The translations under genes were made by a program, and so were the position numbers. A DNA stretch of 64,000 nucleotides. It comes from Roseovarius sp. (GTDB lineage Bacteria; Pseudomonadota; Alphaproteobacteria; Rhodobacterales; Rhodobacteraceae). Below, piece by piece: positions 1 to 64,000 of this stretch. The stretch lies in NCBI RefSeq assembly GCF_027019125.1, contig NZ_JALUXE010000033.1, forward strand, positions 52,962 through 116,961, written 5' to 3'. The notes under the pieces are model-generated. The model did not search any database, was not told the origin of the DNA, and saw only the letters and a program-made list of their open reading frames with translations. How positions within the stretch are numbered: the stretch's first letter is position 1; the number at the start of each line of letters is the position of its first letter.

Positions 1-609
1 ACCGCCGAAGAACGCGCGCGCATCGGCAAGATCTGCGCCGATGCCTGCGCGAACATCCAGTATCGCGGCGCAGGCACCATCGAGTTTCTCTATGAGAAGG
101 GTGAATTCTTTTTCATCGAGATGAACACGCGCCTGCAGGTCGAACATCCCGTGACCGAGGCGATCTTTGGCGTGGACCTCGTGCAGGAACAGATCCGCGT
201 CGCCGAAGGCCTGCCGATGTCCTTTACCCAGGACGACCTCATCATCAACGGCCACGCCATCGAGGTGCGCATCAACGCCGAGAAACTGCCGGATTTCGCG
301 CCGCGCCCCGGCCGGATCACCCAGTTTCACGCCCCCGGCGGTCTGGGCGTGCGAATGGATTCGGCCCTCTATGACGGCTACAAGATCCCGCCCTATTACG
401 ACAGCCTCATTGCCAAGCTGATCGTGCATGGCAAGGACCGCCACAGCGCCCTGCGCCGGCTGGCCCGCGCACTGGGCGAGTTGATCGTGGATGGCGTCGA
501 CACCACCGTGCCCCTCTTTCACGCGCTTCTGCAAGAGGATGACATCCAGTCCGGGAATTACAACATTCACTGGCTGGAACATTGGCTGGAAACCAACTTG
601 CGGGACTGA
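1..609 (+). CDS. accC: Acetyl-CoA carboxylase, biotin carboxylase subunit (3' part)
   Basis: Biotin carboxylase carries out the ATP-dependent carboxylation of biotin on AccB, the first half-reaction of acetyl-CoA carboxylase in fatty acid synthesis. The frame is open from base 1, well before the ATG listed in the ORF track, so this is the last ~202 residues of a ~450-residue protein cut by the window edge. The ATP-grasp signature FIEMNTRLQVEHPVTE and the C-terminal biotin carboxylase domain, ending near HWLEHWLE, are both visible. The propionyl-CoA and methylcrotonyl-CoA carboxylase alpha subunits continue into further domains after this point. This protein stops here, which supports AccC. 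accD and accA are also in the window but at separate sites. Confidence 0.93.
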   Translation, partial: TAEERARIGKICADACANIQYRGAGTIEFLYEKGEFFFIEMNTRLQVEHPVTEAIFGVDLVQEQIRVAEGLPMSFTQDDLIINGHAIEVRINAEKLPDFAPRPGRITQFHAPGGLGVRMDSALYDGYKIPPYYDSLIAKLIVHGKDRHSALRRLARALGELIVDGVDTTVPLFHALLQEDDIQSGNYNIHWLEHWLETNLRD

Positions 610-676
610 AACGAGGCGGAAACCGACCTTGATCACTGGCGATGGCCTGCCCCCAGGGGCGGGCCATGCCGCAGGT

Positions 677-1264
677 TCACCCCGTCACCGACCGGCGCAC
701 CATATCCCAATAGACCGCCTCGACCTCATCGAGCGACAAACGCCCCTCGACGCGATACCAGGTGTTCACGCCCGTCAGCATGGCAATCAGCGCCATGCTG
801 GCGATGCGCGGCTCGGTCACGACCATCACGCCCGCCTCTGCCCCCCGGCGCAACACCACCTCGAGCCGCGTCTCATAGTCCCGCCGCAGCCCCTCGATGA
901 CCGCGAAATTCTCAGGCTCAAGATTGCGCAACTCCATATAGGACACAAACACCGCATCGGCCCGGCTGGTGTTGAAGCGGATGTGAAACCGGGTGAACGC
1001 CTCCAGCGCCGCCATTGCGTCGCCCTCGGGCTCTGCCGCATCCCAGGCCGCCAGCAGCTCTTCCATATGGCCGCGCATCAGGTCAAAGAGCAGCGTTTGC
1101 TTGTCGGGCGTGTAATTGTAGAGCGCACCCGCCTGCACCCCCACCGCCGCCGCGATCTGCCGCATCGAGACCGCCGCATACCCGTGGCGCGCAAAGAGAC
1201 GCAGCGCCGCATCGCGGACGCGCGGGCCGGTGATATCGGAATGAGAGCCTTGGGTTCGTGCCAT
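677..1264 (-). CDS. TetR/AcrR family transcriptional regulator
   Basis: A 195-residue TetR-type repressor. The N-terminal helix-turn-helix reads VRDAALRLFARHGYAAVSMRQIAAAVGVQAGALYNYTPDK, a textbook TetR DNA-binding domain. The all-helical ligand-binding half resembles the KstR2-like C-terminal type that often senses acyl-CoAs, but the ligand cannot be read from sequence. The start is placed at MARTQ rather than the 31-codon upstream extension, because the extension runs through a 6-bp-arm palindrome that looks like its operator. The gene is convergent with accC and divergent from a small lipoprotein gene. Autoregulation is likely. Confidence 0.88.
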   Translation of the reverse strand: MARTQGSHSDITGPRVRDAALRLFARHGYAAVSMRQIAAAVGVQAGALYNYTPDKQTLLFDLMRGHMEELLAAWDAAEPEGDAMAALEAFTRFHIRFNTSRADAVFVSYMELRNLEPENFAVIEGLRRDYETRLEVVLRRGAEAGVMVVTEPRIASMALIAMLTGVNTWYRVEGRLSLDEVEAVYWDMVRRSVTG

Positions 1265-1278
1265 GACACCGGGTTTAA

Positions 1279-1294
1279 CTGAACATTCGTTCAG
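1279..1294. promoter_or_regulatory. Putative TetR operator CTGAAC-N4-GTTCAG
   Basis: The sequence CTGAACATTCGTTCAG has perfect 6-bp inverted arms around a 4-bp spacer and lies 14 bp upstream of the tetR start codon. Its size, symmetry and position are typical of an autoregulatory TetR operator. Binding by this regulator is inferred. Confidence 0.6.
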
Positions 1295-1371
1295 ATCAAA
1301 GCCCGGCTTGCCCTCTGACCCCAAAGAATGGCAAGACAGACCCATCCACCCGAACAAGGATACCGGCCGCC

Positions 1372-1662
1372 ATGGCTTTGCGCCTGCCTCTTCTGATCCT
1401 GCTCACCGGCCTTGCGGCGGGCTGCAGCGATCTCCTGCCTCTCGACCGCACCGTCGACAAGCGCACCCGTGACGCCTCTTATCCCGCTCTGATCCCGACC
1501 GAAACCATCCGGGCGCAGGCCACCGCGCCCCGGATCGCACCGGACACCGCCGAGACGCTCGACCGGCGCAGTGCGGGGCTGCGCGCGCGCGCCGCGCGCC
1601 TCAAGGCCGGTGTGGTCGATCCCGGCACGCAAGAGCGCATGCAAAGCGGTGTGAGCGAGTGA
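1372..1662 (+). CDS. Small predicted lipoprotein
   Basis: A 96-residue protein with a type II signal peptide: MALRLPLLILLTGLAAGC, where LAAGC is a lipobox and Cys18 the predicted lipidated residue. The mature part of ~78 residues is charged and proline/alanine-rich (DRTVDKRTRDASYPALIPTE) with no domain I recognise. It probably sits in the inner leaflet of the outer membrane or on the inner membrane. It lies divergent from the TetR gene and about 100 bp before hom. The function is unknown. Confidence 0.72.
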   Translation: MALRLPLLILLTGLAAGCSDLLPLDRTVDKRTRDASYPALIPTETIRAQATAPRIAPDTAETLDRRSAGLRARAARLKAGVVDPGTQERMQSGVSE

Positions 1663-1758
1663 AAACCACGGCCCTGCCCCTGCAAGCCGCGTTGCAAGGG
1701 ACCGCCGAACCCGTTACATCGCGGCAAAATCCATAGACAGCGACAATCGGAGAGCCCC

Positions 1759-3045
1759 ATGAACACACCCCTGCGCCTTGGCATCGCCGGATTGGGCACG
1801 GTCGGCACGGGTGTCGTGCGGATCATCCGGCAAAAGGCCGATCTTCTGGCCGCCCGCGCAGGTCGCCCCGTGGTCATCACCGCCGTTTCGGCGCGCACCC
1901 GCGACAAGGATCGCGGTGTCGCGCTCAGCGACTACGCCTGGGAGGATGATCCCGTTGTCCTCGCCAAACGCAATGATGTGGATGTGTTTGTCGAATTGAT
2001 GGGCGGGTCGGATGGGCCTGCCAAGGCCGCGACCGAGGCGGCGATTGCCGCGGGCAAGGATGTCGTCACCGCCAACAAGGCGATGCTCGCGCATCACGGT
2101 CAGGCGCTGGCCTTGGCCGCCGAAGCGGCTGGCCGCGTGATCCGCTTCGAGGCGGCCGTCGCGGGTGGCATCCCGGTCATCAAGGCGCTGACCGAAGGGC
2201 TGGCGGGCAATGACATCACCCGCGTCATGGGCGTGATGAACGGCACCTGCAACTATATCCTGACGCGCATGCAATCGGCAGGCCTGCCCTATGCGCAGGT
2301 CTTCGAGGAGGCCGCCAAACTTGGCTATCTCGAGGCGGACCCGACCCTTGATGTGGGCGGGATCGACGCGGGGCACAAGCTGGCGCTGCTCGCCTCCATC
2401 GCCTTTGGCTGCCAGGTCAATTTCGACGGTGTGACCCTCGAAGGCATCCAGAAAGTCACCATCGAGGATATCCGCCACGCGGCCGACATGGGCTATCGCA
2501 TCAAGCTCTTGGGCGTGGCGCAGATGACGGGGCGCGGGCTGGAACAGCGCATGTCTCCCTGCCTTGTGCCCGACACCAGCCCCCTCGGGCAACTGGAAGG
2601 TGGCACCAACATGGTCGTGCTCGAGGGCGACAATGTCGAACAGATCGTGCTGCGCGGCCCGGGTGCGGGCATGGGCCCCACGGCCAGCGCGGTCATGGGC
2701 GACGTGATGGACATCGCGCGCGGCTTCCGCCTGCCGACCTTTGGCCAACCCGCCGCCAGCCTCAACCGCTGCCAGACCGCGACCAGCGCCACACCGGCCC
2801 CCTATTACATGCGCATGTCGCTGATCGACAAACCCGGCGCCCTCGCCAAGGTCGCGACCATCCTCGGCGAGGCGGGAATTTCCATCGACCGGATGCGCCA
2901 GTATCGCCATGACGCCACCACAGCGCCGGTACTGATCGTGACGCACAAGACCACGCGCGACGCGCTCGACACTGCCCTGACCGGCATCGGACGCCTTGAC
3001 GTCCTGTCAGGAGAACCGGTGGCCCTGCGCATCGAAACCGTCTGA
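1759..3045 (+). CDS. hom: Homoserine dehydrogenase
   Basis: Homoserine dehydrogenase reduces aspartate semialdehyde to homoserine with NAD(P)H, the branch point to threonine and methionine. The 428-residue protein has the Rossmann start LGIAGLGTVGTGVV, the core around GGIPVIKALTEGL and the YLEADPTLDVGGIDAGHKLA catalytic region. A C-terminal ACT domain (from about residue 350, MRMSLIDKPGALAKVATIL) usually gives threonine feedback control. GGAGA stands 7 nt before the ATG. It is followed 79 bp later by glpX in the same direction, a neighbour order common in roseobacters. Confidence 0.96.
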   Translation: MNTPLRLGIAGLGTVGTGVVRIIRQKADLLAARAGRPVVITAVSARTRDKDRGVALSDYAWEDDPVVLAKRNDVDVFVELMGGSDGPAKAATEAAIAAGKDVVTANKAMLAHHGQALALAAEAAGRVIRFEAAVAGGIPVIKALTEGLAGNDITRVMGVMNGTCNYILTRMQSAGLPYAQVFEEAAKLGYLEADPTLDVGGIDAGHKLALLASIAFGCQVNFDGVTLEGIQKVTIEDIRHAADMGYRIKLLGVAQMTGRGLEQRMSPCLVPDTSPLGQLEGGTNMVVLEGDNVEQIVLRGPGAGMGPTASAVMGDVMDIARGFRLPTFGQPAASLNRCQTATSATPAPYYMRMSLIDKPGALAKVATILGEAGISIDRMRQYRHDATTAPVLIVTHKTTRDALDTALTGIGRLDVLSGEPVALRIETV

Positions 3046-3124
3046 CGCGGCCCCGCCCGCCGGACTTGTGCGCCAGAGCGCGCGGCGCTAATGCTGATTT
3101 GACCCGATTTACAAGGACCATCCC

Positions 3125-4090
3125 ATGACCTCTGATACCGCCTTCAACGATCGCATGCTCTCGCTCGGCCTCGCGCGCGTGGCCGAACAGGCCGCCTTGG
3201 CCTGTGCTGACCTGATCGGGCGCGGCGATGAAAAGGCCGCCGATCAGGCCGCCGTGAACGCCATGCGCGAGCAGCTCAACATTCTGGCCATCAAGGGGGT
3301 CGTGGTGATCGGCGAGGGCGAGCGGGACGAGGCGCCGATGCTCTTCATCGGCGAAGAGGTGGGCACCGGCGGCGGCCCCGGCGTCGATATCGCACTTGAT
3401 CCGCTCGAAGGCACGACCCTGACCGCCAAGGCCATGCCCAATGCCCTGACCGTGATCGCCATGGCCCCGCGCGGCACGCTGTTGCACGCTCCCGACACCT
3501 ATATGGACAAGCTGGCCATCGGGCCGGGCTACCCTGAGAATGTCGTCTCTCTCGCCATGAGCCCGCGTGAGAGGGTCGAGGCGCTGGCGGCCGCGCGTGG
3601 CTGCCGCCCGTCCGAGATCACCGTCTGCGTGCTGGAGCGCCCGCGCCATCAGGAAATGATCGAGGAACTGCGCAGCACGGGGGCCGCCGTGTTCCTCATC
3701 CCCGACGGCGATGTGGCCGGCGTCATCCATTGCGCCGAGGCCGACCGCACCGGCATCGACATGTACATGGGCACGGGCGGCGCACCCGAGGGCGTGCTGG
3801 CGGCCTCTGCGCTCAAATGCATGGGCGGGCAGATGTGGGGCCGCCTCGTGTTCCGCAACGAGGATGAACGCGCCCGCGCCGCCAAGGCCGGGATCACCGA
3901 TTTCGACCGCATCTATGCGCGCGACGAGATGGTGACATCGGATGTGATCTTTGCCGCCACCGGCGTCACCGACGGCTCGATCCTCTCGGGCGTCAAACGC
4001 CGCCCCGGCTATGTCGAGACCGAGACCCTGCTGATGCGTTCGCGCACCGGCTCGGTGCGGCGGATGATCTATCGCAGCAAGCGGGACTGA
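3125..4090 (+). CDS. glpX: Class II fructose-1,6-bisphosphatase
   Basis: GlpX hydrolyses fructose-1,6-bisphosphate to fructose-6-phosphate in gluconeogenesis. The 321-residue length is typical. Diagnostic stretches are VVIGEGERDEAPML, the metal-binding DPLEGTTLTAKAMPNA and the MGTGGAPEGVLAA phosphate loop. It follows hom and precedes recJ on the same strand. A GC-rich double hairpin of the dispersed repeat family follows its stop codon and may end the transcript. Confidence 0.96.
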   Translation: MTSDTAFNDRMLSLGLARVAEQAALACADLIGRGDEKAADQAAVNAMREQLNILAIKGVVVIGEGERDEAPMLFIGEEVGTGGGPGVDIALDPLEGTTLTAKAMPNALTVIAMAPRGTLLHAPDTYMDKLAIGPGYPENVVSLAMSPRERVEALAAARGCRPSEITVCVLERPRHQEMIEELRSTGAAVFLIPDGDVAGVIHCAEADRTGIDMYMGTGGAPEGVLAASALKCMGGQMWGRLVFRNEDERARAAKAGITDFDRIYARDEMVTSDVIFAATGVTDGSILSGVKRRPGYVETETLLMRSRTGSVRRMIYRSKRD

Positions 4091-4105
4091 GCACGGCACG
4101 GGGGT

Positions 4106-4169
4106 GGGGGCGCTGCCCCCGTCCCGGGCCTGACCCGGGACTCCCCCGAGGTATTTCTCGCCAGATGAA
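4106..4169 (+). repeat. Dispersed Rhodobacteraceae-type intergenic repeat, copy 1
   Basis: Three modules in a row: a hairpin GGGGGCGCTGCCCCC (4106-4120), a hairpin GTCCCGGGCCTGACCCGGGAC (4121-4141), then a tail TCCCCCGAGGTATTTCTCGCCAGA. The same three modules occur inverted at 7285-7342, and parts recur near 20681, 24105 and 39902. It fills the glpX-recJ gap and could act as a transcription terminator or mRNA-stabilising element. Confidence 0.85.
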
Positions 4170-4184
4170 TGAGAGGAGGCGCGC

Positions 4185-5933
4185 ATGGGACCGGCCTTTC
4201 TCGGAGTGGAACACTCGCTCTCGGGGCGACGCTGGATCGGTCCGGGGGCCGAAGCCGATCGCTTGGCCGAAGCGATGGCGCAGGCCACCGCCCTGCCCCG
4301 ACCGCTCTGTCAGACGCTGGTCCGGCTGGGTGTGACAGAGGATGCCGCCGAGGCCTATCTCGCCCCCACCCTGCGCGATCTGCTGCCCGATCCGCGCAGC
4401 CTGCGCGACATGCAAGAGGCTGCGGCGCGGTTTCTGCGGGCGGTGCGGACCTCGGAGCGCATCGCCATCTTCGCCGATTACGATGTGGATGGCGGCACCT
4501 CTGCCGCGCTGCTGATCGACTGGCTGCGCCAGATGCAGGCCCCCGCGCCCACGCTCTATATCCCGGACCGGATCGACGAGGGCTATGGCCCCAACGTGCC
4601 CGCCATGTCCGATCTGGCCGCGCGCAACGATCTCATTGTCTGCGTCGATTGCGGCACCCTCAGCCATGAGGCGATTGCCGCCGCCAAGGGCGCGGATGTG
4701 GTGGTGCTCGATCACCACCTGGGCGGCGAGACGCTGCCGCCTGCCCTCGCCGTCGTCAATCCCAACCGGCAGGACGAGAGCGGCGATCTGGCCCATCTCT
4801 GCGCCGCCGGGGTGGTCTTTCTCATGCTGGTCGAGGCCGGGCGGCAATTGCGCGCGGCGGGCACGCAGGGGCCGGACCTGATGGCGATGCTCGATCTGGT
4901 GGCCCTGGCCACCGTCGCCGACGTGGCGCCTCTGATCGGCGTCAACCGCGCCTTCGTGCGCCAGGGCCTGCGCGTCATGGCCGCGCGCGCGCGCCCCGGT
5001 CTGGTGGCGCTGTCAGACGTGGCGCGTATGGACAGCGCGCCCAATGCCTATCACCTGGGCTTTCTTCTGGGGCCGCGCGTCAATGCCGGGGGCCGCATCG
5101 GCAAGGCGGACCTGGGCGCGCGCCTCTTGGCCTGTGATAACCCCGCCGAGGCCCGCGCCATGGCGGAACGCCTCGACCAGCTCAATTCCGAACGGCGCGA
5201 GGTCGAGACGCAGGTGCGCGATGCCGCCCTCGCCCAGGCTGAGGCGCGCGGCCTTGAGGCCCCTCTTGTCTGGGCGGCGGGCGAGGGGTGGCATCCCGGT
5301 GTCATGGGCATCGTCGCCAGCCGCCTCAAGGAACGCGCCAACCGCCCCGCCATCGTGATTGGGCTGGACGGCGACGAGGGCAAAGGCTCGGGCCGCTCGG
5401 TCTCGGGCGTCGATCTCGGGGCCGCCATTCAGCGACTGGCCAGCGAGGGGCTCTTGATCAAGGGCGGCGGACACAAGATGGCAGCGGGTCTCACCGTGGC
5501 GCGGGATCACCTCGAGGCTGCCATGGCGCGGCTCTCAGAGTTGCTCGCCAAACAGGGCGCGGGCGCGGGCGGCCCCGCCGATCTGCGGCTGGACGGTCTC
5601 CTGATGCCCGGTGCGGCAACGGTCGACCTGGTCGAGCGGATCGAGGCCGCCGGCCCCTTTGGCGCAGGCGCGCCCGGCCCCCGCTATGTCTTTCCCGATT
5701 GCCAGATCACCTTTGCCAAGGCGCTGAGCGGCGCGCATCTCAAGCTGCGCTTTGGCGATGGCATGGGCGCCAGTCTCGATGCCATCGCCTTTGGCGCGCT
5801 CGACGGGCCGCTGGGGCCCGCGTTACTGGCGCATGGCGGCGCGCGATTCCACCTTGCCGGACGGCTCGACATCAACAGTTGGGGCGGCAGACAGAGCGTG
5901 CAATTGCGCCTCGAAGACGCCGCTCCGGCCTGA
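4185..5933 (+). CDS. recJ: Single-stranded-DNA-specific exonuclease RecJ
   Basis: RecJ degrades single-stranded DNA 5' to 3' in RecFOR recombination and in mismatch and base-excision repair. The 582-residue protein carries the DHH phosphoesterase motifs: FADYDVDGGTSAALL, the VDCGT motif, LDHHLGGE (the DHH motif) and the DHHA1-domain GGGHKMAAG, followed by an OB-like C-terminal domain. The third motif is usually read as D-x-G; here it is CVDCGT. GAGGAG lies 7-12 nt before the ATG at 4185. The dispersed repeat separates it from glpX. The tRNA-Glu gene follows 124 bp after its stop. Confidence 0.95.
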   Translation: MGPAFLGVEHSLSGRRWIGPGAEADRLAEAMAQATALPRPLCQTLVRLGVTEDAAEAYLAPTLRDLLPDPRSLRDMQEAAARFLRAVRTSERIAIFADYDVDGGTSAALLIDWLRQMQAPAPTLYIPDRIDEGYGPNVPAMSDLAARNDLIVCVDCGTLSHEAIAAAKGADVVVLDHHLGGETLPPALAVVNPNRQDESGDLAHLCAAGVVFLMLVEAGRQLRAAGTQGPDLMAMLDLVALATVADVAPLIGVNRAFVRQGLRVMAARARPGLVALSDVARMDSAPNAYHLGFLLGPRVNAGGRIGKADLGARLLACDNPAEARAMAERLDQLNSERREVETQVRDAALAQAEARGLEAPLVWAAGEGWHPGVMGIVASRLKERANRPAIVIGLDGDEGKGSGRSVSGVDLGAAIQRLASEGLLIKGGGHKMAAGLTVARDHLEAAMARLSELLAKQGAGAGGPADLRLDGLLMPGAATVDLVERIEAAGPFGAGAPGPRYVFPDCQITFAKALSGAHLKLRFGDGMGASLDAIAFGALDGPLGPALLAHGGARFHLAGRLDINSWGGRQSVQLRLEDAAPA

Positions 5934-6057
5934 AAATCCCCCTGTTCGACAGGCCCGCGCCCCGGAGCGTAAATTTCTGATTGCGGCGTGAAGTTTTTGC
6001 AAAATCCCTCTTGCGCCCCCCGCCGCTTTTGCCTAGTTACGCGTCACGCCAAGGCAT

Positions 6058-6132
6058 GGCCCGTTCGTCTATCGGTTAGGACGTCAGGTTTTCAACCTGA
6101 AAAGAGGGGTTCGACTCCCCTACGGGCTGCCA
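6058..6132 (+). tRNA. tRNA-Glu (anticodon TTC)
   Basis: The sequence folds into a full cloverleaf. The acceptor GGCCCGT pairs with ACGGGCT (one G-U). The anticodon stem TCAGG/CCTGA holds the loop TTTTCAA with anticodon TTC at 6091-6093, reading GAA/GAG. The T-arm AGGGG-TTCGACT-CCCCT is canonical, and the discriminator G is followed by an encoded CCA (6130-6132). It lies between recJ and a DnaE2-like fragment. Confidence 0.97.
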
Positions 6133-6196
6133 CTTTTCCACATCATCGAATTCTGCTCTTGTCGCCGTCGGCATCGTCGGGTCACGTTGTGATCGT

Positions 6197-6703
6197 GTGC
6201 CAGAAAGCACGCGCTTCGCAGATCGGAACGCCGCATCACCGCGTATCACCGTGATCCGACCACGTCGCGATCTTGCACAAGGCCCTCGGGATTGGATAGC
6301 TCTTGCTCAAGACCGCACGGACCAGAAAGCCCCGATCACGATGCCACCTGCCGGCCCCCCCTCAGCCCTGATCGCTGCCGCCCTCCCCGAGGTGGCGCCG
6401 GGGCGGCGCGTGACCGTGGCAGGGCTGGTGCTGGTGCGCCAGCGTCCCGGCACCGCGCGCGGCGTGGTCTTTGTCACGCTCGAGGACGAGACCGGCACCG
6501 TCAATGTCGTGATCTGGCGCAAGGTGTTCGACCGCTTTCGCCGCGCGGTCATCGCCGGGCGAATGCTGCGGGTCACTGGCCGGGTCGAGCGGCAATCGGG
6601 TGTGACCCATGTCGTCGCCGAAGAGATCGAGGACATCTCGCCCCTGCTTGACCTTCTGGCCGATCCCGAAACCCCGCTTTCCCCACCGGATCAAACAGGC
6701 TAG
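6197..6703 (+). pseudogene. OB-fold fragment resembling the C-terminus of error-prone DNA polymerase DnaE2
   Basis: Residues from about ALPEVAPGRRVTVAGLV onward, including VRQRPGTARGVVFVTLEDETG and GVTHVVAEEIEDISPLL, match what I recall of the final OB-fold (tRNA_anti-type) domain of DnaE2, the SOS mutagenesis polymerase. The polymerase palm, PHP and finger domains are absent. The ~50 residues upstream do not resemble DnaE2, and bases 6133-6196 carry no other polymerase reading frame. The most likely reading is a decayed remnant of an imuA-imuB-dnaE2 locus beside tRNA-Glu. Alternatively it is a standalone OB-fold nucleic-acid-binding protein starting at the ATG at 6341 (MPPAGPPSAL). The intact reading frame keeps the second option open. 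Confidence 0.6.
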
Positions 6704-6738
6704 GCTCTGCCCGTTCCTCTCTCGCGAGACGCCTGCCC

Positions 6739-7248
6739 ATGATGCCTTTCCGCCTGTCCTGTCTCGCGCTCGCGCTCGCCCTTGCCGCCTGCCAGCCCGC
6801 GCCACCCGGCCCGGATCGCCCAAACCTCGGGGCCGAGGCCCCGCCCGGTGCCGCGCCCGGCACCTGCTGGGGAAAGAAGGACACCCCGGCCGTGATCGAA
6901 ACCGTGACCGAGCAGGTGCAGCTTTCGCCGGCTGAAACCGATGCCACGGGACGCGTTCTGCGCCCCGCCACCTATGCCACCGTGACCCGTCAGGCCATTC
7001 TGCGGGAACGTGTCACGACCTGGTACGAAACACCCTGCCCCGATGTGCAGACGCCCGAATTCATCGCCTCGGTGCAACGCGCGCTCGCGGCACGCGGGCT
7101 CTATACGGGCCAGATCACGGCCCGGTTCGATGCCCGCACCCGCGCCGCCATCGCCCGCTATCAGGCCCCGCTTGGTCTGGACAGCGACACGCTCTCGCTC
7201 GACAGCGCCCGTCGCCTGGGGCTGGTGGCCACGCCGATCCCCGACTGA
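6739..7248 (+). CDS. Peptidoglycan-binding domain lipoprotein
   Basis: A 169-residue predicted lipoprotein. The signal peptide MMPFRLSCLALALALAAC ends in a lipobox (LAAC). The C-terminal ~60 residues (TPEFIASVQRALAARGLYTGQITARFDARTRAAIARYQ) form a PG_binding_1 repeat, the small three-helix domain that docks on peptidoglycan. A tether between membrane and cell wall is plausible. The stop is followed by an inverted copy of the dispersed repeat. The gene is convergent with mrp. Confidence 0.85.
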   Translation: MMPFRLSCLALALALAACQPAPPGPDRPNLGAEAPPGAAPGTCWGKKDTPAVIETVTEQVQLSPAETDATGRVLRPATYATVTRQAILRERVTTWYETPCPDVQTPEFIASVQRALAARGLYTGQITARFDARTRAAIARYQAPLGLDSDTLSLDSARRLGLVATPIPD

Positions 7249-7284
7249 CGCGGTCGCCCTCTTCAACCCTGCCTCCGGCTTCGC

Positions 7285-7342
7285 CTGGCCAGAAATACCT
7301 CGGGGGAGTCCCGGATCAATCCGGGACGGGGGCAGCGCCCCC
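7285..7342 (-). repeat. Dispersed intergenic repeat, copy 2 (inverted)
   Basis: On the minus strand this reads GGGGGCGCTGCCCCC, then GTCCCGGATTGATCCGGGAC, then TCCCCCGAGGTATTTCTGGCCAG. It is nearly the same as copy 1 at 4106-4169 with compensatory changes in the middle hairpin, so the stem rather than the sequence is kept. It lies between convergent genes and can serve as a two-sided terminator. Confidence 0.85.
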
Positions 7343-7347
7343 AGCCC

Positions 7348-8403
7348 TCAGCCCTGCCCCTGATCGACCAGCCGCTGTGCCAGCGCCAGATAGGCCCGCG
7401 CCGCCGCGCTATCGCCCGCCGCCACGGGACGGCCCGCGTCCCCCGCCAGCCGGGTTTCCAGATCAATCGGCAAGGCCGCCAGAAGCGGCAGACCCAAGCC
7501 CTCGGCCTCGTGCCGGACCCCGCCATGACCAAAGACATGGGCCTCATGGCCACAGGCGGGACAGGAAAAGAACGACATGTTCTCGATCATGCCCAGGATC
7601 GGCACCTGCAGCGTGCGGAACATGTCCATCGCCTTGCGCGCATCAAGAAGGGCCACATCCTGCGGCGTCGAGACGATGATCGCCCCATCGGGCCGCGCGC
7701 GTTGGCTGAGCGTCAGTTGCACATCGCCCGTGCCCGGCGGCAGATCGACAATGAGCGCGTCAAGATCGCCCCAATCGACCTGCGCCAGCATCTGCTGCAA
7801 CGCCCCCATCAGCATCGGCCCCCGCCAGATCACCGCCTTGGCCGGATCGAGCATCAGCCCGATCGACATGACCTTGACGCCATGCGCCTCAAGCGGGGTG
7901 ATCCGCGTGCCATCCGGGCTTGCCGGGCGCGCGCTCAGCCCCATCATCCGCGGCTGGCTCGGCCCGTGGATATCCGCGTCGAGCAATCCCACGCACCGCC
8001 CCTGACGCGCCAGCGCCACCGCCAGATTGGCCGCGACGGTGGATTTGCCCACACCGCCCTTGCCGCTGGCCACCGCCAGCAGCGCACCGATGCCCTCTGG
8101 CCTGATCGAGGCGTTGCCCCCCTTGGGATGCTGCCCCAGCTTGAACACAGGCGGGGCCGCCTGCGCCGTGAGCACCACCCGAGCCCGGACGATCCCCGGC
8201 AGGCTCAGCGCCGCGCGTTCGGCGGCGGCACGCAACGGCTCCATCATCCGCGCCATCTCCGGGCTTGGAGCCTCGATGACAAAGCGCACCTCGCCCGCCT
8301 CGACTTCGAGCGCGCGCACCATATCCCGTGACATCAGATCGCCCCCGTCGGGCAGTTCGAGGTGCCGCAACCGCGCTTCAAGTTCGCTGCGAAAATCGCT
8401 CAT
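7348..8403 (-). CDS. mrp: Mrp/ApbC family iron-sulfur cluster carrier ATPase
   Basis: Mrp/ApbC proteins (NBP35-like P-loop ATPases) carry Fe-S clusters to apo-proteins in the cytoplasm. The protein, 351 residues from the start at MSDFRSELE, has an N-terminal MIP18/DUF59 domain (to about residue 90), a deviant Walker A ASGKGGVGKSTVAANLA, a switch region DLPPGTGDVQLTLSQ and the cluster-binding CPAC motif in FFSCPACGHEA. The track start 14 codons upstream is not needed, because MSDF aligns with the usual N-terminus. It is convergent with the PG-binding lipoprotein. Confidence 0.93.
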   Translation of the reverse strand: MSDFRSELEARLRHLELPDGGDLMSRDMVRALEVEAGEVRFVIEAPSPEMARMMEPLRAAAERAALSLPGIVRARVVLTAQAAPPVFKLGQHPKGGNASIRPEGIGALLAVASGKGGVGKSTVAANLAVALARQGRCVGLLDADIHGPSQPRMMGLSARPASPDGTRITPLEAHGVKVMSIGLMLDPAKAVIWRGPMLMGALQQMLAQVDWGDLDALIVDLPPGTGDVQLTLSQRARPDGAIIVSTPQDVALLDARKAMDMFRTLQVPILGMIENMSFFSCPACGHEAHVFGHGGVRHEAEGLGLPLLAALPIDLETRLAGDAGRPVAAGDSAAARAYLALAQRLVDQGQG

Positions 8404-8525
8404 TTTCGGTCCTTTGGTCTTGGGTTGCTCTTTCGCCCGCCCCACAACCGGGACGGCACATCTTCACATAACGCCTAAAAAATGCCGCATTTGCTTAACC
8501 TTAGGTCACTTTCGGCTTATGCAAT

Positions 8526-8540
8526 TGCTGCATAGCAGCA
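8526..8540. promoter_or_regulatory. Palindrome TGCTGC-ATA-GCAGCA upstream of the DUF1127/sRNA operon
   Basis: A perfect 6-bp-arm inverted repeat containing CTGC-N3-GCAG, 114 bp before the DUF1127 start. From memory it matches the TGC-rich sites reported for PhaR, the polyhydroxybutyrate-responsive repressor of Paracoccus/Rhodobacter. A similar one-mismatch palindrome precedes the other DUF1127 gene (38336-38352). The regulator is inferred. Confidence 0.5.
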
Positions 8541-8653
8541 TTGCTCATGCGGGGTATTGTGCAGGCGCAGCAAAGGCGTATCTTAGTCTCAACAAAGGGC
8601 GAAACGAACTTCGCCGAACTTGAACACGATCAAATCCGCAAGGACCCGAAAAA

Positions 8654-8878
8654 ATGCCGACGACGTTTTACACCAGACGCTCTGCCGCCGCCGTTCTTGG
8701 CGAAGACCTGAGCGCGGCTGTTTATGCTGCCATGCAGCGTATCGTGGATTATCGCACCTATCGCCGCACGGTCAATGAGTTGTCGCAGCTCAGCGCGCAT
8801 GACCTCGCCGATCTGGGCCTGCACCGCAGCGAAATTCGCCGCGTTGCGCATGAAACAGTTTACGGCCACCGGTCGTAA
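8654..8878 (+). CDS. DUF1127 small protein, CcaF1-like
   Basis: A 74-residue basic protein. Its second half, RRTVNELSQLSAHDLADLGLHRSEIRRVAHETVYG, is the DUF1127 (YjiS-like) arginine-rich helical motif. It is followed 8 nt after the stop by an array of CCUCCUCCCU-loop hairpins. The arrangement matches the Rhodobacter sphaeroides RSP_6037 (CcaF1)-CcsR locus, where the protein was reported to bind RNA and the downstream RNAs are released from the shared transcript. I infer the same role here. The upstream 250 bp contain a CTGC-N3-GCAG palindrome; I could not pick out a secure sigma-factor motif. Confidence 0.9.
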   Translation: MPTTFYTRRSAAAVLGEDLSAAVYAAMQRIVDYRTYRRTVNELSQLSAHDLADLGLHRSEIRRVAHETVYGHRS

Positions 8879-8886
8879 TAAAGGAT

Positions 8887-8957
8887 CAGATACCCCCCTC
8901 CTCCTCCCTGGGGTATCTGTTACGGTCACGGGCATCTTTCCTCCTCCCTGATGCTCG
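8887..8957 (+). ncRNA. CcsR/cuckoo-type sRNA, first hairpin pair
   Basis: Hairpin 1 (8887-8919) has perfect 10-bp arms CAGATACCCC/GGGGTATCTG around a loop ending TCCTCCTCCCT. Hairpin 2 (8929-8957) has an 8-bp stem CGGGCATC/GATGCTCG (one G-U) around TTTCCTCCTCCCT. Double stem-loops with CUCCUCC loops are the defining fold of the cuckoo RNA family; R. sphaeroides CcsR RNAs belong here. The exposed CCUCCU copies the anti-Shine-Dalgarno sequence of 16S rRNA, so pairing with Shine-Dalgarno sequences of target mRNAs is a natural expectation. The true ends are not determinable by eye. Confidence 0.85.
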
Positions 8958-9000
8958 GGGCCGTCAAATTGGGACTGAACAGGTCCTTATGTTTTGCGGA

Positions 9001-9077
9001 TGGCCCTCTCCTCCTCCCTGGGCCGGACGTATAGGAAACGGCGGCACCCCTCCTCCTCCCTGGTGCCGCCGTTTTTT
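9001..9077 (+). ncRNA. CcsR/cuckoo-type sRNA, second hairpin pair with terminator
   Basis: Hairpin 3 (9001-9025) pairs GGCCC/GGGCC around TCTCCTCCTCCCT. Hairpin 4 (9036-9074) has 13-bp arms AAACGGCGGCACC/GGTGCCGCCGTTT around CCTCCTCCTCCCT and runs into a T-tract, so the last sRNA hairpin doubles as the intrinsic terminator of the DUF1127-sRNA transcript. All four loops share CTCCTCCCT while the stems differ in sequence, which shows selection on the loop and on pairing. Whether two double-hairpin RNAs or four single ones are made needs RNA data. Confidence 0.85.
9036..9077 (+). terminator. Rho-independent terminator of the DUF1127-sRNA operon
   Basis: A 13-bp perfect GC-rich stem followed by TTTTTTATT, the strongest intrinsic terminator in the window. 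Its loop is the fourth copy of the CCUCCUCCCU motif. Confidence 0.88.
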
Positions 9078-9162
9078 ATTGCGCGCAGGCAAAGCAGAGA
9101 TTTTCAGTGACATGACCGAACGGCTGGTGCCTCCGGTCGCCATTGGCCACGCGGCCCTGCCC

Positions 9163-9432
9163 TCAATGCAGAATCCGCGCCCGTCCACGCCGCACCGGCT
9201 TGACCTGAAAGGCCCGGCAGGCCTCTTGCAGGACCCCGACAAAGGCCCGCGCCGCGTCGCTCTCGGCGGTCTGGGCCTCCGGACTTTCCAGCGCGGCCCT
9301 GACAAGCTGTGACGTGACCGGCCCATCGACCGCGCAGGCCCATTGCAGGAAACCCAACCGCGCGGCCTGCATCGCCTGTGACCCGGTCGCCGGGCTGCTC
9401 TCAAGCCCATCCATGATTCGTAGAAAACTCAT
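9163..9432 (-). CDS. Small hypothetical protein downstream of a cobalamin riboswitch
   Basis: An 89-residue protein, MSFLRIMDGLESSPATG..., mostly helical by eye, with no signal peptide, membrane helix or metal-binding cluster I recognise. The ATG at 9432 is preferred over the TTG at 9483 listed in the track, though neither has a strong Shine-Dalgarno sequence. It is the only gene between the cobalamin riboswitch (minus strand, ending about 126 nt upstream) and the convergent sRNA operon, so it is the gene that the riboswitch should control. That makes a B12- or cobalt-related role likely, but nothing in the protein itself shows one. Confidence 0.6.
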   Translation of the reverse strand: MSFLRIMDGLESSPATGSQAMQAARLGFLQWACAVDGPVTSQLVRAALESPEAQTAESDAARAFVGVLQEACRAFQVKPVRRGRARILH

Positions 9433-9558
9433 CTTGCTTTTCTCCCCGACCGCACCCCGGGTCGGATGGGGCGAGAGCGGCAAGGGTCATGGCACGTCAG
9501 AGCATCGGCCTGGCGTGCACACGCCCGCACCGCACCCCGCGATTCGACGTCACGCCAA

Positions 9559-9740
9559 GGCTGGTTTCCGGGCTTGGACGGCAGGCCATGCGGCCCTCGC
9601 GTTGCGGCACCTTCCCGGGCAAACCTGCCCAGTGGCCTATTGCCGAAACGCCCTTCCTTACCGTTGCGGGGGCAGCGCCGGACTTGCACCGGCTTCCCAA
9701 TTCTCCGCCCCAAAGGGCGGCACCCTGACCGGTTCAGCCT
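9559..9740 (-). promoter_or_regulatory. Cobalamin (B12) riboswitch
   Basis: Read on the minus strand, the region contains the cobalamin-aptamer core in order: GGGAAGCCGGTGCAAGTCC, the B12-box part CTGCCCCCGCAACGGTAAG, the central CACTGGGCAGGTTTGCCC arm and the closing AAGCCCGGAAACCAGCC. These match the conserved elements of adenosylcobalamin-type riboswitches in sequence and spacing (~180 nt). It points away from osmC and into the 89-aa ORF at 9163-9432. I see no clear T-tract terminator after it. A GGCGTG-TG-CACGCC hairpin lies between the aptamer and the ORF. Confidence 0.92.
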
Positions 9741-9792
9741 AACCGCGCGGGCCCCCAAGCCGCAAGCCTGAAACCGACGCCGCCCGGACCGC

Positions 9793-10263
9793 TCACGCCA
9801 GAACCCGGTAGCGCGCCGCGTAGCTCACCGGAAAATTCACCGAACGCGCAATAAAGCAAAAGGCATGGACCTGCCCATGCAGCGCATCGGCTTGGGCAAG
9901 GTCGGTTCCCGCCGGCACCGCAATCCTTGGCCGCAGCGTGGCGCGCAGAAACCGGCTCGCCCCGGTGCTGTCGGTCTCACCCACCGCCAGCGGATCATCC
10001 TCGTAGGATTGCACGGCTATGCCTGCGTCACTCGCCAGATGCAGAAACCACAGCATGTGGCAGGCGCTGAGCGCGGCAATCAGCATGTCCTCGGGATTGT
10101 GCAGGCCGGGGTTTCCCCCGAGCAGCGGGTCGTTGGAACAATGGATCACCGGCTTGCCCGGCGTCTCGACATTCCAGGTGCGGTCATAGCCTTTGTAATG
10201 CCGCGTCCCCTCGCCCCGATTTCCGGTCCAGACGACGCGGGCGGTATAGTCATGCTCTGACAT
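9793..10263 (-). CDS. OsmC family protein
   Basis: A 156-residue OsmC/Ohr-type protein. Family members reduce organic hydroperoxides or handle acyl-thiol substrates through two cysteines. The start at MSEHDYTARVVWTGN was chosen because upstream codons of the long track frame are not protein-like. NPEDMLIAALSACHMLWFLHLA carries the conserved first cysteine in an SACH motif. A second cysteine occurs in HAFCFIARSVNFPV, the OsmC-type position. It lies 80 bp downstream of rseP on the same strand and upstream of the cobalamin riboswitch. Confidence 0.88.
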   Translation of the reverse strand: MSEHDYTARVVWTGNRGEGTRHYKGYDRTWNVETPGKPVIHCSNDPLLGGNPGLHNPEDMLIAALSACHMLWFLHLASDAGIAVQSYEDDPLAVGETDSTGASRFLRATLRPRIAVPAGTDLAQADALHGQVHAFCFIARSVNFPVSYAARYRVLA

Positions 10264-10343
10264 GCTCTGCGCTCCCCTTTGGCACGCGCGCAGCATCGCG
10301 CGAAATCGTCGCGCCAGACAAGTCAGGATCGCCGCACCCGCCC

Positions 10344-11693
10344 TCAGGGGCAGAAAATATCGTTGAAGAGGGCAAACAGCATCAGCGACAGAATGAGCGT
10401 GAGACCAACGGTCATCAGCACCCGCAAGGCCCGCTCGCTCGGCGGGCGGCCCGCGACCGCCTCGTAGGCGTAGAACACCAGATGCCCGCCATCCAGAACC
10501 GGCACCGGAAAGAGATTGAGCAGCCCCACCGCCGTCGACAGCACCGCGATGAACCAGATGAAACTCTGCGCGCCCTGGCTGGCCATCGCCCCCGAAACCT
10601 GCGCGATACCGATCGGCCCGGACATGTTGCAACTGCTGATCGCGCCCGTGATCATGTGATAGAGACCCGAGAGCGAGCTTTGAATGATCTCGCCTGTCTG
10701 GCCCACGGCATCGCCCACCGCCTCGACCACGCCCAACCGTTCGGTCGCAGGCTCGAACGCCATACCCCCCGCAATGCCGATCCGCCATTCGGTGCGAAAC
10801 CCGCCTTCGGGTTGCGGTTCGTCCACCCGGCGCGGGGTGATCGTGACCTCGTGGCCCTCGCTACCCGGCCGCCACACCGTCAGCGCGAGCGGCGCGCCAT
10901 TCGAGCCCTCGACAACCTCCTTGAGCTCTTCAAAGGCCACAATCTGCGTGCCGTTGACCGCCGTGATGACATCGCCCGCCTCCAGATCCGCGGCAAAGGC
11001 CGCCGATTGCGGCGCAAGCCCGCTGATCAAGGGCGGCATGAGCTGTGGCCCCATCGCCTCGATCTCGCGCCCTGCGCGTTCGACCCTGTAGCTGAGCAGC
11101 GCCTCGCGCGGCAGCGCGTCGATCATATCGTCATAGACCTCGCCCGCCGCCACATCCGGCAGGGGTTGGCCTTCGATGCTCAGCACCTGGTCGCCCGGCT
11201 CCAGGGTGATTCCCGCCACCGGCAGCGGCTTCAATGACCCCACGGTCAGCGGATCGGCGGTCTTGCCGCCGCTCATCATCACCGCGCTGAAAATCGCGAT
11301 GGACAGAATGAAATTGAACACCGGGCCCGCCGCCACCGTCGCCGTGCGCGCCCAGAGCGGCGCACCATGCATGGTCTGGCGCAGCCGTTCCGGCGGCAAC
11401 GCCGCCATCGCCGCGCTGTCCTTGCCGCTGGCGGCATCGGCATCGCCGAGAAACTTGACATATCCACCAAAGGGCAAGGCGGCGATCTGCCAGCGCGTCC
11501 CATGCCGGTCCATGCGCGAAAACAGTACCGGACCAAACCCCAACGAGAATACCTCGGCCTTGATCCCCGACCAGCGCCCGACGATGTAATGACCATATTC
11601 ATGCACAGCCACGATCACCGACAGGGCCGCGACAAAGGCTGCAAGGGTCAGGAACAGATTGCCGAACTGCGGTAGAGAGGTAAAAATTTCCAC
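10344..11693 (-). CDS. rseP: Site-2 RIP metalloprotease RseP
   Basis: RseP is an inner-membrane zinc protease that cuts anti-sigma factors and leftover signal peptides. The 449-residue protein has the zinc motif HEYGH near residue 31, two central PDZ domains (about residues 125-300, one containing GDVITAVNG) and the C-terminal LDG-type motif in FPVPVLDGGHLVFY followed by a last membrane helix. It is the final gene of pyrH-frr-uppS-cdsA-dxr-rseP. The bamA gene that commonly follows rseP is not here. Confidence 0.95.
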   Translation of the reverse strand: MEIFTSLPQFGNLFLTLAAFVAALSVIVAVHEYGHYIVGRWSGIKAEVFSLGFGPVLFSRMDRHGTRWQIAALPFGGYVKFLGDADAASGKDSAAMAALPPERLRQTMHGAPLWARTATVAAGPVFNFILSIAIFSAVMMSGGKTADPLTVGSLKPLPVAGITLEPGDQVLSIEGQPLPDVAAGEVYDDMIDALPREALLSYRVERAGREIEAMGPQLMPPLISGLAPQSAAFAADLEAGDVITAVNGTQIVAFEELKEVVEGSNGAPLALTVWRPGSEGHEVTITPRRVDEPQPEGGFRTEWRIGIAGGMAFEPATERLGVVEAVGDAVGQTGEIIQSSLSGLYHMITGAISSCNMSGPIGIAQVSGAMASQGAQSFIWFIAVLSTAVGLLNLFPVPVLDGGHLVFYAYEAVAGRPPSERALRVLMTVGLTLILSLMLFALFNDIFCP

Positions 11694-11696
11694 GCT

Positions 11697-12875
11697 TTAT
11701 CCTTGGGTTCTTCGCTGGGTCACGACCAGATCGGCCTGCTTCCTAGCCAGATGGTCCATGTGCGCCACCACATCAAGGGTCAGATCGGAATTCCGCGCCT
11801 CCGGCGCATCGTGCAAGGCGGTCAACACCTCCTCCACCACGATGTTCATGTCGGTAAATCCGATCCGTCCTGCGATGAAATGGTCCAGCGCCCGCTCCTT
11901 GGCGGCGTTGAACACCGCCCCCGACAGGCCGCGCGCCTGCATCACCTCGCGGGCAAGCCGCAGCGCGGGATAACGCTCGGGATCAGGCGGGCGAAATTCC
12001 AGCGTGCCAATCGCCGCCAGATCGAGTGCGGCCACCGGCAGCGCCTGACGCTGCGGCCAGTTCAGCGCGTAGCCGATGGCATGGCGCATGTCGGGCGGCC
12101 CCACATGCGCCATGAGCGCCCCGTCGCAGAACCCCACCAGCGCATGCACAAGCGATTGCGGATGGATCAGCACCTCGATCTGATCGGGGGCAAAGCCAAA
12201 GAATTCGCGCGCCTCGATCATCTCCATCGCCTTGTTGAACATCGAGGCGGAATCGATGGTGATCCTCTGCCCCATGGCCCAATTGGGATGGCTCGACGCC
12301 TCGGCCACCGTGGCGGCGGCCAGCCGCTCCAGCGGCCAATCGCGAAATGCCCCGCCCGAGGCGGTGATGATGACCCGGCTCACGGCGGCGGCATCCTCGC
12401 CGACCAACGCCTGAAAAATCGCCGAATGCTCACTGTCCACCGGCAGGATATTGGCGCGGTTGGCGCGCGCGGTGCGCATCATCAGCGCCCCCGCCGTCAC
12501 CAGCGATTCCTTGTTGGCCAGGGCCAGCGTCGCGCCCTGCTCCAGCGCCGCCAGACCGGGGGCCAGCCCTGCGGCCCCTACAATCGACGACATCACCCAT
12601 TGCGCCGGACGGCTGGCCGCCTCGATCAGCGCCGCCTTGCCCGCCGCTGCCTCGACCTTGCTCCCTCTCAGCGCCTCGCGCAGCGACACCAGCAGGTCGT
12701 CATGCGCCGTAACCGCCACTTCGGCCCCCAGATCAATCGCATCCCGCGCCAGCTGGTCGATATGATGCCCGCCGGTCAGCGCGACCACCTTGTAGGCCCC
12801 CGGCGCGCGGCGGATCAGGTCAATCGTGTTCTGCCCGACAGAGCCGGTCGCACCCAGAATGGAAATACGTTTCAT
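11697..12875 (-). CDS. dxr: 1-deoxy-D-xylulose 5-phosphate reductoisomerase
   Basis: Dxr converts DXP to MEP with NADPH, the committed step of the non-mevalonate isoprenoid pathway. From the start at MKRISILGATGSVGQNT the protein has 392 residues. The NADPH loop GATGSVG, the metal and substrate region LPVDSEHSAIFQAL and the flexible loop GWPLERL-like segment with SHPNWAMGQRITIDSA are present. The start codon overlaps the cdsA stop (ATGA), and rseP begins only 3 bp after its stop, so the genes are translationally linked. Confidence 0.96.
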   Translation of the reverse strand: MKRISILGATGSVGQNTIDLIRRAPGAYKVVALTGGHHIDQLARDAIDLGAEVAVTAHDDLLVSLREALRGSKVEAAAGKAALIEAASRPAQWVMSSIVGAAGLAPGLAALEQGATLALANKESLVTAGALMMRTARANRANILPVDSEHSAIFQALVGEDAAAVSRVIITASGGAFRDWPLERLAAATVAEASSHPNWAMGQRITIDSASMFNKAMEMIEAREFFGFAPDQIEVLIHPQSLVHALVGFCDGALMAHVGPPDMRHAIGYALNWPQRQALPVAALDLAAIGTLEFRPPDPERYPALRLAREVMQARGLSGAVFNAAKERALDHFIAGRIGFTDMNIVVEEVLTALHDAPEARNSDLTLDVVAHMDHLARKQADLVVTQRRTQG

Positions 12876-13651
12876 GCCACCCCCGGCAAGAGGCCAAGCG
12901 CCCATATCGTCACGACCACCAGCGCCGCGCCCAGCATCGCATCGAAGCGGTCCAGAACGCCGCCATGACCGGGGATGAGGTTGGAACTGTCCTTGACCCC
13001 GCGCAGCCGCTTGACCGCGCTCTCGGCGATGTCACCCATCTGCCCGGCAAACCCCACCAGCACCGACAAGGGCACCAGCGCAAGACCTGCCCCGGTCGGC
13101 CCGGCAAAGATCAGCCCGATCACCGCCGCACCAATCCAGCCCGCAATCGTGCCGGACCATGTTTTCTTGGGGCTGAACCGTGGCCAGAATTTCGGCCCCC
13201 CCAGAATGCGCCCGGCAAAGTATCCCGCCACATCCGAGATCACCACAACCGCGACCAGCCACAAAACCCAGACCAAACCGGCCTCGGCGCGCAGCGTGCC
13301 CATGGCATAGCAGCCCAAAAGCGCCCAGAGCGCCAAGGCAAAGAACGGGCCGCGCTCGCGCGCGACCGAGCTTGACGCAACCACCACTGCCGCCAGCAAA
13401 AGAGGCATGACCATGATCCCCGGCAGCCACAGCGCCAGCGCCAGGGCCACCGCCGCCAGCACGCCAGAGCGCAGCGCATCGGGGGCTGCGAACATCCGCG
13501 CCGCCTCCCACATCATGGCCCCGGCGAGCACACAAACCAGCGCGGCAAAGGGCAAGCCGCCCAGCCAGATCTCAACCGCGCCCACCACGATCAGAACCAC
13601 CCCCGACGCAAGCCGCGGCCAGAGATCCGCCCAACGCGCCGCGCCGCTCAT
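12872..13651 (-). CDS. cdsA: Phosphatidate cytidylyltransferase
   Basis: CdsA makes CDP-diacylglycerol from phosphatidic acid and CTP, the precursor of all phospholipids, including that used by the Pcs encoded at 39.2 kb. It is a 259-residue integral membrane protein with about seven hydrophobic segments. The family signature is SAVKRLRGVKDSSNLIPGHGGVLDRFD near the C-terminus, including the conserved K-D-pair and HGG-D-D/R elements. It overlaps both dxr and uppS by 4 bp. Confidence 0.95.
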   Translation of the reverse strand: MSGAARWADLWPRLASGVVLIVVGAVEIWLGGLPFAALVCVLAGAMMWEAARMFAAPDALRSGVLAAVALALALWLPGIMVMPLLLAAVVVASSSVARERGPFFALALWALLGCYAMGTLRAEAGLVWVLWLVAVVVISDVAGYFAGRILGGPKFWPRFSPKKTWSGTIAGWIGAAVIGLIFAGPTGAGLALVPLSVLVGFAGQMGDIAESAVKRLRGVKDSSNLIPGHGGVLDRFDAMLGAALVVVTIWALGLLPGVA

Positions 13652-14391
13652 GCAGGCACAGCCCCAAAGCGGCGGTCCCGCGTGCCATACTGCGCGAGCA
13701 ATCGCGCAAAGACATCCGGCGTGAAATCCGGCCAGAGCGTGTCGATGAACTCATATTCCGCATAGGCCGATTGCCAGAGCAGGAAGTTGGAAATCCGCGC
13801 CTCGCCGCTGGTGCGGATCACCAGATCGGGGTCGGGCAAGACATAGGTATCCAGATACCGGGGCAGAGTTTCCTCGTCCACATCCTCGGGGCGCAACCGC
13901 CCCGCCGCCACATCCTCTGCCAGCCGCCGCGTGGCGCGCGACACCTCGTCCCGCCCCCCGTAATTCAGAGCAATGGTGAGGTTCGTGCCGGTGCAATGGG
14001 CAGTCATCGCCTCGGCCTCGTCCATCAGCCCGCGCAGCTTGGCATCCAGTCGCGGTCGGTCCCCGATGAAACGCACCTGCACGTTCTCGCGCACGAACTC
14101 TTGCATTTCCTTCATGATGTAGCGGCGAAAGAGACTCATGAGACCGGCCACCTCGGTCTGGGTCCGCTTCCAGTTTTCGGTAGAAAAGGCAAATATCGTC
14201 AGATACTTGACCCCCAAACCGGGGCAGGCCTGCACGATTTCACGCACCCGCCGCGCGCCGGCGTGATGCCCAAAGAGGCGCGGCCGCCCGCGCCTTTGCG
14301 CCCAGCGCCCGTTGCCATCCATGATGATCGCCACATGGCGCGGCCCCTCGGCCGGCGCGGATGTTCCTGCCGTGGGCGCAGTTTTCGCCAT
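13648..14391 (-). CDS. uppS: Isoprenyl transferase (undecaprenyl diphosphate synthase)
   Basis: UppS condenses IPP with farnesyl-PP to the C55 carrier lipid for cell-wall synthesis. The 247-residue protein has the catalytic Asp loop IIMDGNGRWAQRRG, the FAFSTENWKR motif and the C-terminal RTSGEARISNFLLWQSAYAEYEF. It overlaps cdsA by 4 bp and frr by one base (14391), consistent with a single transcript. Substrate and product share a pathway with dxr two genes away. Confidence 0.96.
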   Translation of the reverse strand: MAKTAPTAGTSAPAEGPRHVAIIMDGNGRWAQRRGRPRLFGHHAGARRVREIVQACPGLGVKYLTIFAFSTENWKRTQTEVAGLMSLFRRYIMKEMQEFVRENVQVRFIGDRPRLDAKLRGLMDEAEAMTAHCTGTNLTIALNYGGRDEVSRATRRLAEDVAAGRLRPEDVDEETLPRYLDTYVLPDPDLVIRTSGEARISNFLLWQSAYAEYEFIDTLWPDFTPDVFARLLAQYGTRDRRFGAVPA

Positions 14392-14954
14392 CAGACCTGC
14401 ATGATCTCCGCTTGCTTGCCGTCAAGCAACTCGTCCACATGCTTGATGAAACGGTCGGTCAGGGATTGCACCTCGGATTCCCAGAACTTCTGGTCATCCT
14501 CAGACATGCCATCGCCCTTGGCCTTCTTGATCTGATCCATGCCATCGCGGCGCACATTGCGCACAGCGACGCGGGCGTGTTCGGCATATTGCGCGGCGAC
14601 CTTGGTCAATTCCTTGCGGCGCTGCTCGTTCAACTCGGGGATCGGCAACATGATGATCGTGCCATTGAGCTGCGGGTTGATACCCAGACCACTCTCGCGA
14701 ATGGCCTTTTCGACCTTGCCGACCAGCCCCTTGTCCCAGACATTGACCGTCACCATGCGCGGCTCTGGCACGTTGACCGTGCCCACCTGGTTGATCGGGG
14801 TTTTCTGGCCATAGGCATCGACCATGATCGGCTCCAGCATCGAGGCCGAGGCGCGCCCGGTGCGCAACGAGGCGAACTCGGTCTTCAGCGCGCCAATCGC
14901 CCCTTCCATCCGGCGTTCCAGATCGCCTGTGTCGATTTCGATTTCATCCGCCAT
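14391..14954 (-). CDS. frr: Ribosome recycling factor
   Basis: RRF splits post-termination ribosomes together with EF-G. The 187-residue length and the motifs [50 protein letters not shown] and [13 protein letters not shown] are diagnostic. It begins the pyrH-linked block and is preceded by AAGGA. pyrH lies 48 bp upstream on the same strand. Confidence 0.97.
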
Positions 14955-15002
14955 ACTGTCTTGGTCCTTCTTGCGGCTCTTGCGTCTGAGCCTTGTTTTG
15001 CC

Positions 15003-15728
15003 TCAACCGTGCACGGTTGTATAGGTGCCCTCACCGGCCAGAATGCCCTTGAACCCGCCCGGTTCGTCAAGTGAGAAGACGATGATCGGCAGGTTATTGT
15101 CCCGCGCCAGCGCAATCGCAGAGGCATCCATCACCCCCAGATGCTGCGCCAGAACCTCGTCATAGGTCACACGCTCGAACCGCTTGGCATCCGCGTGCTT
15201 GATCGGGTCCTTGTCATAGACGCCATCCACCTTGGTCCCCTTGAAGATCGCCTCGCAGGCCATTTCATTGGCGCGCAGCGTGGCGGCCGTATCCGTGGTG
15301 AAATAGGGATTGCCGGTTCCGGCGGCAAAGATGCAGACGCGCTTTTTCTCAAGATGCCGCACCGCGCGGCGGCGGATATACGGCTCTGCCACCTCATCCA
15401 TGCGAATGGCCGAAATGACCCGACAGAACACGCCCATCTTTTCCAGCGCGGATTGCATCGCCAGCGCGTTCATCACCGTGGCCAGCATCCCCATGTAATC
15501 GGCGGTCGTGCGTTCCATCCCCTGCGCGCTGCCTTGCAAACCGCGAAAGATGTTACCGCCCCCGATCACCATGCAAATCTCGACCCCCAGATCATGAACG
15601 ATCTTGACCTCGCGCGCGATCCGCTCGACCGTGGGCGGATGCAGGCCATACCCCAGATCCCCCATCAGAGCCTCCCCGGAAATCTTGAGCATCACACGGG
15701 TGAATTTGGCTCTCTCCGGGGTGGTCAT
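15003..15728 (-). CDS. pyrH: UMP kinase
   Basis: PyrH phosphorylates UMP to UDP in pyrimidine biosynthesis. The core is [21 protein letters not shown], and the C-terminal [22 protein letters not shown]. Two ATGs compete. GGAGA abuts the first (15734), leaving no spacing, but stands about 7 nt before the second (15728), so the 241-residue form MTTPERAKF is chosen. The track's 836-residue frame is the same frame running back through antisense of miaA and coxM and is not the gene. rpsB-tsf, the usual upstream neighbours, are absent; miaA lies divergent instead. Confidence 0.95.
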
Positions 15729-15869
15729 CGGCATTCTCCGCTCGGTCGTGTCAATCCCGCGCAAAATGTCGCAAATGCCGCCCATGTGCAATCGCTGATC
15801 ACCCCCTTTTGCGGGGAAAAGGCGGCAAACCGCCTCGCCAAACCGCGCGATTGGCGCTAACCGGGGCCT

Positions 15870-16757
15870 ATGCACCTGCCCGTTGACATCGCCCCCGACC
15901 GCCCTGTTCTGATCGCCGGCCCCACCGCCAGCGGCAAATCGGCGCTCGCATTGGAAATCGCCCGCACCCAGGGCGGCGTGATCGTCAACGCCGACGCTCT
16001 GCAAGTCTATGAAAACTGGAGGATTCTCAGCGCGCGACCCAGCCCCGAGGATGAGGCCGCACTCCCCCACCGCCTTTATGGTCACGTTGGTGCGCGCACG
16101 CCCTATTCCACCGGCCATTGGCTGCGCGAGGTGGCGGCGATCCTCAAGGCTCCCGCGCGGCCCATCATCGTCGGCGGCACCGGTCTCTATTTCAGCGCCC
16201 TGACCGAAGGTCTGGCCGAAATCCCCGCAACCCCCGCCGCGATCCGCGCCGAGGCGGATCACCTGCTGGCCAGCCGGGGCCTTGCCCCCCTTCTGGCTGC
16301 GCTCGACCCAACGACCCTTGCCCGCATCGACACGCGCAATCCGATGCGCGTGCAGCGCGCCTGGGAGGTGCAGCGCGCCACGGGTCGGGGGCTGGCCGCC
16401 TGGCAGGACGACACGCCGCCCCCCCTTCTGCCGCTCGACGCCTGCACGCCACTGCTGATCACCGCCGACAAGGACTGGCTTGGGGCCCGCATCGCCCGCC
16501 GCTTTGACGCCATGCTCGAAGTCGGGGCGCTGGACGAGGCGCGCGCCAATCTGCCCCATTGGGACCCGGCCCTGCCGTCGATGAAGGCCATCGGCGCGCC
16601 CGAACTCATCGCCTATCTGCGCGGGGAAATGACCCTCGATCAGGCACGCGAGGCCGCCACCATCGCCACGCGCCAATATGCCAAGCGACAACGCACATGG
16701 TTCCGCGCCCGGATGCGGGCCTGGCACGCCGTCGCGGCGGAAACCCTGACCGCCTGA
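15870..16757 (+). CDS. miaA: tRNA dimethylallyltransferase
   Basis: MiaA adds a dimethylallyl group to A37 of tRNAs reading UNN codons. The 295-residue protein has the P-loop [11 protein letters not shown], the early [11 protein letters not shown] substrate motif and [18 protein letters not shown]. The C-terminal [15 protein letters not shown] is typical of the family. It is divergent from pyrH with 141 bp between and lies upstream of the CO dehydrogenase operon, from which direct repeats separate it. Confidence 0.95.
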
Positions 16758-16760
16758 GGC

Positions 16761-16796
16761 TTTCGCATTTCGTGCAAGCATTTCGCATTTCGTGCA
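16761..16796. repeat. Two direct copies of TTTCGCATTTCGTGCA before the cox operon
   Basis: The 16-bp unit occurs at 16761-16776 and 16781-16796, a 20-bp period (about two helical turns), 100 bp upstream of coxM. Each unit contains GCATTTCGTGCA, itself partly symmetric (GCA...TGC). The spacing on one face of the helix suggests a regulator-binding site for the CO dehydrogenase operon. Confidence 0.6.
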
Positions 16797-16895
16797 GCGA
16801 GCCGCGATTTTCACGACATGTGAGGCGACAAACCCCCGTTTCGCTCTCCAGATCCCGTCCAAGGCCACCCGGCCCCGTCTTTGGGAGGAGACCAC

Positions 16896-17750
16896 ATGAT
16901 TCCAGCCGCATTCGAGTATCACCGCCCCGGTGATCTGCCATCCGCCTTGGCCCTGCTGCAAGAACACGGCGACGAGGCCCGTGTCATCGCAGGCGGTCAC
17001 AGCCTCATCCCGATGATGAAGCTGCGCATGGCCGAGGTGCCGCATCTCATCGACCTGCAAGCCATCGACGCCCTGCGCGGCATCACCATCGACGGCCGCC
17101 GCATCACCCTTGGGGCCATGGTCACGCAGGCCGAGATCATCGCCCATGCCGGCCTCAACACCCACGCCCCCATCCTGCGCGAAGCGGCGCTGCAAATCGC
17201 CGACCCGCAGGTTCGCGCCATGGGCACCCTCGGCGGCAATGTCGCCAATGGCGATCCCGGCAACGACATGCCCGGCCTCATGCAATGCCTGAATGCCACC
17301 TTCCACGTCACCGGCCCGGACGGCAGCCGCGACATCCCCGCGCGAGAGTTTTACGAAAGCGCCTATCTCACCGCCCGCGAGGATGACGAAATCCTGACCG
17401 CCGTCAGCTTTGACGCCCCCACCGGCGGGCAGGCCTATGCAAAACAGAAACGCAAGATCGGCGACTACGCCACCGCCGCCGCCGCCGTGATCCTGACCCG
17501 CGAGGGCGCGCATTGCACTGCCGCCTCCATCGCCATGACCAACCTGTCGGATACGCCCATCTGGGCCGAGGCAGCAGGCGATGCGCTTGTCGGCACCGCC
17601 TGCAACGAGGATGCCGTCATCGCCGCAATCACCGCGATGCAGGCCGCCATTGATCCATCAGAGGACAATCGCGGTCCAGCCGAATTCAAACGCCACGCGG
17701 CGGGCATCATCCTTGCCCGCGCCATCGCCCGCGCGTGGTCGCGCGCCTGA
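16896..17750 (+). CDS. coxM: Aerobic carbon monoxide dehydrogenase, medium (FAD) subunit
   Basis: CoxM carries FAD and passes electrons from the Fe-S centres of CoxS to the quinone pool in the Mo-Cu CO dehydrogenase. The 284-residue protein starts at [11 protein letters not shown], with GGAGGAG upstream. The two FAD motifs AGGHS (residues 32-36) and TLGGN (111-115) are intact. It is the first gene of coxMSLDEFG. The M-S-L order is the one found in form I clusters. The track start five codons earlier lacks support. Confidence 0.93.
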
Positions 17751-17761
17751 GGAAGAGACCC

Positions 17762-18256
17762 ATGTCAAAGAAAATGCAGATCACCCTCACCGTCAACGGC
17801 ACCCGGCACGAGGTGCTGGCCGAGCCGCGCGAACTCCTGATCCATGTCCTGCGCGAACGCCTCAACATAACTGGCCCGCATATCGGCTGCGAAACCTCGC
17901 ATTGCGGCGCCTGCACCGTGATCATGGGCGACCGCTCGGTCAAATCCTGCACGGTGTTCGCCGCGCAGGCCGATGGCGCCTCCATCACCACCATCGAGGG
18001 CCTTGGCACGCCGGACGCGCTGCATCCGCTGCAAGAGGCGTTCCGCGAGCATCACGGGTTGCAATGCGGCTTCTGCACGCCGGGCATGATCACCCGCGCA
18101 GCGCAACTCCTCAAGGAAAACCCCGACCCGACCGAGGAAGAGGTGCGCTTTGGCATGGCCGGCAATCTCTGCCGCTGCACCGGCTATCAGAACATCGTCA
18201 AATCCGTGCTTGCCGCCGCCGCCACGATCAATGCTGCCAAGGAGGCCGCAGAATGA
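17762..18256 (+). CDS. coxS: Aerobic carbon monoxide dehydrogenase, small (2Fe-2S) subunit
   Basis: CoxS holds two [2Fe-2S] clusters that link the Mo-Cu site of CoxL to FAD in CoxM. In the 164-residue protein the plant-type ferredoxin cysteines are C43, C48, C51 and C63 ([10 protein letters not shown]), and the second cluster is bound by C102, C105, C137 and C139 (CGFC...CRC). It begins 11 bp after coxM and overlaps the coxL start by 4 bp. Confidence 0.95.
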
Positions 18257-20670
18257 ACGACCTGACCCCAGACCGCGACGACCGCACCGCCAAGCTCAAG
18301 GGCATCGGCTGCGCCCGCAAGCGCGTGGAGGATGCGCGCTTTACCCAAGGCAAGGGCAACTATGTCGATGACATCAAGCTGCCCGGCATGCTCTTTGGCG
18401 ATTTCGTCCGCTCGCCCTACGCCCATGCCCGCGTCAAATCCATCGACACCTCCGCCGCCATGGCGCTCGATGGCGTGGTCGCTGTGCTGACCGCCAAGGA
18501 TCTCGAGCCCTTGGGCCTGCACTGGATGCCCACGCTTGCGGGCGACAAACAGATGGTGCTGGCCGATGGCAAGGTGCTCTTTCAAGGACAAGAGGTGGCC
18601 TTTGTCGTCGCCCGCGACCGCTATATCGCCGCCGATGCCGTGGAACTGGTCGAGGTCGAGTATGAGGAACTGCCCGTCATCACCGACCCGTTCGAGGCCC
18701 TGCAATCCGATGTGACCCTGCGCGAGGATCTCACCCCCGGTGCCGATGGCGCGCACGGCCCCCGCCGCCACCCCAACCACATTTTCCTGTGGGAAGAGGG
18801 CGACAAATCCGCCACCGAAGAGGTCATCGCCGCCGCCGATGTGGTGGCCGAGGAAATGATCTATTACCACCGCACCCACCCCTGCCCACTGGAAACCTGC
18901 GGCTGCGTCGCATCCATGGACAAGGTCAATGGCAAGCTCACCGTCTACGGCACCTTTCAGGCCCCGCATGTGGTGCGCACGGTGGCCTCCTTGCTATCGG
19001 GCATCGACGAGCACAACATTCGTGTGGTCAGCCCCGACATCGGCGGCGGATTTGGCAACAAGGTGGGCGTCTATCCCGGTTATGTCTGCGCCATTGTCGC
19101 CTCTATCGTGACCGGCGTGCCGGTGAAATGGGTCGAGGACCGGATGGAAAACCTGATGGCCACCGCATTCGCCCGCGACTACTGGATGAAAGGCAAGATC
19201 GCGGCCACCAAAGACGGCAAGATCACCGGCCTCTGGTGCCATGTCACCGCCGATCATGGCGCGTTCGACGCCTGCGCCGATCCCACCAAATTTCCTGCCG
19301 GCTTCTTTCACATCTGCACCGGCAGCTATGACATCCCCGTGGCCTATGTCGGCGTCGATGGGGTCTATACCAACAAGGCCCCCGGCGGCGTCGCCTATCG
19401 CTGCTCCTTCCGCGTGACCGAGGCCGCCTATTTCATCGAACGGATGATCGAGATACTTGCGATCGAGTTGGGCATGGACGCCGCAGAGCTGCGGCGCCTC
19501 AACTTCATCCGCGCCGACCAGTTCCCCTACCAGTCGGCGCTTGGTTGGGAATACGATTCGGGCGACTATCACACCGCTTGGGACAAGGCGCTCAAGGCCG
19601 TGGATTACGCCGGTCTGCGCGCGGAACAGGCCGACCGGGTCGCCGCCTTCAAACGCGGCGAAACCCGCAAATTGCTGGGGATCGGCCTGACCCATTTCAC
19701 CGAGATCGTCGGCGCTGGCCCGGTCAAGAATTGCGACATCCTCGGGATGGGCATGTTCGACAGCTGCGAGATTCGCATCCACCCCACCGGGTCGGCCATC
19801 GCCCGTCTTGGCACCATCTCTCAGGGCCAGGGCCACGCCACCACCTTTGCCCAGATCCTCGCCTCCGAAATCGGCATTCCGGCGGACAAGATCACGGTGG
19901 AAGAAGGCGACACCGACACCGCCCCCTACGGCCTTGGCACCTATGGCAGCCGCTCGACCCCCGTTGCAGGCGCGGCCACCGCGCTCGCCGGTCGCAAGAT
20001 CCGCGCCAAGGCGCAGATGATCGCGGCCTATCTGCTGGAGGTCCACGACGATGACGTCGAATTCGACATCGACCGCTTTGTCGTCAAGGGCGCGCCGGAA
20101 CGGTTCAAGACCATGGCCGAGATTGCCTATGCCGCCTATCATCAGGCCATTCCCGGCGTCGAGCCGGGGCTCGAGGCGGTCAGCTACTATGACCCGCCCA
20201 ACATGACCTATCCCTTCGGCGCCTATATCTGCGTGATGGAGATCGACGTGGACACCGGCGAGATCGAGGTGCGCCAGTTCTACGCGCTCGACGATTGCGG
20301 CACCCGCATCAACCCGATGGTGATCGAGGGCCAGGTCCACGGCGGCCTGACCGAGGCGCTCGCCATCGCCATGGGGCAAGAGATTGCCTATGACGAGATG
20401 GGCAATGTCAAAACCGGCACGCTGATGGATTTCTTCCTCCCGACCGCCTGGGAGACGCCGCATTACACCACCGATCACACCGAAACCCCCTCGCCGCATC
20501 ACCCCATCGGGGCCAAGGGCGTGGGCGAAAGCCCGAATGTCGGCGGTGTCCCGGCCTTTTCCAACGCCGTGCATGACGCGCTGCGCCCGTTTGGTCTCAG
20601 GCAAACGCATATGCCGCATGACCACTGGCGCATCTGGCGCGCGGCGCATGCGCTTGGGCTGCATGGCTGA
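18253..20670 (+). CDS. coxL: Aerobic carbon monoxide dehydrogenase, large catalytic subunit, form I
   Basis: CoxL oxidises CO to CO2 at a bimetallic Mo-S-Cu site. In this 805-residue protein the active-site loop reads AYRCSFR (residues 381-387), the signature of form I CoxL; form II proteins have AYRGAGR. Cys384 would bind copper. GVGE at about residues 756-759 supplies the glutamate near molybdenum (about E759). The MCD-cofactor binding stretches GGGFGNKVG and GSRSTPVAG are present. The start overlaps coxS (ATGA). The long track frame beginning at 17581 is an out-of-frame extension through coxM and coxS. Confidence 0.95.
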
Positions 20671-20680
20671 GGACGGGACC

Positions 20681-20720
20681 GGGGGCCAGCCCCCGGACCC
20701 CCGGAGTATTTGCACCAAGA
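20681..20720 (+). repeat. Dispersed intergenic repeat, copy 3 (short form) inside the cox operon
   Basis: GGGGGCCAGCCCCC followed by GGACCCCCGGAGTATTTGCACCAAGA. The first hairpin and the CCCCCGGAGTATTT tail correspond to modules 1 and 3 of copies 1 and 2; the middle hairpin is missing. It fills the 67-bp coxL-coxD gap and could reduce or stabilise transcription between structural and accessory genes. Confidence 0.7.
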
Positions 20721-20737
20721 AGAAACAGGATGACAGC

Positions 20738-21616
20738 ATGGCAGACTGGCGCGACCTGCAACAGGGCATGGCGGATCATGGCTATATCGCGGGCGATGAT
20801 CTGGTCATGGCGCTGCATATCGCGCTGTCGCTGGGGCGGCCTCTCCTGCTCGAAGGGGCGGCGGGCGTGGGCAAGACCGAAGTGGCCCGCGTGCTGGCCG
20901 CCCTCAAGGGCGCGCGCCTGATCCGGCTGCAATGCTACGAAGGGCTGGACGCCGCCCAAGCCATCTACGAATGGAACTACCCCCGCCAACTCCTTGCCAT
21001 CCGCGCCGCCGCCGAAGGGGGCGAGACAGGGGCCGGCGTCGAGGCGCGGATATTCTCGGATGACTATCTTCTGGAGCGTCCCTTGTTGCAGGCCATCAGG
21101 CAGACGGAATCGCCGGTTCTGCTGATCGACGAGATTGACCGCGCCGATGAGGAATTCGAGGCCTATCTCCTTGAAATCCTGTCCGAGTTCCAGATCACCA
21201 TTCCCGAGATGGGCACCATCGGCGCCACGGCGCGCCCTATGGTGATTCTCACGGCCAATGGCACCCGCGACCTCTCGGATGCGCTGCGCAGACGCTGCAT
21301 TTATGCGCATGTCGACTACCCTGACCGCGCCGCAGAGCTTGCAATATTGCAAGGCCGCTGTCCCCAGATCGACCAACACCTCACCCGCCAGATCGTCAGC
21401 TTCGTGCAGACACTCCGCCGCGAGGATCTGGAGAAAACCCCCGGCATCGCCGAGACCCTCGATTTCGCCGCCGCCCTTGCCGGCCTCGGGATCAACGACC
21501 TGACCCATGATCCGGTGGCCCTGCAAGCCGCCCTTGCCACCCTGCTCAAGACCCAAGTGGACCGCGCCCGCATCACCACCGAAGTGGCGCAGCGCCTTGC
21601 GGGACAAGCGGCATGA
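20738..21616 (+). CDS. coxD: CoxD, AAA+ (MoxR-type) ATPase for Mo-Cu site assembly
   Basis: CoxD is a membrane-associated AAA+ ATPase shown in Oligotropha to be needed to build the sulfur-copper part of the CO dehydrogenase active site. From the start at MADWRDLQQ the protein has 292 residues. Walker A is EGAAGVGKTEVAR, Walker B LLIDEIDRADEEFEA and the sensor region VILTANGTRDLSDALRRRC. The upstream part of the track frame overlaps the coxL end and is discarded. The stop overlaps the coxE start. Confidence 0.92.
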   Translation: MADWRDLQQGMADHGYIAGDDLVMALHIALSLGRPLLLEGAAGVGKTEVARVLAALKGARLIRLQCYEGLDAAQAIYEWNYPRQLLAIRAAAEGGETGAGVEARIFSDDYLLERPLLQAIRQTESPVLLIDEIDRADEEFEAYLLEILSEFQITIPEMGTIGATARPMVILTANGTRDLSDALRRRCIYAHVDYPDRAAELAILQGRCPQIDQHLTRQIVSFVQTLRREDLEKTPGIAETLDFAAALAGLGINDLTHDPVALQAALATLLKTQVDRARITTEVAQRLAGQAA

Positions 21617-22794
21617 GCCGCGTCACCCGCTTTGCCGCCCGCGATCCGGGGCCATCGGCGCGTGTCGCGGGTTTCATCGCCCATCTGCGCGCCAATGGCC
21701 TGCGGTTGGGGGTGGGCGAGACGGAAACAGCCCTCGCCGCGCTCACCCATGTCAACGCCGCCAACCCCGACGAAACACGCCGCGCCCTCAAGTCGGTCTG
21801 CGCCAGCACCGCCGATGAGGTGACGCAGTTCGACGCGCTCTTTGACAGCTATTGGCTGAACGCCGGCCGCGTGCGCGAAAAATTTGCCCCGTCAGAGCGC
21901 GGCGGCAACGCCCACAGCCGCAACAGCCGCGAGGCAAGCGGTGAAAACGCCGCCGCGCGCGGGCAAATTCACGCCCCCGACGATGGTGCAGGTGCCGCGC
22001 ATGGCGAGGGCACCGGCACGCTCATCGCCAGCCGCACCGCCAGCCTCATGCATCACGACATGCGCAAACTGGTCAGCCCGCAGGACATTGCCGCCGCGGA
22101 ATCCATCGCCCGCCACCTCGCGCATTCCCTCGCCTACCGCCGCTCTCGCCGCCGCCGCGCCGCGCGCCGGGGCGATCACATCCACTTTCGCCGCCTGATC
22201 CGCGCCAGCCTCTCGACCGGGGGCGAGCCGCTGACACTCCCACGCAAGAAGCGCCCGGACCGGCGCATGCGGATCATAGCCCTGTGCGATGTCTCCGGTT
22301 CGATGACAATCTACGCGCGGGTGTTTCTCGCCTTTCTCACCGGCCTCATTCGCGCCGATGACGCCACCGATGCGTGGCTGTTCCACACCCGCCTTGTACG
22401 CATCTCGGACGCGCTGCGCGACCCTGACCCGCTGCGCGCGCTCAACCGCCTGTCGCTCTTGGCCGATGGCTTTGGCGGCGGCTCGAAAATCGGTGCGTCG
22501 CTTGCACAGTTCGCCCATGGCCCTGCGCGGCATTGCGTCACTTCGCGCTCGGTCGTTGTGATCCTTTCGGACGGCTATGACACCGACCCGCCCGCCGCCC
22601 TGACCGACGCCCTCACGCGACTGCGCAGGCGGGGCGGCCGCATAATCTGGCTCAACCCGCTGAAAGGCTGGAAGGATTACGCACCTGTGACCGCTGCCAT
22701 GGCCGCCGCCCTGCCGCATCTTGATCTCTTCGCCGCAGCCACGACGCTCAATGATCTGGCAACGCTCGGCCCGCAACTGGAGCGCCTGAAATGA
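21613..22794 (+). CDS. coxE: CoxE, VWA-domain CO dehydrogenase accessory protein
   Basis: CoxE-type proteins have a von Willebrand factor A domain and act with CoxD in active-site maturation. In this 393-residue protein the MIDAS motif is CDVSGSMT (DxSxS) near residue 227 with VVILSDGYDTDPP further on. A basic stretch RRSRRRRAARRGDH precedes the VWA domain. The N-terminal half is the CoxE-specific region (FIAHLRANGLRLGVGETETAL). It overlaps coxD by 4 bp and coxF by 4 bp. Confidence 0.92.
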   Translation: MSRVTRFAARDPGPSARVAGFIAHLRANGLRLGVGETETALAALTHVNAANPDETRRALKSVCASTADEVTQFDALFDSYWLNAGRVREKFAPSERGGNAHSRNSREASGENAAARGQIHAPDDGAGAAHGEGTGTLIASRTASLMHHDMRKLVSPQDIAAAESIARHLAHSLAYRRSRRRRAARRGDHIHFRRLIRASLSTGGEPLTLPRKKRPDRRMRIIALCDVSGSMTIYARVFLAFLTGLIRADDATDAWLFHTRLVRISDALRDPDPLRALNRLSLLADGFGGGSKIGASLAQFAHGPARHCVTSRSVVVILSDGYDTDPPAALTDALTRLRRRGGRIIWLNPLKGWKDYAPVTAAMAAALPHLDLFAAATTLNDLATLGPQLERLK

Positions 22795-23546
22795 TCCCCG
22801 ACACGCTCGATACCGCCACCCGACGCCTGGATGCGGCACGCGCGCCCTATGCCATCGCCACCGTGATCCGCACCGTGGGGGCCACCGCCGCCAAACCCGG
22901 CGCGCGGGCGCTGATCCTCGCGGATGGCACCATGACCCAGGGCTGGATCGGCGGCGGATGCGTGCGGGGTGCGGTGGCCCGCGCCGCCCAGAGCGCCATC
23001 GCCGAAGGCACACCGCGCCTGATTTCCATTCAGCCCGACGAGGATCTGACCGCGCAGGGTCTCACCCCCGGTCAGCGCCATGAGGGGCGCGACATCGCCC
23101 GCAACGGCTGTCCCAGCAAGGGCGCGATGGAGATTTTCGTGGAACCCGTCCTGCCCCGCCCGGAACTGGTGATTCTCGGGGCCTCGCCCGTGGCTCTGGC
23201 GCTTGCCTCTCTCGCCCAGCCCTTCGGCTTTGACATCACCACGCCGGATGCCGGCCCCCTGCCCGCCGCCAACCATGTGCGCATGGTGGTCATCGCCACC
23301 CAGGGCGCGGGCGATCTTGACGCCCTGCGCGCGGCGTTGGCCTCTGACGCCACCTATATCGGCTTTGTCGCCAGCCGCCGCAAGTTCGCCACCCTCGCCG
23401 CGCGGCTTGAGGCCACGCTCGAGACGCTGGCGCGGGTTCACGCGCCCGCAGGCCTTGCGATCCATGCCGTGACGCCCGAGGAAATCGCGCTCTCGATCCT
23501 TGCGCAGATCGTCCAGCACCGCCGCCAGGGCCAGCGCCAGACCTGA
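22791..23546 (+). CDS. coxF: CoxF, XdhC-family maturation factor
   Basis: A 251-residue XdhC/CoxI-family protein. Family members bind the molybdenum cofactor and deliver sulfur or copper to the large subunit. The N-terminal part contains TVGATAAKPGARALILADG and GWIGGGCVRGAV, the XdhC signature with its cysteine. The C-terminal part (LVILGASPVALALASLAQPFGFDITTPDA) is a Rossmann-type XdhC_C domain, and GFVASRRKFATL is also conserved. It is tightly coupled to coxE. Confidence 0.9.
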   Translation: MIPDTLDTATRRLDAARAPYAIATVIRTVGATAAKPGARALILADGTMTQGWIGGGCVRGAVARAAQSAIAEGTPRLISIQPDEDLTAQGLTPGQRHEGRDIARNGCPSKGAMEIFVEPVLPRPELVILGASPVALALASLAQPFGFDITTPDAGPLPAANHVRMVVIATQGAGDLDALRAALASDATYIGFVASRRKFATLAARLEATLETLARVHAPAGLAIHAVTPEEIALSILAQIVQHRRQGQRQT

Positions 23547-23572
23547 CATTCCCCAAGTATCAAGGAGACCCC

Positions 23573-24022
23573 ATGGACCTCGCCGATGAAATCACGCTTC
23601 ACGCGCCCAAATCCCGCGTCTACGCCGCGCTGAACGATCCCGAAATCCTGCGCCAGAGCATTCCGGGCTGCGAGGAGCTGATCAAACATTCCGACACCGA
23701 GTTCGAGGCGCGCGTCGTGCTCAAGATCGGGCCGGTCAAGGCGCGCTTTACCGGCACGGTCACGCTCGACACCACCGGCGCGCCGGATGCGTTTTCACTG
23801 ACGGGTCAGGGCAATGGCGGCGCCGCAGGCCATGCCAAGGGCGGTGCGGATGTGACTTTGACCGAAGACAACGGCGTCACCACGTTGCGCTACACCGCCC
23901 GCACCGAAATCGGTGGCAAGCTTGCGCAATTGGGCAGCCGCCTGATCCAGAGCACGGCGAAGAAACTCGCCGCACAGTTCTTTGCCAATTTTCAAGAGGT
24001 GGTCGCCCCGGCAGAGGTCTAG
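23573..24022 (+). CDS. coxG: CoxG, SRPBCC-fold CO dehydrogenase subunit
   Basis: CoxG proteins belong to the SRPBCC/START superfamily and have been shown in actinobacteria to draw quinone from the membrane to CO dehydrogenase. The 149-residue protein matches the fold through VYAALNDPEILRQSIPGCEEL, VLKIGPVKARFTGTVTL and the C-terminal helix GSRLIQSTAKKLAAQFFANF. Longer homologues carry an extra C-terminal tail thought to aid membrane contact; this one ends soon after the SRPBCC domain. It is the last gene of the operon. Confidence 0.92.
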   Translation: MDLADEITLHAPKSRVYAALNDPEILRQSIPGCEELIKHSDTEFEARVVLKIGPVKARFTGTVTLDTTGAPDAFSLTGQGNGGAAGHAKGGADVTLTEDNGVTTLRYTARTEIGGKLAQLGSRLIQSTAKKLAAQFFANFQEVVAPAEV

Positions 24023-24104
24023 CTGCGTTACACTCTCATCCTCTCGCTCGCCCCGCCCCGGCCGGGCACCCGGACCGGGGCCTCTGCGCGGACGAGGCGC
24101 GGTG

Positions 24105-24123
24105 CCGGGCCAAGCCCGGGACG
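24105..24123 (+). repeat. Partial dispersed repeat (CCGGGCCAAGCCCGGGAC hairpin)
   Basis: A CCGGGC-CAA-GCCCGG hairpin followed by GAC in the gap between the convergent coxG and glcG-like genes. The module resembles the middle hairpin of copy 1. It is preceded by further CG-rich inverted segments (CCCGGACCGGGGCC). Confidence 0.5.
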
Positions 24124-24149
24124 CGCCTTGCAAGTGCACAGATGGCTGG

Positions 24150-24572
24150 CTAGATCCCCGCCAGAAACGCCGCGATCCCGGCCTCTGCGACGTCGCGGTC
24201 CTGCATCGGTGTGCCCGAACTCACGCCGATACCCCCCACGACCTCGCCCTCCACGATCACCGGCAGGCCACCGCCCACCACCATCAAGCGCCCGCCAATG
24301 GCCGAGGCGATGCCGTACACCGGCTTGCCGGGTTGGCTCACCTCGCCATATTCATGCGTCGCCTTCTTGGCCCCGGCCGCGGTAAAGGCCTTGTCGATGG
24401 CGATGGTGATCGACGTGACCTTGCCGCCATCCATCCGCTCGAATGCCACCAGATTGCCGCCCTCGTCGGTGATGGCGATGCACATCGGCACGCCGATTTC
24501 CGCCGCCTTGGCCCGCGCCCCGGCAAGGAGCACCCCGGCATCCGCCAGATCAAGCCGCTTCACTGTCATCAT
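24150..24572 (-). CDS. GlcG/HbpS family heme-binding-like protein
   Basis: A 140-residue DUF336 (GlcG/HbpS) protein. The family binds heme or small cofactors and is often found with glycolate/glyoxylate genes. PMCIAITDEGGNLVAFERMDGG and the C-terminal GEVVGGIGVSSGTPMQDRDVAEAGIAA are the conserved blocks. It begins 12 bp downstream of glcB on the same strand, the same pairing as in the E. coli glc operon. Its exact role is not settled. Confidence 0.88.
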   Translation of the reverse strand: MMTVKRLDLADAGVLLAGARAKAAEIGVPMCIAITDEGGNLVAFERMDGGKVTSITIAIDKAFTAAGAKKATHEYGEVSQPGKPVYGIASAIGGRLMVVGGGLPVIVEGEVVGGIGVSSGTPMQDRDVAEAGIAAFLAGI

Positions 24573-24583
24573 GGCCCTGTCCC

Positions 24584-26710
24584 TTATGCCGCCTTGATCC
24601 CGCGCCGCGCCGCATGCAGCAGCGGCTCGGTATAGCCCGAGGGCTGCTTGGCCCCCTCGAAAATCAGATCCCGCGCCGCCTTGAACGCGGCCCCGTCGAA
24701 ATCGGGCGCCATGGGGCGATAGGCCGGGTCATGCGCGTTCTGCGCATCCACCTTGGGGGCCATCCGCCGCAACGAAGCGTCGATGTCCTCCGCCGTGCAG
24801 ATCCCGTGGATAAGCCAGTTCGCCAGATATTGCGACGAAATCCGCAGCGTTGCGCGATCCTCCATCAGGGCGACATCATTGATGTCCGGCACCTTGGAAC
24901 AGCCAATGCCCTGATCGACCCAGCGCACCACATAGCCCAGGATGGACTGACAGGAATTGTCCAGCTCGCGCCGCACCTCTTCGCCCGATAGGTTCCGCCC
25001 CACCATCAGCGGCGGCGTCAAGAGATCGGCGCGCGCCGCGCGATCCCGCCCTTTCAGCGCCTCTTGCAACCCGGCCACATCCACCTGATGATAATGCGTG
25101 GCATGCAGCGTCGCCGCGGTGGGCGACGGCACCCATGCGGTATTCGCCCCGGCCTTGGGATGCGCGATCTTGACCTCCAGCATATCGGCCATGGCATCGG
25201 GCTTGGCCCACATGCCCTTGCCGATCTGTCCGCGCCCGGTCATGCCCGCCGCAAGACCGGCATCGACATTCCCGGCCTCATAGGCCGCGAGCCAGATCGC
25301 CTTTTGCATCTCGCCCTTGGGAATGACCGGCCCCGCCTGCATCGAGGTGTGAATTTCATCCCCGGTGCGGTCGAGAAACCCGGTATTGATGAACACGCAG
25401 CGATCCTTGACCGCCTTGATACAGGCCATGAGATTGGCCGAGGTGCGCCGCTCTTCATCCATCACGCCCAGTTTGACGGTGTTGCGCGTCAGGCCCAGAA
25501 TATCCTCGACCCGCCCATAGAGCGTGTCGACAAAGGCACATTCCTCCGGCCCATGCAGCTTGGGGATCACCACATAGACCGACCCCGCCCGCGAATTGCC
25601 CTCAGGCCCGCGCGCCAGGTCATGCATCGCCGCCGCCACGGTCACAGCCGCATCCAGCATCACCTCGGGCGTCTCCTTGCCCTCCAGCAGCACCGCATCA
25701 GTGGTCATCAAGAGCCCGACATTGCGCACCAGCATCAGCGCGCGACCGGGATGCACCACCTCGGCGCCCTGCGGATCAACATAGGTCACATCCGGGTTGA
25801 GCCGCCGGGTCAAGAGCCGCCCACCCTTCTCGAACCGCTCTTCCAGATCACCGCGCATCAGACCCAGCCAGTTGCGGTAGACCACGCATTTGTCGTCGGC
25901 ATCCACCGCAGCGACCGAATCCTCGCAATCCTGTATAGCGGTCAGCGCGCTCTCGATCCGAATATCGGCAATACCGGCGGGATCATCGCGGCCAATGGTC
26001 GAGGCACGGTCAATCACGATCTCGATCATCAGACCGTTGACCCGCAACATCACGTTGCCGCCCGCGGTATGGCCCGCGAACTGCCCCGCATCGGCCAGCC
26101 CGGTGACTTGGCCGCCCACCGTGACACGTAGGCTGTCCGCCACCTCCAAGGCATCCACATCCGCCCAAGACCCAGAAGCCAAAGGCGCCACCTTGTCCAG
26201 ATGCGCCCGCGCCCATGCAATCACCTGGGCTCCCCGCGCCGCGTCATAGCCCGGCCCCGCTGCACGCCCCGCAATCGCATCCGTGCCGTAGAGCGCATCA
26301 TAGAGACTGCCCCAGCGCGCATTGGCCGCATTGAGGGCAAAACGCGCATTCATCACCGGCACCACCAGTTGCGGCCCCGCAACCTGCGCAATCTCGGCAT
26401 CGACATTCTGCGTGCCCAGCTCGAATGCCTCGGGTTCCGGCACCAGATAGCCGATCTCGGTCAGAAACTCGCGATATGCCTCACCGTCGAATTGCTGGCC
26501 GCGCCGCGCGCGGTGCCAGCCGTCGATCTGCACCTGCAATTCCCGCCGCTTGGCCAAGAGGGCCGCGTTCCTGGGGGCCAGATCACGCAACAGCGCGGCA
26601 TAGCCCGACCAGAACTGATCGGCGCTCAGCCCAAGCAGCACCTCATCCTCGATCAGACGGGCCAGCGGTGCGGCCACGCTCAGGCCGTGACGGTCAACAT
26701 AGGTGGTCAT
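24584..26710 (-). CDS. glcB: Malate synthase G
   Basis: Malate synthase G condenses glyoxylate with acetyl-CoA to malate. The 708-residue length is close to the ~720 typical of isoform G. The core [27 protein letters not shown] holds glyoxylate and Mg ligands, followed by [20 protein letters not shown] and [21 protein letters not shown]. It is divergent from an IclR-type gene across 112 bp with a clear palindrome, and is followed by a glcG-like gene, so control by that regulator is likely. It can use glyoxylate from glycolate or oxalate metabolism. Confidence 0.95.
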
Positions 26711-26793
26711 GAGTATCGCTCCAGTATTTCAGGAAATCATCGGGTTTTGCAGCTACTTCAGCGCTGCGGCACTTGTAAGAACGGGAAAAATGT

Positions 26794-26810
26794 TTTCCAT
26801 TGTATGGAAA
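26794..26810. promoter_or_regulatory. IclR-type operator TTTCCAT-TGT-ATGGAAA
   Basis: A perfect inverted repeat with 7-bp arms in the glcB/iclR divergent region, 12 bp before the iclR-like start codon. TGGAAA half-sites are common to IclR-family operators. The site is placed to control both directions. Confidence 0.65.
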
Positions 26811-26822
26811 GGTATACCGAAC

Positions 26823-27611
26823 ATGACCGATCCCCAATCCCAAGGCGTCCAGTCTGTCGCCCGCGCCCTGCGCCTGCTGCACCTGCTCAGCCAGCAGGAC
26901 GAAGGCGCGCGCGTGTCAGACCTCGCGCGGCTGGCCGGTCTTGCGGTCTCGACCACGCATCGCCTGCTGACCACGCTCGAATTGCAGCATTTCGCCCAGT
27001 TCGATTCGGAACGCGCGCTCTGGCATGTGGGGCGCGGCGCGTTTTCGGTGGGCACCGCCTTTGCCCGGCGGCATAATTTCGTGACCCCGGCGCTGCCGCT
27101 CCTGCGCCACCTGCGCGACATCACGCGCGAAACCGCCAATCTCGGGATCCTCGATCAGGACGAGCTTGTGACGCTGTCACAGGTCGAAAGCCGCGAGATC
27201 ATGCGCGCCATATCGCCGCCCGGCGGGCGCGTGCCCGCCTTTTGCTCTGGCATGGGCAAGGCGATTCTCGCCACCTGGCCCGATGCCGATATCGCGGAAT
27301 TCGTGGCGCGCACCGGCTTTCACCCGATGACCAAGCGCTCACATCGCAGCCTCACGACCGCCATGGTTGACGTCAAACGCATCCGAGCCCAGGGTTACGC
27401 GCTCGATGACGAGGAACACGTGACCGGCCTGCGCTGCCTTGCCGCCGTGGTCTGGTCGCCGCAGGCCGAGGCGGTCTGCGCCATCTCGGTCTCGGGTCTG
27501 GCCGCCCGCCTGCCCGATTCCCGGCTCGAGACCGTCGGACGGCAAGTGGCCGAGGCGGCTGCGGACCTGACCCAGCGCATCGGCGGGCAGAAACCGGACG
27601 GCGCTTATTAG
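26823..27611 (+). CDS. IclR family transcriptional regulator
   Basis: A 262-residue IclR-type regulator. The winged helix-turn-helix (residues ~10-65: [40 protein letters not shown]) is followed by the IclR ligand domain with [17 protein letters not shown] and the conserved [16 protein letters not shown]. The start at MTDPQSQG places the operator palindrome outside the gene, unlike the longer track frame. It is divergent from glcB, so glyoxylate or a related acid is the likely effector. It overlaps the convergent xseA by 4 bp. Confidence 0.92.
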
Positions 27612-29095
27612 AACAGGCTGCCTTGCCCTTCGGGCGGCGTCTTGGGCTTGGATTTCGGCACCGGGGTCGCGCCCCCCGACAACTCGAGCATCCCATCGGC
27701 AAATTCGATCGCCAGCGCTCCGGCCCCCGCGGCGGCCGCCCGCGTGGTCACAACCGCCCCATCGCCACGCACCACCGCATAGCCGCGCTTGAGCGTGGCC
27801 TTGTATCCCAGGGTCTCGCGCAGTCGCTCCAATGCAGCCAGCCGATCTTCCCAGCCCTGCTTCTGTCGCCTGGCCGCATCCGAAAACCGCAGCGTCACCC
27901 GGTCCAAATCGCGCCGCTTCTGCGCAATATCGCGGTTGAGCGCGTGCACATTGAGCCGCGCCGCCGTCGCCTGCAACCGCCGCCGATCCCCCTCGACCGC
28001 GCGCCGCAAGAGCGCGGGCCGCAGCGCCCCCGCCGTTTCCGACAGATGCACCCGCCGCACCTGCACCGAACGGATGAGCGCCGCAGGCAGGCGCTCGCCC
28101 AGCGCATCCAGCCGTTGACGCGGCCCATCGAGCAGCACCTCGGCCCGTGGCAAGGCCCGCGCCAGATCGCGCAGCCGCTGCCCACGCAGGCGCACCCCTT
28201 GGCTTAGCGCATGGCTCAGCCGCGCGCCCTGCCCCTCGACCCACGCCAAAAGGTCCATGCGCACCGGCACCGCCAGTTCCGCCGCCGCCGTCGGTGTCGG
28301 CGCCCGCTTGTCCGAGGCGAAATCAATCAGCGTCGTGTCGGTCTCATGGCCCACGGCGGAAATCAGCGGAATCGCACTCTCCGCCGCCGCACGCACCACG
28401 ATTTCCTCGTTGAACCCCCACAGGTCCTCAACCGATCCGCCCCCGCGCGCCACGATGATCAGATCGGGGCGCGGCAGCGCGCCACCGGGCGTCATCGCAT
28501 TGAATCCCCGGATCGCCCGCGCCACCTCGGGCGCACATCTGTCCCCCTGCACGGCGACAGGCCAGATCAGCACCTTGCGCGGAAACCGATCCCTGAGCCG
28601 GTGCAGAATATCCCGGATCACCGCACCCGAGGGCGAGGTCACAACCCCGATGATCTCGGGCAGATAGGGCAGCGCCTGCTTGCGCTCCGGCGCAAAGAGC
28701 CCCTCCGCCGCCAGCGCCGCCTTGCGCTTTTCCAGCATCGCCATCAGCGCGCCCATGCCCGCTGGCTTCATATCCTCGATGATGATCTGATAGCGCGACT
28801 GGCCGGGGAACGTGGTCAGGCGGCCCATGGCCACCACCTCCATCCCCTCTTCGGGCTGCACCGCAAGGCGCGCCGCAACCCCTTTCCAGATGATCCCCGC
28901 CAGCACGGCACTATCATCCTTTAGATCCAGATAGATATGCCCCGACCGTGGCCGCGAGATACGCCCCAATTCGCCGCGCACCCGCACATGCGAAAACTCG
29001 CCTTCGATCATCCGCTTGATCACACCAGACAGATCCGAGACCGAAAATTCCGGGGCATTGCCGCCCTCTTGGGGATCGTCGATCAGATCGGACAT
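27608..29095 (-). CDS. xseA: Exodeoxyribonuclease VII large subunit
   Basis: XseA is the catalytic subunit of the single-strand-specific ExoVII. From [12 protein letters not shown] it has 495 residues: an N-terminal OB-fold ([25 protein letters not shown]), the catalytic core with [24 protein letters not shown] and [16 protein letters not shown], then a long coiled-coil-like C-terminal half rich in R and L. It is divergent from purD across 79 bp, a neighbour pair common in roseobacters. The track frame extends 143 codons too far upstream. Confidence 0.95.
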
Positions 29096-29174
29096 GCGCG
29101 CGCCTCCTGCCTTGTGTCTGGCTGCCCGCCACCTTAGAACGCGGACCAACCGAGGCCAAGCAGGAGTTGCCGCC

Positions 29175-30440
29175 ATGAACATTCTAATCCTTGGATCGGG
29201 CGGGCGGGAACATGCGCTTGCCTGGGCGGTGCTGCAAAACCCCAAATGCGATCGGTTGATCGTGGCCCCCGGCAATGCGGGCATCGCGGAAATCGCCGAA
29301 TGTGCGGCGCTCGACATTCTCGACGGCGGGGTCATCGCCGGCTTTTGCGAGGCCGAGGCGATTGATTTCGTCATCATCGGCCCCGAGGCGCCCTTGGCCG
29401 CCGGTGTCGCCGACCGCCTGCGCGACGCCGGATTGCTGGTCTTTGGCCCCTCCGCCGCCGCCGCACGGCTTGAGGCCTCGAAGAGCTTTACCAAATCCAT
29501 CTGCGACGCCGCAGGCGCCCCCACCGCCGCCTACGCCCATTTCACCGATCTCGCCGCCGCCCGCAGCTATGTCGAAACCCAAGGCGCCCCCATCGTGGTC
29601 AAGGCCGACGGTCTGGCCGCGGGCAAGGGCGTGATCGTCGCCATGACCCTGCCCGAGGCCTTGGCCGCCCTTGACGACATGTTCGGCGGCGAATTCGGAA
29701 GCGCCGGGGCCGAAGTGGTGATCGAGGAATTCATGGACGGCGAAGAGGCCAGCTTTTTCGTCCTTTGCGACGGCGAGACCGCCCTTCCCATCGGCACCGC
29801 CCAGGACCACAAACGCGTGGGCGAAGGCGACACCGGCCCCAATACCGGCGGCATGGGGGCCTATTCCCCCGCCCCCGTGATGACCGATGCCGTCACCCGA
29901 CAGGCGCTCGATCAGATCGTCCGCCCCACCTTGGCCGAAATGGCACGGCGCGGCACGCCCTACCAAGGCGTGCTCTTTGTCGGGCTGATGATCAAGGACG
30001 GCGCACCGCGCCTTGTCGAATACAACTGCCGCTTTGGCGATCCCGAATGTCAGGTGCTGATGATGCGCCTCGGCGCGCAGGCGCTCGACCTGATGCTTGC
30101 CACCGCCGAGGGGCGGCTTGCCGATCTCTCTGTCAACTGGGCCGAGGATCACGCCCTCACGGTGGTTCTGGCCGCACAGGGCTATCCCGGCGATTACGAA
30201 AAAGGCAGCGTCATCAAGGGGCTGGACACTTGCCCCGAGGACAGCTTTCACATGGTCTTTCACGCCGGCACCACACGCGCCCAAGGGCAGATCACCGCGA
30301 CAGGCGGCCGCGTTCTGGCCGCCACAGCCCGTGGCACCACCCTGCAAGAGGCGGCCGACCGCGCCTATGCCATGGTGGATCGCATCGACTGGCCCCAGGG
30401 CTTTTGTCGCCGCGACATCGGCTGGCGCGCGCTGAAATGA
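29175..30440 (+). CDS. purD: Phosphoribosylamine-glycine ligase
   Basis: PurD ligates glycine to phosphoribosylamine in purine synthesis. The 421-residue ATP-grasp protein starts [67 protein letters not shown] and [12 protein letters not shown] are all diagnostic. Its stop overlaps the start of the following GNAT gene by 4 bp. Confidence 0.97.
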
Positions 30441-30913
30441 CCCTCGACACGGCCCCGGTCCGGGTGCAACCCGGCGGCGGGCAGGCCGACGCGATCCTCG
30501 ATCTCATCCGCCGCAGCTTTGCGCAGATGGAGGGCCGGATCGACCCGCCCTCCTCCATGCACCGTCTGACCGTGGAAACCGTCGACCAGCACTGCCGCGA
30601 TGGCGAGGTCTGGACCATCGGCACGCCGCCCGTGGCCTGCGTTTTCCTGACGCCGAAATCCGGGTGTCTCTACCTGGGCAAACTCGCAGTCGATGCCGCA
30701 TGGCGTGGGCAAGGGATGGCCGCGCGGCTGGTAGACCTTGCCATGGACCGCGCCCGCGCCCGTGGCCTCGACGCGGTGGAATTGCAGGTTCGTGTGGAAT
30801 TGACGGAAAACCACCAGGCCTTTGCCAGGATGGGCTTTGTCAAAACCGGCGAAACCGCCCATCCCGGATATGACCGCCCCACCTCGATCACCATGCAGCG
30901 CGTCCTGCCCTGA
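30437..30913 (+). CDS. GNAT family N-acetyltransferase
   Basis: A 158-residue GNAT protein. The acetyl-CoA-binding motif A reads LGKLAVDAAWRGQGMAARLVDLAM (R-G-Q-G-M-A) and motif B follows at ELTENHQAFARMGFVKTGE. The substrate is unknown. The ATGA overlap with purD indicates co-translation. It converges on the FG-GAP gene with only 7 bp between. Confidence 0.9.
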   Translation: MTLDTAPVRVQPGGGQADAILDLIRRSFAQMEGRIDPPSSMHRLTVETVDQHCRDGEVWTIGTPPVACVFLTPKSGCLYLGKLAVDAAWRGQGMAARLVDLAMDRARARGLDAVELQVRVELTENHQAFARMGFVKTGETAHPGYDRPTSITMQRVLP

Positions 30914-30920
30914 ACCGGCG

Positions 30921-31667
30921 TCAACCGCAGGTCAGCGCCTGTGCGAACCCCTCCGGGTTGGTCGTGATCCCCAAGGGCCGCGCCGTCAGGTCAGCGCCGT
31001 CAAACGCCACCGCCAATACTTCGCGGAATCCGGCATCCGCGACGATGATCTCGGCCCCCTCCCCACAGTCACGCAACCCGCCCCAGATCACCTCATCCCC
31101 GATCCGGTGATTGGTGACACCCGTGAGGCTGGCAATTTGCGTCAATCCCCCCGGCGCCCAGCTCCAGACGCGCAGGGTCTTGCCCAGATGTGGCGTCTCG
31201 ACATAGGCGATATCGGTGATCCCGTCGCCATTCAGATCAGCAATCGCGGCGGGTGCGAGCCAGCGAAACCGTGTGCCGATATGCGGGGTGGCCGCGGATT
31301 TCACCAACTGCCCGCGCCGCAGAGTGTAAATCGCGAGTTGCGCACCTTGCGTGGGGCTCGATTCCACCACCACGACATCGGTCTGACCATCGCCATCGGC
31401 ATCCACAAGACGCGGGGCCATATCCTCGAACACATGGCTTGGCTCCGGCCCTTGCCGCAGGTCGTGCCGGATTTCCGCGCCAGAGGCATCGCGCACCGCC
31501 AGGACACGACGCTCTTGTATCTGCCCCATGATCCGGTGCGGATAGCTGTCATCGGGGGCCTCAAAGCGCGCAGCGGCGATGCTGCCACCGCCGCTCGCGA
31601 CCCAAGGTTCGGCCAGAACCGGCCCGGCAAACAGCAGCGCCCCGATAACCGCCGCCGCGCCGCGCAT
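30921..31667 (-). CDS. Exported FG-GAP/VCBS repeat protein
   Basis: A 248-residue protein with a Sec signal peptide (MRGAAAVIGALLFAGPVLAEP). It carries integrin-type calcium-binding repeats, seen as VDADGDGQTDVVVVE and ADLNGDGITDIAYVE, each with the DxDGDG loop. Such repeats form blades of a beta-propeller; the protein is short, so probably only part of a propeller is covered by recognisable repeats. Its function is unknown. The start at MRGAAA is chosen because the signal peptide begins there. It lies 1 bp after the ferredoxin gene on the same strand. Confidence 0.82.
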   Translation of the reverse strand: MRGAAAVIGALLFAGPVLAEPWVASGGGSIAAARFEAPDDSYPHRIMGQIQERRVLAVRDASGAEIRHDLRQGPEPSHVFEDMAPRLVDADGDGQTDVVVVESSPTQGAQLAIYTLRRGQLVKSAATPHIGTRFRWLAPAAIADLNGDGITDIAYVETPHLGKTLRVWSWAPGGLTQIASLTGVTNHRIGDEVIWGGLRDCGEGAEIIVADAGFREVLAVAFDGADLTARPLGITTNPEGFAQALTCG

Positions 31668-31668
31668 C

Positions 31669-32016
<348 letters not shown>

Positions 32017-32090
32017 CTATCGCCCATCTACCTAATCGCGCCACTGCCCCGAGACCAGCCCAATTTGCGCCAGCCCGGCAAAAGATTCCC

Positions 32091-33125
32091 TCACGTCTTG
32101 CGCCGGCGCGCGCCCAGCCAGCGCCGGACCCGCACGCCATCGGGTCTGGGCTCGGGCAGGGCTGCCCGCATCTCCTGCACCACATGCGTCGACAGGATCG
32201 CCACCGCCCGCTCGGCCAGCGGCACCCAATCCTCCGCCTCCGCCTTCGGTGCCTCGAACGGATCCCGCCCCCCTAGAAAATCCCGCGCCAGCGCCGCATT
32301 CGAGGCGGCACAGCGCGCCAGCAGATCGCGCCGCGCCTCGGGGCTCAGGATCTCTTGTGCGGCACCGGCTTGCGCCCGGTCTGACGCCCGCGCCATGAAC
32401 CGCGCCAAGAGCGGCGCAACATCCGGTGCCCGCATCCCCTGCGCCATCAGCGCCGCCTTGATGTGCCGCGCCGCCTCGATCACCGCCGCGGGCGGGCTGA
32501 CATTCTGCTGCGCGATGCCGAGCGGCCCATCTGGCAGGGCCACGCCGATCACGTCCAGCAAACGGCGCACGGCAAAATCCTGCGGCTGCGATGGGTTGAG
32601 CGGCACAATGCGCATCGCCGCGCGCCCCACCTGCGCCTCCCATGCCGACAAGAGCCGGTGATAATCCAGCGTCCCCCGCGACCACCGCCGCTCCAGCAGA
32701 TCCTCAAAACTGCCGACCCAATCGCTGCGGCCCTTCACATGCTGCTTGAAATCGCTCTCGATCCACAGGTCCTGCCGCTTGAGATAGACCACCACCCGTG
32801 GCTCATAGCCCATGCGCTCCACCGCATCGCGCAGCGGCATGAACTTTTTTTCGCGCCACAGGTCGAACAGGACCTCGCTGCTCAACACCACATCGCGCCC
32901 CGAGCGCAGAAAATAGCCCAGATGCGCCTCCATCCGCGCGGCATCCTGCGCCATGCAGATGGCGGCCAGTTGCGCCGCATTGCCCTGATTGCGCGTGCGA
33001 TCCTCGGGATGACGCTCGTATATCTGCCCTTGGGTCGCCAGCCAGTCTGCCCGCGCCTCCAGAAAGCTCTGGATCGTCGTCGTCGCGCATTTCGGCATGC
33101 CGATATGAAAGGTTGCTACGGGCAT
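32091..33125 (-). CDS. Sulfotransferase-like protein, paralogue A
   Basis: A 344-residue protein. FHIGMPKCATTTIQSFLEA at the N-terminus resembles the 5'-phosphosulfate-binding (PSB) loop of sulfotransferases, which bind the cofactor PAPS; the acceptor is unknown. The central VVVYLKRQDLWIESDFKQHVKG fits the 3'-phosphate-binding region (R...S). It is a tandem paralogue of the next gene upstream: their N-termini, the RQDLWIESD block and the C-terminal NAALARDFL/NAALSRDFL match. The start at MPVATFHIG aligns with the paralogue's. The C-terminus is very basic (RRWLGARRRKT). Confidence 0.75.
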   Translation of the reverse strand: MPVATFHIGMPKCATTTIQSFLEARADWLATQGQIYERHPEDRTRNQGNAAQLAAICMAQDAARMEAHLGYFLRSGRDVVLSSEVLFDLWREKKFMPLRDAVERMGYEPRVVVYLKRQDLWIESDFKQHVKGRSDWVGSFEDLLERRWSRGTLDYHRLLSAWEAQVGRAAMRIVPLNPSQPQDFAVRRLLDVIGVALPDGPLGIAQQNVSPPAAVIEAARHIKAALMAQGMRAPDVAPLLARFMARASDRAQAGAAQEILSPEARRDLLARCAASNAALARDFLGGRDPFEAPKAEAEDWVPLAERAVAILSTHVVQEMRAALPEPRPDGVRVRRWLGARRRKT

Positions 33126-33264
33126 CACCGCGCCTGTGGTCTGAACGGGACGGGCCATGCCGGTCGCATCACCCAATGGCCGCGAGTCTATAACACGTCG
33201 AGATCACAGCGATAGAGGGGCAGCGCATGATACCCCAATCCGGCACGCCAAGAGGCGGACCATA

Positions 33265-34311
33265 TCAGCGGTGGAGCAGGGTCTTTATCCGCTCCAGGAA
33301 TGACACCTCCCGCTCTGGCTCGATCTCCGCCTCTTTGTCTTGGCCTTGCAGCAAGGACCTTGCAATCACCCCGGCAAGCACCATCGGCACCCGCGCCTCT
33401 GGTGAAACCCAGTCCGCCTCCGCCTCGGGCTCCGGATCGTCAAAGGCGGGTTTGCCCTTGAGAAAATCCCGTGACAGCGCTGCGTTCGAGCTTGCATACG
33501 CCGTCAAAAGCTCCCGCCGGGCCACCGGGCTGAGCAGGCTTTCGCCCTTGATGCGCGGGCTGACGCCATCGGCCACCTTCAGAAATGCGCGGATCACCTG
33601 TTGAACCTCACCCGGCGAAATTCCCGACGCGATCAGGCGGCGCTTGACCTCGCGCGCAGCCTCGGCCGCGCTGGCCGAGGGGCTCTTGTTTCGTCGCTTC
33701 CCTCCCGATACGTCCACCGGACGGCGCAGCCCCAACAGGCCGAGAAAACTGTCGATGGCGTAATCCTCATCCTGCGACGGGTTCAGAGCCACCACGCGCA
33801 TCCGCGCATGCCCAACCTGCTTGGCCCAACTTGTCAGGAGGAAATGATAGTCAAGCGTATGCTTGGAACGGCGCAGCGCAAGCAGGTCGGCAAATGTCCC
33901 GTCCCAGAGGTTGGCGTCCTTTACATGCTGTCTGTAATCGCTCTCGATCCACAAATCCTGGCGTTTGAGATAAACGATCACCCGCAGATCAAAGCCCCGG
34001 CGCAGCACCTCTTGCTGGATCGTCTCAAAGCCGTTTCCGCGCCCCAGAGCGAACAGCATTTCACTGCTCAGAACGACATCGCCGTCACAGTTCAGGAAAA
34101 AGTCGAGATGGTCGAGCAGCTGTGCAGGGGTGCCGGTCATCGCATAGTCGGCCAACTGCGCAGCGTTTCCCTGCCTCTCGGTGGGATCATCCGGGTGCTT
34201 CTTGTAGGAAAACCCACGCTCTTCCAGCCAGGTCCCCTGCTTTGTCAGAAAATCCTGGATCGTCGTGGTGGCGCATTTCGGCATGCCAACGTGAAACAGA
34301 ACCGTCTTCAT
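33265..34311 (-). CDS. Sulfotransferase-like protein, paralogue B
   Basis: A 348-residue tandem paralogue of the gene at 32091-33125. The PSB-like loop is FHVGMPKCATTTIQDFL, and YLKRQDLWIESDYRQHVKDAN repeats the second conserved block. The two genes lie head-to-tail, 139 bp apart, and presumably arose by duplication. Sulfotransferase-like genes of this kind are often linked to surface polysaccharides, but no polysaccharide genes are nearby. The start at MKTVLFHVG was chosen by alignment to paralogue A. Confidence 0.75.
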   Translation of the reverse strand: MKTVLFHVGMPKCATTTIQDFLTKQGTWLEERGFSYKKHPDDPTERQGNAAQLADYAMTGTPAQLLDHLDFFLNCDGDVVLSSEMLFALGRGNGFETIQQEVLRRGFDLRVIVYLKRQDLWIESDYRQHVKDANLWDGTFADLLALRRSKHTLDYHFLLTSWAKQVGHARMRVVALNPSQDEDYAIDSFLGLLGLRRPVDVSGGKRRNKSPSASAAEAAREVKRRLIASGISPGEVQQVIRAFLKVADGVSPRIKGESLLSPVARRELLTAYASSNAALSRDFLKGKPAFDDPEPEAEADWVSPEARVPMVLAGVIARSLLQGQDKEAEIEPEREVSFLERIKTLLHR

Positions 34312-34577
34312 ACGCACCCCAGATCCTGCATCGCGCCTCAATCCTACAACCACAGCCGCCAAGCGCAAGCAAGCGCGTGTCGCACAGACACCGCGCTATG
34401 GACCCTGCCCGCGCGCCAAATGTGGCACGCAAAGCGGAACGCCCCTCAAGGCTTTGGTACAATTCGAGAATAATCCGAACGGAGAGCCGCGCTTTTGCCA
34501 TGGTCCTGACGCCAACGCGCCCCTGCCGGGCGCTGGAATGACCGCCGGAACACAACATTTGAACCGGAGTCCCGACC

Positions 34578-34862
34578 ATGAAACCCATCCTCACGCTCGT
34601 CACCGCGCTCACCCTTGGCCTCACCGGTGCGGCTCAGGCCGATGTCTCCAAGAAAATCGGCCGTGCCAGCCAGATCAAGGTCGGCAAAAGCAGCGTCACA
34701 CCCCCCGCCAGCCATCAGGGCCAATGGTGGACGCATCCCTCGGGCTGCGAATATTCGCGCACCGGACGGCCCGGTGAAACGGTCTGGTATCTCATCATCA
34801 ACACCGCCCGGCCCGGATGCCCGGCCTATATTTCCGTCACCGGGCGCGGGGATGTCTACTAG
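34578..34862 (+). CDS. Small secreted protein of unknown function
   Basis: A 94-residue protein with a Sec signal peptide (MKPILTLVTALTLGLTGAAQA, cut after AQA). The mature ~73 residues contain WWTHPSGCEYSRTGRPGETVWYLIINTARPGCPAYI, with two cysteines that could form a disulfide in the periplasm. A CGGAG Shine-Dalgarno sequence precedes the ATG. I do not recognise the family. It is convergent with the TPP enzyme gene, sharing the palindromic CTAG as both stop codons. Confidence 0.72.
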   Translation: MKPILTLVTALTLGLTGAAQADVSKKIGRASQIKVGKSSVTPPASHQGQWWTHPSGCEYSRTGRPGETVWYLIINTARPGCPAYISVTGRGDVY

Positions 34863-36469
34863 GCCTGTCCCGACAGAACCGGCGTCATGTGAATCAGCGT
34901 AGGGCGGTCCGCGCGCAGCGCCGCCTGCACCGCCGCTTGCAGCGCCGCCAAACTCTGCGGGGCCTCGGCATTGGCACCGTAAGCCCGCGCAAGGGCGCCG
35001 AAATCGGGGTTATGCGCCTTGACCGCATTGGGCGCGATCTGCGCACGCACCATGCTGTCCTCGATCTCTTTCAGCTTGGTATTGTCCCAGACCAGGATCG
35101 GCAGGGCCAGCCCCTGCTCCACCGCCGTGCCCAGCTCCTGCACCGTGTACTGAAACCCGTAATCGCCCGCGATGGCGACGGTGGGCTTGCCGCGCCGCGC
35201 CATTGCCCCGCCAACCGCTGCGGGCAGCGCATAACCCAGCGTGCCAAAGCCGGTGGGATGGTGCCAATGACCGGGCCGCGCCATCGGCCAGACCTCCTTG
35301 GCGACATAGGCGAATTGCGTCATGTCCGAATAGATCATCGTATCCTCGGGCAAGGCGGCGCGCAGGGCATCGCAAATGCTGGCAATCCCCGGTCGCTCGG
35401 CATCGCTCTCGGCCCGCCAGCGTGCCCGCGCAGCCGTAATCTCCTCGGGTCGCCAGCCGCCCCGAGAGCCAAGATCCTGCGCCAGAATCCCCCGCGCCAG
35501 CGCCCCGGCATCCGCCAGGATCCGGCGATCCCCGGCCATGGCACCACCCAGAACATCCGGGTCCATGTCCACCCGGATGAGCGGCGCACGATGCCCCAAG
35601 GCAGGCCGCCACAGATCGTTCTGCGACAACTCGCTGCCCACGACCAACACCAGATCGGCCTCGGCGATCAAAGACGCGCTGTCCGGCCGCGCCAGATAGG
35701 CCCCGAAATCGAGCGGGGCCGCCGCCCCCATGATCCCGCGCCCGGCATAGGTGGTAAAGGTCGCCGCCCCCAGCCGCGTCGCAATCTCGTGCCAATCTGC
35801 GGCACTCTTCACAGCGCCACCGCCCAGAATGATCAGCGGCTTGCGCGCCGCACATAGCGCCCCGGCCACCTCCGCCGCCACCTCAGCGGCCAGCGCCGGC
35901 GCATGCTCCAAAGGCACCGCCGCAGGCGCCGCTTCGGCCATGCCCTCCAGCGCCGCAATCGGCACCTGGATATGCCGGGGCCGCCCGCGCCGCGTGGCAA
36001 ACTCGACAAGCGCGCGGTCGATCAACCGATAGGCACTGGCGGCGTCGCGCGCCTCGGCGCTCCATTCCGTGACACATGCCGCCGCCGCCCGCTGGTCGCG
36101 CATCTGGTGCAGCTGCCCCTGCTGCGCCGCTGCCTCATCCAGACAGGATGACAGCACCAGCACCGGCACACTGTCCGACCACGCCTGCCCCAGCGGCGTC
36201 AGGATATTGCACAGCCCCGGCCCGGTGATCACATAGGCCACCCCGGGCCTGCCCGTGGCCCGCGCGTAACCATCCGCCATGAATCCGGCCCCCTGCTCAT
36301 GCCGCGCCAGAACATGGGTGATGCCCGCCTCTTCGATGCCGCGATACATCTCCTGGTTATGCACGCCCGGAATGCCAAAGATCACCTCGACCCCGCGCGA
36401 TTTCAGCATATGGCTGATCTGCGCGCCCAAAGGGGCCTGCGCGCGGAACTCGTTGGATGTCTCGGCCAT
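34859..36469 (-). CDS. Thiamine-pyrophosphate-dependent decarboxylase (acetolactate synthase / AruI-like)
   Basis: A 536-residue ThDP enzyme with the standard three domains: the PYR domain with the catalytic glutamate in ARHEQGAGFMADGYAR, a central domain (PLIILGGGAVKSA), and the PP domain with the metal-binding motif GDYGFQYTVQELGTAVEQGLALPILVWDN. The sequence resembles large-subunit acetolactate synthase, but no regulatory subunit (ilvN) is present. The pattern fits the 2-oxo acid decarboxylases annotated as 5-guanidino-2-oxopentanoate decarboxylase (AruI, arginine catabolism). The substrate is uncertain; a search against AruI and IlvB would decide. Confidence 0.8.
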   Translation of the reverse strand: MAETSNEFRAQAPLGAQISHMLKSRGVEVIFGIPGVHNQEMYRGIEEAGITHVLARHEQGAGFMADGYARATGRPGVAYVITGPGLCNILTPLGQAWSDSVPVLVLSSCLDEAAAQQGQLHQMRDQRAAAACVTEWSAEARDAASAYRLIDRALVEFATRRGRPRHIQVPIAALEGMAEAAPAAVPLEHAPALAAEVAAEVAGALCAARKPLIILGGGAVKSAADWHEIATRLGAATFTTYAGRGIMGAAAPLDFGAYLARPDSASLIAEADLVLVVGSELSQNDLWRPALGHRAPLIRVDMDPDVLGGAMAGDRRILADAGALARGILAQDLGSRGGWRPEEITAARARWRAESDAERPGIASICDALRAALPEDTMIYSDMTQFAYVAKEVWPMARPGHWHHPTGFGTLGYALPAAVGGAMARRGKPTVAIAGDYGFQYTVQELGTAVEQGLALPILVWDNTKLKEIEDSMVRAQIAPNAVKAHNPDFGALARAYGANAEAPQSLAALQAAVQAALRADRPTLIHMTPVLSGQA

Positions 36470-36495
36470 GTCAGGCTCCTTTTCAGGTCAGGGTG

Positions 36496-37944
36496 TCAGG
36501 GACGCCAGAACGACGGCAGGATAAGCACGATCACGGCCAGAATTTCCAGCCGCCCCATCAGCATGGCAAGGATCATCAGCGCCTTCGCCGCATCGGGAAA
36601 GGCAATCAGCGATCCGGTCGGCCCGACACTGGGGCCAAAGGCCGGACCGACGTTGAAAATCGCGGTCCACGCCCCCGTCACCGATTCCATCAGCGTGAGC
36701 CCCGTCAATTCCAGCGCGACCGAGAAGAATCCAAATGACAGGATATAGACGGTAAAGAGCAGCATCACCGATTGCAGCACCTCATCCTCGACGCGCCGCC
36801 CCTCATGGCGCAGGATCATCACGCTGGACGGGTTGAAAATGCGCCGCGCCTGCTGCCCCATGGCGCGCAACATCAGCTGGTAGCGGAAAATCTTGATCGA
36901 ACAGCCCGTCGAGCCGGTGCAGCCGCCAATCGCCCCCACTACGATCAGCACGACAAAGGGAAAGGTCCCCCAAGCGGTCACATCGCCATCGCCGAATCCG
37001 GTGCCGGAAAAGATCGACACGATGTTGAACAGTCGCAAGCGCACGCTTTCTTCCGAAAACTGGCCGTTCATTATGAAATCATAACCCACCACCAAGGCGA
37101 CGGAATAAAAGATCCACCGCAGATAGGTGCGCACCTGCGTGTCGCGATAGAGCGGCAGGATATTGCCCTGCACCCCCTGCATCATCCGCACAAAGGGAAG
37201 ACTGGCCAGGATCATGAACACCACGCAGGCATATTGCGGCCCGCCAGGAAAGGCCGCAAAGGAACTGTCCATGCTGGAAAACCCCCCCGTCGAGACCGTG
37301 GTCAGCGCATGCACGGTCGCATCAAACGCCCCCATGCCAAGGGCAAGAAAGGTGAGCGTGCAAATCGCGGTCAGCCCCAGATAGACGTTGAGCACACCCT
37401 TCGAGATGTCGATGGTGCGCGGCAGCGCCTTGCCAAAGGTGTCGAACCCCTCGGCGCGAAAGAATTGCATCCCCCCCACCCGCATCTCGGGCAGGAACAC
37501 CAGCGCCACGATCACGATCCCCAGACCGCCCAGCCATTGCAGGATGCCCCGCCAGAGCAAGAGCCCCTTGGGCAGGGTATCAAGCCCCGCAATCACCGTC
37601 GCCCCTGTGGTCGTCACGCCCGACATTGCCTCGAAAAAGGCGTCGATGAACTCCAGATCGGTCTCGCCCAGCATGAACGGCAGCGCGCCAAAGAGCGGCA
37701 TCGCCACCCAGACCAGAGTGGTCAGCAAGAACGCCTGCTGGATCGTCAGTGGTTGACCCATCGAATTCTTGCACGACAGCGCCACCAATCCGCCCGCAAT
37801 GCAGGTCACGATCATGCTTTCGGCGAAAACAGGCCAATGTTCGCGCCCCTCGGCGATATCCACCAAGAGCGGCAGCGCCATGGTCAGGCCCATGGCCATG
37901 ACCATCAGGCCAACGAGATATCCCACGGGTCGCACATCGAACAT
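36496..37944 (-). CDS. trkH: TrkH-type potassium uptake protein
   Basis: TrkH forms the membrane channel of the Trk potassium uptake system and works with the NAD-binding TrkA. The 482-residue protein has about ten hydrophobic segments and four pore loops with the selectivity residues in SGVTTTGATVI, STGGFSSMDSS, FSGTGFGDGDV and a last loop around WTAIFNVGPAFGPSVG. No trkA gene is adjacent. It is followed 27 bp later by the TPP-enzyme gene on the same strand. Confidence 0.95.
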   Translation of the reverse strand: MFDVRPVGYLVGLMVMAMGLTMALPLLVDIAEGREHWPVFAESMIVTCIAGGLVALSCKNSMGQPLTIQQAFLLTTLVWVAMPLFGALPFMLGETDLEFIDAFFEAMSGVTTTGATVIAGLDTLPKGLLLWRGILQWLGGLGIVIVALVFLPEMRVGGMQFFRAEGFDTFGKALPRTIDISKGVLNVYLGLTAICTLTFLALGMGAFDATVHALTTVSTGGFSSMDSSFAAFPGGPQYACVVFMILASLPFVRMMQGVQGNILPLYRDTQVRTYLRWIFYSVALVVGYDFIMNGQFSEESVRLRLFNIVSIFSGTGFGDGDVTAWGTFPFVVLIVVGAIGGCTGSTGCSIKIFRYQLMLRAMGQQARRIFNPSSVMILRHEGRRVEDEVLQSVMLLFTVYILSFGFFSVALELTGLTLMESVTGAWTAIFNVGPAFGPSVGPTGSLIAFPDAAKALMILAMLMGRLEILAVIVLILPSFWRP

Positions 37945-38007
37945 GAGGCGCAGAGTTGGCCGTTGCCGCCGGTACTGTCAAGCTGCATCGACACCCGTAT
38001 CCTGCCC

Positions 38008-38235
38008 TCAACCGGGCAGAATGTCCTCGAACACAAAAGCGGCAATATCGTCGCGCGTCAGCCCCATGGCCGCCAACTCCGAGTCGCTCAGACTCTGAAG
38101 ATGCGCCACGCTCGCCAGCCTCGATCGAGCCAGCAGATAGCCGTTCATCCCGGCGGCGCGTTCCACCAAGAAAAGATCCAGATCGCGCCGCCAATTGGCG
38201 GGCATGAAGCGGGTCGTCAGGTCGGTCTCGGCCAT
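38008..38235 (-). CDS. DUF1127 small protein, second copy
   Basis: A 75-residue protein. The segment LARSRLASVAHLQSLSDSELAAMGLTRDDIAAFVFEDIL has the DUF1127 pattern but is more acidic and less arginine-rich than the copy at 8654. The start at MAETDLTTRF is chosen; the 13 codons upstream in the track are not needed. No CCUCC-loop hairpins follow it. The end of trkH's upstream region lies 63 bp away, so it may lead into trkH. Confidence 0.78.
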   Translation of the reverse strand: MAETDLTTRFMPANWRRDLDLFLVERAAGMNGYLLARSRLASVAHLQSLSDSELAAMGLTRDDIAAFVFEDILPG

Positions 38236-38335
38236 GTGGGTTCCCTTTCCCGGATCGGACAGGTCCCCTCCCAAAAGCTATCATAGCGCGAATCCGGTCG
38301 AAAATCGCCCATCCCCGCACGGCCGCCACAGAGTG

Positions 38336-38352
38336 TTGCCGCATTGCAGCAA
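38336..38352. promoter_or_regulatory. Palindrome TTGCCGCA-T-TGCAGCAA upstream of the second DUF1127 gene
   Basis: An inverted repeat with 8-bp arms and one mismatch, about 100 bp upstream of the DUF1127 start at 38235. In that orientation it contains CTGC-AAT-GCGG, close to the CTGC-N3-GCAG site in front of the first DUF1127 gene. Confidence 0.4.
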
Positions 38353-38490
38353 TCGCACGGACCAAGGACGGGATGCCGTCCGAACCCTTCAACGCCTCAC
38401 GCAATAGTTAAGTTCAATTACAGTGGATTCATGCAAATGTCCGCGTGGACGACCAACGTGTCTCATGATTTTCAAGGGAGTGAACATAGA

Positions 38491-39078
38491 ATGAAACGCC
38501 AGCTTTTCGCCGCCGCGACCCTGATGGCCAGCCTCAGCCTTGCGCAAACCGCACATGCTGCCGAATGTGCCGTCGACGTGGATGACCCCTTCGCGCTCGA
38601 GGCCGCCGCGATCGAGGAAATCTACGCCTGCATCAAGGACGAGTTGGTCGCAGGCTACGCAAAAGAGGGCGATGCCGTCGCCAGCGCCTATCGCGACTGG
38701 ACCGTGTCCTCGACCCGCCCCGCCGTGGCCGGTGCGCATGGCAACCGCCTGCTTTATACCTTCGCCAATGACATCGCCGCCGAGCAATACCTGAAATACG
38801 CGACCGAGGGTGTGAGCATGCCCGTGGGCTCTGTTCTGGCCAAGGAAAGCATCACCATCAGCGCCAAGAAAAAGGCCGCCGTGCCCGGCCCGCTCTTTAT
38901 CATGACCAAGGGCGAACCCGGCAGCGCGCCGGAGACCGCCGATTGGGTCTATGGCGGCATTCAGCCCAACGGCCAGCCGATGAAATTCAAGCAGAGCTTC
39001 TGCCATGACTGCCACGTCGCATGGGAGGCACAGGACATGCTGGCCTATCCGCTGGAAGAGGTGCGGCTCGCAAACTGA
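38491..39078 (+). CDS. Cytochrome P460 family protein
   Basis: A 195-residue exported protein (MKRQLFAAATLMASLSLAQTAHA signal peptide). The C-terminal SFCHDCHVAWEAQDMLAYP carries the c-type heme motif CHDCH, followed by the pattern of cytochrome P460 / cytochrome c'-beta proteins. Family members either oxidise hydroxylamine or bind NO; in P460 a lysine cross-link tunes the heme, and several lysines lie in the stretch ISAKKKAAVPGPLF. The function in this organism is unknown. GGGAG precedes the ATG. No nitrogen-oxidation genes are nearby. A strong terminator follows. Confidence 0.88.
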   Translation: MKRQLFAAATLMASLSLAQTAHAAECAVDVDDPFALEAAAIEEIYACIKDELVAGYAKEGDAVASAYRDWTVSSTRPAVAGAHGNRLLYTFANDIAAEQYLKYATEGVSMPVGSVLAKESITISAKKKAAVPGPLFIMTKGEPGSAPETADWVYGGIQPNGQPMKFKQSFCHDCHVAWEAQDMLAYPLEEVRLAN

Positions 39079-39097
39079 GCAGCATGCCAGAAAATGC

Positions 39098-39128
39098 GCC
39101 CGGCTCCTCTCAGGGGCCGGGCTTTTGT
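39098..39128 (+). terminator. Rho-independent terminator after cytochrome P460
   Basis: Stem GCCCGGC/GCCGGGC with an 11-nt loop, followed by TTTTGTTT. Confidence 0.8.
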
Positions 39129-39163
39129 TTGCAAATCCGTGTCCCCTGGGTCATTAAACCCGA

Positions 39164-39871
39164 ATGACCTTACAGATGCGCGCACTCCTTGTTCACCTCT
39201 TTACTGCCACCGGCGCCGTCTTCGCGATGCTCGCGATGCTTGCGGCGGTCGATCACAAATGGGAACTGATGTTTCTCTGGCTGGTGGTGGCCTTTGCGGT
39301 GGACGGCATCGACGGGCCGCTCGCGCGCAAATACGATGTGCAGCAATATGCCCCCGAATTTGACGGCGTGCTGCTCGATCTGATCATCGACTATCTCACC
39401 TATGTGTTCATCCCGGCCTTTGCGCTGTTCAAATCCGATCTCTTGCCGGGCTGGACAGGCTGGCTCGCCATCATCGTGATCACCTTTGCAAGTGCGATGT
39501 ATTTCGCCGACACGCGGATGAAAACCAAGGACAATTCCTTTTCCGGCTTTCCCGGATGCTGGAACATGCTGGTGCTGGTGCTCTTCGCGCTTGCTCCGAA
39601 TTTCTGGATCATCCTCGGATTGGTGGTGGTGCTCGCGGTGGCCATGTTCCTGCCGCTCAAATTCGTGCATCCCGTCCGCACCGAACGCTGGCGCTGGCTG
39701 ACCCTGCCGATGGCCCTCGCGTGGACGTTCTTTGCCGGATGGGCCGCTTGGGTCCATTTCGATCCGCAAAGCTGGGCGCATTGGGGGCTGGTCGTCACAA
39801 GCGTCTACCTGCTCTTCGCAGGGATCGTGCAACAGATTTTCCCGCGCAAGGGTGATCTCGACCGCCTTTAG
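39164..39871 (+). CDS. pcs: Phosphatidylcholine synthase (CDP-alcohol phosphatidyltransferase)
   Basis: Pcs joins choline to CDP-diacylglycerol to make phosphatidylcholine in the inner membrane, a pathway typical of alphaproteobacteria. The 235-residue protein has the CDP-alcohol motif in VDGIDGPLARKYD...FDGVLLDLIIDYLTYVF and about eight membrane helices. Pcs-type conserved stretches such as MYFADTRMKTKDNSFSGFPGCWNM are present. It is set off from the upstream gene by a terminator. Confidence 0.9.
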   Translation: MTLQMRALLVHLFTATGAVFAMLAMLAAVDHKWELMFLWLVVAFAVDGIDGPLARKYDVQQYAPEFDGVLLDLIIDYLTYVFIPAFALFKSDLLPGWTGWLAIIVITFASAMYFADTRMKTKDNSFSGFPGCWNMLVLVLFALAPNFWIILGLVVVLAVAMFLPLKFVHPVRTERWRWLTLPMALAWTFFAGWAAWVHFDPQSWAHWGLVVTSVYLLFAGIVQQIFPRKGDLDRL

Positions 39872-39901
39872 AACGTGCGGCACCCCATCGAGACCATACC
39901 C

Positions 39902-39922
39902 GTCCCGGGCTTGACCCGGGAC
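39902..39922 (+). repeat. Dispersed repeat hairpin GTCCCGGG-CTTGA-CCCGGGAC
   Basis: A perfect 8-bp-arm hairpin matching the middle module of copy 1 (4121-4141). It lies between the convergent pcs and orf125 genes, with further CG-rich inverted segments (CCCCGGCTCGGGGGCCGGG) after it. Confidence 0.75.
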
Positions 39923-39992
39923 CACGCCCAAGCAGCATAGAGACCCCGGCTCGGGGGCCGGGACGCCGTAACCCCGATCAGATGCAACGCCC

Positions 39993-40370
39993 CTAGAGCG
40001 TATCCAGACAATGCCGCCGGAACGCCCGCTTGAGCAGGTCCAATTCCTCGCGCAAGAGCGCCATCTCGGCGCGGATGTCATAGCTCAGCACATCCCCCGC
40101 CAAGAGCGCGAAACTGTCCAGAACCTCGCCGCTCCGCCGATCCCGGATGACAAAGGTCTGCACCCCGTCGGCGATCTTCTCCACGGGCACCGGCACCCGC
40201 ACCACCCAGAGCTTTTCCTCTGGCTTGGCCGTCACCACGACCCCCGCCACCGGCTGCTGCTGATGCGTCACCTCGATCTCGGGCGCGGCCTCGGTCGCGT
40301 CCGTCCGCGTCAGCACCCCCTCCCAGACCCCTTCAAAGAGCCGCGTCTTGGTCAATGTCCACTCGTTCAT
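39993..40370 (-). CDS. Conserved hypothetical protein (125 aa)
   Basis: A 125-residue soluble protein, MNEWTLTKTRLFEGVWEGVL..., with a beta-rich middle (VAGVVVTAKPEEKLWVVRVPVP; DGVQTFVIRDRRSGEVLDSFAL) and a C-terminal coiled coil EMALLREELDLLKRAFRRH. I do not recognise the family. The spacing of 9 bp behind the next gene, on the same strand, suggests joint translation and a joint function. Confidence 0.72.
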   Translation of the reverse strand: MNEWTLTKTRLFEGVWEGVLTRTDATEAAPEIEVTHQQQPVAGVVVTAKPEEKLWVVRVPVPVEKIADGVQTFVIRDRRSGEVLDSFALLAGDVLSYDIRAEMALLREELDLLKRAFRRHCLDTL

Positions 40371-40379
40371 CGCACCCTC

Positions 40380-41138
40380 CTAGAGCGCCGCGCGCGGGCG
40401 ACGACTGAACGTCACATCCCGCAACACAAGCTGGCTCATCTGCGGATTCTCGAAGATCAGGTCGATCCACGCCCGCTCCACCCGCTTTTCGTTCAGGTTG
40501 GAATAGGCCAGATCGAACTCGACCATGATTTCTTCCGCGTTCAGCGGCAATTCCCGCACGATCTGTTCGGTATTCGGCCCGTGCTTGATGTTGAGCCGGG
40601 CAAAGATTTCCAGCGGCTTTTCCAGTTCCACAATCGTGTCCATCCGCAACAAATGCCGCTTGGTCAGCCCGTTCACCGCCTGCTGCGGAAAATCCAGCAC
40701 CACCGACAGAAACGATCCGTCAAAGGCAAACACATCCATCCGCAAACCATACGGGGCCAGATCCGCCTCGCGACTGTTGCGCAACTGGCGCAAACACAGC
40801 TCCGAGCGCGCGCAATCGTGAAACAAAGTCACCTCGCGCCCCAGCATCGACTTGGACCGGACCGAGGCCATGCCGGGCACCGGCAGGGGCTCGCGCCACA
40901 ACTCCGGCCGCCACGCCCAATCGGTGCCATGCGGACGGGAAAACGAATTCGACCCGATCATCGGCAGGGCCAGCCGGTTATCGGCAATCGAGATCACCTC
41001 GTTGAGCGAATACATCAGCTTGCGCGCCCGCGCCCGTGCGCGCCGCAACTCGGCCAAGCCCATCATCGGGGCATTGCGCGCGGTCTGCCGCCAAATGCGC
41101 AGGCTGCGGCGATGCGTCAACACGTCCAGTAATTTCAT
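40380..41138 (-). CDS. Conserved hypothetical protein (252 aa, DUF6478-like)
   Basis: A 252-residue protein from MKLLDVLTHRRS. It has a basic N-terminus (RRARARARKLMYSLNEV) that could contact the membrane or nucleic acid, and then DWAWRPELWREPLPVPGMASVRSKSMLGREVTLFHDCARSEL. I believe it belongs to DUF6478, a family mostly seen in Rhodobacteraceae, but this is recalled and not checked. It is upstream of and closely spaced to orf125. No catalytic motif is evident. Confidence 0.72.
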   Translation of the reverse strand: MKLLDVLTHRRSLRIWRQTARNAPMMGLAELRRARARARKLMYSLNEVISIADNRLALPMIGSNSFSRPHGTDWAWRPELWREPLPVPGMASVRSKSMLGREVTLFHDCARSELCLRQLRNSREADLAPYGLRMDVFAFDGSFLSVVLDFPQQAVNGLTKRHLLRMDTIVELEKPLEIFARLNIKHGPNTEQIVRELPLNAEEIMVEFDLAYSNLNEKRVERAWIDLIFENPQMSQLVLRDVTFSRRPRAAL

Positions 41139-41245
41139 GCAGAGCGCACCCTTGCCAATCTTCGCACGCACGGCCGTGCCGAAATGCTACGTCCCAAATC
41201 CTTGCATAGCATTAATTCAAAAGAGGAAACAATCCATCCCAAAGA

Positions 41246-41809
41246 TCAGGAAGAGGGGCTTGCCCCCCGCATCGCCCGCGCCAGGGCTTGCACCAGCGCC
41301 AGCCCCTCGGACCCCGACACGCCCTGCCCCTCGGGGCCGTAAACCGCCAGTCCCACCATATGCCCGTTCACGATCATGCCGGCACGCCAATGCACCGGAT
41401 CACCCCCGGGCAGCACGGCATCGCCACCCTGCATCACCTGCACCACAGCCAGATCGTCCTCGTCCTGCGCCACCCGCACCTCTGCCGGGGCCAGCGCCCG
41501 GGCCATGGCCTGCGCATCCGGCGCCTGTCCCGAGGCCGCACGCGGCAGAACCGAAACCGTCATCACCGCCGGATCGGCGTAAACACCGCCGGTCTGCCCG
41601 AGGCTGTGACAACTGGCCATCAGCGCAAAACTGCCCGACGCCCCACGCCGCACGCTGGCGGCATCCACGCAATAGCCGCGCGGCCCCGTCACCACCACAG
41701 CCCCCTCGTAAAACGCCACCGCCGCCACCGCCTGCGGCTTGCTCGCAGGCGCGGCGAGACAGCCCGCAAGGGCCATCATCCCCAGCCCAAGCAGGGTCCG
41801 GCGCGCCAT
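41246..41809 (-). CDS. Predicted lipoprotein of unknown function
   Basis: A 187-residue protein with a lipobox (MARRTLLGLGMMALAGC). The mature part (VAFYEGAVVVTGPRGYCVDAASVRRG...MASCHSL) has two cysteines and a mixed alpha-beta look, and no domain I recognise. The start at 41809 gives a proper signal peptide. The track start at 41848 would overlap the ilvD end and give a poorer one. It lies 19 bp after ilvD and 107 bp upstream of the DUF6478-like gene on the same strand. Confidence 0.75.
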   Translation of the reverse strand: MARRTLLGLGMMALAGCLAAPASKPQAVAAVAFYEGAVVVTGPRGYCVDAASVRRGASGSFALMASCHSLGQTGGVYADPAVMTVSVLPRAASGQAPDAQAMARALAPAEVRVAQDEDDLAVVQVMQGGDAVLPGGDPVHWRAGMIVNGHMVGLAVYGPEGQGVSGSEGLALVQALARAMRGASPSS

Positions 41810-41828
41810 CGCCCGGACCCTGCCCCGC

Positions 41829-43586
41829 TCAGAGGTCCATATAGACATGCCGCTCGGCAGCCGCGCCGGGATGGGTCACAGCGCCCTTGTAGGTCTCGCC
41901 CACCAACTGCGCATATTTCCACAGCGCGCCGCTCGTGTAGATGGTCTCACGCGGGCCTTTCCACGCGTCCTTGCGCTTGGCCAGTTCCTCGTCGCTCAGA
42001 GCCACCGACAATTCGCCCTTGATCGCGTCAATGGTGATCACGTCGCCTGTCTCGATCAGGGCAATCGGCCCTCCATGCGCCGCCTCGGGGCCAACGTGAC
42101 CCACACAGAAGCCGCGCGTGGCCCCCGAGAAACGCCCATCGGTAATCAGCGCCACCTTCTTGCCCATGCCCTGACCGCTCAGCGCCGCCGTGGTCGACAG
42201 CATCTCGCGCATGCCGGGGCCGCCCGCCGGACCCTCATTGCGGATGACGATGACCTCGCCCTCCTTGTAGGCGCGCGCCTTGACCGCCTCGAACGCATCC
42301 TCTTCGCATTCGAACACGCGCGCCGGGCCGGTAAAGACCTGATGTTCGGGCGCGATGCCCGCCACTTTCACGATCGCGCCGGTCGGGGCCAGATTGCCCT
42401 TGAGACCGACAACGCCCCCCGTCTTGGTGATCGGCGTTTCAATCGGATAGATCACCTTGCCATCGGCCTCGCGCTCGATCAGGTCCAGTTCCTCGCCGAT
42501 GCTGCGCCCGCTCGCGGTCATGCAATCCTCATGGATCAGCCCCGCCTTGCGCAATTCCTTCATCACCACCGGAATACCGCCTGCATCATAAAGGTCCTTG
42601 GCCACATAGGCCCCACCCGGTTTCAGATCGACGAAATAGGGCGTGTCGCGGAAGATGTCGCAGACATCCTCAAGAAAGAAATCAATCCCCGCCTCGTGCG
42701 CAATCGCAGGCAGGTGCAGACCGGCATTGGTGCTGCCCCCGGTGCAGGCCACGACCCGCGCCGCATTCTGCAAACTCTTGAGCGTCACCACATCGCGCGC
42801 CCGGATATTGCGCTCCAGCAGGTGCATCACCGCCCGCCCCGAGGCCTCGGCATATTGATCGCGGCTCTCGTAAGGGGCCGGCATACCCGAAGAGTTCATC
42901 AGCGCCAGACCGATCGCCTCGGACACGCAGGCCATGGTGTTGGCCGTGAACTGCCCCCCGCAGGCCCCCGCCGACGGGCAGGCCACCCGCTCCAGCATAT
43001 CCAGCGCCTTGTCCGACATCTCGGCATTCTGATGCCGCCCGACCGCCTCGAACATATCCTGCACGGTCAGGTCACGGCTGCGGAAATCTTCGGGAATCTC
43101 GCTCACCTGCGGCGCCTTGCCCGGCAGGATCGACCCGCCATAAATGAACACCGACGGCACATTCAGCCGCACCATCGCCATCATCATCCCCGGCAGGGAT
43201 TTGTCACAGCCCGCCAGCCCCACCAGCGCGTCATAGCAATGCCCGCGCATGGTCAACTCCACCGTATCGGCAATCGCCTCCCGGCTCGCGAGGCTCGACC
43301 GCATCCCCTCATGCCCCATGGCGATCCCGTCCGTCACGGTGATGGTGGTGAACTCGCGCGGGCTGCCATGCGCCTCTTTCACGCCGCCCTTGACGGCCTG
43401 CGCCTGACGGTTCAGCGCGATATTGCACGGGGCCGCCTCGTTCCAGCAGGTCGCCACACCGACGAGCGGCTGATGGATCTCCGTCTCGGTCATGCCCATG
43501 GCATAATAATAGGACCGATGCGGCGCGCGCTCGGGCCCTTCGGTCACGTGACGGCTGGGCAGTTTGGCTTTGTCGAACTTGGTCAT
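41829..43586 (-). CDS. ilvD: Dihydroxy-acid dehydratase
   Basis: IlvD dehydrates 2,3-dihydroxy acids to 2-oxo acids in valine, leucine and isoleucine synthesis and needs an Fe-S cluster. The 585-residue protein carries its ligands in [12 protein letters not shown] (C56-like), [14 protein letters not shown] and [15 protein letters not shown], with [14 protein letters not shown] and [10 protein letters not shown]-type segments further on. The start at [17 protein letters not shown] gives the standard N-terminus. Confidence 0.96.
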
Positions 43587-43684
43587 GAGAGGCCTCCCGG
43601 AATTAGCTGGAAATCGGTCTAGGCCAGCGGCGCGGCGGGGGCAAGCCGATTGCAACCCCTCAGCCCTGCCTATAGCTTGCGCGC

Positions 43685-44572
43685 ATGAGATATGACGCCC
43701 ATGAAATCCTCGTTGGCCCTGCCCGCGCCACGGCCCATCCCGCGCGCCTTCTGGCAGGCATCGCCCTTGGCGTGCCGGTATTTGTGGCGCTGAGCTTTGG
43801 CTATGCCGCCCTCTTGCCGCGCCTCTTCGGACCCGAGGCTTGGGCGCAGATCGCGCCCGGCATCGAAACCGCCTCCAACCCCCAAGGCGTGTTGATCAAC
43901 CTCTTCGTGTTCGGCCTCTTGATCGTGGCCTTGGGCCTCACCCTGCGCATCGTCCACCGGCGCGGCCTATCTGGCATCATCGGCCCCCGTGCCCTTGCCC
44001 TGCGCCAATTCACCCGCGCAATGGGGGTCATGCTGCTGCTTTACGGTGTTCTGCTCTTTCTGCCCATGCCCGACGGGCTGGAACCGGTTGCCAACCTGCC
44101 CGCCGCGCAATGGCTGATGCTTCTGCCGCTCGCGCTGACCGGCCTCTTTCTTCAGGTCTTTGCCGAGGAACTGGTGTTTCGCGGCTATCTCCAGAGCCAG
44201 CTTGCCGCGCGCTTTGCATCGCCTCTTGTATGGATGGTGCTGCCCTCTCTCGGCTTTGCGGTGCTGCATTACGATCCGGTCAGTTTTGGCACGAATGCCT
44301 GGGTCGTGGTCGCCTGGGCTGCGGCCTTTGGCCTTGCCGCCGCAGACCTCACCGCCCGCTCTGGCACCCTTGGCCCCGCCACGGCGCTGCATTTCATCAA
44401 CAATTTCAGCGCCATCATGATCGCCGCCCCACGCGGGCAGTTCGACGGGATGGCGCTTTATGCCTATCCCTTCACCGTGGACAATTCCGAGGCGCTCTGG
44501 GCGATGATGCCGCTCGACCTGCTGATCCTCGTCTGCGGCTGGCTCGCCATTCGCCTCAGCTTGCGCCGCTGA
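43685..44572 (+). CDS. CPBP family intramembrane metalloprotease
   Basis: A 295-residue membrane protein of the CPBP (CAAX protease/bacteriocin-processing) family. The catalytic EE-x3-R motif is [14 protein letters not shown] (EELVFR), and the later motif FAVLHYD carries the conserved His; HFINN provides the last His/Asn site. About eight membrane helices are apparent. The substrate is unknown. It is divergent from ilvD and 62 bp upstream of accD. Confidence 0.9.
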
Positions 44573-44634
44573 TTGCATTTCGCCCGCGCCCCGCTTATGT
44601 GATGGCGCAATCGTCACCAGAGGGACCGGACCCG

Positions 44635-45555
44635 ATGAACTGGATCACCAATTACGTGCGCCCCCGGATCAACTCGATCTTCTCGCGCCGCGAAATCCCC
44701 GAGAACCTCTGGTCCAAATGCGACGAGTGCGGCACCATGCTGTTTCACCGCGAACTCTCGGGCAATCTCAACGTCTGCACCAATTGCGGCCACCACATGA
44801 GCATCACGCCGCGCGCCCGGTTCGCGGCGCTCTTTGACGGCGGCATCTTCTCCGAGGTCGAGGTTCCCGCGCCCACCCCCGACCCGCTGCAATTCCGCGA
44901 CCAGAAGAAATATCCCGACCGCCTGCGCGCCGCCCAGAAACAGACCGGCGAGAAAGAGGCGATGCTCGTCGCCACCGGCGAGATGGGCCGCACGCCCATC
45001 GTGGCCGCCGCCCAGGACTTCAGCTTCATGGCCGGCTCCATGGGCATGTATGTCGGCAACGCCATCATCGCGGCGGCAGAAACCGCCGTCAAACTCAAGC
45101 GCCCCCTCATCCTCTTCTCGGCCGCAGGCGGCGCGCGGATGCAAGAGGGCATCCTGAGCCTGATGCAAATGCCCCGCACCACCGTCGCGGTGCAGATGCT
45201 CAAAGAGGCAAACCTGCCCTATATCGTGGTGCTGACCCATCCCACCACCGGCGGTGTGACGGCCTCCTATGCCATGCTGGGCGATGTCCAGATTGCCGAA
45301 CCGGGCGCGCTCATCTGCTTTGCCGGGCCGCGCGTCATCGAACAGACCATCCGCGAAAAACTGCCCGAGGGCTTTCAGCGCGCCGAATACCTGCTGGATC
45401 ACGGCATGCTCGACCGCGTGACGCCCCGCACCCAGATGCGCGACGAATTGATTACCATCACCCGCATGTTGATGGGCCTGCCCCCCGCGATCAAGGGCGA
45501 CCTGCCCGCCCCCGGACCCGAGGCACAACCGCAGCAGGACGCCACCAAAAAATGA
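44635..45555 (+). CDS. accD: Acetyl-CoA carboxylase carboxyltransferase subunit beta
   Basis: AccD forms the carboxyltransferase with AccA (encoded at 49.1 kb) and moves CO2 from biotin to acetyl-CoA. The 306-residue protein has the zinc ribbon C-x2-C-x15-C-x2-C (CDECGTML...CTNCGHH) and the crotonase-fold blocks SAAGGARMQEGILSLMQMPRT and HPTTGGVTASYAMLGD. It shares 4 bp with folC, a pairing seen in many bacteria. Confidence 0.97.
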   Translation: MNWITNYVRPRINSIFSRREIPENLWSKCDECGTMLFHRELSGNLNVCTNCGHHMSITPRARFAALFDGGIFSEVEVPAPTPDPLQFRDQKKYPDRLRAAQKQTGEKEAMLVATGEMGRTPIVAAAQDFSFMAGSMGMYVGNAIIAAAETAVKLKRPLILFSAAGGARMQEGILSLMQMPRTTVAVQMLKEANLPYIVVLTHPTTGGVTASYAMLGDVQIAEPGALICFAGPRVIEQTIREKLPEGFQRAEYLLDHGMLDRVTPRTQMRDELITITRMLMGLPPAIKGDLPAPGPEAQPQQDATKK

Positions 45556-46826
45556 CCGCCCCCACATCCGACGCCATCCTTGCCCGGATGATGGCGCTGC
45601 ACCCCAAGATCATCGACCTCACGCTCGATCGCGTCTGGCGCTTGCTCGAGGCCTTGGGCAATCCGCAAAACGACCTGCCCCCGGTGATCCATATCGCGGG
45701 CACCAACGGCAAGGGCAGCACTCAGGCGATGATCCGCGCCGGGCTCGAAGCGGCGGGCAAGACGGTCCACGCCTATACCTCGCCCCACCTTGCGCGCTTT
45801 CACGAACGCATCCGCCTTGCAGGCGAGTTGATCACCGAAGAGCACCTGACCGCCATTCTCGATGAATGCTACGCCGCCAACGGCAGCGACCCGATCACCT
45901 ATTTCGAGATCACCACCTGCGCGGCACTTCTGGCCATGGCCCGGACACCTGCGGATTACACCCTGCTCGAGGTGGGTCTTGGCGGACGGCTGGACGCGAC
46001 CAACGTGATCGACCAGCCGGCGCTGACGGTCATCACCCCGATTTCCATCGACCATGAACAATATCTGGGCGACACGCTGGCCAAGATCGCGGGCGAAAAG
46101 GCCGGGATCATCAAACGCCGCGTGCCCTGCGTCGTCGGCCCGCAACCCGACGAGGCCTTGGCCGTGATCGAATCCGTCGCCGCCCGCCACGGCGCGCCCC
46201 TGCTGGCGCATGGCCAGCACTGGCACGCCACGCAGGACCGCGGCCGCCTGATCTATCAGGATGAAACCGGCCTTCTCGACCTGCCCCTGCCCAACCTGCC
46301 CGGCGCGCATCAGATCGAGAACGCAGGTGCCGCCCTCACCGCGCTGCGCCACCTCCAGATGGGCGAGGCCGCCTATGAGGCCGCCGTCACCCGCGCCTTC
46401 TGGCCCGCGCGGATGCAACGCCTGCAAACCGGCCCGCTGATTGATGCGGCCCCCGGGGCCGAGGTCTGGCTCGACGGTGGCCACAACCCCGCCGCGGGCG
46501 AGGCGCTCGCCCGGCATCTGGCCACCCTGCCCGCGCGCCCGACCTATCTCGTCTGCGGCATGCTCAACACCAAGGACATCGCGGGCTATCTCACGCCGCT
46601 GGCCGCCCATGCCACGGCCCTCACCGCCCTGTCGATCCCCGGCGAGGCCAACACCCTGCCCGCCGATGTAACGGCCGACGCCGCGCGCGCGGCGGGCCTG
46701 CCCGCCACCACCGCCGAGAGCGCCCTTGCCGCTATCACCGAGATCGTCGCAACCTGCCCCGAGGCACGGATTCTGATCTGTGGCTCCCTCTACCTTGCAG
46801 GGGGAATCCTGCGCGAGAACGGATAG
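45552..46826 (+). CDS. folC: Folylpolyglutamate synthase / dihydrofolate synthase
   Basis: FolC adds glutamate to dihydropteroate and then to tetrahydrofolates. The 424-residue protein has the Mur-ligase ATP loop VIHIAGTNGKGSTQAMI, the SPHLARFHERIRLAGELI folate region and the catalytic ITPISIDHEQYLGDTLAKIAGEKAGIIK. It overlaps accD. It is followed by a 358-bp region without a confirmed gene. Confidence 0.96.
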   Translation: MTAPTSDAILARMMALHPKIIDLTLDRVWRLLEALGNPQNDLPPVIHIAGTNGKGSTQAMIRAGLEAAGKTVHAYTSPHLARFHERIRLAGELITEEHLTAILDECYAANGSDPITYFEITTCAALLAMARTPADYTLLEVGLGGRLDATNVIDQPALTVITPISIDHEQYLGDTLAKIAGEKAGIIKRRVPCVVGPQPDEALAVIESVAARHGAPLLAHGQHWHATQDRGRLIYQDETGLLDLPLPNLPGAHQIENAGAALTALRHLQMGEAAYEAAVTRAFWPARMQRLQTGPLIDAAPGAEVWLDGGHNPAAGEALARHLATLPARPTYLVCGMLNTKDIAGYLTPLAAHATALTALSIPGEANTLPADVTADAARAAGLPATTAESALAAITEIVATCPEARILICGSLYLAGGILRENG

Positions 46827-47184
46827 GCCGTCTTGGGGATAGGCCTGCGGGCCAAACACACGCAAAAGGCTTACAAAATTCATGTACGAACCTTACAGAT
46901 TGTAAGGTTGCCCGGCGGCTCGGACGCGGCCGCAGAAAACGGCGCATTTACCGGCTTTCCGGGCATTTTCATGCCATTTCCGAATCACTCCATATTGACG
47001 AAATCGTGAAATTCAGACTAAATGTAGGCAATAAAATCCGGCCTCACTGCCCGCCGGATCGCATAATCGTCGAGGGGGAGAGAGCCGTGCCAAACCGTGA
47101 CACTGGCGATGCAGCAACTGCGGTTGCCTGTGCCCCTGCCCCGGCCGCATATTCCCAAAGCGTTGATTATTACGAGGTTTTCTT
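46827..47184 (+). other. Intergenic region between folC and the LysM protein
   Basis: A 358-bp gap containing the palindrome at 46889-46909 and a rather AT-rich stretch (46970-47040). A possible 38-codon ORF starts at the GTG at 47087, behind GGGGGAGAG, and overlaps the LysM start in another frame (ending at 47203). I do not call this ORF. The distance between the palindrome and the LysM start suggests a long 5' leader or a promoter near 47010-47035. Confidence 0.5.
46889..46909. promoter_or_regulatory. Palindrome AACCTTACA-GAT-TGTAAGGTT
   Basis: A perfect 9-bp-arm inverted repeat downstream of folC. Its right half, ATTGTAAGGTT, recurs exactly at 51244-51254 immediately before the ScfR-type regulator gene. 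TTACAAA occurs near both. Confidence 0.55.
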
Positions 47185-47802
47185 ATGTTGCGTGCAACAC
47201 TGATCGCGGCGGGATTTGTCGCCATAACGCTTGCCTTGATCCTGCTTCAGCCGGGAAAATCGCCGTCCATGGCTGATCTGCCCCCCGTGAATGGCACCGA
47301 AGTCACCCGCATAGCGCCCGACCTTTCAACGCTCAGCGCAGCCGCGCCCGCGACCGATCCCTTGGTGAACAGCGCGCTCGTTGCCACGTTGCCCGCCCTC
47401 CCCGCGGCCCCTGCCCCTGCGCAACCGCAGACGGCCATGCCGGTTGATGCGGCACTGGAAACCATGGTGCTGGGCGCGCTGCAGCAGGGGCAGTCCGAGG
47501 GCTATATCGACGCGCTGGTGAATGACGCCGCAAGAAAGGGCAAGGTCGAGGTGCCCCACGGTCTCGTGACCGCCGAAGGCCGGGTTGATACAGCGCTTCT
47601 TCTCAGCGCCCTGTCGCAGCCCGCCCGCCCCCGTATACCCACCACCTATACCGTGGCTACGGGCGACAGTTTGGCGTCGATTGCGTATCGCTTTTACGGC
47701 GACTTCGCGCGTCAGGCTGACATCCTCGCCGCCAATGCCGACACGATGCAGCCCACGGATCGCCTGCGCGTAGGTCAGGTGCTCAATCTTCCAACCCCCT
47801 GA
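47185..47802 (+). CDS. LysM domain protein
   Basis: A 205-residue protein with an N-terminal membrane anchor or signal segment (TLIAAGFVAITLALILLQPG), a low-complexity A/P-rich linker (residues ~45-95) and a C-terminal LysM domain (YTVATGDSLASIAYRFYGDFARQADILAAN...RVGQVLNLP) that binds peptidoglycan. It is probably a periplasmic cell-wall-associated protein. GAGG stands 8 nt before the ATG. A terminator follows. Confidence 0.85.
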   Translation: MLRATLIAAGFVAITLALILLQPGKSPSMADLPPVNGTEVTRIAPDLSTLSAAAPATDPLVNSALVATLPALPAAPAPAQPQTAMPVDAALETMVLGALQQGQSEGYIDALVNDAARKGKVEVPHGLVTAEGRVDTALLLSALSQPARPRIPTTYTVATGDSLASIAYRFYGDFARQADILAANADTMQPTDRLRVGQVLNLPTP

Positions 47803-47840
47803 CTTTACGGGGCTTTCCAGTTACGATGGCAGGAATGATC

Positions 47841-47872
47841 GAGGGGCCGAACCAACGGCCCCCTTTCATTTC
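47841..47872 (+). terminator. Terminator between the LysM gene and the convergent lrp gene
   Basis: Stem GGGGCCG/CGGCCCC with loop AACCAA, followed by CTTTCATTT on the plus strand. Confidence 0.7.
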
Positions 47873-47885
47873 ATGGGGGCATTGC

Positions 47886-48329
47886 TCAGCCGCGCCCATC
47901 CTTGGGCGACCCCATCACAACGTACGAAGTGATCGCATTGACCTGCGGCAGCGTACCCAAAACATCGGTGTGAAACCGTTTGTAGGCCGCCAGATCGGCC
48001 ACTTCGACCCGCAGGATATATTCCACCGCTCCGGTGATGTTGTGGCATTCCACCACCTCTGGCGCACGGCTCATCGCCTGCTCAAAGGCCACCTGACTGG
48101 CCTTGGTATGGCTGTTGAGGCCAACCGTGACATAGGCCAGAAACCCGATCCCAAGCGCGCCCCGATCCAGCACCGCGCGATAGCCCGCAATGACCCCCCG
48201 GCGCTCCAGATCCTGCACCCGCCGCAGACAGGCAGAGGGCGACAGCCCCACCTTTTCCGCAAGCTCCAGATTGCTGATCCGGCCATCGCGGGTTAACTCA
48301 TGCAATATACGGTCGCCGATCTTGTCCAT
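47886..48329 (-). CDS. Lrp/AsnC family transcriptional regulator
   Basis: A 147-residue Lrp-type regulator: an N-terminal winged HTH (LHELTRDGRISNLELAEKVGLSPSACLRRVQDLE) and a C-terminal RAM/AsnC ligand domain (EVVECHNITGAVEYILRVEVADL). It is divergent from a LysE exporter gene across 81 bp, an arrangement typical for control of the exporter by an amino acid. The shared region has repeated TTGCA segments that could be Lrp sites. Confidence 0.93.
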   Translation of the reverse strand: MDKIGDRILHELTRDGRISNLELAEKVGLSPSACLRRVQDLERRGVIAGYRAVLDRGALGIGFLAYVTVGLNSHTKASQVAFEQAMSRAPEVVECHNITGAVEYILRVEVADLAAYKRFHTDVLGTLPQVNAITSYVVMGSPKDGRG

Positions 48330-48410
48330 GGATCAATTTTATTGCACTGAAACCTTAGATTTGCAACAGAACGCAATTTCACGGCGGGTTTCATCGCATA
48401 TGGTTGCGAC

Positions 48411-49007
48411 ATGACACTCGATTTGCTCACCGCCCTCGCCACTTTTGCCTTTGTCACGGTCATGACTCCGGGGCCAAACAACCTCATGCTCATGGCGTCG
48501 GGTACGAATTTCGGTTTTACCCGCTCGATTCCCCATATGTTGGGGATCGGGTTGGGCTTTCCGCTAATGGTGGCCTGCGTGGGCCTTGGCGTGATGCAGG
48601 TGTTCGACCTATGGCCGCTCAGCTACACCCTGCTCAAGATCGGTTCCGTCGCCTACCTCGTCTATCTCGCCTGGAAAATCGCCAACGCCGCCCCGCCTCG
48701 CGATGCGGAAGCGTCCGGTAAGCCATTGACTTTCCTGCAATCTGCGGCGTTTCAATGGGTCAATCCCAAGGCGTGGAGCATGGCGCTTTCGGCCATCACC
48801 CTCTATGCGACAGGCCGTGATCTGGCCTCGGTCCTCTGGGTCGCAGGCGTATATGTTGTGGTCTCAAGCATCAGCACCACAAGCTGGACCCTGCTTGGCC
48901 AACAACTCCGCCGCCTGCTCAAGAACCAAACCCGGCTGCGCATTTTCAACTGGCTCATGGCCGCCCTTCTGATTGCAACCCTGATCCCGGTCCTGTGGCC
49001 CTCCTGA
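48411..49007 (+). CDS. LysE/RhtB family exporter
   Basis: A 198-residue membrane protein with about six helices. LATFAFVTVMTPGPNNLMLMASGTNFG is the LysE-family N-terminal signature with conserved PGPN. The family exports amino acids or related metabolites. The divergent Lrp-type regulator is probably its controller. The substrate is not readable. Confidence 0.93.
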   Translation: MTLDLLTALATFAFVTVMTPGPNNLMLMASGTNFGFTRSIPHMLGIGLGFPLMVACVGLGVMQVFDLWPLSYTLLKIGSVAYLVYLAWKIANAAPPRDAEASGKPLTFLQSAAFQWVNPKAWSMALSAITLYATGRDLASVLWVAGVYVVVSSISTTSWTLLGQQLRRLLKNQTRLRIFNWLMAALLIATLIPVLWPS

Positions 49008-49078
49008 CCCGGTTGTGATTGCAAATCATCGCTCTTGCAGCCATATAACGCCACGGCAACCGTGGAGACCTGAGCGCA

Positions 49079-50041
49079 ATGACCAACTACCTCGACTTCG
49101 AAAAGCCTCTGGCCGAGATTGAAGGCAAGGCCGAGGAACTGCGTGCGATTGCCCGCGGCAACGCCGAAATGAATGTCGAGGCAGAGGCCGCCGCGCTCGA
49201 TGCCAAGGCCGCCGAGATGTTGCGCGATCTCTACAAGTCCTTGACCCCATGGCGAAAATGCCAGGTCGCGCGCCACCCCGACCGCCCGCATTGCCGCGAC
49301 TATATCGAGGCATTGTTTTCCGAATACACCCCCCTCGCCGGCGACCGCGCCTTTGGCGAGGATCACGCCATCATGGGCGGTCTTGCCCGGATCAACGGGC
49401 GCCCCGTGATGGTGATCGGCCATGAAAAGGGCAATGATACCAAGAGCCGGATCGCCCGCAATTTCGGCATGGCCCGCCCCGAAGGCTATCGCAAGGCCGT
49501 GCGCCTGATGCAGATGGCCGACCGCTTTGGCCTGCCGGTCGTGACGCTGGTAGACACGCCCGGCGCCTATCCCGGCAAGGGGGCAGAGGAACGCGGTCAG
49601 AGCGAGGCGATCGCCCGCGCGACCGAAACCTGCCTTGCCATCGGCGTGCCGCTGGTGTCGGTCATTATCGGCGAAGGTGGCTCTGGCGGGGCCGTGGCCT
49701 TTGCGTCTGCCAACCGCGTGGCGATGCTGGAACACTCTGTTTATTCGGTGATTTCGCCCGAAGGCTGCGCTTCGATCCTGTGGAAGGATTCCGAAAAGAT
49801 GCGCGAGGCCGCCGAGGCGCTGCGCCTCACCGCGCAGGATCTGACCCGGCTTGGTGTCGCGGACCGGGTGATTGACGAACCATTGGGCGGCGCACATCGC
49901 GACCCAGCCCGCACCATCGCCGCAGTCGGCAAGACGATCGAGGCGATGCTGAGCGAATTGTCGAAAAAGGATCGCGCCGCCCTGATCAAGGACCGGCGCG
50001 AGAAATTTCTTCGCATGGGAACCAAAGGGCTCGCGGCCTGA
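49079..50041 (+). CDS. accA: Acetyl-CoA carboxylase carboxyltransferase subunit alpha
   Basis: AccA is the alpha half of the carboxyltransferase and pairs with AccD (44.6 kb). The 320-residue protein starts [21 protein letters not shown]. The conserved [41 protein letters not shown] and [19 protein letters not shown] are all present. A perfect hairpin surrounds its stop codon. Confidence 0.97.
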
Positions 50042-50050
50042 GCCGCGAGC
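50029..50050. terminator. Hairpin spanning the accA stop codon
   Basis: GCTCGCGGC-CTGA-GCCGCGAGC, a perfect 9-bp stem with the accA stop codon TGA inside the loop region. It lies between convergent genes. No T-tract follows, so it may stabilise the mRNA end rather than terminate. Confidence 0.45.
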
Positions 50051-50064
50051 ACGGATGTCTCAGT

Positions 50065-51117
50065 TCAAGCGGCGTCGCGACGATTGGCCTTGAGCCGCGC
50101 GTTCACTGTGTCCACGATCCCCGCGAATTCCGACGACTCGATGCCCTGCTGTTCGGCGATGAGCTTCACGAGCATATCCACGCGTTCGATGCGGTCCGCC
50201 CCGCCTTCAATCGCGCGCGCGGCCGAGGACGGCTTGAGCAAGCCATTGGCGGCACTGGCATATTTGGCGAACGGAACGGCATCGTCGGCCTCTGCACCCA
50301 ACCGGCGCACAACCTCGTCAACGGTGCTGTAGATCTTTTCCGACAGCGCCACATCGCCATGCACCGCTTCTTTGATCGGGCGCGCGCCCTCGGGCAGGAC
50401 ACAGCGGTAATTGCCGGTAAGCAGCATGCTCCATTTGGCAAAGGGAACATAGATCGAGTCGAACACGCGCAGCTTGACCGGCACGTCCTTGCCATCGACC
50501 GTCACCGCATCAATCGCCGCCTCCAGATCACGCAGGATGCGGTTGTGGGCCTCATCCTCGAAAATCGCCGCCTTGAAATTGGTGGGCAGGCCGACATGCA
50601 GCGTATTGGCGCCATCCTCGGCCACACGATACGCCTGCGGGTCGGGGCTGCAGAGCGTGACTGTGCCGGGCTTGAACGCGGCCCATGCACCCGGGCAGGT
50701 ATAGGCCGCCTCAAGCTTCGACGTATCGAGGCCCGGCACCCGACGCAGATAGGGCAACGGCGGCATGTTCATGATCGAGAGGCACGGCGTGCCCGCCGCG
50801 GCAATGCGCCCCAAGAGGTCGACGATATTCTGGGCACAATACTGCGGCTCTGACATGGCAAGCGCCACCATGTCGTAATCGGCGGGATTCACATCCTCGG
50901 GTGCCAGAGCGTTGAGCGTGCCAGGCAGGTCATGCGAGCGGAACGAACGATGCTCTGCCTCGTCGCGCAGCTTGATGCGCACATCGGTGCCCTCGGAGTT
51001 GATGAGATCAGCCGTGGACTGGCGGCAGACAAGCGTCACATCCTGCCCGGCCATCAAAAGCTTGGTGCCAAGAAGAGAGCCGTAAGAGGCCCCAAGGATT
51101 ACGATGCGATATGCCAT
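50065..51117 (-). CDS. Ketopantoate reductase-like NAD(P)-dependent oxidoreductase
   Basis: A 350-residue protein with a Rossmann start IVILGASYGSLLGTKLLMAGQDVTLVCR and a helical C-terminal half (LTGNYRCVLPEGARPIKEAVHG...ANGLLKPSSAARAIEGG) like ApbA/PanE and octopine-dehydrogenase relatives. The substrate is uncertain. It is divergent from the ScfR-type regulator across 141 bp, so it may be one of its targets. The start at MAYRIVILG is the first plausible codon. Confidence 0.78.
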   Translation of the reverse strand: MAYRIVILGASYGSLLGTKLLMAGQDVTLVCRQSTADLINSEGTDVRIKLRDEAEHRSFRSHDLPGTLNALAPEDVNPADYDMVALAMSEPQYCAQNIVDLLGRIAAAGTPCLSIMNMPPLPYLRRVPGLDTSKLEAAYTCPGAWAAFKPGTVTLCSPDPQAYRVAEDGANTLHVGLPTNFKAAIFEDEAHNRILRDLEAAIDAVTVDGKDVPVKLRVFDSIYVPFAKWSMLLTGNYRCVLPEGARPIKEAVHGDVALSEKIYSTVDEVVRRLGAEADDAVPFAKYASAANGLLKPSSAARAIEGGADRIERVDMLVKLIAEQQGIESSEFAGIVDTVNARLKANRRDAA

Positions 51118-51258
51118 GACAGTCCTTTCGAAAGAATCTTGCGCGTGTTTTGGTGCCCCTAGTTATATAGGAGCGCGCCGATTTCACTACGAAATTAATG
51201 TCAATGTGTGTATGGTAAACATTACAAAGAAAAATTCTGTAATATTGTAAGGTTTCGC

Positions 51259-52665
51259 ATGGCAAAGACGCTCATCGGCCCCCGGCTGCGCCAGTTGCGG
51301 CGCGAGCGGGGGCAAACCCAGGCCGACATGGCCCGCAAGCTGGACGTGAGCCCGTCCTATATCAACCTGCTGGAAAACAACCAACGCAGCCTGTCGGTTC
51401 AGATGCTGATGTCTATCGCCGACGCCTATGCTGTCGATTGGCGAGACCTGACCCGGGACGAAACCGCGCGCCGGGTGGCGGACCTGCGCCATGCGGTGCG
51501 CGATCCGGTCTTTGCCTCCGATCGCCCGGATCTTCAGGAATTACGCGGAGCGGTCGATCACGCCCCCCGGTTGGTCGATCTTTTTCTGGAATTGCACGGG
51601 GCCTATCGCACGGCACTGGAAAAGATCCTGAGCCTTGCTGGCGAAAACGCCGCCGATGAGCTCTTGCGCAGCTCACCCGAGACAGTGATCCACAACTTCT
51701 TTCGCGACCACGAGAACCATTTCCCGGAATTGGAACGCGCCGCCGAAAGCGCACGCGACGGGGAATTCAGCTCGCCCGAGGATCGCTATTTCGACCTGAG
51801 AGAGAGGCTGCGGACGCGGCACGGCATCAGCGTGCGCATTCGGCGGATCGGAGAATTGGGCGATGCGCTGCGTTATTATGACGAAGCCACAGGTGTCGTG
51901 CACCTGTCGCAGGCGCTGGACACCTCAAATCGCGCCTTTCAATTGGCCCATGTGCTGTGTCTTGTGGCCTATCCTGACGTGCTGTCGGGGATCGTGAACC
52001 GCAGCGGGCTGGGGTCGCAACATGCCCTGGCGCGCCTCCGGGTGGAGCTGGCCAATTACTTTGCCGCTGCATTTTTGATGCCTTACAACGCGTTCTTGCG
52101 CGAAGCCGAGGCCGCAGCCTATGACATTGACCGCGTTGCCGCCGTATTCAGCACCTCGTTCGAACAGGTGTGTCAGCGCCTGACCACCCTGCAACGCGAG
52201 GGCGCGCGTGGCGTGCCGTTCTTTTTCCTGCGTATCGACAAGGCCGGGAACGTCACCAAGAGATTCAATTCCACCTCGTTTCACCTTGCGGAATACGGCG
52301 GATCCTGCCCGGTCTGGAACATTCATACGGCGTTTTACCAACCCGGCGTGATGATGCCGCAGTTCGTCGAAATGCCCGATGGCGCGCGTTATTTCACGGT
52401 GAGCCGCACGGTGCATCGCCCGGTTTTCAGCGAGGAAACACAGGATCGCCGCCTGACACTTGCCTTGGGCTGCGAGGCGAAATTTGCGCATCGCCTGCGC
52501 TATGCCTCGAGTTACAATTTCGACGACCCCAAGCTCTACGCGCCTATCGGCCTTAACTGCAATCTCTGCCCACGGCAGGCCTGTTCGCAGCGCGCGCATC
52601 AGCCCCTGTTGATGGAATTGCCGATTGACGAGAACCGGCGCGGCAGCACGCGATATGAAAGCTGA
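51259..52665 (+). CDS. ScfR-family (short-chain fatty acyl) transcriptional regulator
   Basis: A 468-residue regulator with an XRE-type HTH (LRQLRRERGQTQADMARKLDVSPSYINLLENNQRSL), a long helical linker, an IrrE/M78-like central domain (VVHLSQALDTSNRAFQLAHVLCLVAY) and the C-terminal DUF2083-type module with YFTVSRTVHRP and a cysteine-rich end (LGCEAKF...GLNCNLCPRQACSQRAHQP). This is the architecture of the RamB/PrpR/PccR/MccR group, which senses acyl-CoAs and controls acetate or propionate metabolism. The last four cysteines may bind a cofactor. The ATG at 51259 was chosen over the longer track start. Confidence 0.9.
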   Translation: MAKTLIGPRLRQLRRERGQTQADMARKLDVSPSYINLLENNQRSLSVQMLMSIADAYAVDWRDLTRDETARRVADLRHAVRDPVFASDRPDLQELRGAVDHAPRLVDLFLELHGAYRTALEKILSLAGENAADELLRSSPETVIHNFFRDHENHFPELERAAESARDGEFSSPEDRYFDLRERLRTRHGISVRIRRIGELGDALRYYDEATGVVHLSQALDTSNRAFQLAHVLCLVAYPDVLSGIVNRSGLGSQHALARLRVELANYFAAAFLMPYNAFLREAEAAAYDIDRVAAVFSTSFEQVCQRLTTLQREGARGVPFFFLRIDKAGNVTKRFNSTSFHLAEYGGSCPVWNIHTAFYQPGVMMPQFVEMPDGARYFTVSRTVHRPVFSEETQDRRLTLALGCEAKFAHRLRYASSYNFDDPKLYAPIGLNCNLCPRQACSQRAHQPLLMELPIDENRRGSTRYES

Positions 52666-52666
52666 A

Positions 52667-52698
52667 AGGGGGGCCGACCGGCCCCCCTCTCCATTTTC
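52667..52698. terminator. Two-sided terminator between scfR and tctA
   Basis: AGGGGGGCC-GACC-GGCCCCCCT, a perfect 9-bp stem followed by CTCCATTTT. It ends converging transcripts. Confidence 0.75.
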
Positions 52699-52713
52699 TC
52701 TGATCTGCGGGCG

Positions 52714-54225
52714 TTATTCCGCAGGCTTGGCCCGGCGCGGCCGCAGATACTTCAATGCGGGCATCAGGATCAGAATGATCGCCACGATCATGATCGGCGC
52801 CGAAATCGGGCGGCTGAAGAAGATCGACGGATCGCCAGAGGACAGCAGCAGCGATTGGCGCAGCGTCGGTTCGGCAATCGGGCCAAGCACGATGGCCAGC
52901 ACCGCGGGGGCCACCGGATAGTCGAACTTGCGCAGGAAGAACGCGCCAAAGCCGAAGATCAGCAGCAACCAGATGTCGAACATATCCTGCATGGCCGCAT
53001 AGCCACCGACCACCGAGAGCACGAAGATCAGCGGTGCCAGCACCGTGAAGGGCATGCGCAGCATCCAGATAAAGAGCGGGATGAAGGCAAGATTCACGAC
53101 CACGGCGAAGAAGTTGGACACGTAGAACGATCCGATCAGACCCCAGACGAAATCCGACTGTTCCACGAACAGGCGCGGGCCAGGGGTAAGCCCCCAAATC
53201 ACCATGCCGCCAAGCAGGATTGCCGTGGTGGGCGAGCCGGGGATACCCAAGGTCAGCATCGGCAACATGGAACCCGTCGAAGCCGAGTTGTTGGCTGCTT
53301 CCGGTGCCGCGACACCGCCGACATGTCCCTTGCCGAAATCATCGGGACGCTTCGAGATCATCTTGGAGACGCCATAAGACATGAGCGAGGCGGGTGTGGC
53401 CCCGGCGGCGGGCAGAACCCCGACGAAGAAGCCAAGGAACGAGCCGATGGACATGCCCTTCCAGCCCCGCTTGAAGGTGGTGCCGGTATCCTCGACGATG
53501 CCTTTGACAGAGATCTTTGCGTCACTCTTGCTGATCTCTCCCCGCGTGCTTTCGATCGTCCAGATCATTTCGCCGATGCCATAGACACCGATGGCCAGCA
53601 CAAGGAAGCTGATCCCGCCGAGGAAGCCGTTGAGATCAAAGAGCACGAGACGCGGTGCACCGGAAATCTGGTCGAACCCGACGGTGGCCAGCACCAGACC
53701 GAAGCAGATCGAGAACACCGTCTTTGGGATGTCATCGCCACCCAGACCGACAAACGTCGCGAATGCAAGGAGCATCAGTGCAAAGATTTCAGGCGGTCCA
53801 AAGCTCAGCGCGACCGTGGCCAGCAGGGGCGCAAAGCCGGTAAAGAGCACGTTGGACACGGTGCCGCCGACAAAGGATGCAATTGCTGCGGCCACGAGGG
53901 CCAGGCGTGCCTTGCCCTGCATGGCAAGCGGCCTGCCGTCAAAGGTCGTGGCCACCGCTGTTGACGCGCCGGGAATGCCGAGGGTGATTGATGAAATCGC
54001 CCCGCCATACATGGCGCCATAGTAGATCGCGGCCAGAAAGATGATCGCGGAGCCGGGCGGCACCAGAAAGGTGATCGGCAAAAGGATCGCCACCCCATTG
54101 ACAGATCCCAGCCCCGGCATAGCTCCGATAAAGAGACCAAGCGTGACCCCGATCAGGATAAGCAAAAGGTTAAGAGGTTGGATGGCGACCAGCATGCCGT
54201 CGCCGAGCAGAGATAGAATTTCCAT
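52714..54225 (-). CDS. tctA: Tripartite tricarboxylate transporter permease TctA
   Basis: The large membrane subunit of a TTT-type secondary transporter. The 503-residue protein has about 12 helices. The N-terminal GAMPGLGSVNGVAILLPITF and GGAISSITLGIPGASTAVATTFDG blocks and the repeat GVLPAAGATPASLMSYGVSK / LGIPGSPTTAILLGG are diagnostic. It is the last gene of the minus-strand tctCBA set downstream of the oxalate genes; the substrate is therefore probably a small carboxylate such as oxalate, though citrate-type acids remain possible. Confidence 0.93.
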   Translation of the reverse strand: MEILSLLGDGMLVAIQPLNLLLILIGVTLGLFIGAMPGLGSVNGVAILLPITFLVPPGSAIIFLAAIYYGAMYGGAISSITLGIPGASTAVATTFDGRPLAMQGKARLALVAAAIASFVGGTVSNVLFTGFAPLLATVALSFGPPEIFALMLLAFATFVGLGGDDIPKTVFSICFGLVLATVGFDQISGAPRLVLFDLNGFLGGISFLVLAIGVYGIGEMIWTIESTRGEISKSDAKISVKGIVEDTGTTFKRGWKGMSIGSFLGFFVGVLPAAGATPASLMSYGVSKMISKRPDDFGKGHVGGVAAPEAANNSASTGSMLPMLTLGIPGSPTTAILLGGMVIWGLTPGPRLFVEQSDFVWGLIGSFYVSNFFAVVVNLAFIPLFIWMLRMPFTVLAPLIFVLSVVGGYAAMQDMFDIWLLLIFGFGAFFLRKFDYPVAPAVLAIVLGPIAEPTLRQSLLLSSGDPSIFFSRPISAPIMIVAIILILMPALKYLRPRRAKPAE

Positions 54226-54263
54226 GGCTTTTTGGCCCTTATGTCAGCAAGGTCGTGACTGGC

Positions 54264-54767
54264 TCAGTAGATGATGTCGTACAGGACATTGAATACCGGC
54301 TCGGTGAAACTCATCCCAGTCGGCATGGTGATCTGCATCAGACCCTCGAAGAAAAAGAACAGTCCGAGGGGAAAGACGAGAACCATTGGCAAGGTCAGGG
54401 TCCAACTATGGCGACCCAGGACCTTGAGGTAATACAGCATGAAGACCGCAACCGCCCCATACATGGAGAGGATGTCGACCAAGGCGACGAACCCGACAAT
54501 CCCACCACCTACGAGAAGCAGGGTCTTGCGACCGAAATCGTCGAGCACCGGCTCGTCCGATTGCGAGGCCGGAGAGAGGCCCCGAATTGCGTTGAGCGCG
54601 ATGAACCCGGTCGAGATCAGCATGCCCAGCGAGAGCCAGAATGGCCAGAAGCCGCCTTGTGGTCCGGTCCCGGCGACGAACCCGATGCCGTTCGCCGTTG
54701 CCTTGTACATCAGATAGATGGAGAGGAGGGCCAGCACGCCCGCCGTCACTATTTCGCCAACCCGCAT
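54264..54767 (-). CDS. tctB: Tripartite tricarboxylate transporter small subunit TctB
   Basis: The small membrane subunit of the TTT transporter, 167 residues with four hydrophobic segments. VAGTGPQGGFWPFWLSLGMLISTGFIAL is the TctB motif. TctB proteins are poorly conserved; the position between tctC and tctA settles the call. Confidence 0.9.
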   Translation of the reverse strand: MRVGEIVTAGVLALLSIYLMYKATANGIGFVAGTGPQGGFWPFWLSLGMLISTGFIALNAIRGLSPASQSDEPVLDDFGRKTLLLVGGGIVGFVALVDILSMYGAVAVFMLYYLKVLGRHSWTLTLPMVLVFPLGLFFFFEGLMQITMPTGMSFTEPVFNVLYDIIY

Positions 54768-54801
54768 GGCCAGCCCTCCCGTTTGTTGATTTCAGTTAAG
54801 G

Positions 54802-55758
54802 TTACTTCATGCCTTCAAGAAGCTTGGTGTGGTTCTCGACCTGAAGCTGCCAGTAGGCGCGCTGCTCGTCGGCATTCATCCAAAGCGGCGAGAGCGATTC
54901 AGCTTCGAGGTAACCCTGCCACTCTTCCGAGTTGAAGATGTCTTCAAAGAGCTTCTGGTAATAGGCTGCGGCTTCATCCGACATGCCCGGCGCGCCGACA
55001 ACGGCCCGCTGGTTGTAGTAGCTGAAGTCGTGGCCCTTTTCCTTGAGCGTCGGAATGCCCGGATAGGCGCTCATCTGCTCGTCCGAGAAGACCAGGAGCG
55101 GACGCACGTCACCCGACTGGAAGAAACCGCGCGCTTCGGCGGGGTTGTTCACAGTGGCCATGATCTGCTTGCCTGCCAGAGCCGCCGCAACCGCGCCGCC
55201 ACCGTCAAAGGGGATGTACTTGGTCTTGAGGTCGTAGGCCCCGTTCACATAGGCAAAGACGATGCTGTCTTCCTGGCCCGTGCCGGTGCCGCCGGTGACA
55301 TACTCACCATTCGCCGCCTTGACCGCGTCGACCCACTGCTCGAAGGTCTCGATACCGCTGTCCTTGTGAACCCAGAGCGCGAAGGGGTCGACGCCCATCA
55401 TCGCAATCGGGGTGAAGGTCTGGATGTCGATACCCAGATCCGGCTGACGGATCGGTGTCGAGAAGAACGAGTTGAGCGTCACCAGAATGGTGTGATCGGG
55501 ATCATTGGTGGTGTTGAGCCAGATCAGCGCCTCTGCACCAGAGCCGCCGCCCTTGTTGTTGGGGATCAGAGGACGGTTCGTCATGTCCTTCTTCTCGGCC
55601 ACCGACTGAATAAAGCGGGCGATCTGGTCTGCACCGCCGCCAGGACCTGCCATGATGACAAAGTCGATGGGCTTGCGCGGCTGCCATTCAGCCATTGCCG
55701 CAGGGGCCGAAAGCCCGAGCGCGGCGATGCCGATTGCTAACGTCTTCAGAATATTCAT
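54802..55758 (-). CDS. tctC: Tripartite tricarboxylate transporter substrate-binding protein TctC
   Basis: The periplasmic ligand-binding subunit, 318 residues from MNILKTLAIGIAALGLSAPAAMAEW (Sec signal peptide cut near AMA). WQPRKPIDFVIMAGPGGGADQIARFIQSV and NKGGGSGAEALIWLN are the Bug/TctC signatures, where the GGG loops bind carboxylates. The start is chosen at the signal peptide; GGGAGGAAG precedes it. It is the first gene of tctCBA. Confidence 0.93.
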   Translation of the reverse strand: MNILKTLAIGIAALGLSAPAAMAEWQPRKPIDFVIMAGPGGGADQIARFIQSVAEKKDMTNRPLIPNNKGGGSGAEALIWLNTTNDPDHTILVTLNSFFSTPIRQPDLGIDIQTFTPIAMMGVDPFALWVHKDSGIETFEQWVDAVKAANGEYVTGGTGTGQEDSIVFAYVNGAYDLKTKYIPFDGGGAVAAALAGKQIMATVNNPAEARGFFQSGDVRPLLVFSDEQMSAYPGIPTLKEKGHDFSYYNQRAVVGAPGMSDEAAAYYQKLFEDIFNSEEWQGYLEAESLSPLWMNADEQRAYWQLQVENHTKLLEGMK

Positions 55759-55924
55759 GTCTTCCTCCCGTTGATGGCCTGTCAATTTGGCCAGATGCGT
55801 TAGAGGTCCTGACAGCCCTTGACCCTCCTCGGTCATGTTTTGCGGGCTTATCCGAACCAGATTTCAGTTTGCTGTCGTCCTCCTTAATCTGTCCACAAGT
55901 TTTCCGTCCCTCGTGCTCGCGGCC

Positions 55925-56788
55925 TCAATGCACCATGACGACGGGGATTTTCGCCTCTGCGACAATCGTCGCGGAATTGCCGCCCAAAAGCGATTCCCGT
56001 TCATAACTCTCGTGGTAAGCACCCATAATCAGCATGTTTGCCCCCACTTCGGTGCATTTGTCCAAAAGCGTCCGGCCTACGTTTCCGGTGCGCTCAAAGG
56101 AATTGATCTGCGATGTAATCCCGCGCTGCGCGAGGTAATGGCGGAACTCTTCGGGCGTGGCGGTGTGTTCGATTCGCCCTGCCGTCAGGATCGTCACCTG
56201 ATCCGCGCCCTCGATCAGAGGCATCGCCATCGCCACCGCGCGCGACGCCTCGAGCGAGCCGTTCCAGCCAATCGCCACATGGCTGCCGATGTCGGGAGAT
56301 ACCTGATCGGTATCGGGGCAGACCAGCACCGGACGCCCCGACGTGAAGAGCGCCGATTTCAGCGTGTTGTAGCCCAGGTTCTCTTCCCGGCTCGGCTTGG
56401 CCACGCAGATCAGATCAGCCAGCCGCCCGTAATGGCGCACGACCTCAACCTGCTTGCCTTCGTATTCGCGGAAGGCCGCGGTAGGCTTGCCGATGGCGCG
56501 CGGCTCGACGCTGATGCCGTGACGCTTGGCATCTTCAAGGAACTTGTCGCGCATATAGCCCTGTTCGTAATCTGCCCGCTTCTTGCTGGCCTCTTCCAAC
56601 TGCGCGCGCAGGAAAGCGGGGATCACCACGCCATAGGGCATCATGTCTTCGGCCTTGGGGTGACAGTGCACCACCCGCACATGGGCGTCGTAGCGCTTGG
56701 CGAGGGCTGCGGCATGGGCGAAGAGGATCGGCCCCCGCCCGTCTTCGCGAACCGGCATCATGATGGTGTGAAGTGTGCTCTTGCCCAT
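55925..56788 (-). CDS. Universal stress protein with two UspA domains
   Basis: A 287-residue protein made of two USP folds (about residues 1-140 and 150-287). The second holds the ATP-binding type motif in MGAYHESYERESLLGGNSATIV (G-x2-G-x9-G-like). TctC follows 166 bp downstream. Its position in the oxalate/TTT gene run may be incidental. The start is ATG 56788; the track's TTG two codons earlier is less likely. Confidence 0.85.
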   Translation of the reverse strand: MGKSTLHTIMMPVREDGRGPILFAHAAALAKRYDAHVRVVHCHPKAEDMMPYGVVIPAFLRAQLEEASKKRADYEQGYMRDKFLEDAKRHGISVEPRAIGKPTAAFREYEGKQVEVVRHYGRLADLICVAKPSREENLGYNTLKSALFTSGRPVLVCPDTDQVSPDIGSHVAIGWNGSLEASRAVAMAMPLIEGADQVTILTAGRIEHTATPEEFRHYLAQRGITSQINSFERTGNVGRTLLDKCTEVGANMLIMGAYHESYERESLLGGNSATIVAEAKIPVVMVH

Positions 56789-56989
56789 GATCAATAGAAC
56801 CCGTTGGGAACGCCTGCGGCGTTGGTGGATGGGAATCGCGCCGGAGAGCTTTGGCAGGCAACCGGCGCGGTCGCGAAGGTGCAGTATGTCAGACCTTGAC
56901 CCGGTGGGCGACCGACGAACTGCCGATGCCCTCTGTTGGCTTGGGATTGGTCAAGGTGTGCCATCATGCGCTCCCATTGCTCTGGTGTA

Positions 56990-57907
56990 TCAGCCTCCGA
57001 GGGTGGCCCCCGGCGCAAGCCCGACCGATGCGGCCCATTCGGCAGCGGGCATCTTGGCACCGCCTGCCGGACGAACCCTCTTGATCAGGACACGCCCGCC
57101 TACACATTGCACCGAGACACCTGCATCAGAAACCTCGCGTACGCGGCCCGATATGCCGTCCCCCGGCACGAGCGCGCAGTCATAGACATCGACCTCGGCC
57201 CCGTTCAGCGTGGTCCAGGCCCCCGGTGCCGGATTGGTACCCCGAATGAGATCGTAGACCTGTTTGACCGGACGATGCCATTCGATGCGTGCGTGAGTGC
57301 GGGTGCAGCGGCGCTCGTAGGTCGCTTGGCTCTCGTCCGGAACGATGCGCGGCGGATTGCCCGCGCGGAAGAGATCGCAGACCGTCAACACGCTATCGAC
57401 CGCATGCGGATAGATCTTCTTGAAGTAGAGGTCGATCACCGTGTCATCAGGGCCGATCTCGCATTCCCACTGCAGGAGGCTGTCGCCCTCGTCGAGGCCA
57501 TCCGTAGGGTAAAACCAGGAGTAGCCCGATTTCGTCGACCCCATGATGATCGGCCAATTGACCGCAGAGGGACCGCGATGCAGTGGCAGCAGGGAGGGAT
57601 GAAAGCAGATCGAGCCATGGGTCGGCGTATCGCGCGCGGCCTCGGGCACAAAGACGTTGACGAAGGCCATCACCATCAGATCGGCCTTATGTCCCGCCAG
57701 CACCTCGAGCGAGGCGGGATCATCGAAATTTGCGGGCTGATGGACCGGCAGGCCCTTTTCCAGCGCGAGTTCCTTGATCGGATCGACGGGTTTGCCGTCC
57801 TTGTCAGGTTCACAATAGACCGCGACGACTTCGTCTGTCCCGGTGTCGAGCAACTTGGCCAGCACATCTTTGCCAAAGGCCTGTTGCCCCATCACTATCA
57901 GTCGCAT
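56990..57907 (-). CDS. Formyltransferase-like protein (methionyl-tRNA formyltransferase family)
   Basis: A 305-residue protein with the N-terminal formyltransferase fold (MRLIVMGQQAFGKDVLAKLL) and the catalytic region HGSICFHPSLLPLHRGPSAVNWPIIMG, where the N-H-D triad residues would be N/S-H-D (LLPLHRGPSAVN); then a C-terminal Fmt_C-like OB domain (INGAEVDVYDC-type). Standard Fmt is usually near def. Here the neighbours are frc and oxc, so handling of a formyl group from formyl-CoA or a THF-linked formyl group is a reasonable guess. Confidence 0.8.
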   Translation of the reverse strand: MRLIVMGQQAFGKDVLAKLLDTGTDEVVAVYCEPDKDGKPVDPIKELALEKGLPVHQPANFDDPASLEVLAGHKADLMVMAFVNVFVPEAARDTPTHGSICFHPSLLPLHRGPSAVNWPIIMGSTKSGYSWFYPTDGLDEGDSLLQWECEIGPDDTVIDLYFKKIYPHAVDSVLTVCDLFRAGNPPRIVPDESQATYERRCTRTHARIEWHRPVKQVYDLIRGTNPAPGAWTTLNGAEVDVYDCALVPGDGISGRVREVSDAGVSVQCVGGRVLIKRVRPAGGAKMPAAEWAASVGLAPGATLGG

Positions 57908-57963
57908 TCTCTCCTCCCGTTGTGCGGTTGGCCGGTCTGCGCCGGCCTTGCCGTCACCTTTGT

Positions 57964-59235
57964 TTATTCGGCGGCTTGCTTGGCCGTACCCACGGCGCCG
58001 GATTCCATGATCCGGGCCAGATCCTCGCTGGAGTAGCCCAGCACGTCGCGCAGGATTTCTTCGGTGTGCTCACCCAAGAGCGGCGAACGTGTCACCTCGA
58101 CCGGGCTGTCGCTCAGCTTGATCGGGCATCCCACCGAGGTATAGCGACCGCGCGTCGGGTGATCGACCTCGACGATGGTGCCGGTCTTGCGCAGCCCTTC
58201 ATCCTCCATGATTTCCTTGGTGGACAGGATCGGACCAACGGGGATGTCATGCGGGTTGCAGATATCCATGACCTCGAACTTGGTCTTGGTCATCGTCCAT
58301 TGTTCGATCCGTTCGAAGATCGCATCGAGCTTGTCCAAGCGTTCGGCCGGGGTCGCATAGCCGGGGGCGGTTTTCCAATCCGGCTCGCCGATCACGTCGC
58401 AAACCTTTTCCCAGACGGCAGCCTGCGTGATGAAATAGGTATAGGCGTTGGGGTCGGTTTCCCAGCCCTTGCACTTGAGGATGCGGCCCGGCTGACCGCC
58501 GCCCGAGTCGTTGCCCGCGCGCGGCGTCGAGTCGCCAAAGGGAATGCCCGCCCCGTATTGCGAGTATTCGGTGAGCGGTCCTGCCGCCAGGCGCTGCTGA
58601 TCGCGCAGCTTGACGCGGCAGAGGTTGATCACCCCGTCCTGCATCGGTGCCAGCACCTTTTGCCCACGGCCAGAACGCTCGCGTTGATAGAGCGCGGTGA
58701 CGATGCCAAGCGCGAGATGAAGGCCCGTGCCGCTATCGCCGATCTGCGCGCCGGTCACGAGCGGCGGACCATCCAGAAAGCCGGTGGTCGAGGCCGCACC
58801 ACCCGCGCATTGCGCGACGTTCTCGTAGACCTTGCAATCCTCATACTTGCCGGGGCCAAACCCCTTGACCGAAGCCATGATGATGCGCGGGTTGATTTCC
58901 TGAATCCGCTCCCAGCTAAAGCCCATCCGGTCCAAGGCACCCGGTGCGAAATTCTCGACCAGCACGTCGCAGGTTTCGATCAGGCGCGTCAGCACCTCCT
59001 TGCCGGCTTCGTTCTTGGGGTTGAGCTCGATCGAGCGCTTGTTGTGGTTGAGCATCGTGAAATAGAGGCTGTCCGCGCCAGGCACATCCACGAGTTGCTT
59101 GCGGGTGGCGTCGCCCACACCGGGACGCTCCACCTTGATCACATCCGCGCCAAACCACGCCAAGAGTTGCGTGCAGGTCGGGCCCGATTGCACATGGGTA
59201 AAGTCGAGGATCTTGACGCCTTCAAGAGCTTTCAT
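57964..59235 (-). CDS. frc: Formyl-CoA:oxalate CoA-transferase (class III)
   Basis: Frc moves CoA from formyl-CoA (or succinyl-CoA) to oxalate, making oxalyl-CoA. The 423-residue class III CoA-transferase has the CoA-binding block [42 protein letters not shown] and the catalytic-Asp region [16 protein letters not shown] stands 7 nt before the ATG at 59235, which fixes the start. It is placed directly downstream of oxc. Confidence 0.93.
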
Positions 59236-59296
59236 AGGGTTCTCCATCTTCTGAGCTGCGTGGGCTGGTTGCCCACGCCCCAGTTTCGTTCTGTGT

Positions 59297-61069
59297 TCAG
59301 TCTTTGCGCGCCTGCGGATAGAGGCGCTGCGCCACCACCGATTGCGGGTTGAGGTTGCCGATATTGCCGCTTTCCCTGCCCGCTGCCGGGTCAATGATTG
59401 CGTTGATGAGCGTGGGCTTGCCACTCTCAAGAGCCTCGTAAACGGCCTTGCGCAGCTCATCCGGCGAGCGGGCGATGACACCCACGCCGCCAAAGGCCTC
59501 GATCATCATGTCATACCGCGAGCCCTTGACAAAAACCGTGGTCGCAGGATCGTCGCCGCCGCCCCAGTTCTCGCCATCCCCGCGATAGATACCGTCATTG
59601 TTGAAGACGACCGTGCAAATGGGCAGGTTGTAGCGGCACACGGTCTCGATCTCCATGCCGCAGAACCCGAAGGCGCTGTCGCCCTCGACCGCCAGCACGC
59701 GCTTGCCGGTCTCGATGGCGGCCGCGATGGCCGATCCCATGCCGATCCCCATCACCCCCCAGGTGCCAACGTCGATCCGGTGGCGCGGCTTGTGAATGTT
59801 CACGATCGAGCGGCACTGATCGAGCGTATTGGCCCCCTCGTTGACGAGGATGGTGTCGGGATGGTCGTTGATCGCATCCTTTATGACGCCAAGCGCCCCG
59901 TGATAATCCATCGGATCGTTGTTGTTGCGCAGCTTGGTCTCCATCTTGGCCATATTGGCCGTGGCCTTGGCGTTCACCGCGTCGAGCCAATCCTTGGGCG
60001 GTGCGATCCCGGCCCCGTCCATCGCCTTGAGCAGCGCCTCGCAGCAGGAACCGACATCGCCCACGATGGGGGCTGCGATCTCGACGTTCGAGTCCATTTC
60101 CTCGGCCTCGATGTCCATCTGGACAAAGCGCTTGGCCCCCGGTTCGCCCCACTGCTTGCCCTTGCCGTGACTGAGCAGCCAGTTGATCCGGGCCCCCATC
60201 ATGATGACCACATCCGAGTCCTTGAGCACCATCGAGCGCGCGGCCGCGGCACATTGCGGGTGCGTATCGGGCAAGAGCCCCTTGGCCATCGACATCGGCA
60301 GGAACGGATAGCCGGATTTCTCGACCAGCTCGCGGATCAGATCGTCGGACTGGTCATAGGCCGCGCCCTTGCCGATCACGATCAGCGGGCGCTTGGCCCC
60401 TTTCATCACCTCGATGGCACGATCAATCGCCGATTTCGCGGGGATCTGCCGTTGTGCAGGCTCGATCACCTTGACGAGCGAGCGTGCGCCCTCGGCTGCA
60501 TCCATCACCTGCCCCAGCATCGCGCCGGGAATGTCGAGATAAACCCCACCGGGCCGCCCGGAGATGGCCGAGCGGATGGCGCGGGCCACGGCGATGCCGA
60601 TGTCCTGCGCATAGGTCAGCCGGTATGCCGCCTTGCAGAACGGCTTGGCCATGGCCAACTGGTCCATCTCTTCGTAGTCACCCTGCGCCAGGTCGACGAT
60701 TTCACGCTCTGACGAGCCGGAAATCAGGATCATCGGCCAGCAGTTCGTGGTGGCATTGGCCAGAGCCGTCAGCCCGTTAATGAAACCGGGGGCCGAGACG
60801 GTCATGCACACGCCGGGCATCTTGGTCAGGAAGCCCGCCACCGAGGCCGCATAGCCCGCATGCTGCTCGTGGCGGAAGGAAATCACCCGCATCCCCTGCG
60901 CTTGCGCATAGCGGCCCAGGTCCGTGATCGGAATGCCGGGGACGTTGTAGATGGTCTCAATACCGTTGAGTTTGAGTGCATCAATCAGCAGGTGGAACCC
61001 ATCGGTGAGATTCTCGATATCCCCTTCAGGTGCCTTGCTATGTGCTGCGTGTGCGCTGGCGACTGCCAT
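59297..61069 (-). CDS. oxc: Oxalyl-CoA decarboxylase
   Basis: Oxc decarboxylates oxalyl-CoA to formyl-CoA and CO2. The 590-residue ThDP enzyme has the catalytic glutamate in [16 protein letters not shown], the [27 protein letters not shown] region and the ThDP metal motif [30 protein letters not shown]. Together with Frc it forms the complete oxalate-to-formyl-CoA pathway, cytoplasmic. The upstream GntR regulator and downstream formyltransferase and TctCBA lie on the same strand. Confidence 0.95.
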
Positions 61070-61130
61070 GGTTTCCCTCCCGTTTCAAATCTATCTCACC
61101 CCGCCTATGCTGTCGGGTATGAGTATGCTG

Positions 61131-61835
61131 TCATCCTGTGTTGGCCGCGGCGTTGCGGGTCAATTCGAGCCTGCCCCAAGTCTTGCGGATATGCTGATGC
61201 AACTGCATCGTATGCTCGCGCACCCGTTCGGCGGCCTCATCGGCATCGCGACGCTCCAGCGCCTCGATGATTTCGGCGTGATCGACGACCGACCGCTTGA
61301 CGCGATCCCCCTCCCACATCGACCGCAGCCGCACCGCCTGAATGTGCAGAAACAATCCTTCCGCCATGCTCTTGAGCAAACCACAATGCGAAATCTCGAG
61401 GATATGCATGTGGAATTTCAGATTGTCGTCGGAGTATTCAGCAATCCGCGTTGCCGACAACTCGTCATTGTATTTGGAAGCTATCTTGCGCAGCGTCGCG
61501 ATTTCGCTGTCGCTCGCGCTGTCTACCGCGAGCCGCGCCGCCATGCTCTCGAGCGCCGCCCAAGCCACGATCATCTCGAGGATTTCCTCAAGGCTCTTGC
61601 GCTGCACATAGACGCCCTTACGCGGAACCACCGTCACCAGCCCATCCGCCTCGAGCCGCGCAATCGCATCCCGCAGGGGTGTGCGCGAGATGTTCAGCTG
61701 CTCAGCCAGCGACCGCTCATCCAACCGCAGGTCGGCATTCTGGTCGTAGATGTCCATCTCCAGGATCGCCTCACGCAAACGGTCATAGACATGATCCTTG
61801 AGCGTGAATTTCGACGCGATCGGGCGTAGCTTCAT
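61131..61835 (-). CDS. GntR family regulator, FadR-C (FCD) type
   Basis: A 234-residue GntR-type regulator with the winged HTH DERSLAEQLNISRTPLRDAIARLEADGLVTVVPRKGVYVQ and an FCD ligand domain rich in helices (DDNLKFHMHILEISHCGLLKSMAEGLF). The start at MKLRPIASKF follows GGAGGG. It lies 61 bp upstream of oxc on the same strand. Its own promoter carries TGGTATACCA, and related boxes stand before the isochorismatase gene, so it may control both. Oxalate or a related small acid is a plausible effector. Confidence 0.92.
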   Translation of the reverse strand: MKLRPIASKFTLKDHVYDRLREAILEMDIYDQNADLRLDERSLAEQLNISRTPLRDAIARLEADGLVTVVPRKGVYVQRKSLEEILEMIVAWAALESMAARLAVDSASDSEIATLRKIASKYNDELSATRIAEYSDDNLKFHMHILEISHCGLLKSMAEGLFLHIQAVRLRSMWEGDRVKRSVVDHAEIIEALERRDADEAAERVREHTMQLHQHIRKTWGRLELTRNAAANTG

Positions 61836-61884
61836 GTCATCCCTCCAATGCGCCCGCGCCCTGTGGCGCCCGTGCTCATTTCGT

Positions 61885-61894
61885 TGGTATACCA
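61885..61894. promoter_or_regulatory. GntR box TGGTATACCA upstream of gntR
   Basis: A perfect palindrome 50 bp before the gntR start. FadR-type GntR proteins commonly recognise TGGT-N(0-3)-ACCA. Autoregulation is the simplest reading. Confidence 0.55.
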
Positions 61895-62258
61895 TAGACC
61901 AGCATATCAGACCGGGCAAATCGTTTTTTCAAAATTCGTCGCCGCACGTGCAGCATGACGTCAACCGATCGCCATCGACAGCCTTGTTATTCAAGCACAA
62001 TTTCGATTCGGAAGATCGGCGCGCTCAATCCGCCACCCACACCAACAAATTCGGATTTAAATAATTGTTTTATAATACTTTTTATGGATTTACGGAACAA
62101 CTCTCAGGCCGAGCAGAGCCGCACCGAATCGCCACATGCATGTTGCAACGCGGCATTTCATCTCGCCTGTATGATGCACTTTTACGCCACCCGGCGCATC
62201 GCCTTGAAACTTGCGGGCGGGGCCTGAAATTTGCCGGGTTGATGGTAAAAATCAACTG

Positions 62259-62275
62259 TGGTATTTGGAATACCA
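62259..62275. promoter_or_regulatory. GntR box TGGTATT-TGG-AATACCA before the isochorismatase gene
   Basis: A perfect inverted repeat with 7-bp arms, 43 bp before the isochorismatase start. It shares the TGGTAT/ATACCA half-sites with the gntR promoter box. Confidence 0.6.
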
Positions 62276-62276
62276 G

Positions 62277-62290
62277 TGGAATTAATACCA
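62277..62290. promoter_or_regulatory. Second, weaker box TGGAATTAATACCA
   Basis: An imperfect palindrome directly beside the strong box at 62259-62275. Paired operators suggest cooperative binding. Confidence 0.4.
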
Positions 62291-62318
62291 CATTGCAAAC
62301 AGCATCAGGGGGACGATC

Positions 62319-62858
62319 ATGCTTATCCGTGCGGCCGACAGCGTGCTCGTGATCATCGACATGCAGGAGCGCCTCGTCCCCGCCATGCAGGCCCCCGCAC
62401 GCACGATTCGCAATGCCCGCACCCTGATGGCCTGCGCACATGAAATGGGTGTGCCCGTGGTAATGACCGAGCAGTATCCCGCCGGTCTTGGACAGACCGT
62501 GCCCGATCTCAAGCCGGCGCCAGACACCGTGGTCCTGAGCAAAATGCATTTTTCCTGCATGGAAGACGGCGATTTCGCGGCGCATTTCCGGGGATTGGGG
62601 CGCAAGCAGGCGGTGCTGGCCGGCATGGAGGCGCATGTTTGCGTCTTGCAAACGGCGGCCAGTCTGATCGAAGAGGGCTATGAAGTCTTTGTCGTATCAG
62701 ACGCCACCGCCTCGCGCACGCTCGAGAGCGAACGGGCCTGCATTGCCCGGCTCAGCGCCGCGGGCGCAGGCATCGCCACAACCGAAATGGTCGTATTCGA
62801 ATGGTTGGGCCGGGCGGGAACCCCGGCCTTTAAGAGACTATTGCCACTGATCAAATGA
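62319..62858 (+). CDS. Isochorismatase-family cysteine hydrolase
   Basis: A 179-residue cysteine hydrolase. The catalytic triad pattern fits: Asp in VLVIIDMQERLVP (D14), Lys in VLSKMHFSCME (K74) and the nucleophile in AGMEAHVCVLQTA (C108). The family includes nicotinamidases, ureidomalonase-like and biuret/oxamate-type amidases, and the neighbouring oxalate genes make an oxalate-derived amide (for example oxamate) an attractive but untested substrate. It begins behind two GntR boxes and ends 34 bp before sucC. Confidence 0.85.
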   Translation: MLIRAADSVLVIIDMQERLVPAMQAPARTIRNARTLMACAHEMGVPVVMTEQYPAGLGQTVPDLKPAPDTVVLSKMHFSCMEDGDFAAHFRGLGRKQAVLAGMEAHVCVLQTAASLIEEGYEVFVVSDATASRTLESERACIARLSAAGAGIATTEMVVFEWLGRAGTPAFKRLLPLIK

Positions 62859-62892
62859 CGGCCCCGGTCGTTGCACTTAAGGGAGGAAGAGT

Positions 62893-64000
<1,108 letters not shown>

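Follow-up and report, generated by a model that had tools for sequence, protein, structure and literature searches.

The window analysed here, a 64-kb (64,000-nucleotide) stretch of a Roseovarius genome, contains a small DUF1127 gene that is followed by an array of RNA hairpins and preceded by a conserved control region. All of these features lie on the plus strand:

8529-8543, plus strand: site 1, a putative LsrB/VtlR-type LysR operator, TGCATAGCAGCATTG
8557-8572, plus strand: site 2, TTGTGCAGGCGCAGCA, with the near-invariant TTGTGCANNNGCAGCA; overlaps the inferred -35
8579-8584, plus strand: inferred -10 element TATCTT, conserved (TTGTGC-N16-TATCTT)
8654-8878, plus strand: ccaF1-like gene, encoding a 74-aa DUF1127 protein (PF06568, E 7.5e-15)
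8887-8919, plus strand: hairpin 1 (HP1), loop CCTCCTCCTCCCT, perfect 10-bp stem (RNAfold)
8922-8964, plus strand: hairpin 2 (HP2), stem of 8 bp and 6 bp flanking a 1x1 mismatch (RNAfold)
8971-8987, plus strand: short motif-free hairpin between the doublets (RNAfold)
8995-9031, plus strand: hairpin 3 (HP3), stem of 6 bp and 4 bp (RNAfold, covariation)
9032-9078, plus strand: hairpin 4 (HP4), 13 Watson-Crick pairs, 17 including the A/U tract (RNAfold)

The stop codon of the ccaF1-like gene is only 8 nt upstream of HP1, and a Mrp/ApbC-type ATPase gene lies divergently upstream of the ccaF1-like gene. The motif CTCCTCCCT occurs on the plus strand at 8901, 8941, 9011 and 9053 and nowhere else in the window. 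The four copies span 161 bp (8901-9061), and RNAfold places each of them within a 13-nt hairpin loop, the region 8876-9085 having a folding energy of -89.0 kcal/mol. Dinucleotide shuffles contain 0.31 copies on average, and four copies were reached in none of 100. The GC-rich stem of HP4 runs on into a T tract (TTTTTTA), and it is evident that this motif hairpin doubles as a rho-independent terminator. The short hairpin at 8971-8987, which separates the two doublets in the predicted fold, is possibly a processing spacer. The initial annotation had described four hairpins with the same loop and stems unlike one another, perfect arms of 10 and 13 bp in two of them (HP1 and the Watson-Crick pairs of HP4), a grouping into two pairs, a terminator as the last hairpin and a small DUF1127 protein encoded before the array, and this anatomy is borne out throughout.

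Nineteen distinct four-hairpin arrays with canonical spacing, taken from genomes of the same genus and from named relatives, were used to examine the stems. In this alignment, 88.8% of the cells are paired, compared to 34-43% after the 3' side has been shifted by 1-3 columns. Two-sided changes occur at 28 of the 47 stem pairs and in 94 cells, the shuffled means being 15.9 and 27.1, respectively, and none of 500 shuffles matched either observed count. HP1 is paired in 99.5% of the cells, with two-sided changes at 7 of its 10 pairs; HP2 has such changes at 12 of its 14 pairs; HP4 is paired in 94.7% of the cells. Across the 19 arrays the loops are almost unchanged while the stems turn over. The arrays were recruited via the loop motif, so that the loop conservation partly reflects how they were selected, but the stem covariation is not affected in this way. 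Because the loops are nearly invariant while the stems covary, the alignment provides strong evidence that the array is a functional RNA whose conserved part is the loop.

The Rfam model CcsR1 (RF02791) matches both doublets over its full length and is the top-scoring model for each, with 54.0 bits (E 2.2e-12) for 8991-9077 (HP3 and HP4) and 28.4 bits (E 8.1e-5) for 8883-8965 (HP1 and HP2). Both scores are below the gathering score of 65.3, and the array falls outside RF02791 in the strict sense. The ar14 model (RF02344) gives 49.9 bits in the HP3/HP4 region, short of its gathering score of 58.8. The unit of the CcsR1 model is two hairpins, and therefore two RNAs are expected at this locus. 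The cuckoo RNA motif of Reinkensmeier & Giegerich, as summarised in PMC4504443, consists of 2-4 hairpins with a conserved loop and helices without sequence conservation; as far as this summary describes it, the motif is matched by the four motif hairpins in two doublets, with their conserved loop and unconserved helices.

In Rhodobacter sphaeroides, the order of the locus is an RpoHI/HII promoter, ccaF1 (a DUF1127 gene, 71 aa), the CcsR RNAs and a rho-independent terminator (PMC10253847). The CcsR RNAs are processed by RNase E from the ccaF1 transcript with CcaF1 taking part; this protein reportedly binds RNA and promotes CcsR maturation (PMC10253847). CcsR is induced by stress through RpoHI/HII (PMC10253847) and modulates C1 metabolism; it is bound by Hfq and has flhR as a target (PMC8307010). 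The window has the same order, with a same-strand DUF1127 gene directly before the double hairpins and a rho-independent terminator in the last position, so the earlier assignment to the CcaF1-CcsR locus is supported, and to call this a ccaF1-CcsR (CIN1/cuckoo) architecture with two double-hairpin units appears essentially right. The likeness to ccaF1-CcsR1-4 includes the CCUCCUCCC loops of the double-hairpin units, the terminal hairpin serving as terminator, a putative TTG/TAT promoter and targets in C1 metabolism, which are predicted here. R. sphaeroides has four CcsR RNAs, whereas two predicted double-hairpin units are present in the window. The kind of array is itself already known. With the present one, an sRNA family that has already been studied by experiment is extended to Roseovarius, together with clear evidence of covariation and a concrete list of predicted targets.

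The rhizobial alpha-r14/NfeR1 RNA (RF02344) has identical CCUCCUCCC loops, divergent stems and an LsrB/VtlR-type box upstream, but it consists of three hairpins and is an independent gene without DUF1127, with its own promoter. The redundant anti-Shine-Dalgarno (anti-SD) loops of NfeR1 block the translation of ntrB (PMC10746234). AbcR1 and AbcR2 of the Rhizobiales, which form a separate family (RF02345), are part of a regulon in which the LysR regulator LsrB/VtlR activates anti-SD sRNAs through a GCAT-N3-TG-N3-T box. In Brucella, DUF1127 genes are activated as well. The Rhodobacterales differ from this system in having the DUF1127 gene and the RNA in one transcription unit.

The double-motif pattern is present in 47 of the 60 genomes of the genus (a mirrored-pattern control gave one match). 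A ccaF1 homologue was found in 49 of the 60, typically directly upstream of the array, and several genomes without the exact pattern have hairpin arrays with altered yet folding loops. The nearest named relative, by protein and DNA alike, is Roseovarius tolerans, and the named genomes matching the pattern are mostly Rhodobacterales and Rhizobiales. A single locus in the relatives can hold as many as 17 copies of the motif; the very long arrays L130, L142, L145 and L054, with 14-17 regularly spaced copies, suggest repeated tandem duplication of hairpin units. Plasmid pAK2 (189 kb) of Paracoccus sp. AK26 carries a DUF1127 gene and then a multi-hairpin cuckoo array at 66434-67502 (L444). Five arrays of the genus (L020, L035, L036, L047 and L048, from genomes G006, G032, G055, G053 and G035, respectively) have no ccaF1 homologue by search; their LysR-like element is only some 90 nt upstream of the first hairpin, an arrangement shared with rhizobial ar14 genes. 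Two ccaF1 homologues were flagged as having one in-frame TAA (G028:C24:187712-187891, at locus L019, and G046:C7:1955689-1955865). At L019 the open reading frame ending just upstream of the array reads through, and the flagged TAA is probably at the end or edge of the gene. A third CcsR1 match, of 25.1 bits at C5:36068, was rejected as a second cuckoo locus: it has no loop motif and lies beside CO-dehydrogenase-like genes.

New here is the region upstream of the ccaF1-like gene, which looks like a conserved switch resembling an LsrB/VtlR binding site. Site 1 is identical at 13 of 15 positions, and in many relatives at 14 of 15, with the reverse complement of the Brucella VtlR motif CAATGCAGCCATGCA (PMC12595884). 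The site is kept across Rhodobacterales arrays, and nowhere else in the entire genome does TGCATRGCWGCATTG occur as an exact copy. Site 2, TGCA-N3-GCAGCA, resembles site 1 at a distance of about 31 bp and may be a second site for the LysR-type regulator (LTTR). Transcription would start near 8591, which puts site 1 at about -62 to -48; the LsrB site of AbcR1 is at -61 to -49 (PMC8844928).

Site 2, on which the loci were aligned, is present in 91-93 of the 134 arrays with enough upstream sequence, the rest including chance matches outside the Alphaproteobacteria. In 91 distinct promoters most of the fixed positions of site 2 are near 2 bits, partly by construction as the alignment is anchored there. 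The two-part element, TGCATRGCAGCATTG and TTGTGCANNNGCAGCA followed by TATCTT, is mostly located about 310-380 nt before the first loop (91 distinct loci). The published LsrB/VtlR consensus is GCAT-N3-TG-N3-T (PMC7486931, PMC8844928), from which site 1, GCAT-AGC-AG-CAT-T, has one deviation (AG for TG). The strict consensus is found in 8 of the 91 promoters, with a shuffle rate of 0.3%. When T or A is allowed at the fifth fixed position it is found in 71 of the 91, always 26-27 nt before TTGTGC, this relaxation having been picked after the data were seen, so that the independent evidence consists of the strict count and the 13/15 match only. The arrays without ccaF1 carry GCATAGCTGC(A/G)TTGCAGC, nearly identical to GCATAGCTGCANTGCAGCAT before Rhizobium ar14 arrays. 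At Rhizobiales ar14 loci GCATAGCTGCANT occurs about 75 nt upstream of the first loop, and LsrB binds and activates the promoter of NfeR1, a member of the ar14 family. A search for a VtlR box at the remaining DUF1127 genes of the genome gave no clear result.

A candidate for the regulator is encoded in the genome at G000:C5:29493-30350 (L282). With the Rhizobium LsrB located beside its AbcR genes as a query, each of 13 genomes of the genus yields one clear homologue (241-259 bits, the next best at most 139). The homologue of this genome is a reciprocal best match, the reverse search returning LsrB with 250 bits against 151. The two proteins are 40% identical overall and share 46 of 62 residues (74%) in the DNA-binding region, compared to 26 of 62 for a paralogue. 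The sensor domain is divergent, so that functional orthology to LsrB is not proven. A 2025 paper has a section headed 'LsrB is a LTTR unique to Rhizobiales' (PMC11975290). About 6 kb separate the homologue from CO-dehydrogenase-like genes (C5:36012-36631; L169 and L170), and the large and the small subunit of these each have a loop-complementary GGGAGGAG site at the start.

In rhizobia, Agrobacterium and Brucella, the LysR regulator LsrB/VtlR is already known as an activator of anti-SD sRNAs and of DUF1127 genes. Control of the Rhodobacterales locus has so far been described, in the literature surveyed, only through RpoH sigma factors; the published account makes the ccsR promoter dependent on RpoHI/HII and mentions no LysR factor. 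The upstream element would fill this gap, as the same kind of LysR regulator would also control the Rhodobacterales locus. We consider it fairly probable that, throughout the Rhodobacterales, a LysR regulator of the LsrB/VtlR type exerts direct control over the whole ccaF1-cuckoo operon via the tandem operator of TGCATRGCAGCATTG and TTGTGCANNNGCAGCA, binding at the element being suggested by analogy with the relatives. If this is true, one redox-responsive regulator commands DUF1127 proteins and anti-SD RNAs throughout the Alphaproteobacteria, and the Rhodobacterales have welded these two outputs into one transcript.

It is unlikely that the element is an RpoHI/HII promoter and nothing else, conserved through sigma-factor contacts or on account of the divergent apbC/Mrp gene. 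The TTG and TAT are properly positioned and fit the RpoHI/HII -35/-12 description (PMC10673084), a spacing match that is not specific, and ccsR of R. sphaeroides does depend on RpoHI/HII (PMC10253847). However, the GCAGCA within the spacer is invariant, and site 1 is about 14-28 bp upstream of the -35, beyond the usual sigma contacts. A divergent apbC accompanies the element at 70 of 87 loci, but at 13 loci the element is present and no neighbouring apbC was detected, and for this reason it is not simply the apbC promoter. An operator of the PHB sensor PhaR/AniA in place of LsrB/VtlR is more doubtful still. Site 1 is a CTGC-N3-GCAG inverted repeat, TGC/GCA-rich as PhaR sites are, but neither site of the window fits the S. 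meliloti core YGCRNYGCR (PMC12542648), TGCATAGCA being without the second Y and the spacer of site 2 being longer. The fit of site 1 to the VtlR motif and the presence of GCATAGCTGCANT before the ar14 loci, whose family includes the LsrB-bound NfeR1 promoter, also speak against PhaR, which was set aside because of the consensus mismatch.

The loops are complementary to the start regions of several genes. The pattern GGGAGGAG-N2-12-ATG has 23 sites in the genome compared to 4 for the mirrored pattern, one of the 23 being inside an apparent DNA ligase gene and one being the antisense of the array. The loop-complementary starts include those of a XoxF-like PQQ methanol dehydrogenase and of the CO-dehydrogenase-like large and small subunits. 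Further sites precede the FAD subunit of another CO-dehydrogenase-like enzyme, a formate-dehydrogenase-like alpha subunit, a formyltransferase, three DctP proteins and a probable DctQ (TRAP transporters), a LivH-like permease, BenC and a purine/cytosine permease. The proteins related to CO dehydrogenase, scanned as fragments, do not reach the CoxL equivalog cut-off, and only the name 'CO dehydrogenase-like' is used. The GGGAGGA before xoxF is retained in 14 of the 16 orthologues with a readable ribosome site, and the predicted loop-target duplexes have energies of -16.9 to -22.2 kcal/mol with loop strain ignored. As GGGAGGAG near an ATG is in part a plain strong Shine-Dalgarno site, the counts by themselves are no proof of targeting and these genes are candidates only. 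The complementarity to C1 genes is fitting in view of the published role of CcsR in C1 metabolism. A comparison of array presence or absence with the ribosome sites of xoxF, considered as a natural experiment, was abandoned since most of the genomes without the exact pattern have altered-loop arrays.

Hairpin doublets of the same type are found in phages. Among viral contigs scanned for two copies of the motif, 31, with about 26 distinct sequences, have both copies in loops closed by stems at least 7 bp long; the reversed-motif control, which was small, gave 0 of 12. Low-complexity matches (L296, L306, L310, L312-L314 and L319) are not hairpins and were rejected. The IMG/VR loci with doublets, including L295, L299, L300, L303, L308, L316, L317 and L402, are free-standing and have CCUCCUCCC-type loops. 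Several doublets lie in early recombination and replication regions of temperate phages, beside CI-like repressors, a single-strand annealing protein, a RecE-like exonuclease, NinB or primase. Unannotated doublets are also present in complete genomes: that of Rhizobium phage RHph_TM3_3_3 (MN988468) has full motifs, and those of Rhizobium phage RHph_Y55 (MN988500) and Sinorhizobium phage phiLM21 (KJ743987) have partly altered loops. Some viral contigs, L333 and L337 among them, match ar14 itself and could be flanking host sequence; none of the other phage doublets tested reaches any Rfam gathering score for such RNAs. Viral contig IMGVR_UViG_3300028213_000054 (L303) has a ATGCTGCATTGCAGCAT inverted repeat just upstream of its doublet, like the LysR-type operator of the host. 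The doublets suggest that alphaproteobacterial phages may use the same anti-SD hairpins in their hosts. Together with the operator, they are the parts worth following.

By combining these data with what is known of the relatives, from which expression, processing and targeting at the locus are extrapolated, the operation of the locus can be outlined. The ccaF1-cuckoo (CcsR-type) operon very probably works as a stress-responsive source of anti-SD sRNAs. The DUF1127 mRNA and the four hairpins would be made as one transcript, ended by HP4, from a single stress-responsive promoter. A LysR regulator of the LsrB/VtlR type probably activates this promoter at 8529-8572, and an RpoH-type sigma factor may recognise it. 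RNase E, aided by the DUF1127 protein, would then cut the 3' part into two double-hairpin sRNAs. The loops, CCUCCUCCUCCCU, would serve as interchangeable anti-Shine-Dalgarno seeds that block the translation of mRNAs with GGGAGGAG-type ribosome sites. Repression is predicted for xoxF, the CO-dehydrogenase-like and formate-dehydrogenase-like genes and the TRAP importers, and the outcome would be lower C1 oxidation and uptake under oxidative stress.

That the hairpins instead act in cis, as a stability or attenuation element in the 3' UTR of the DUF1127 mRNA, with the shared loop as a protein-binding site and not an antisense seed, is very improbable: the array does lie directly behind ccaF1, whose R. 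sphaeroides product has the reported RNA-binding and maturation activity (PMC10253847), but the genus has ccaF1-less arrays with the promoter element directly before the hairpins, the phage doublets are free-standing, and anti-SD loops have been demonstrated to act in trans for NfeR1 (PMC10746234).

Downstream of the array, on the minus strand of the window, a cobalamin riboswitch is found at 9542-9742 (123.7 bits).
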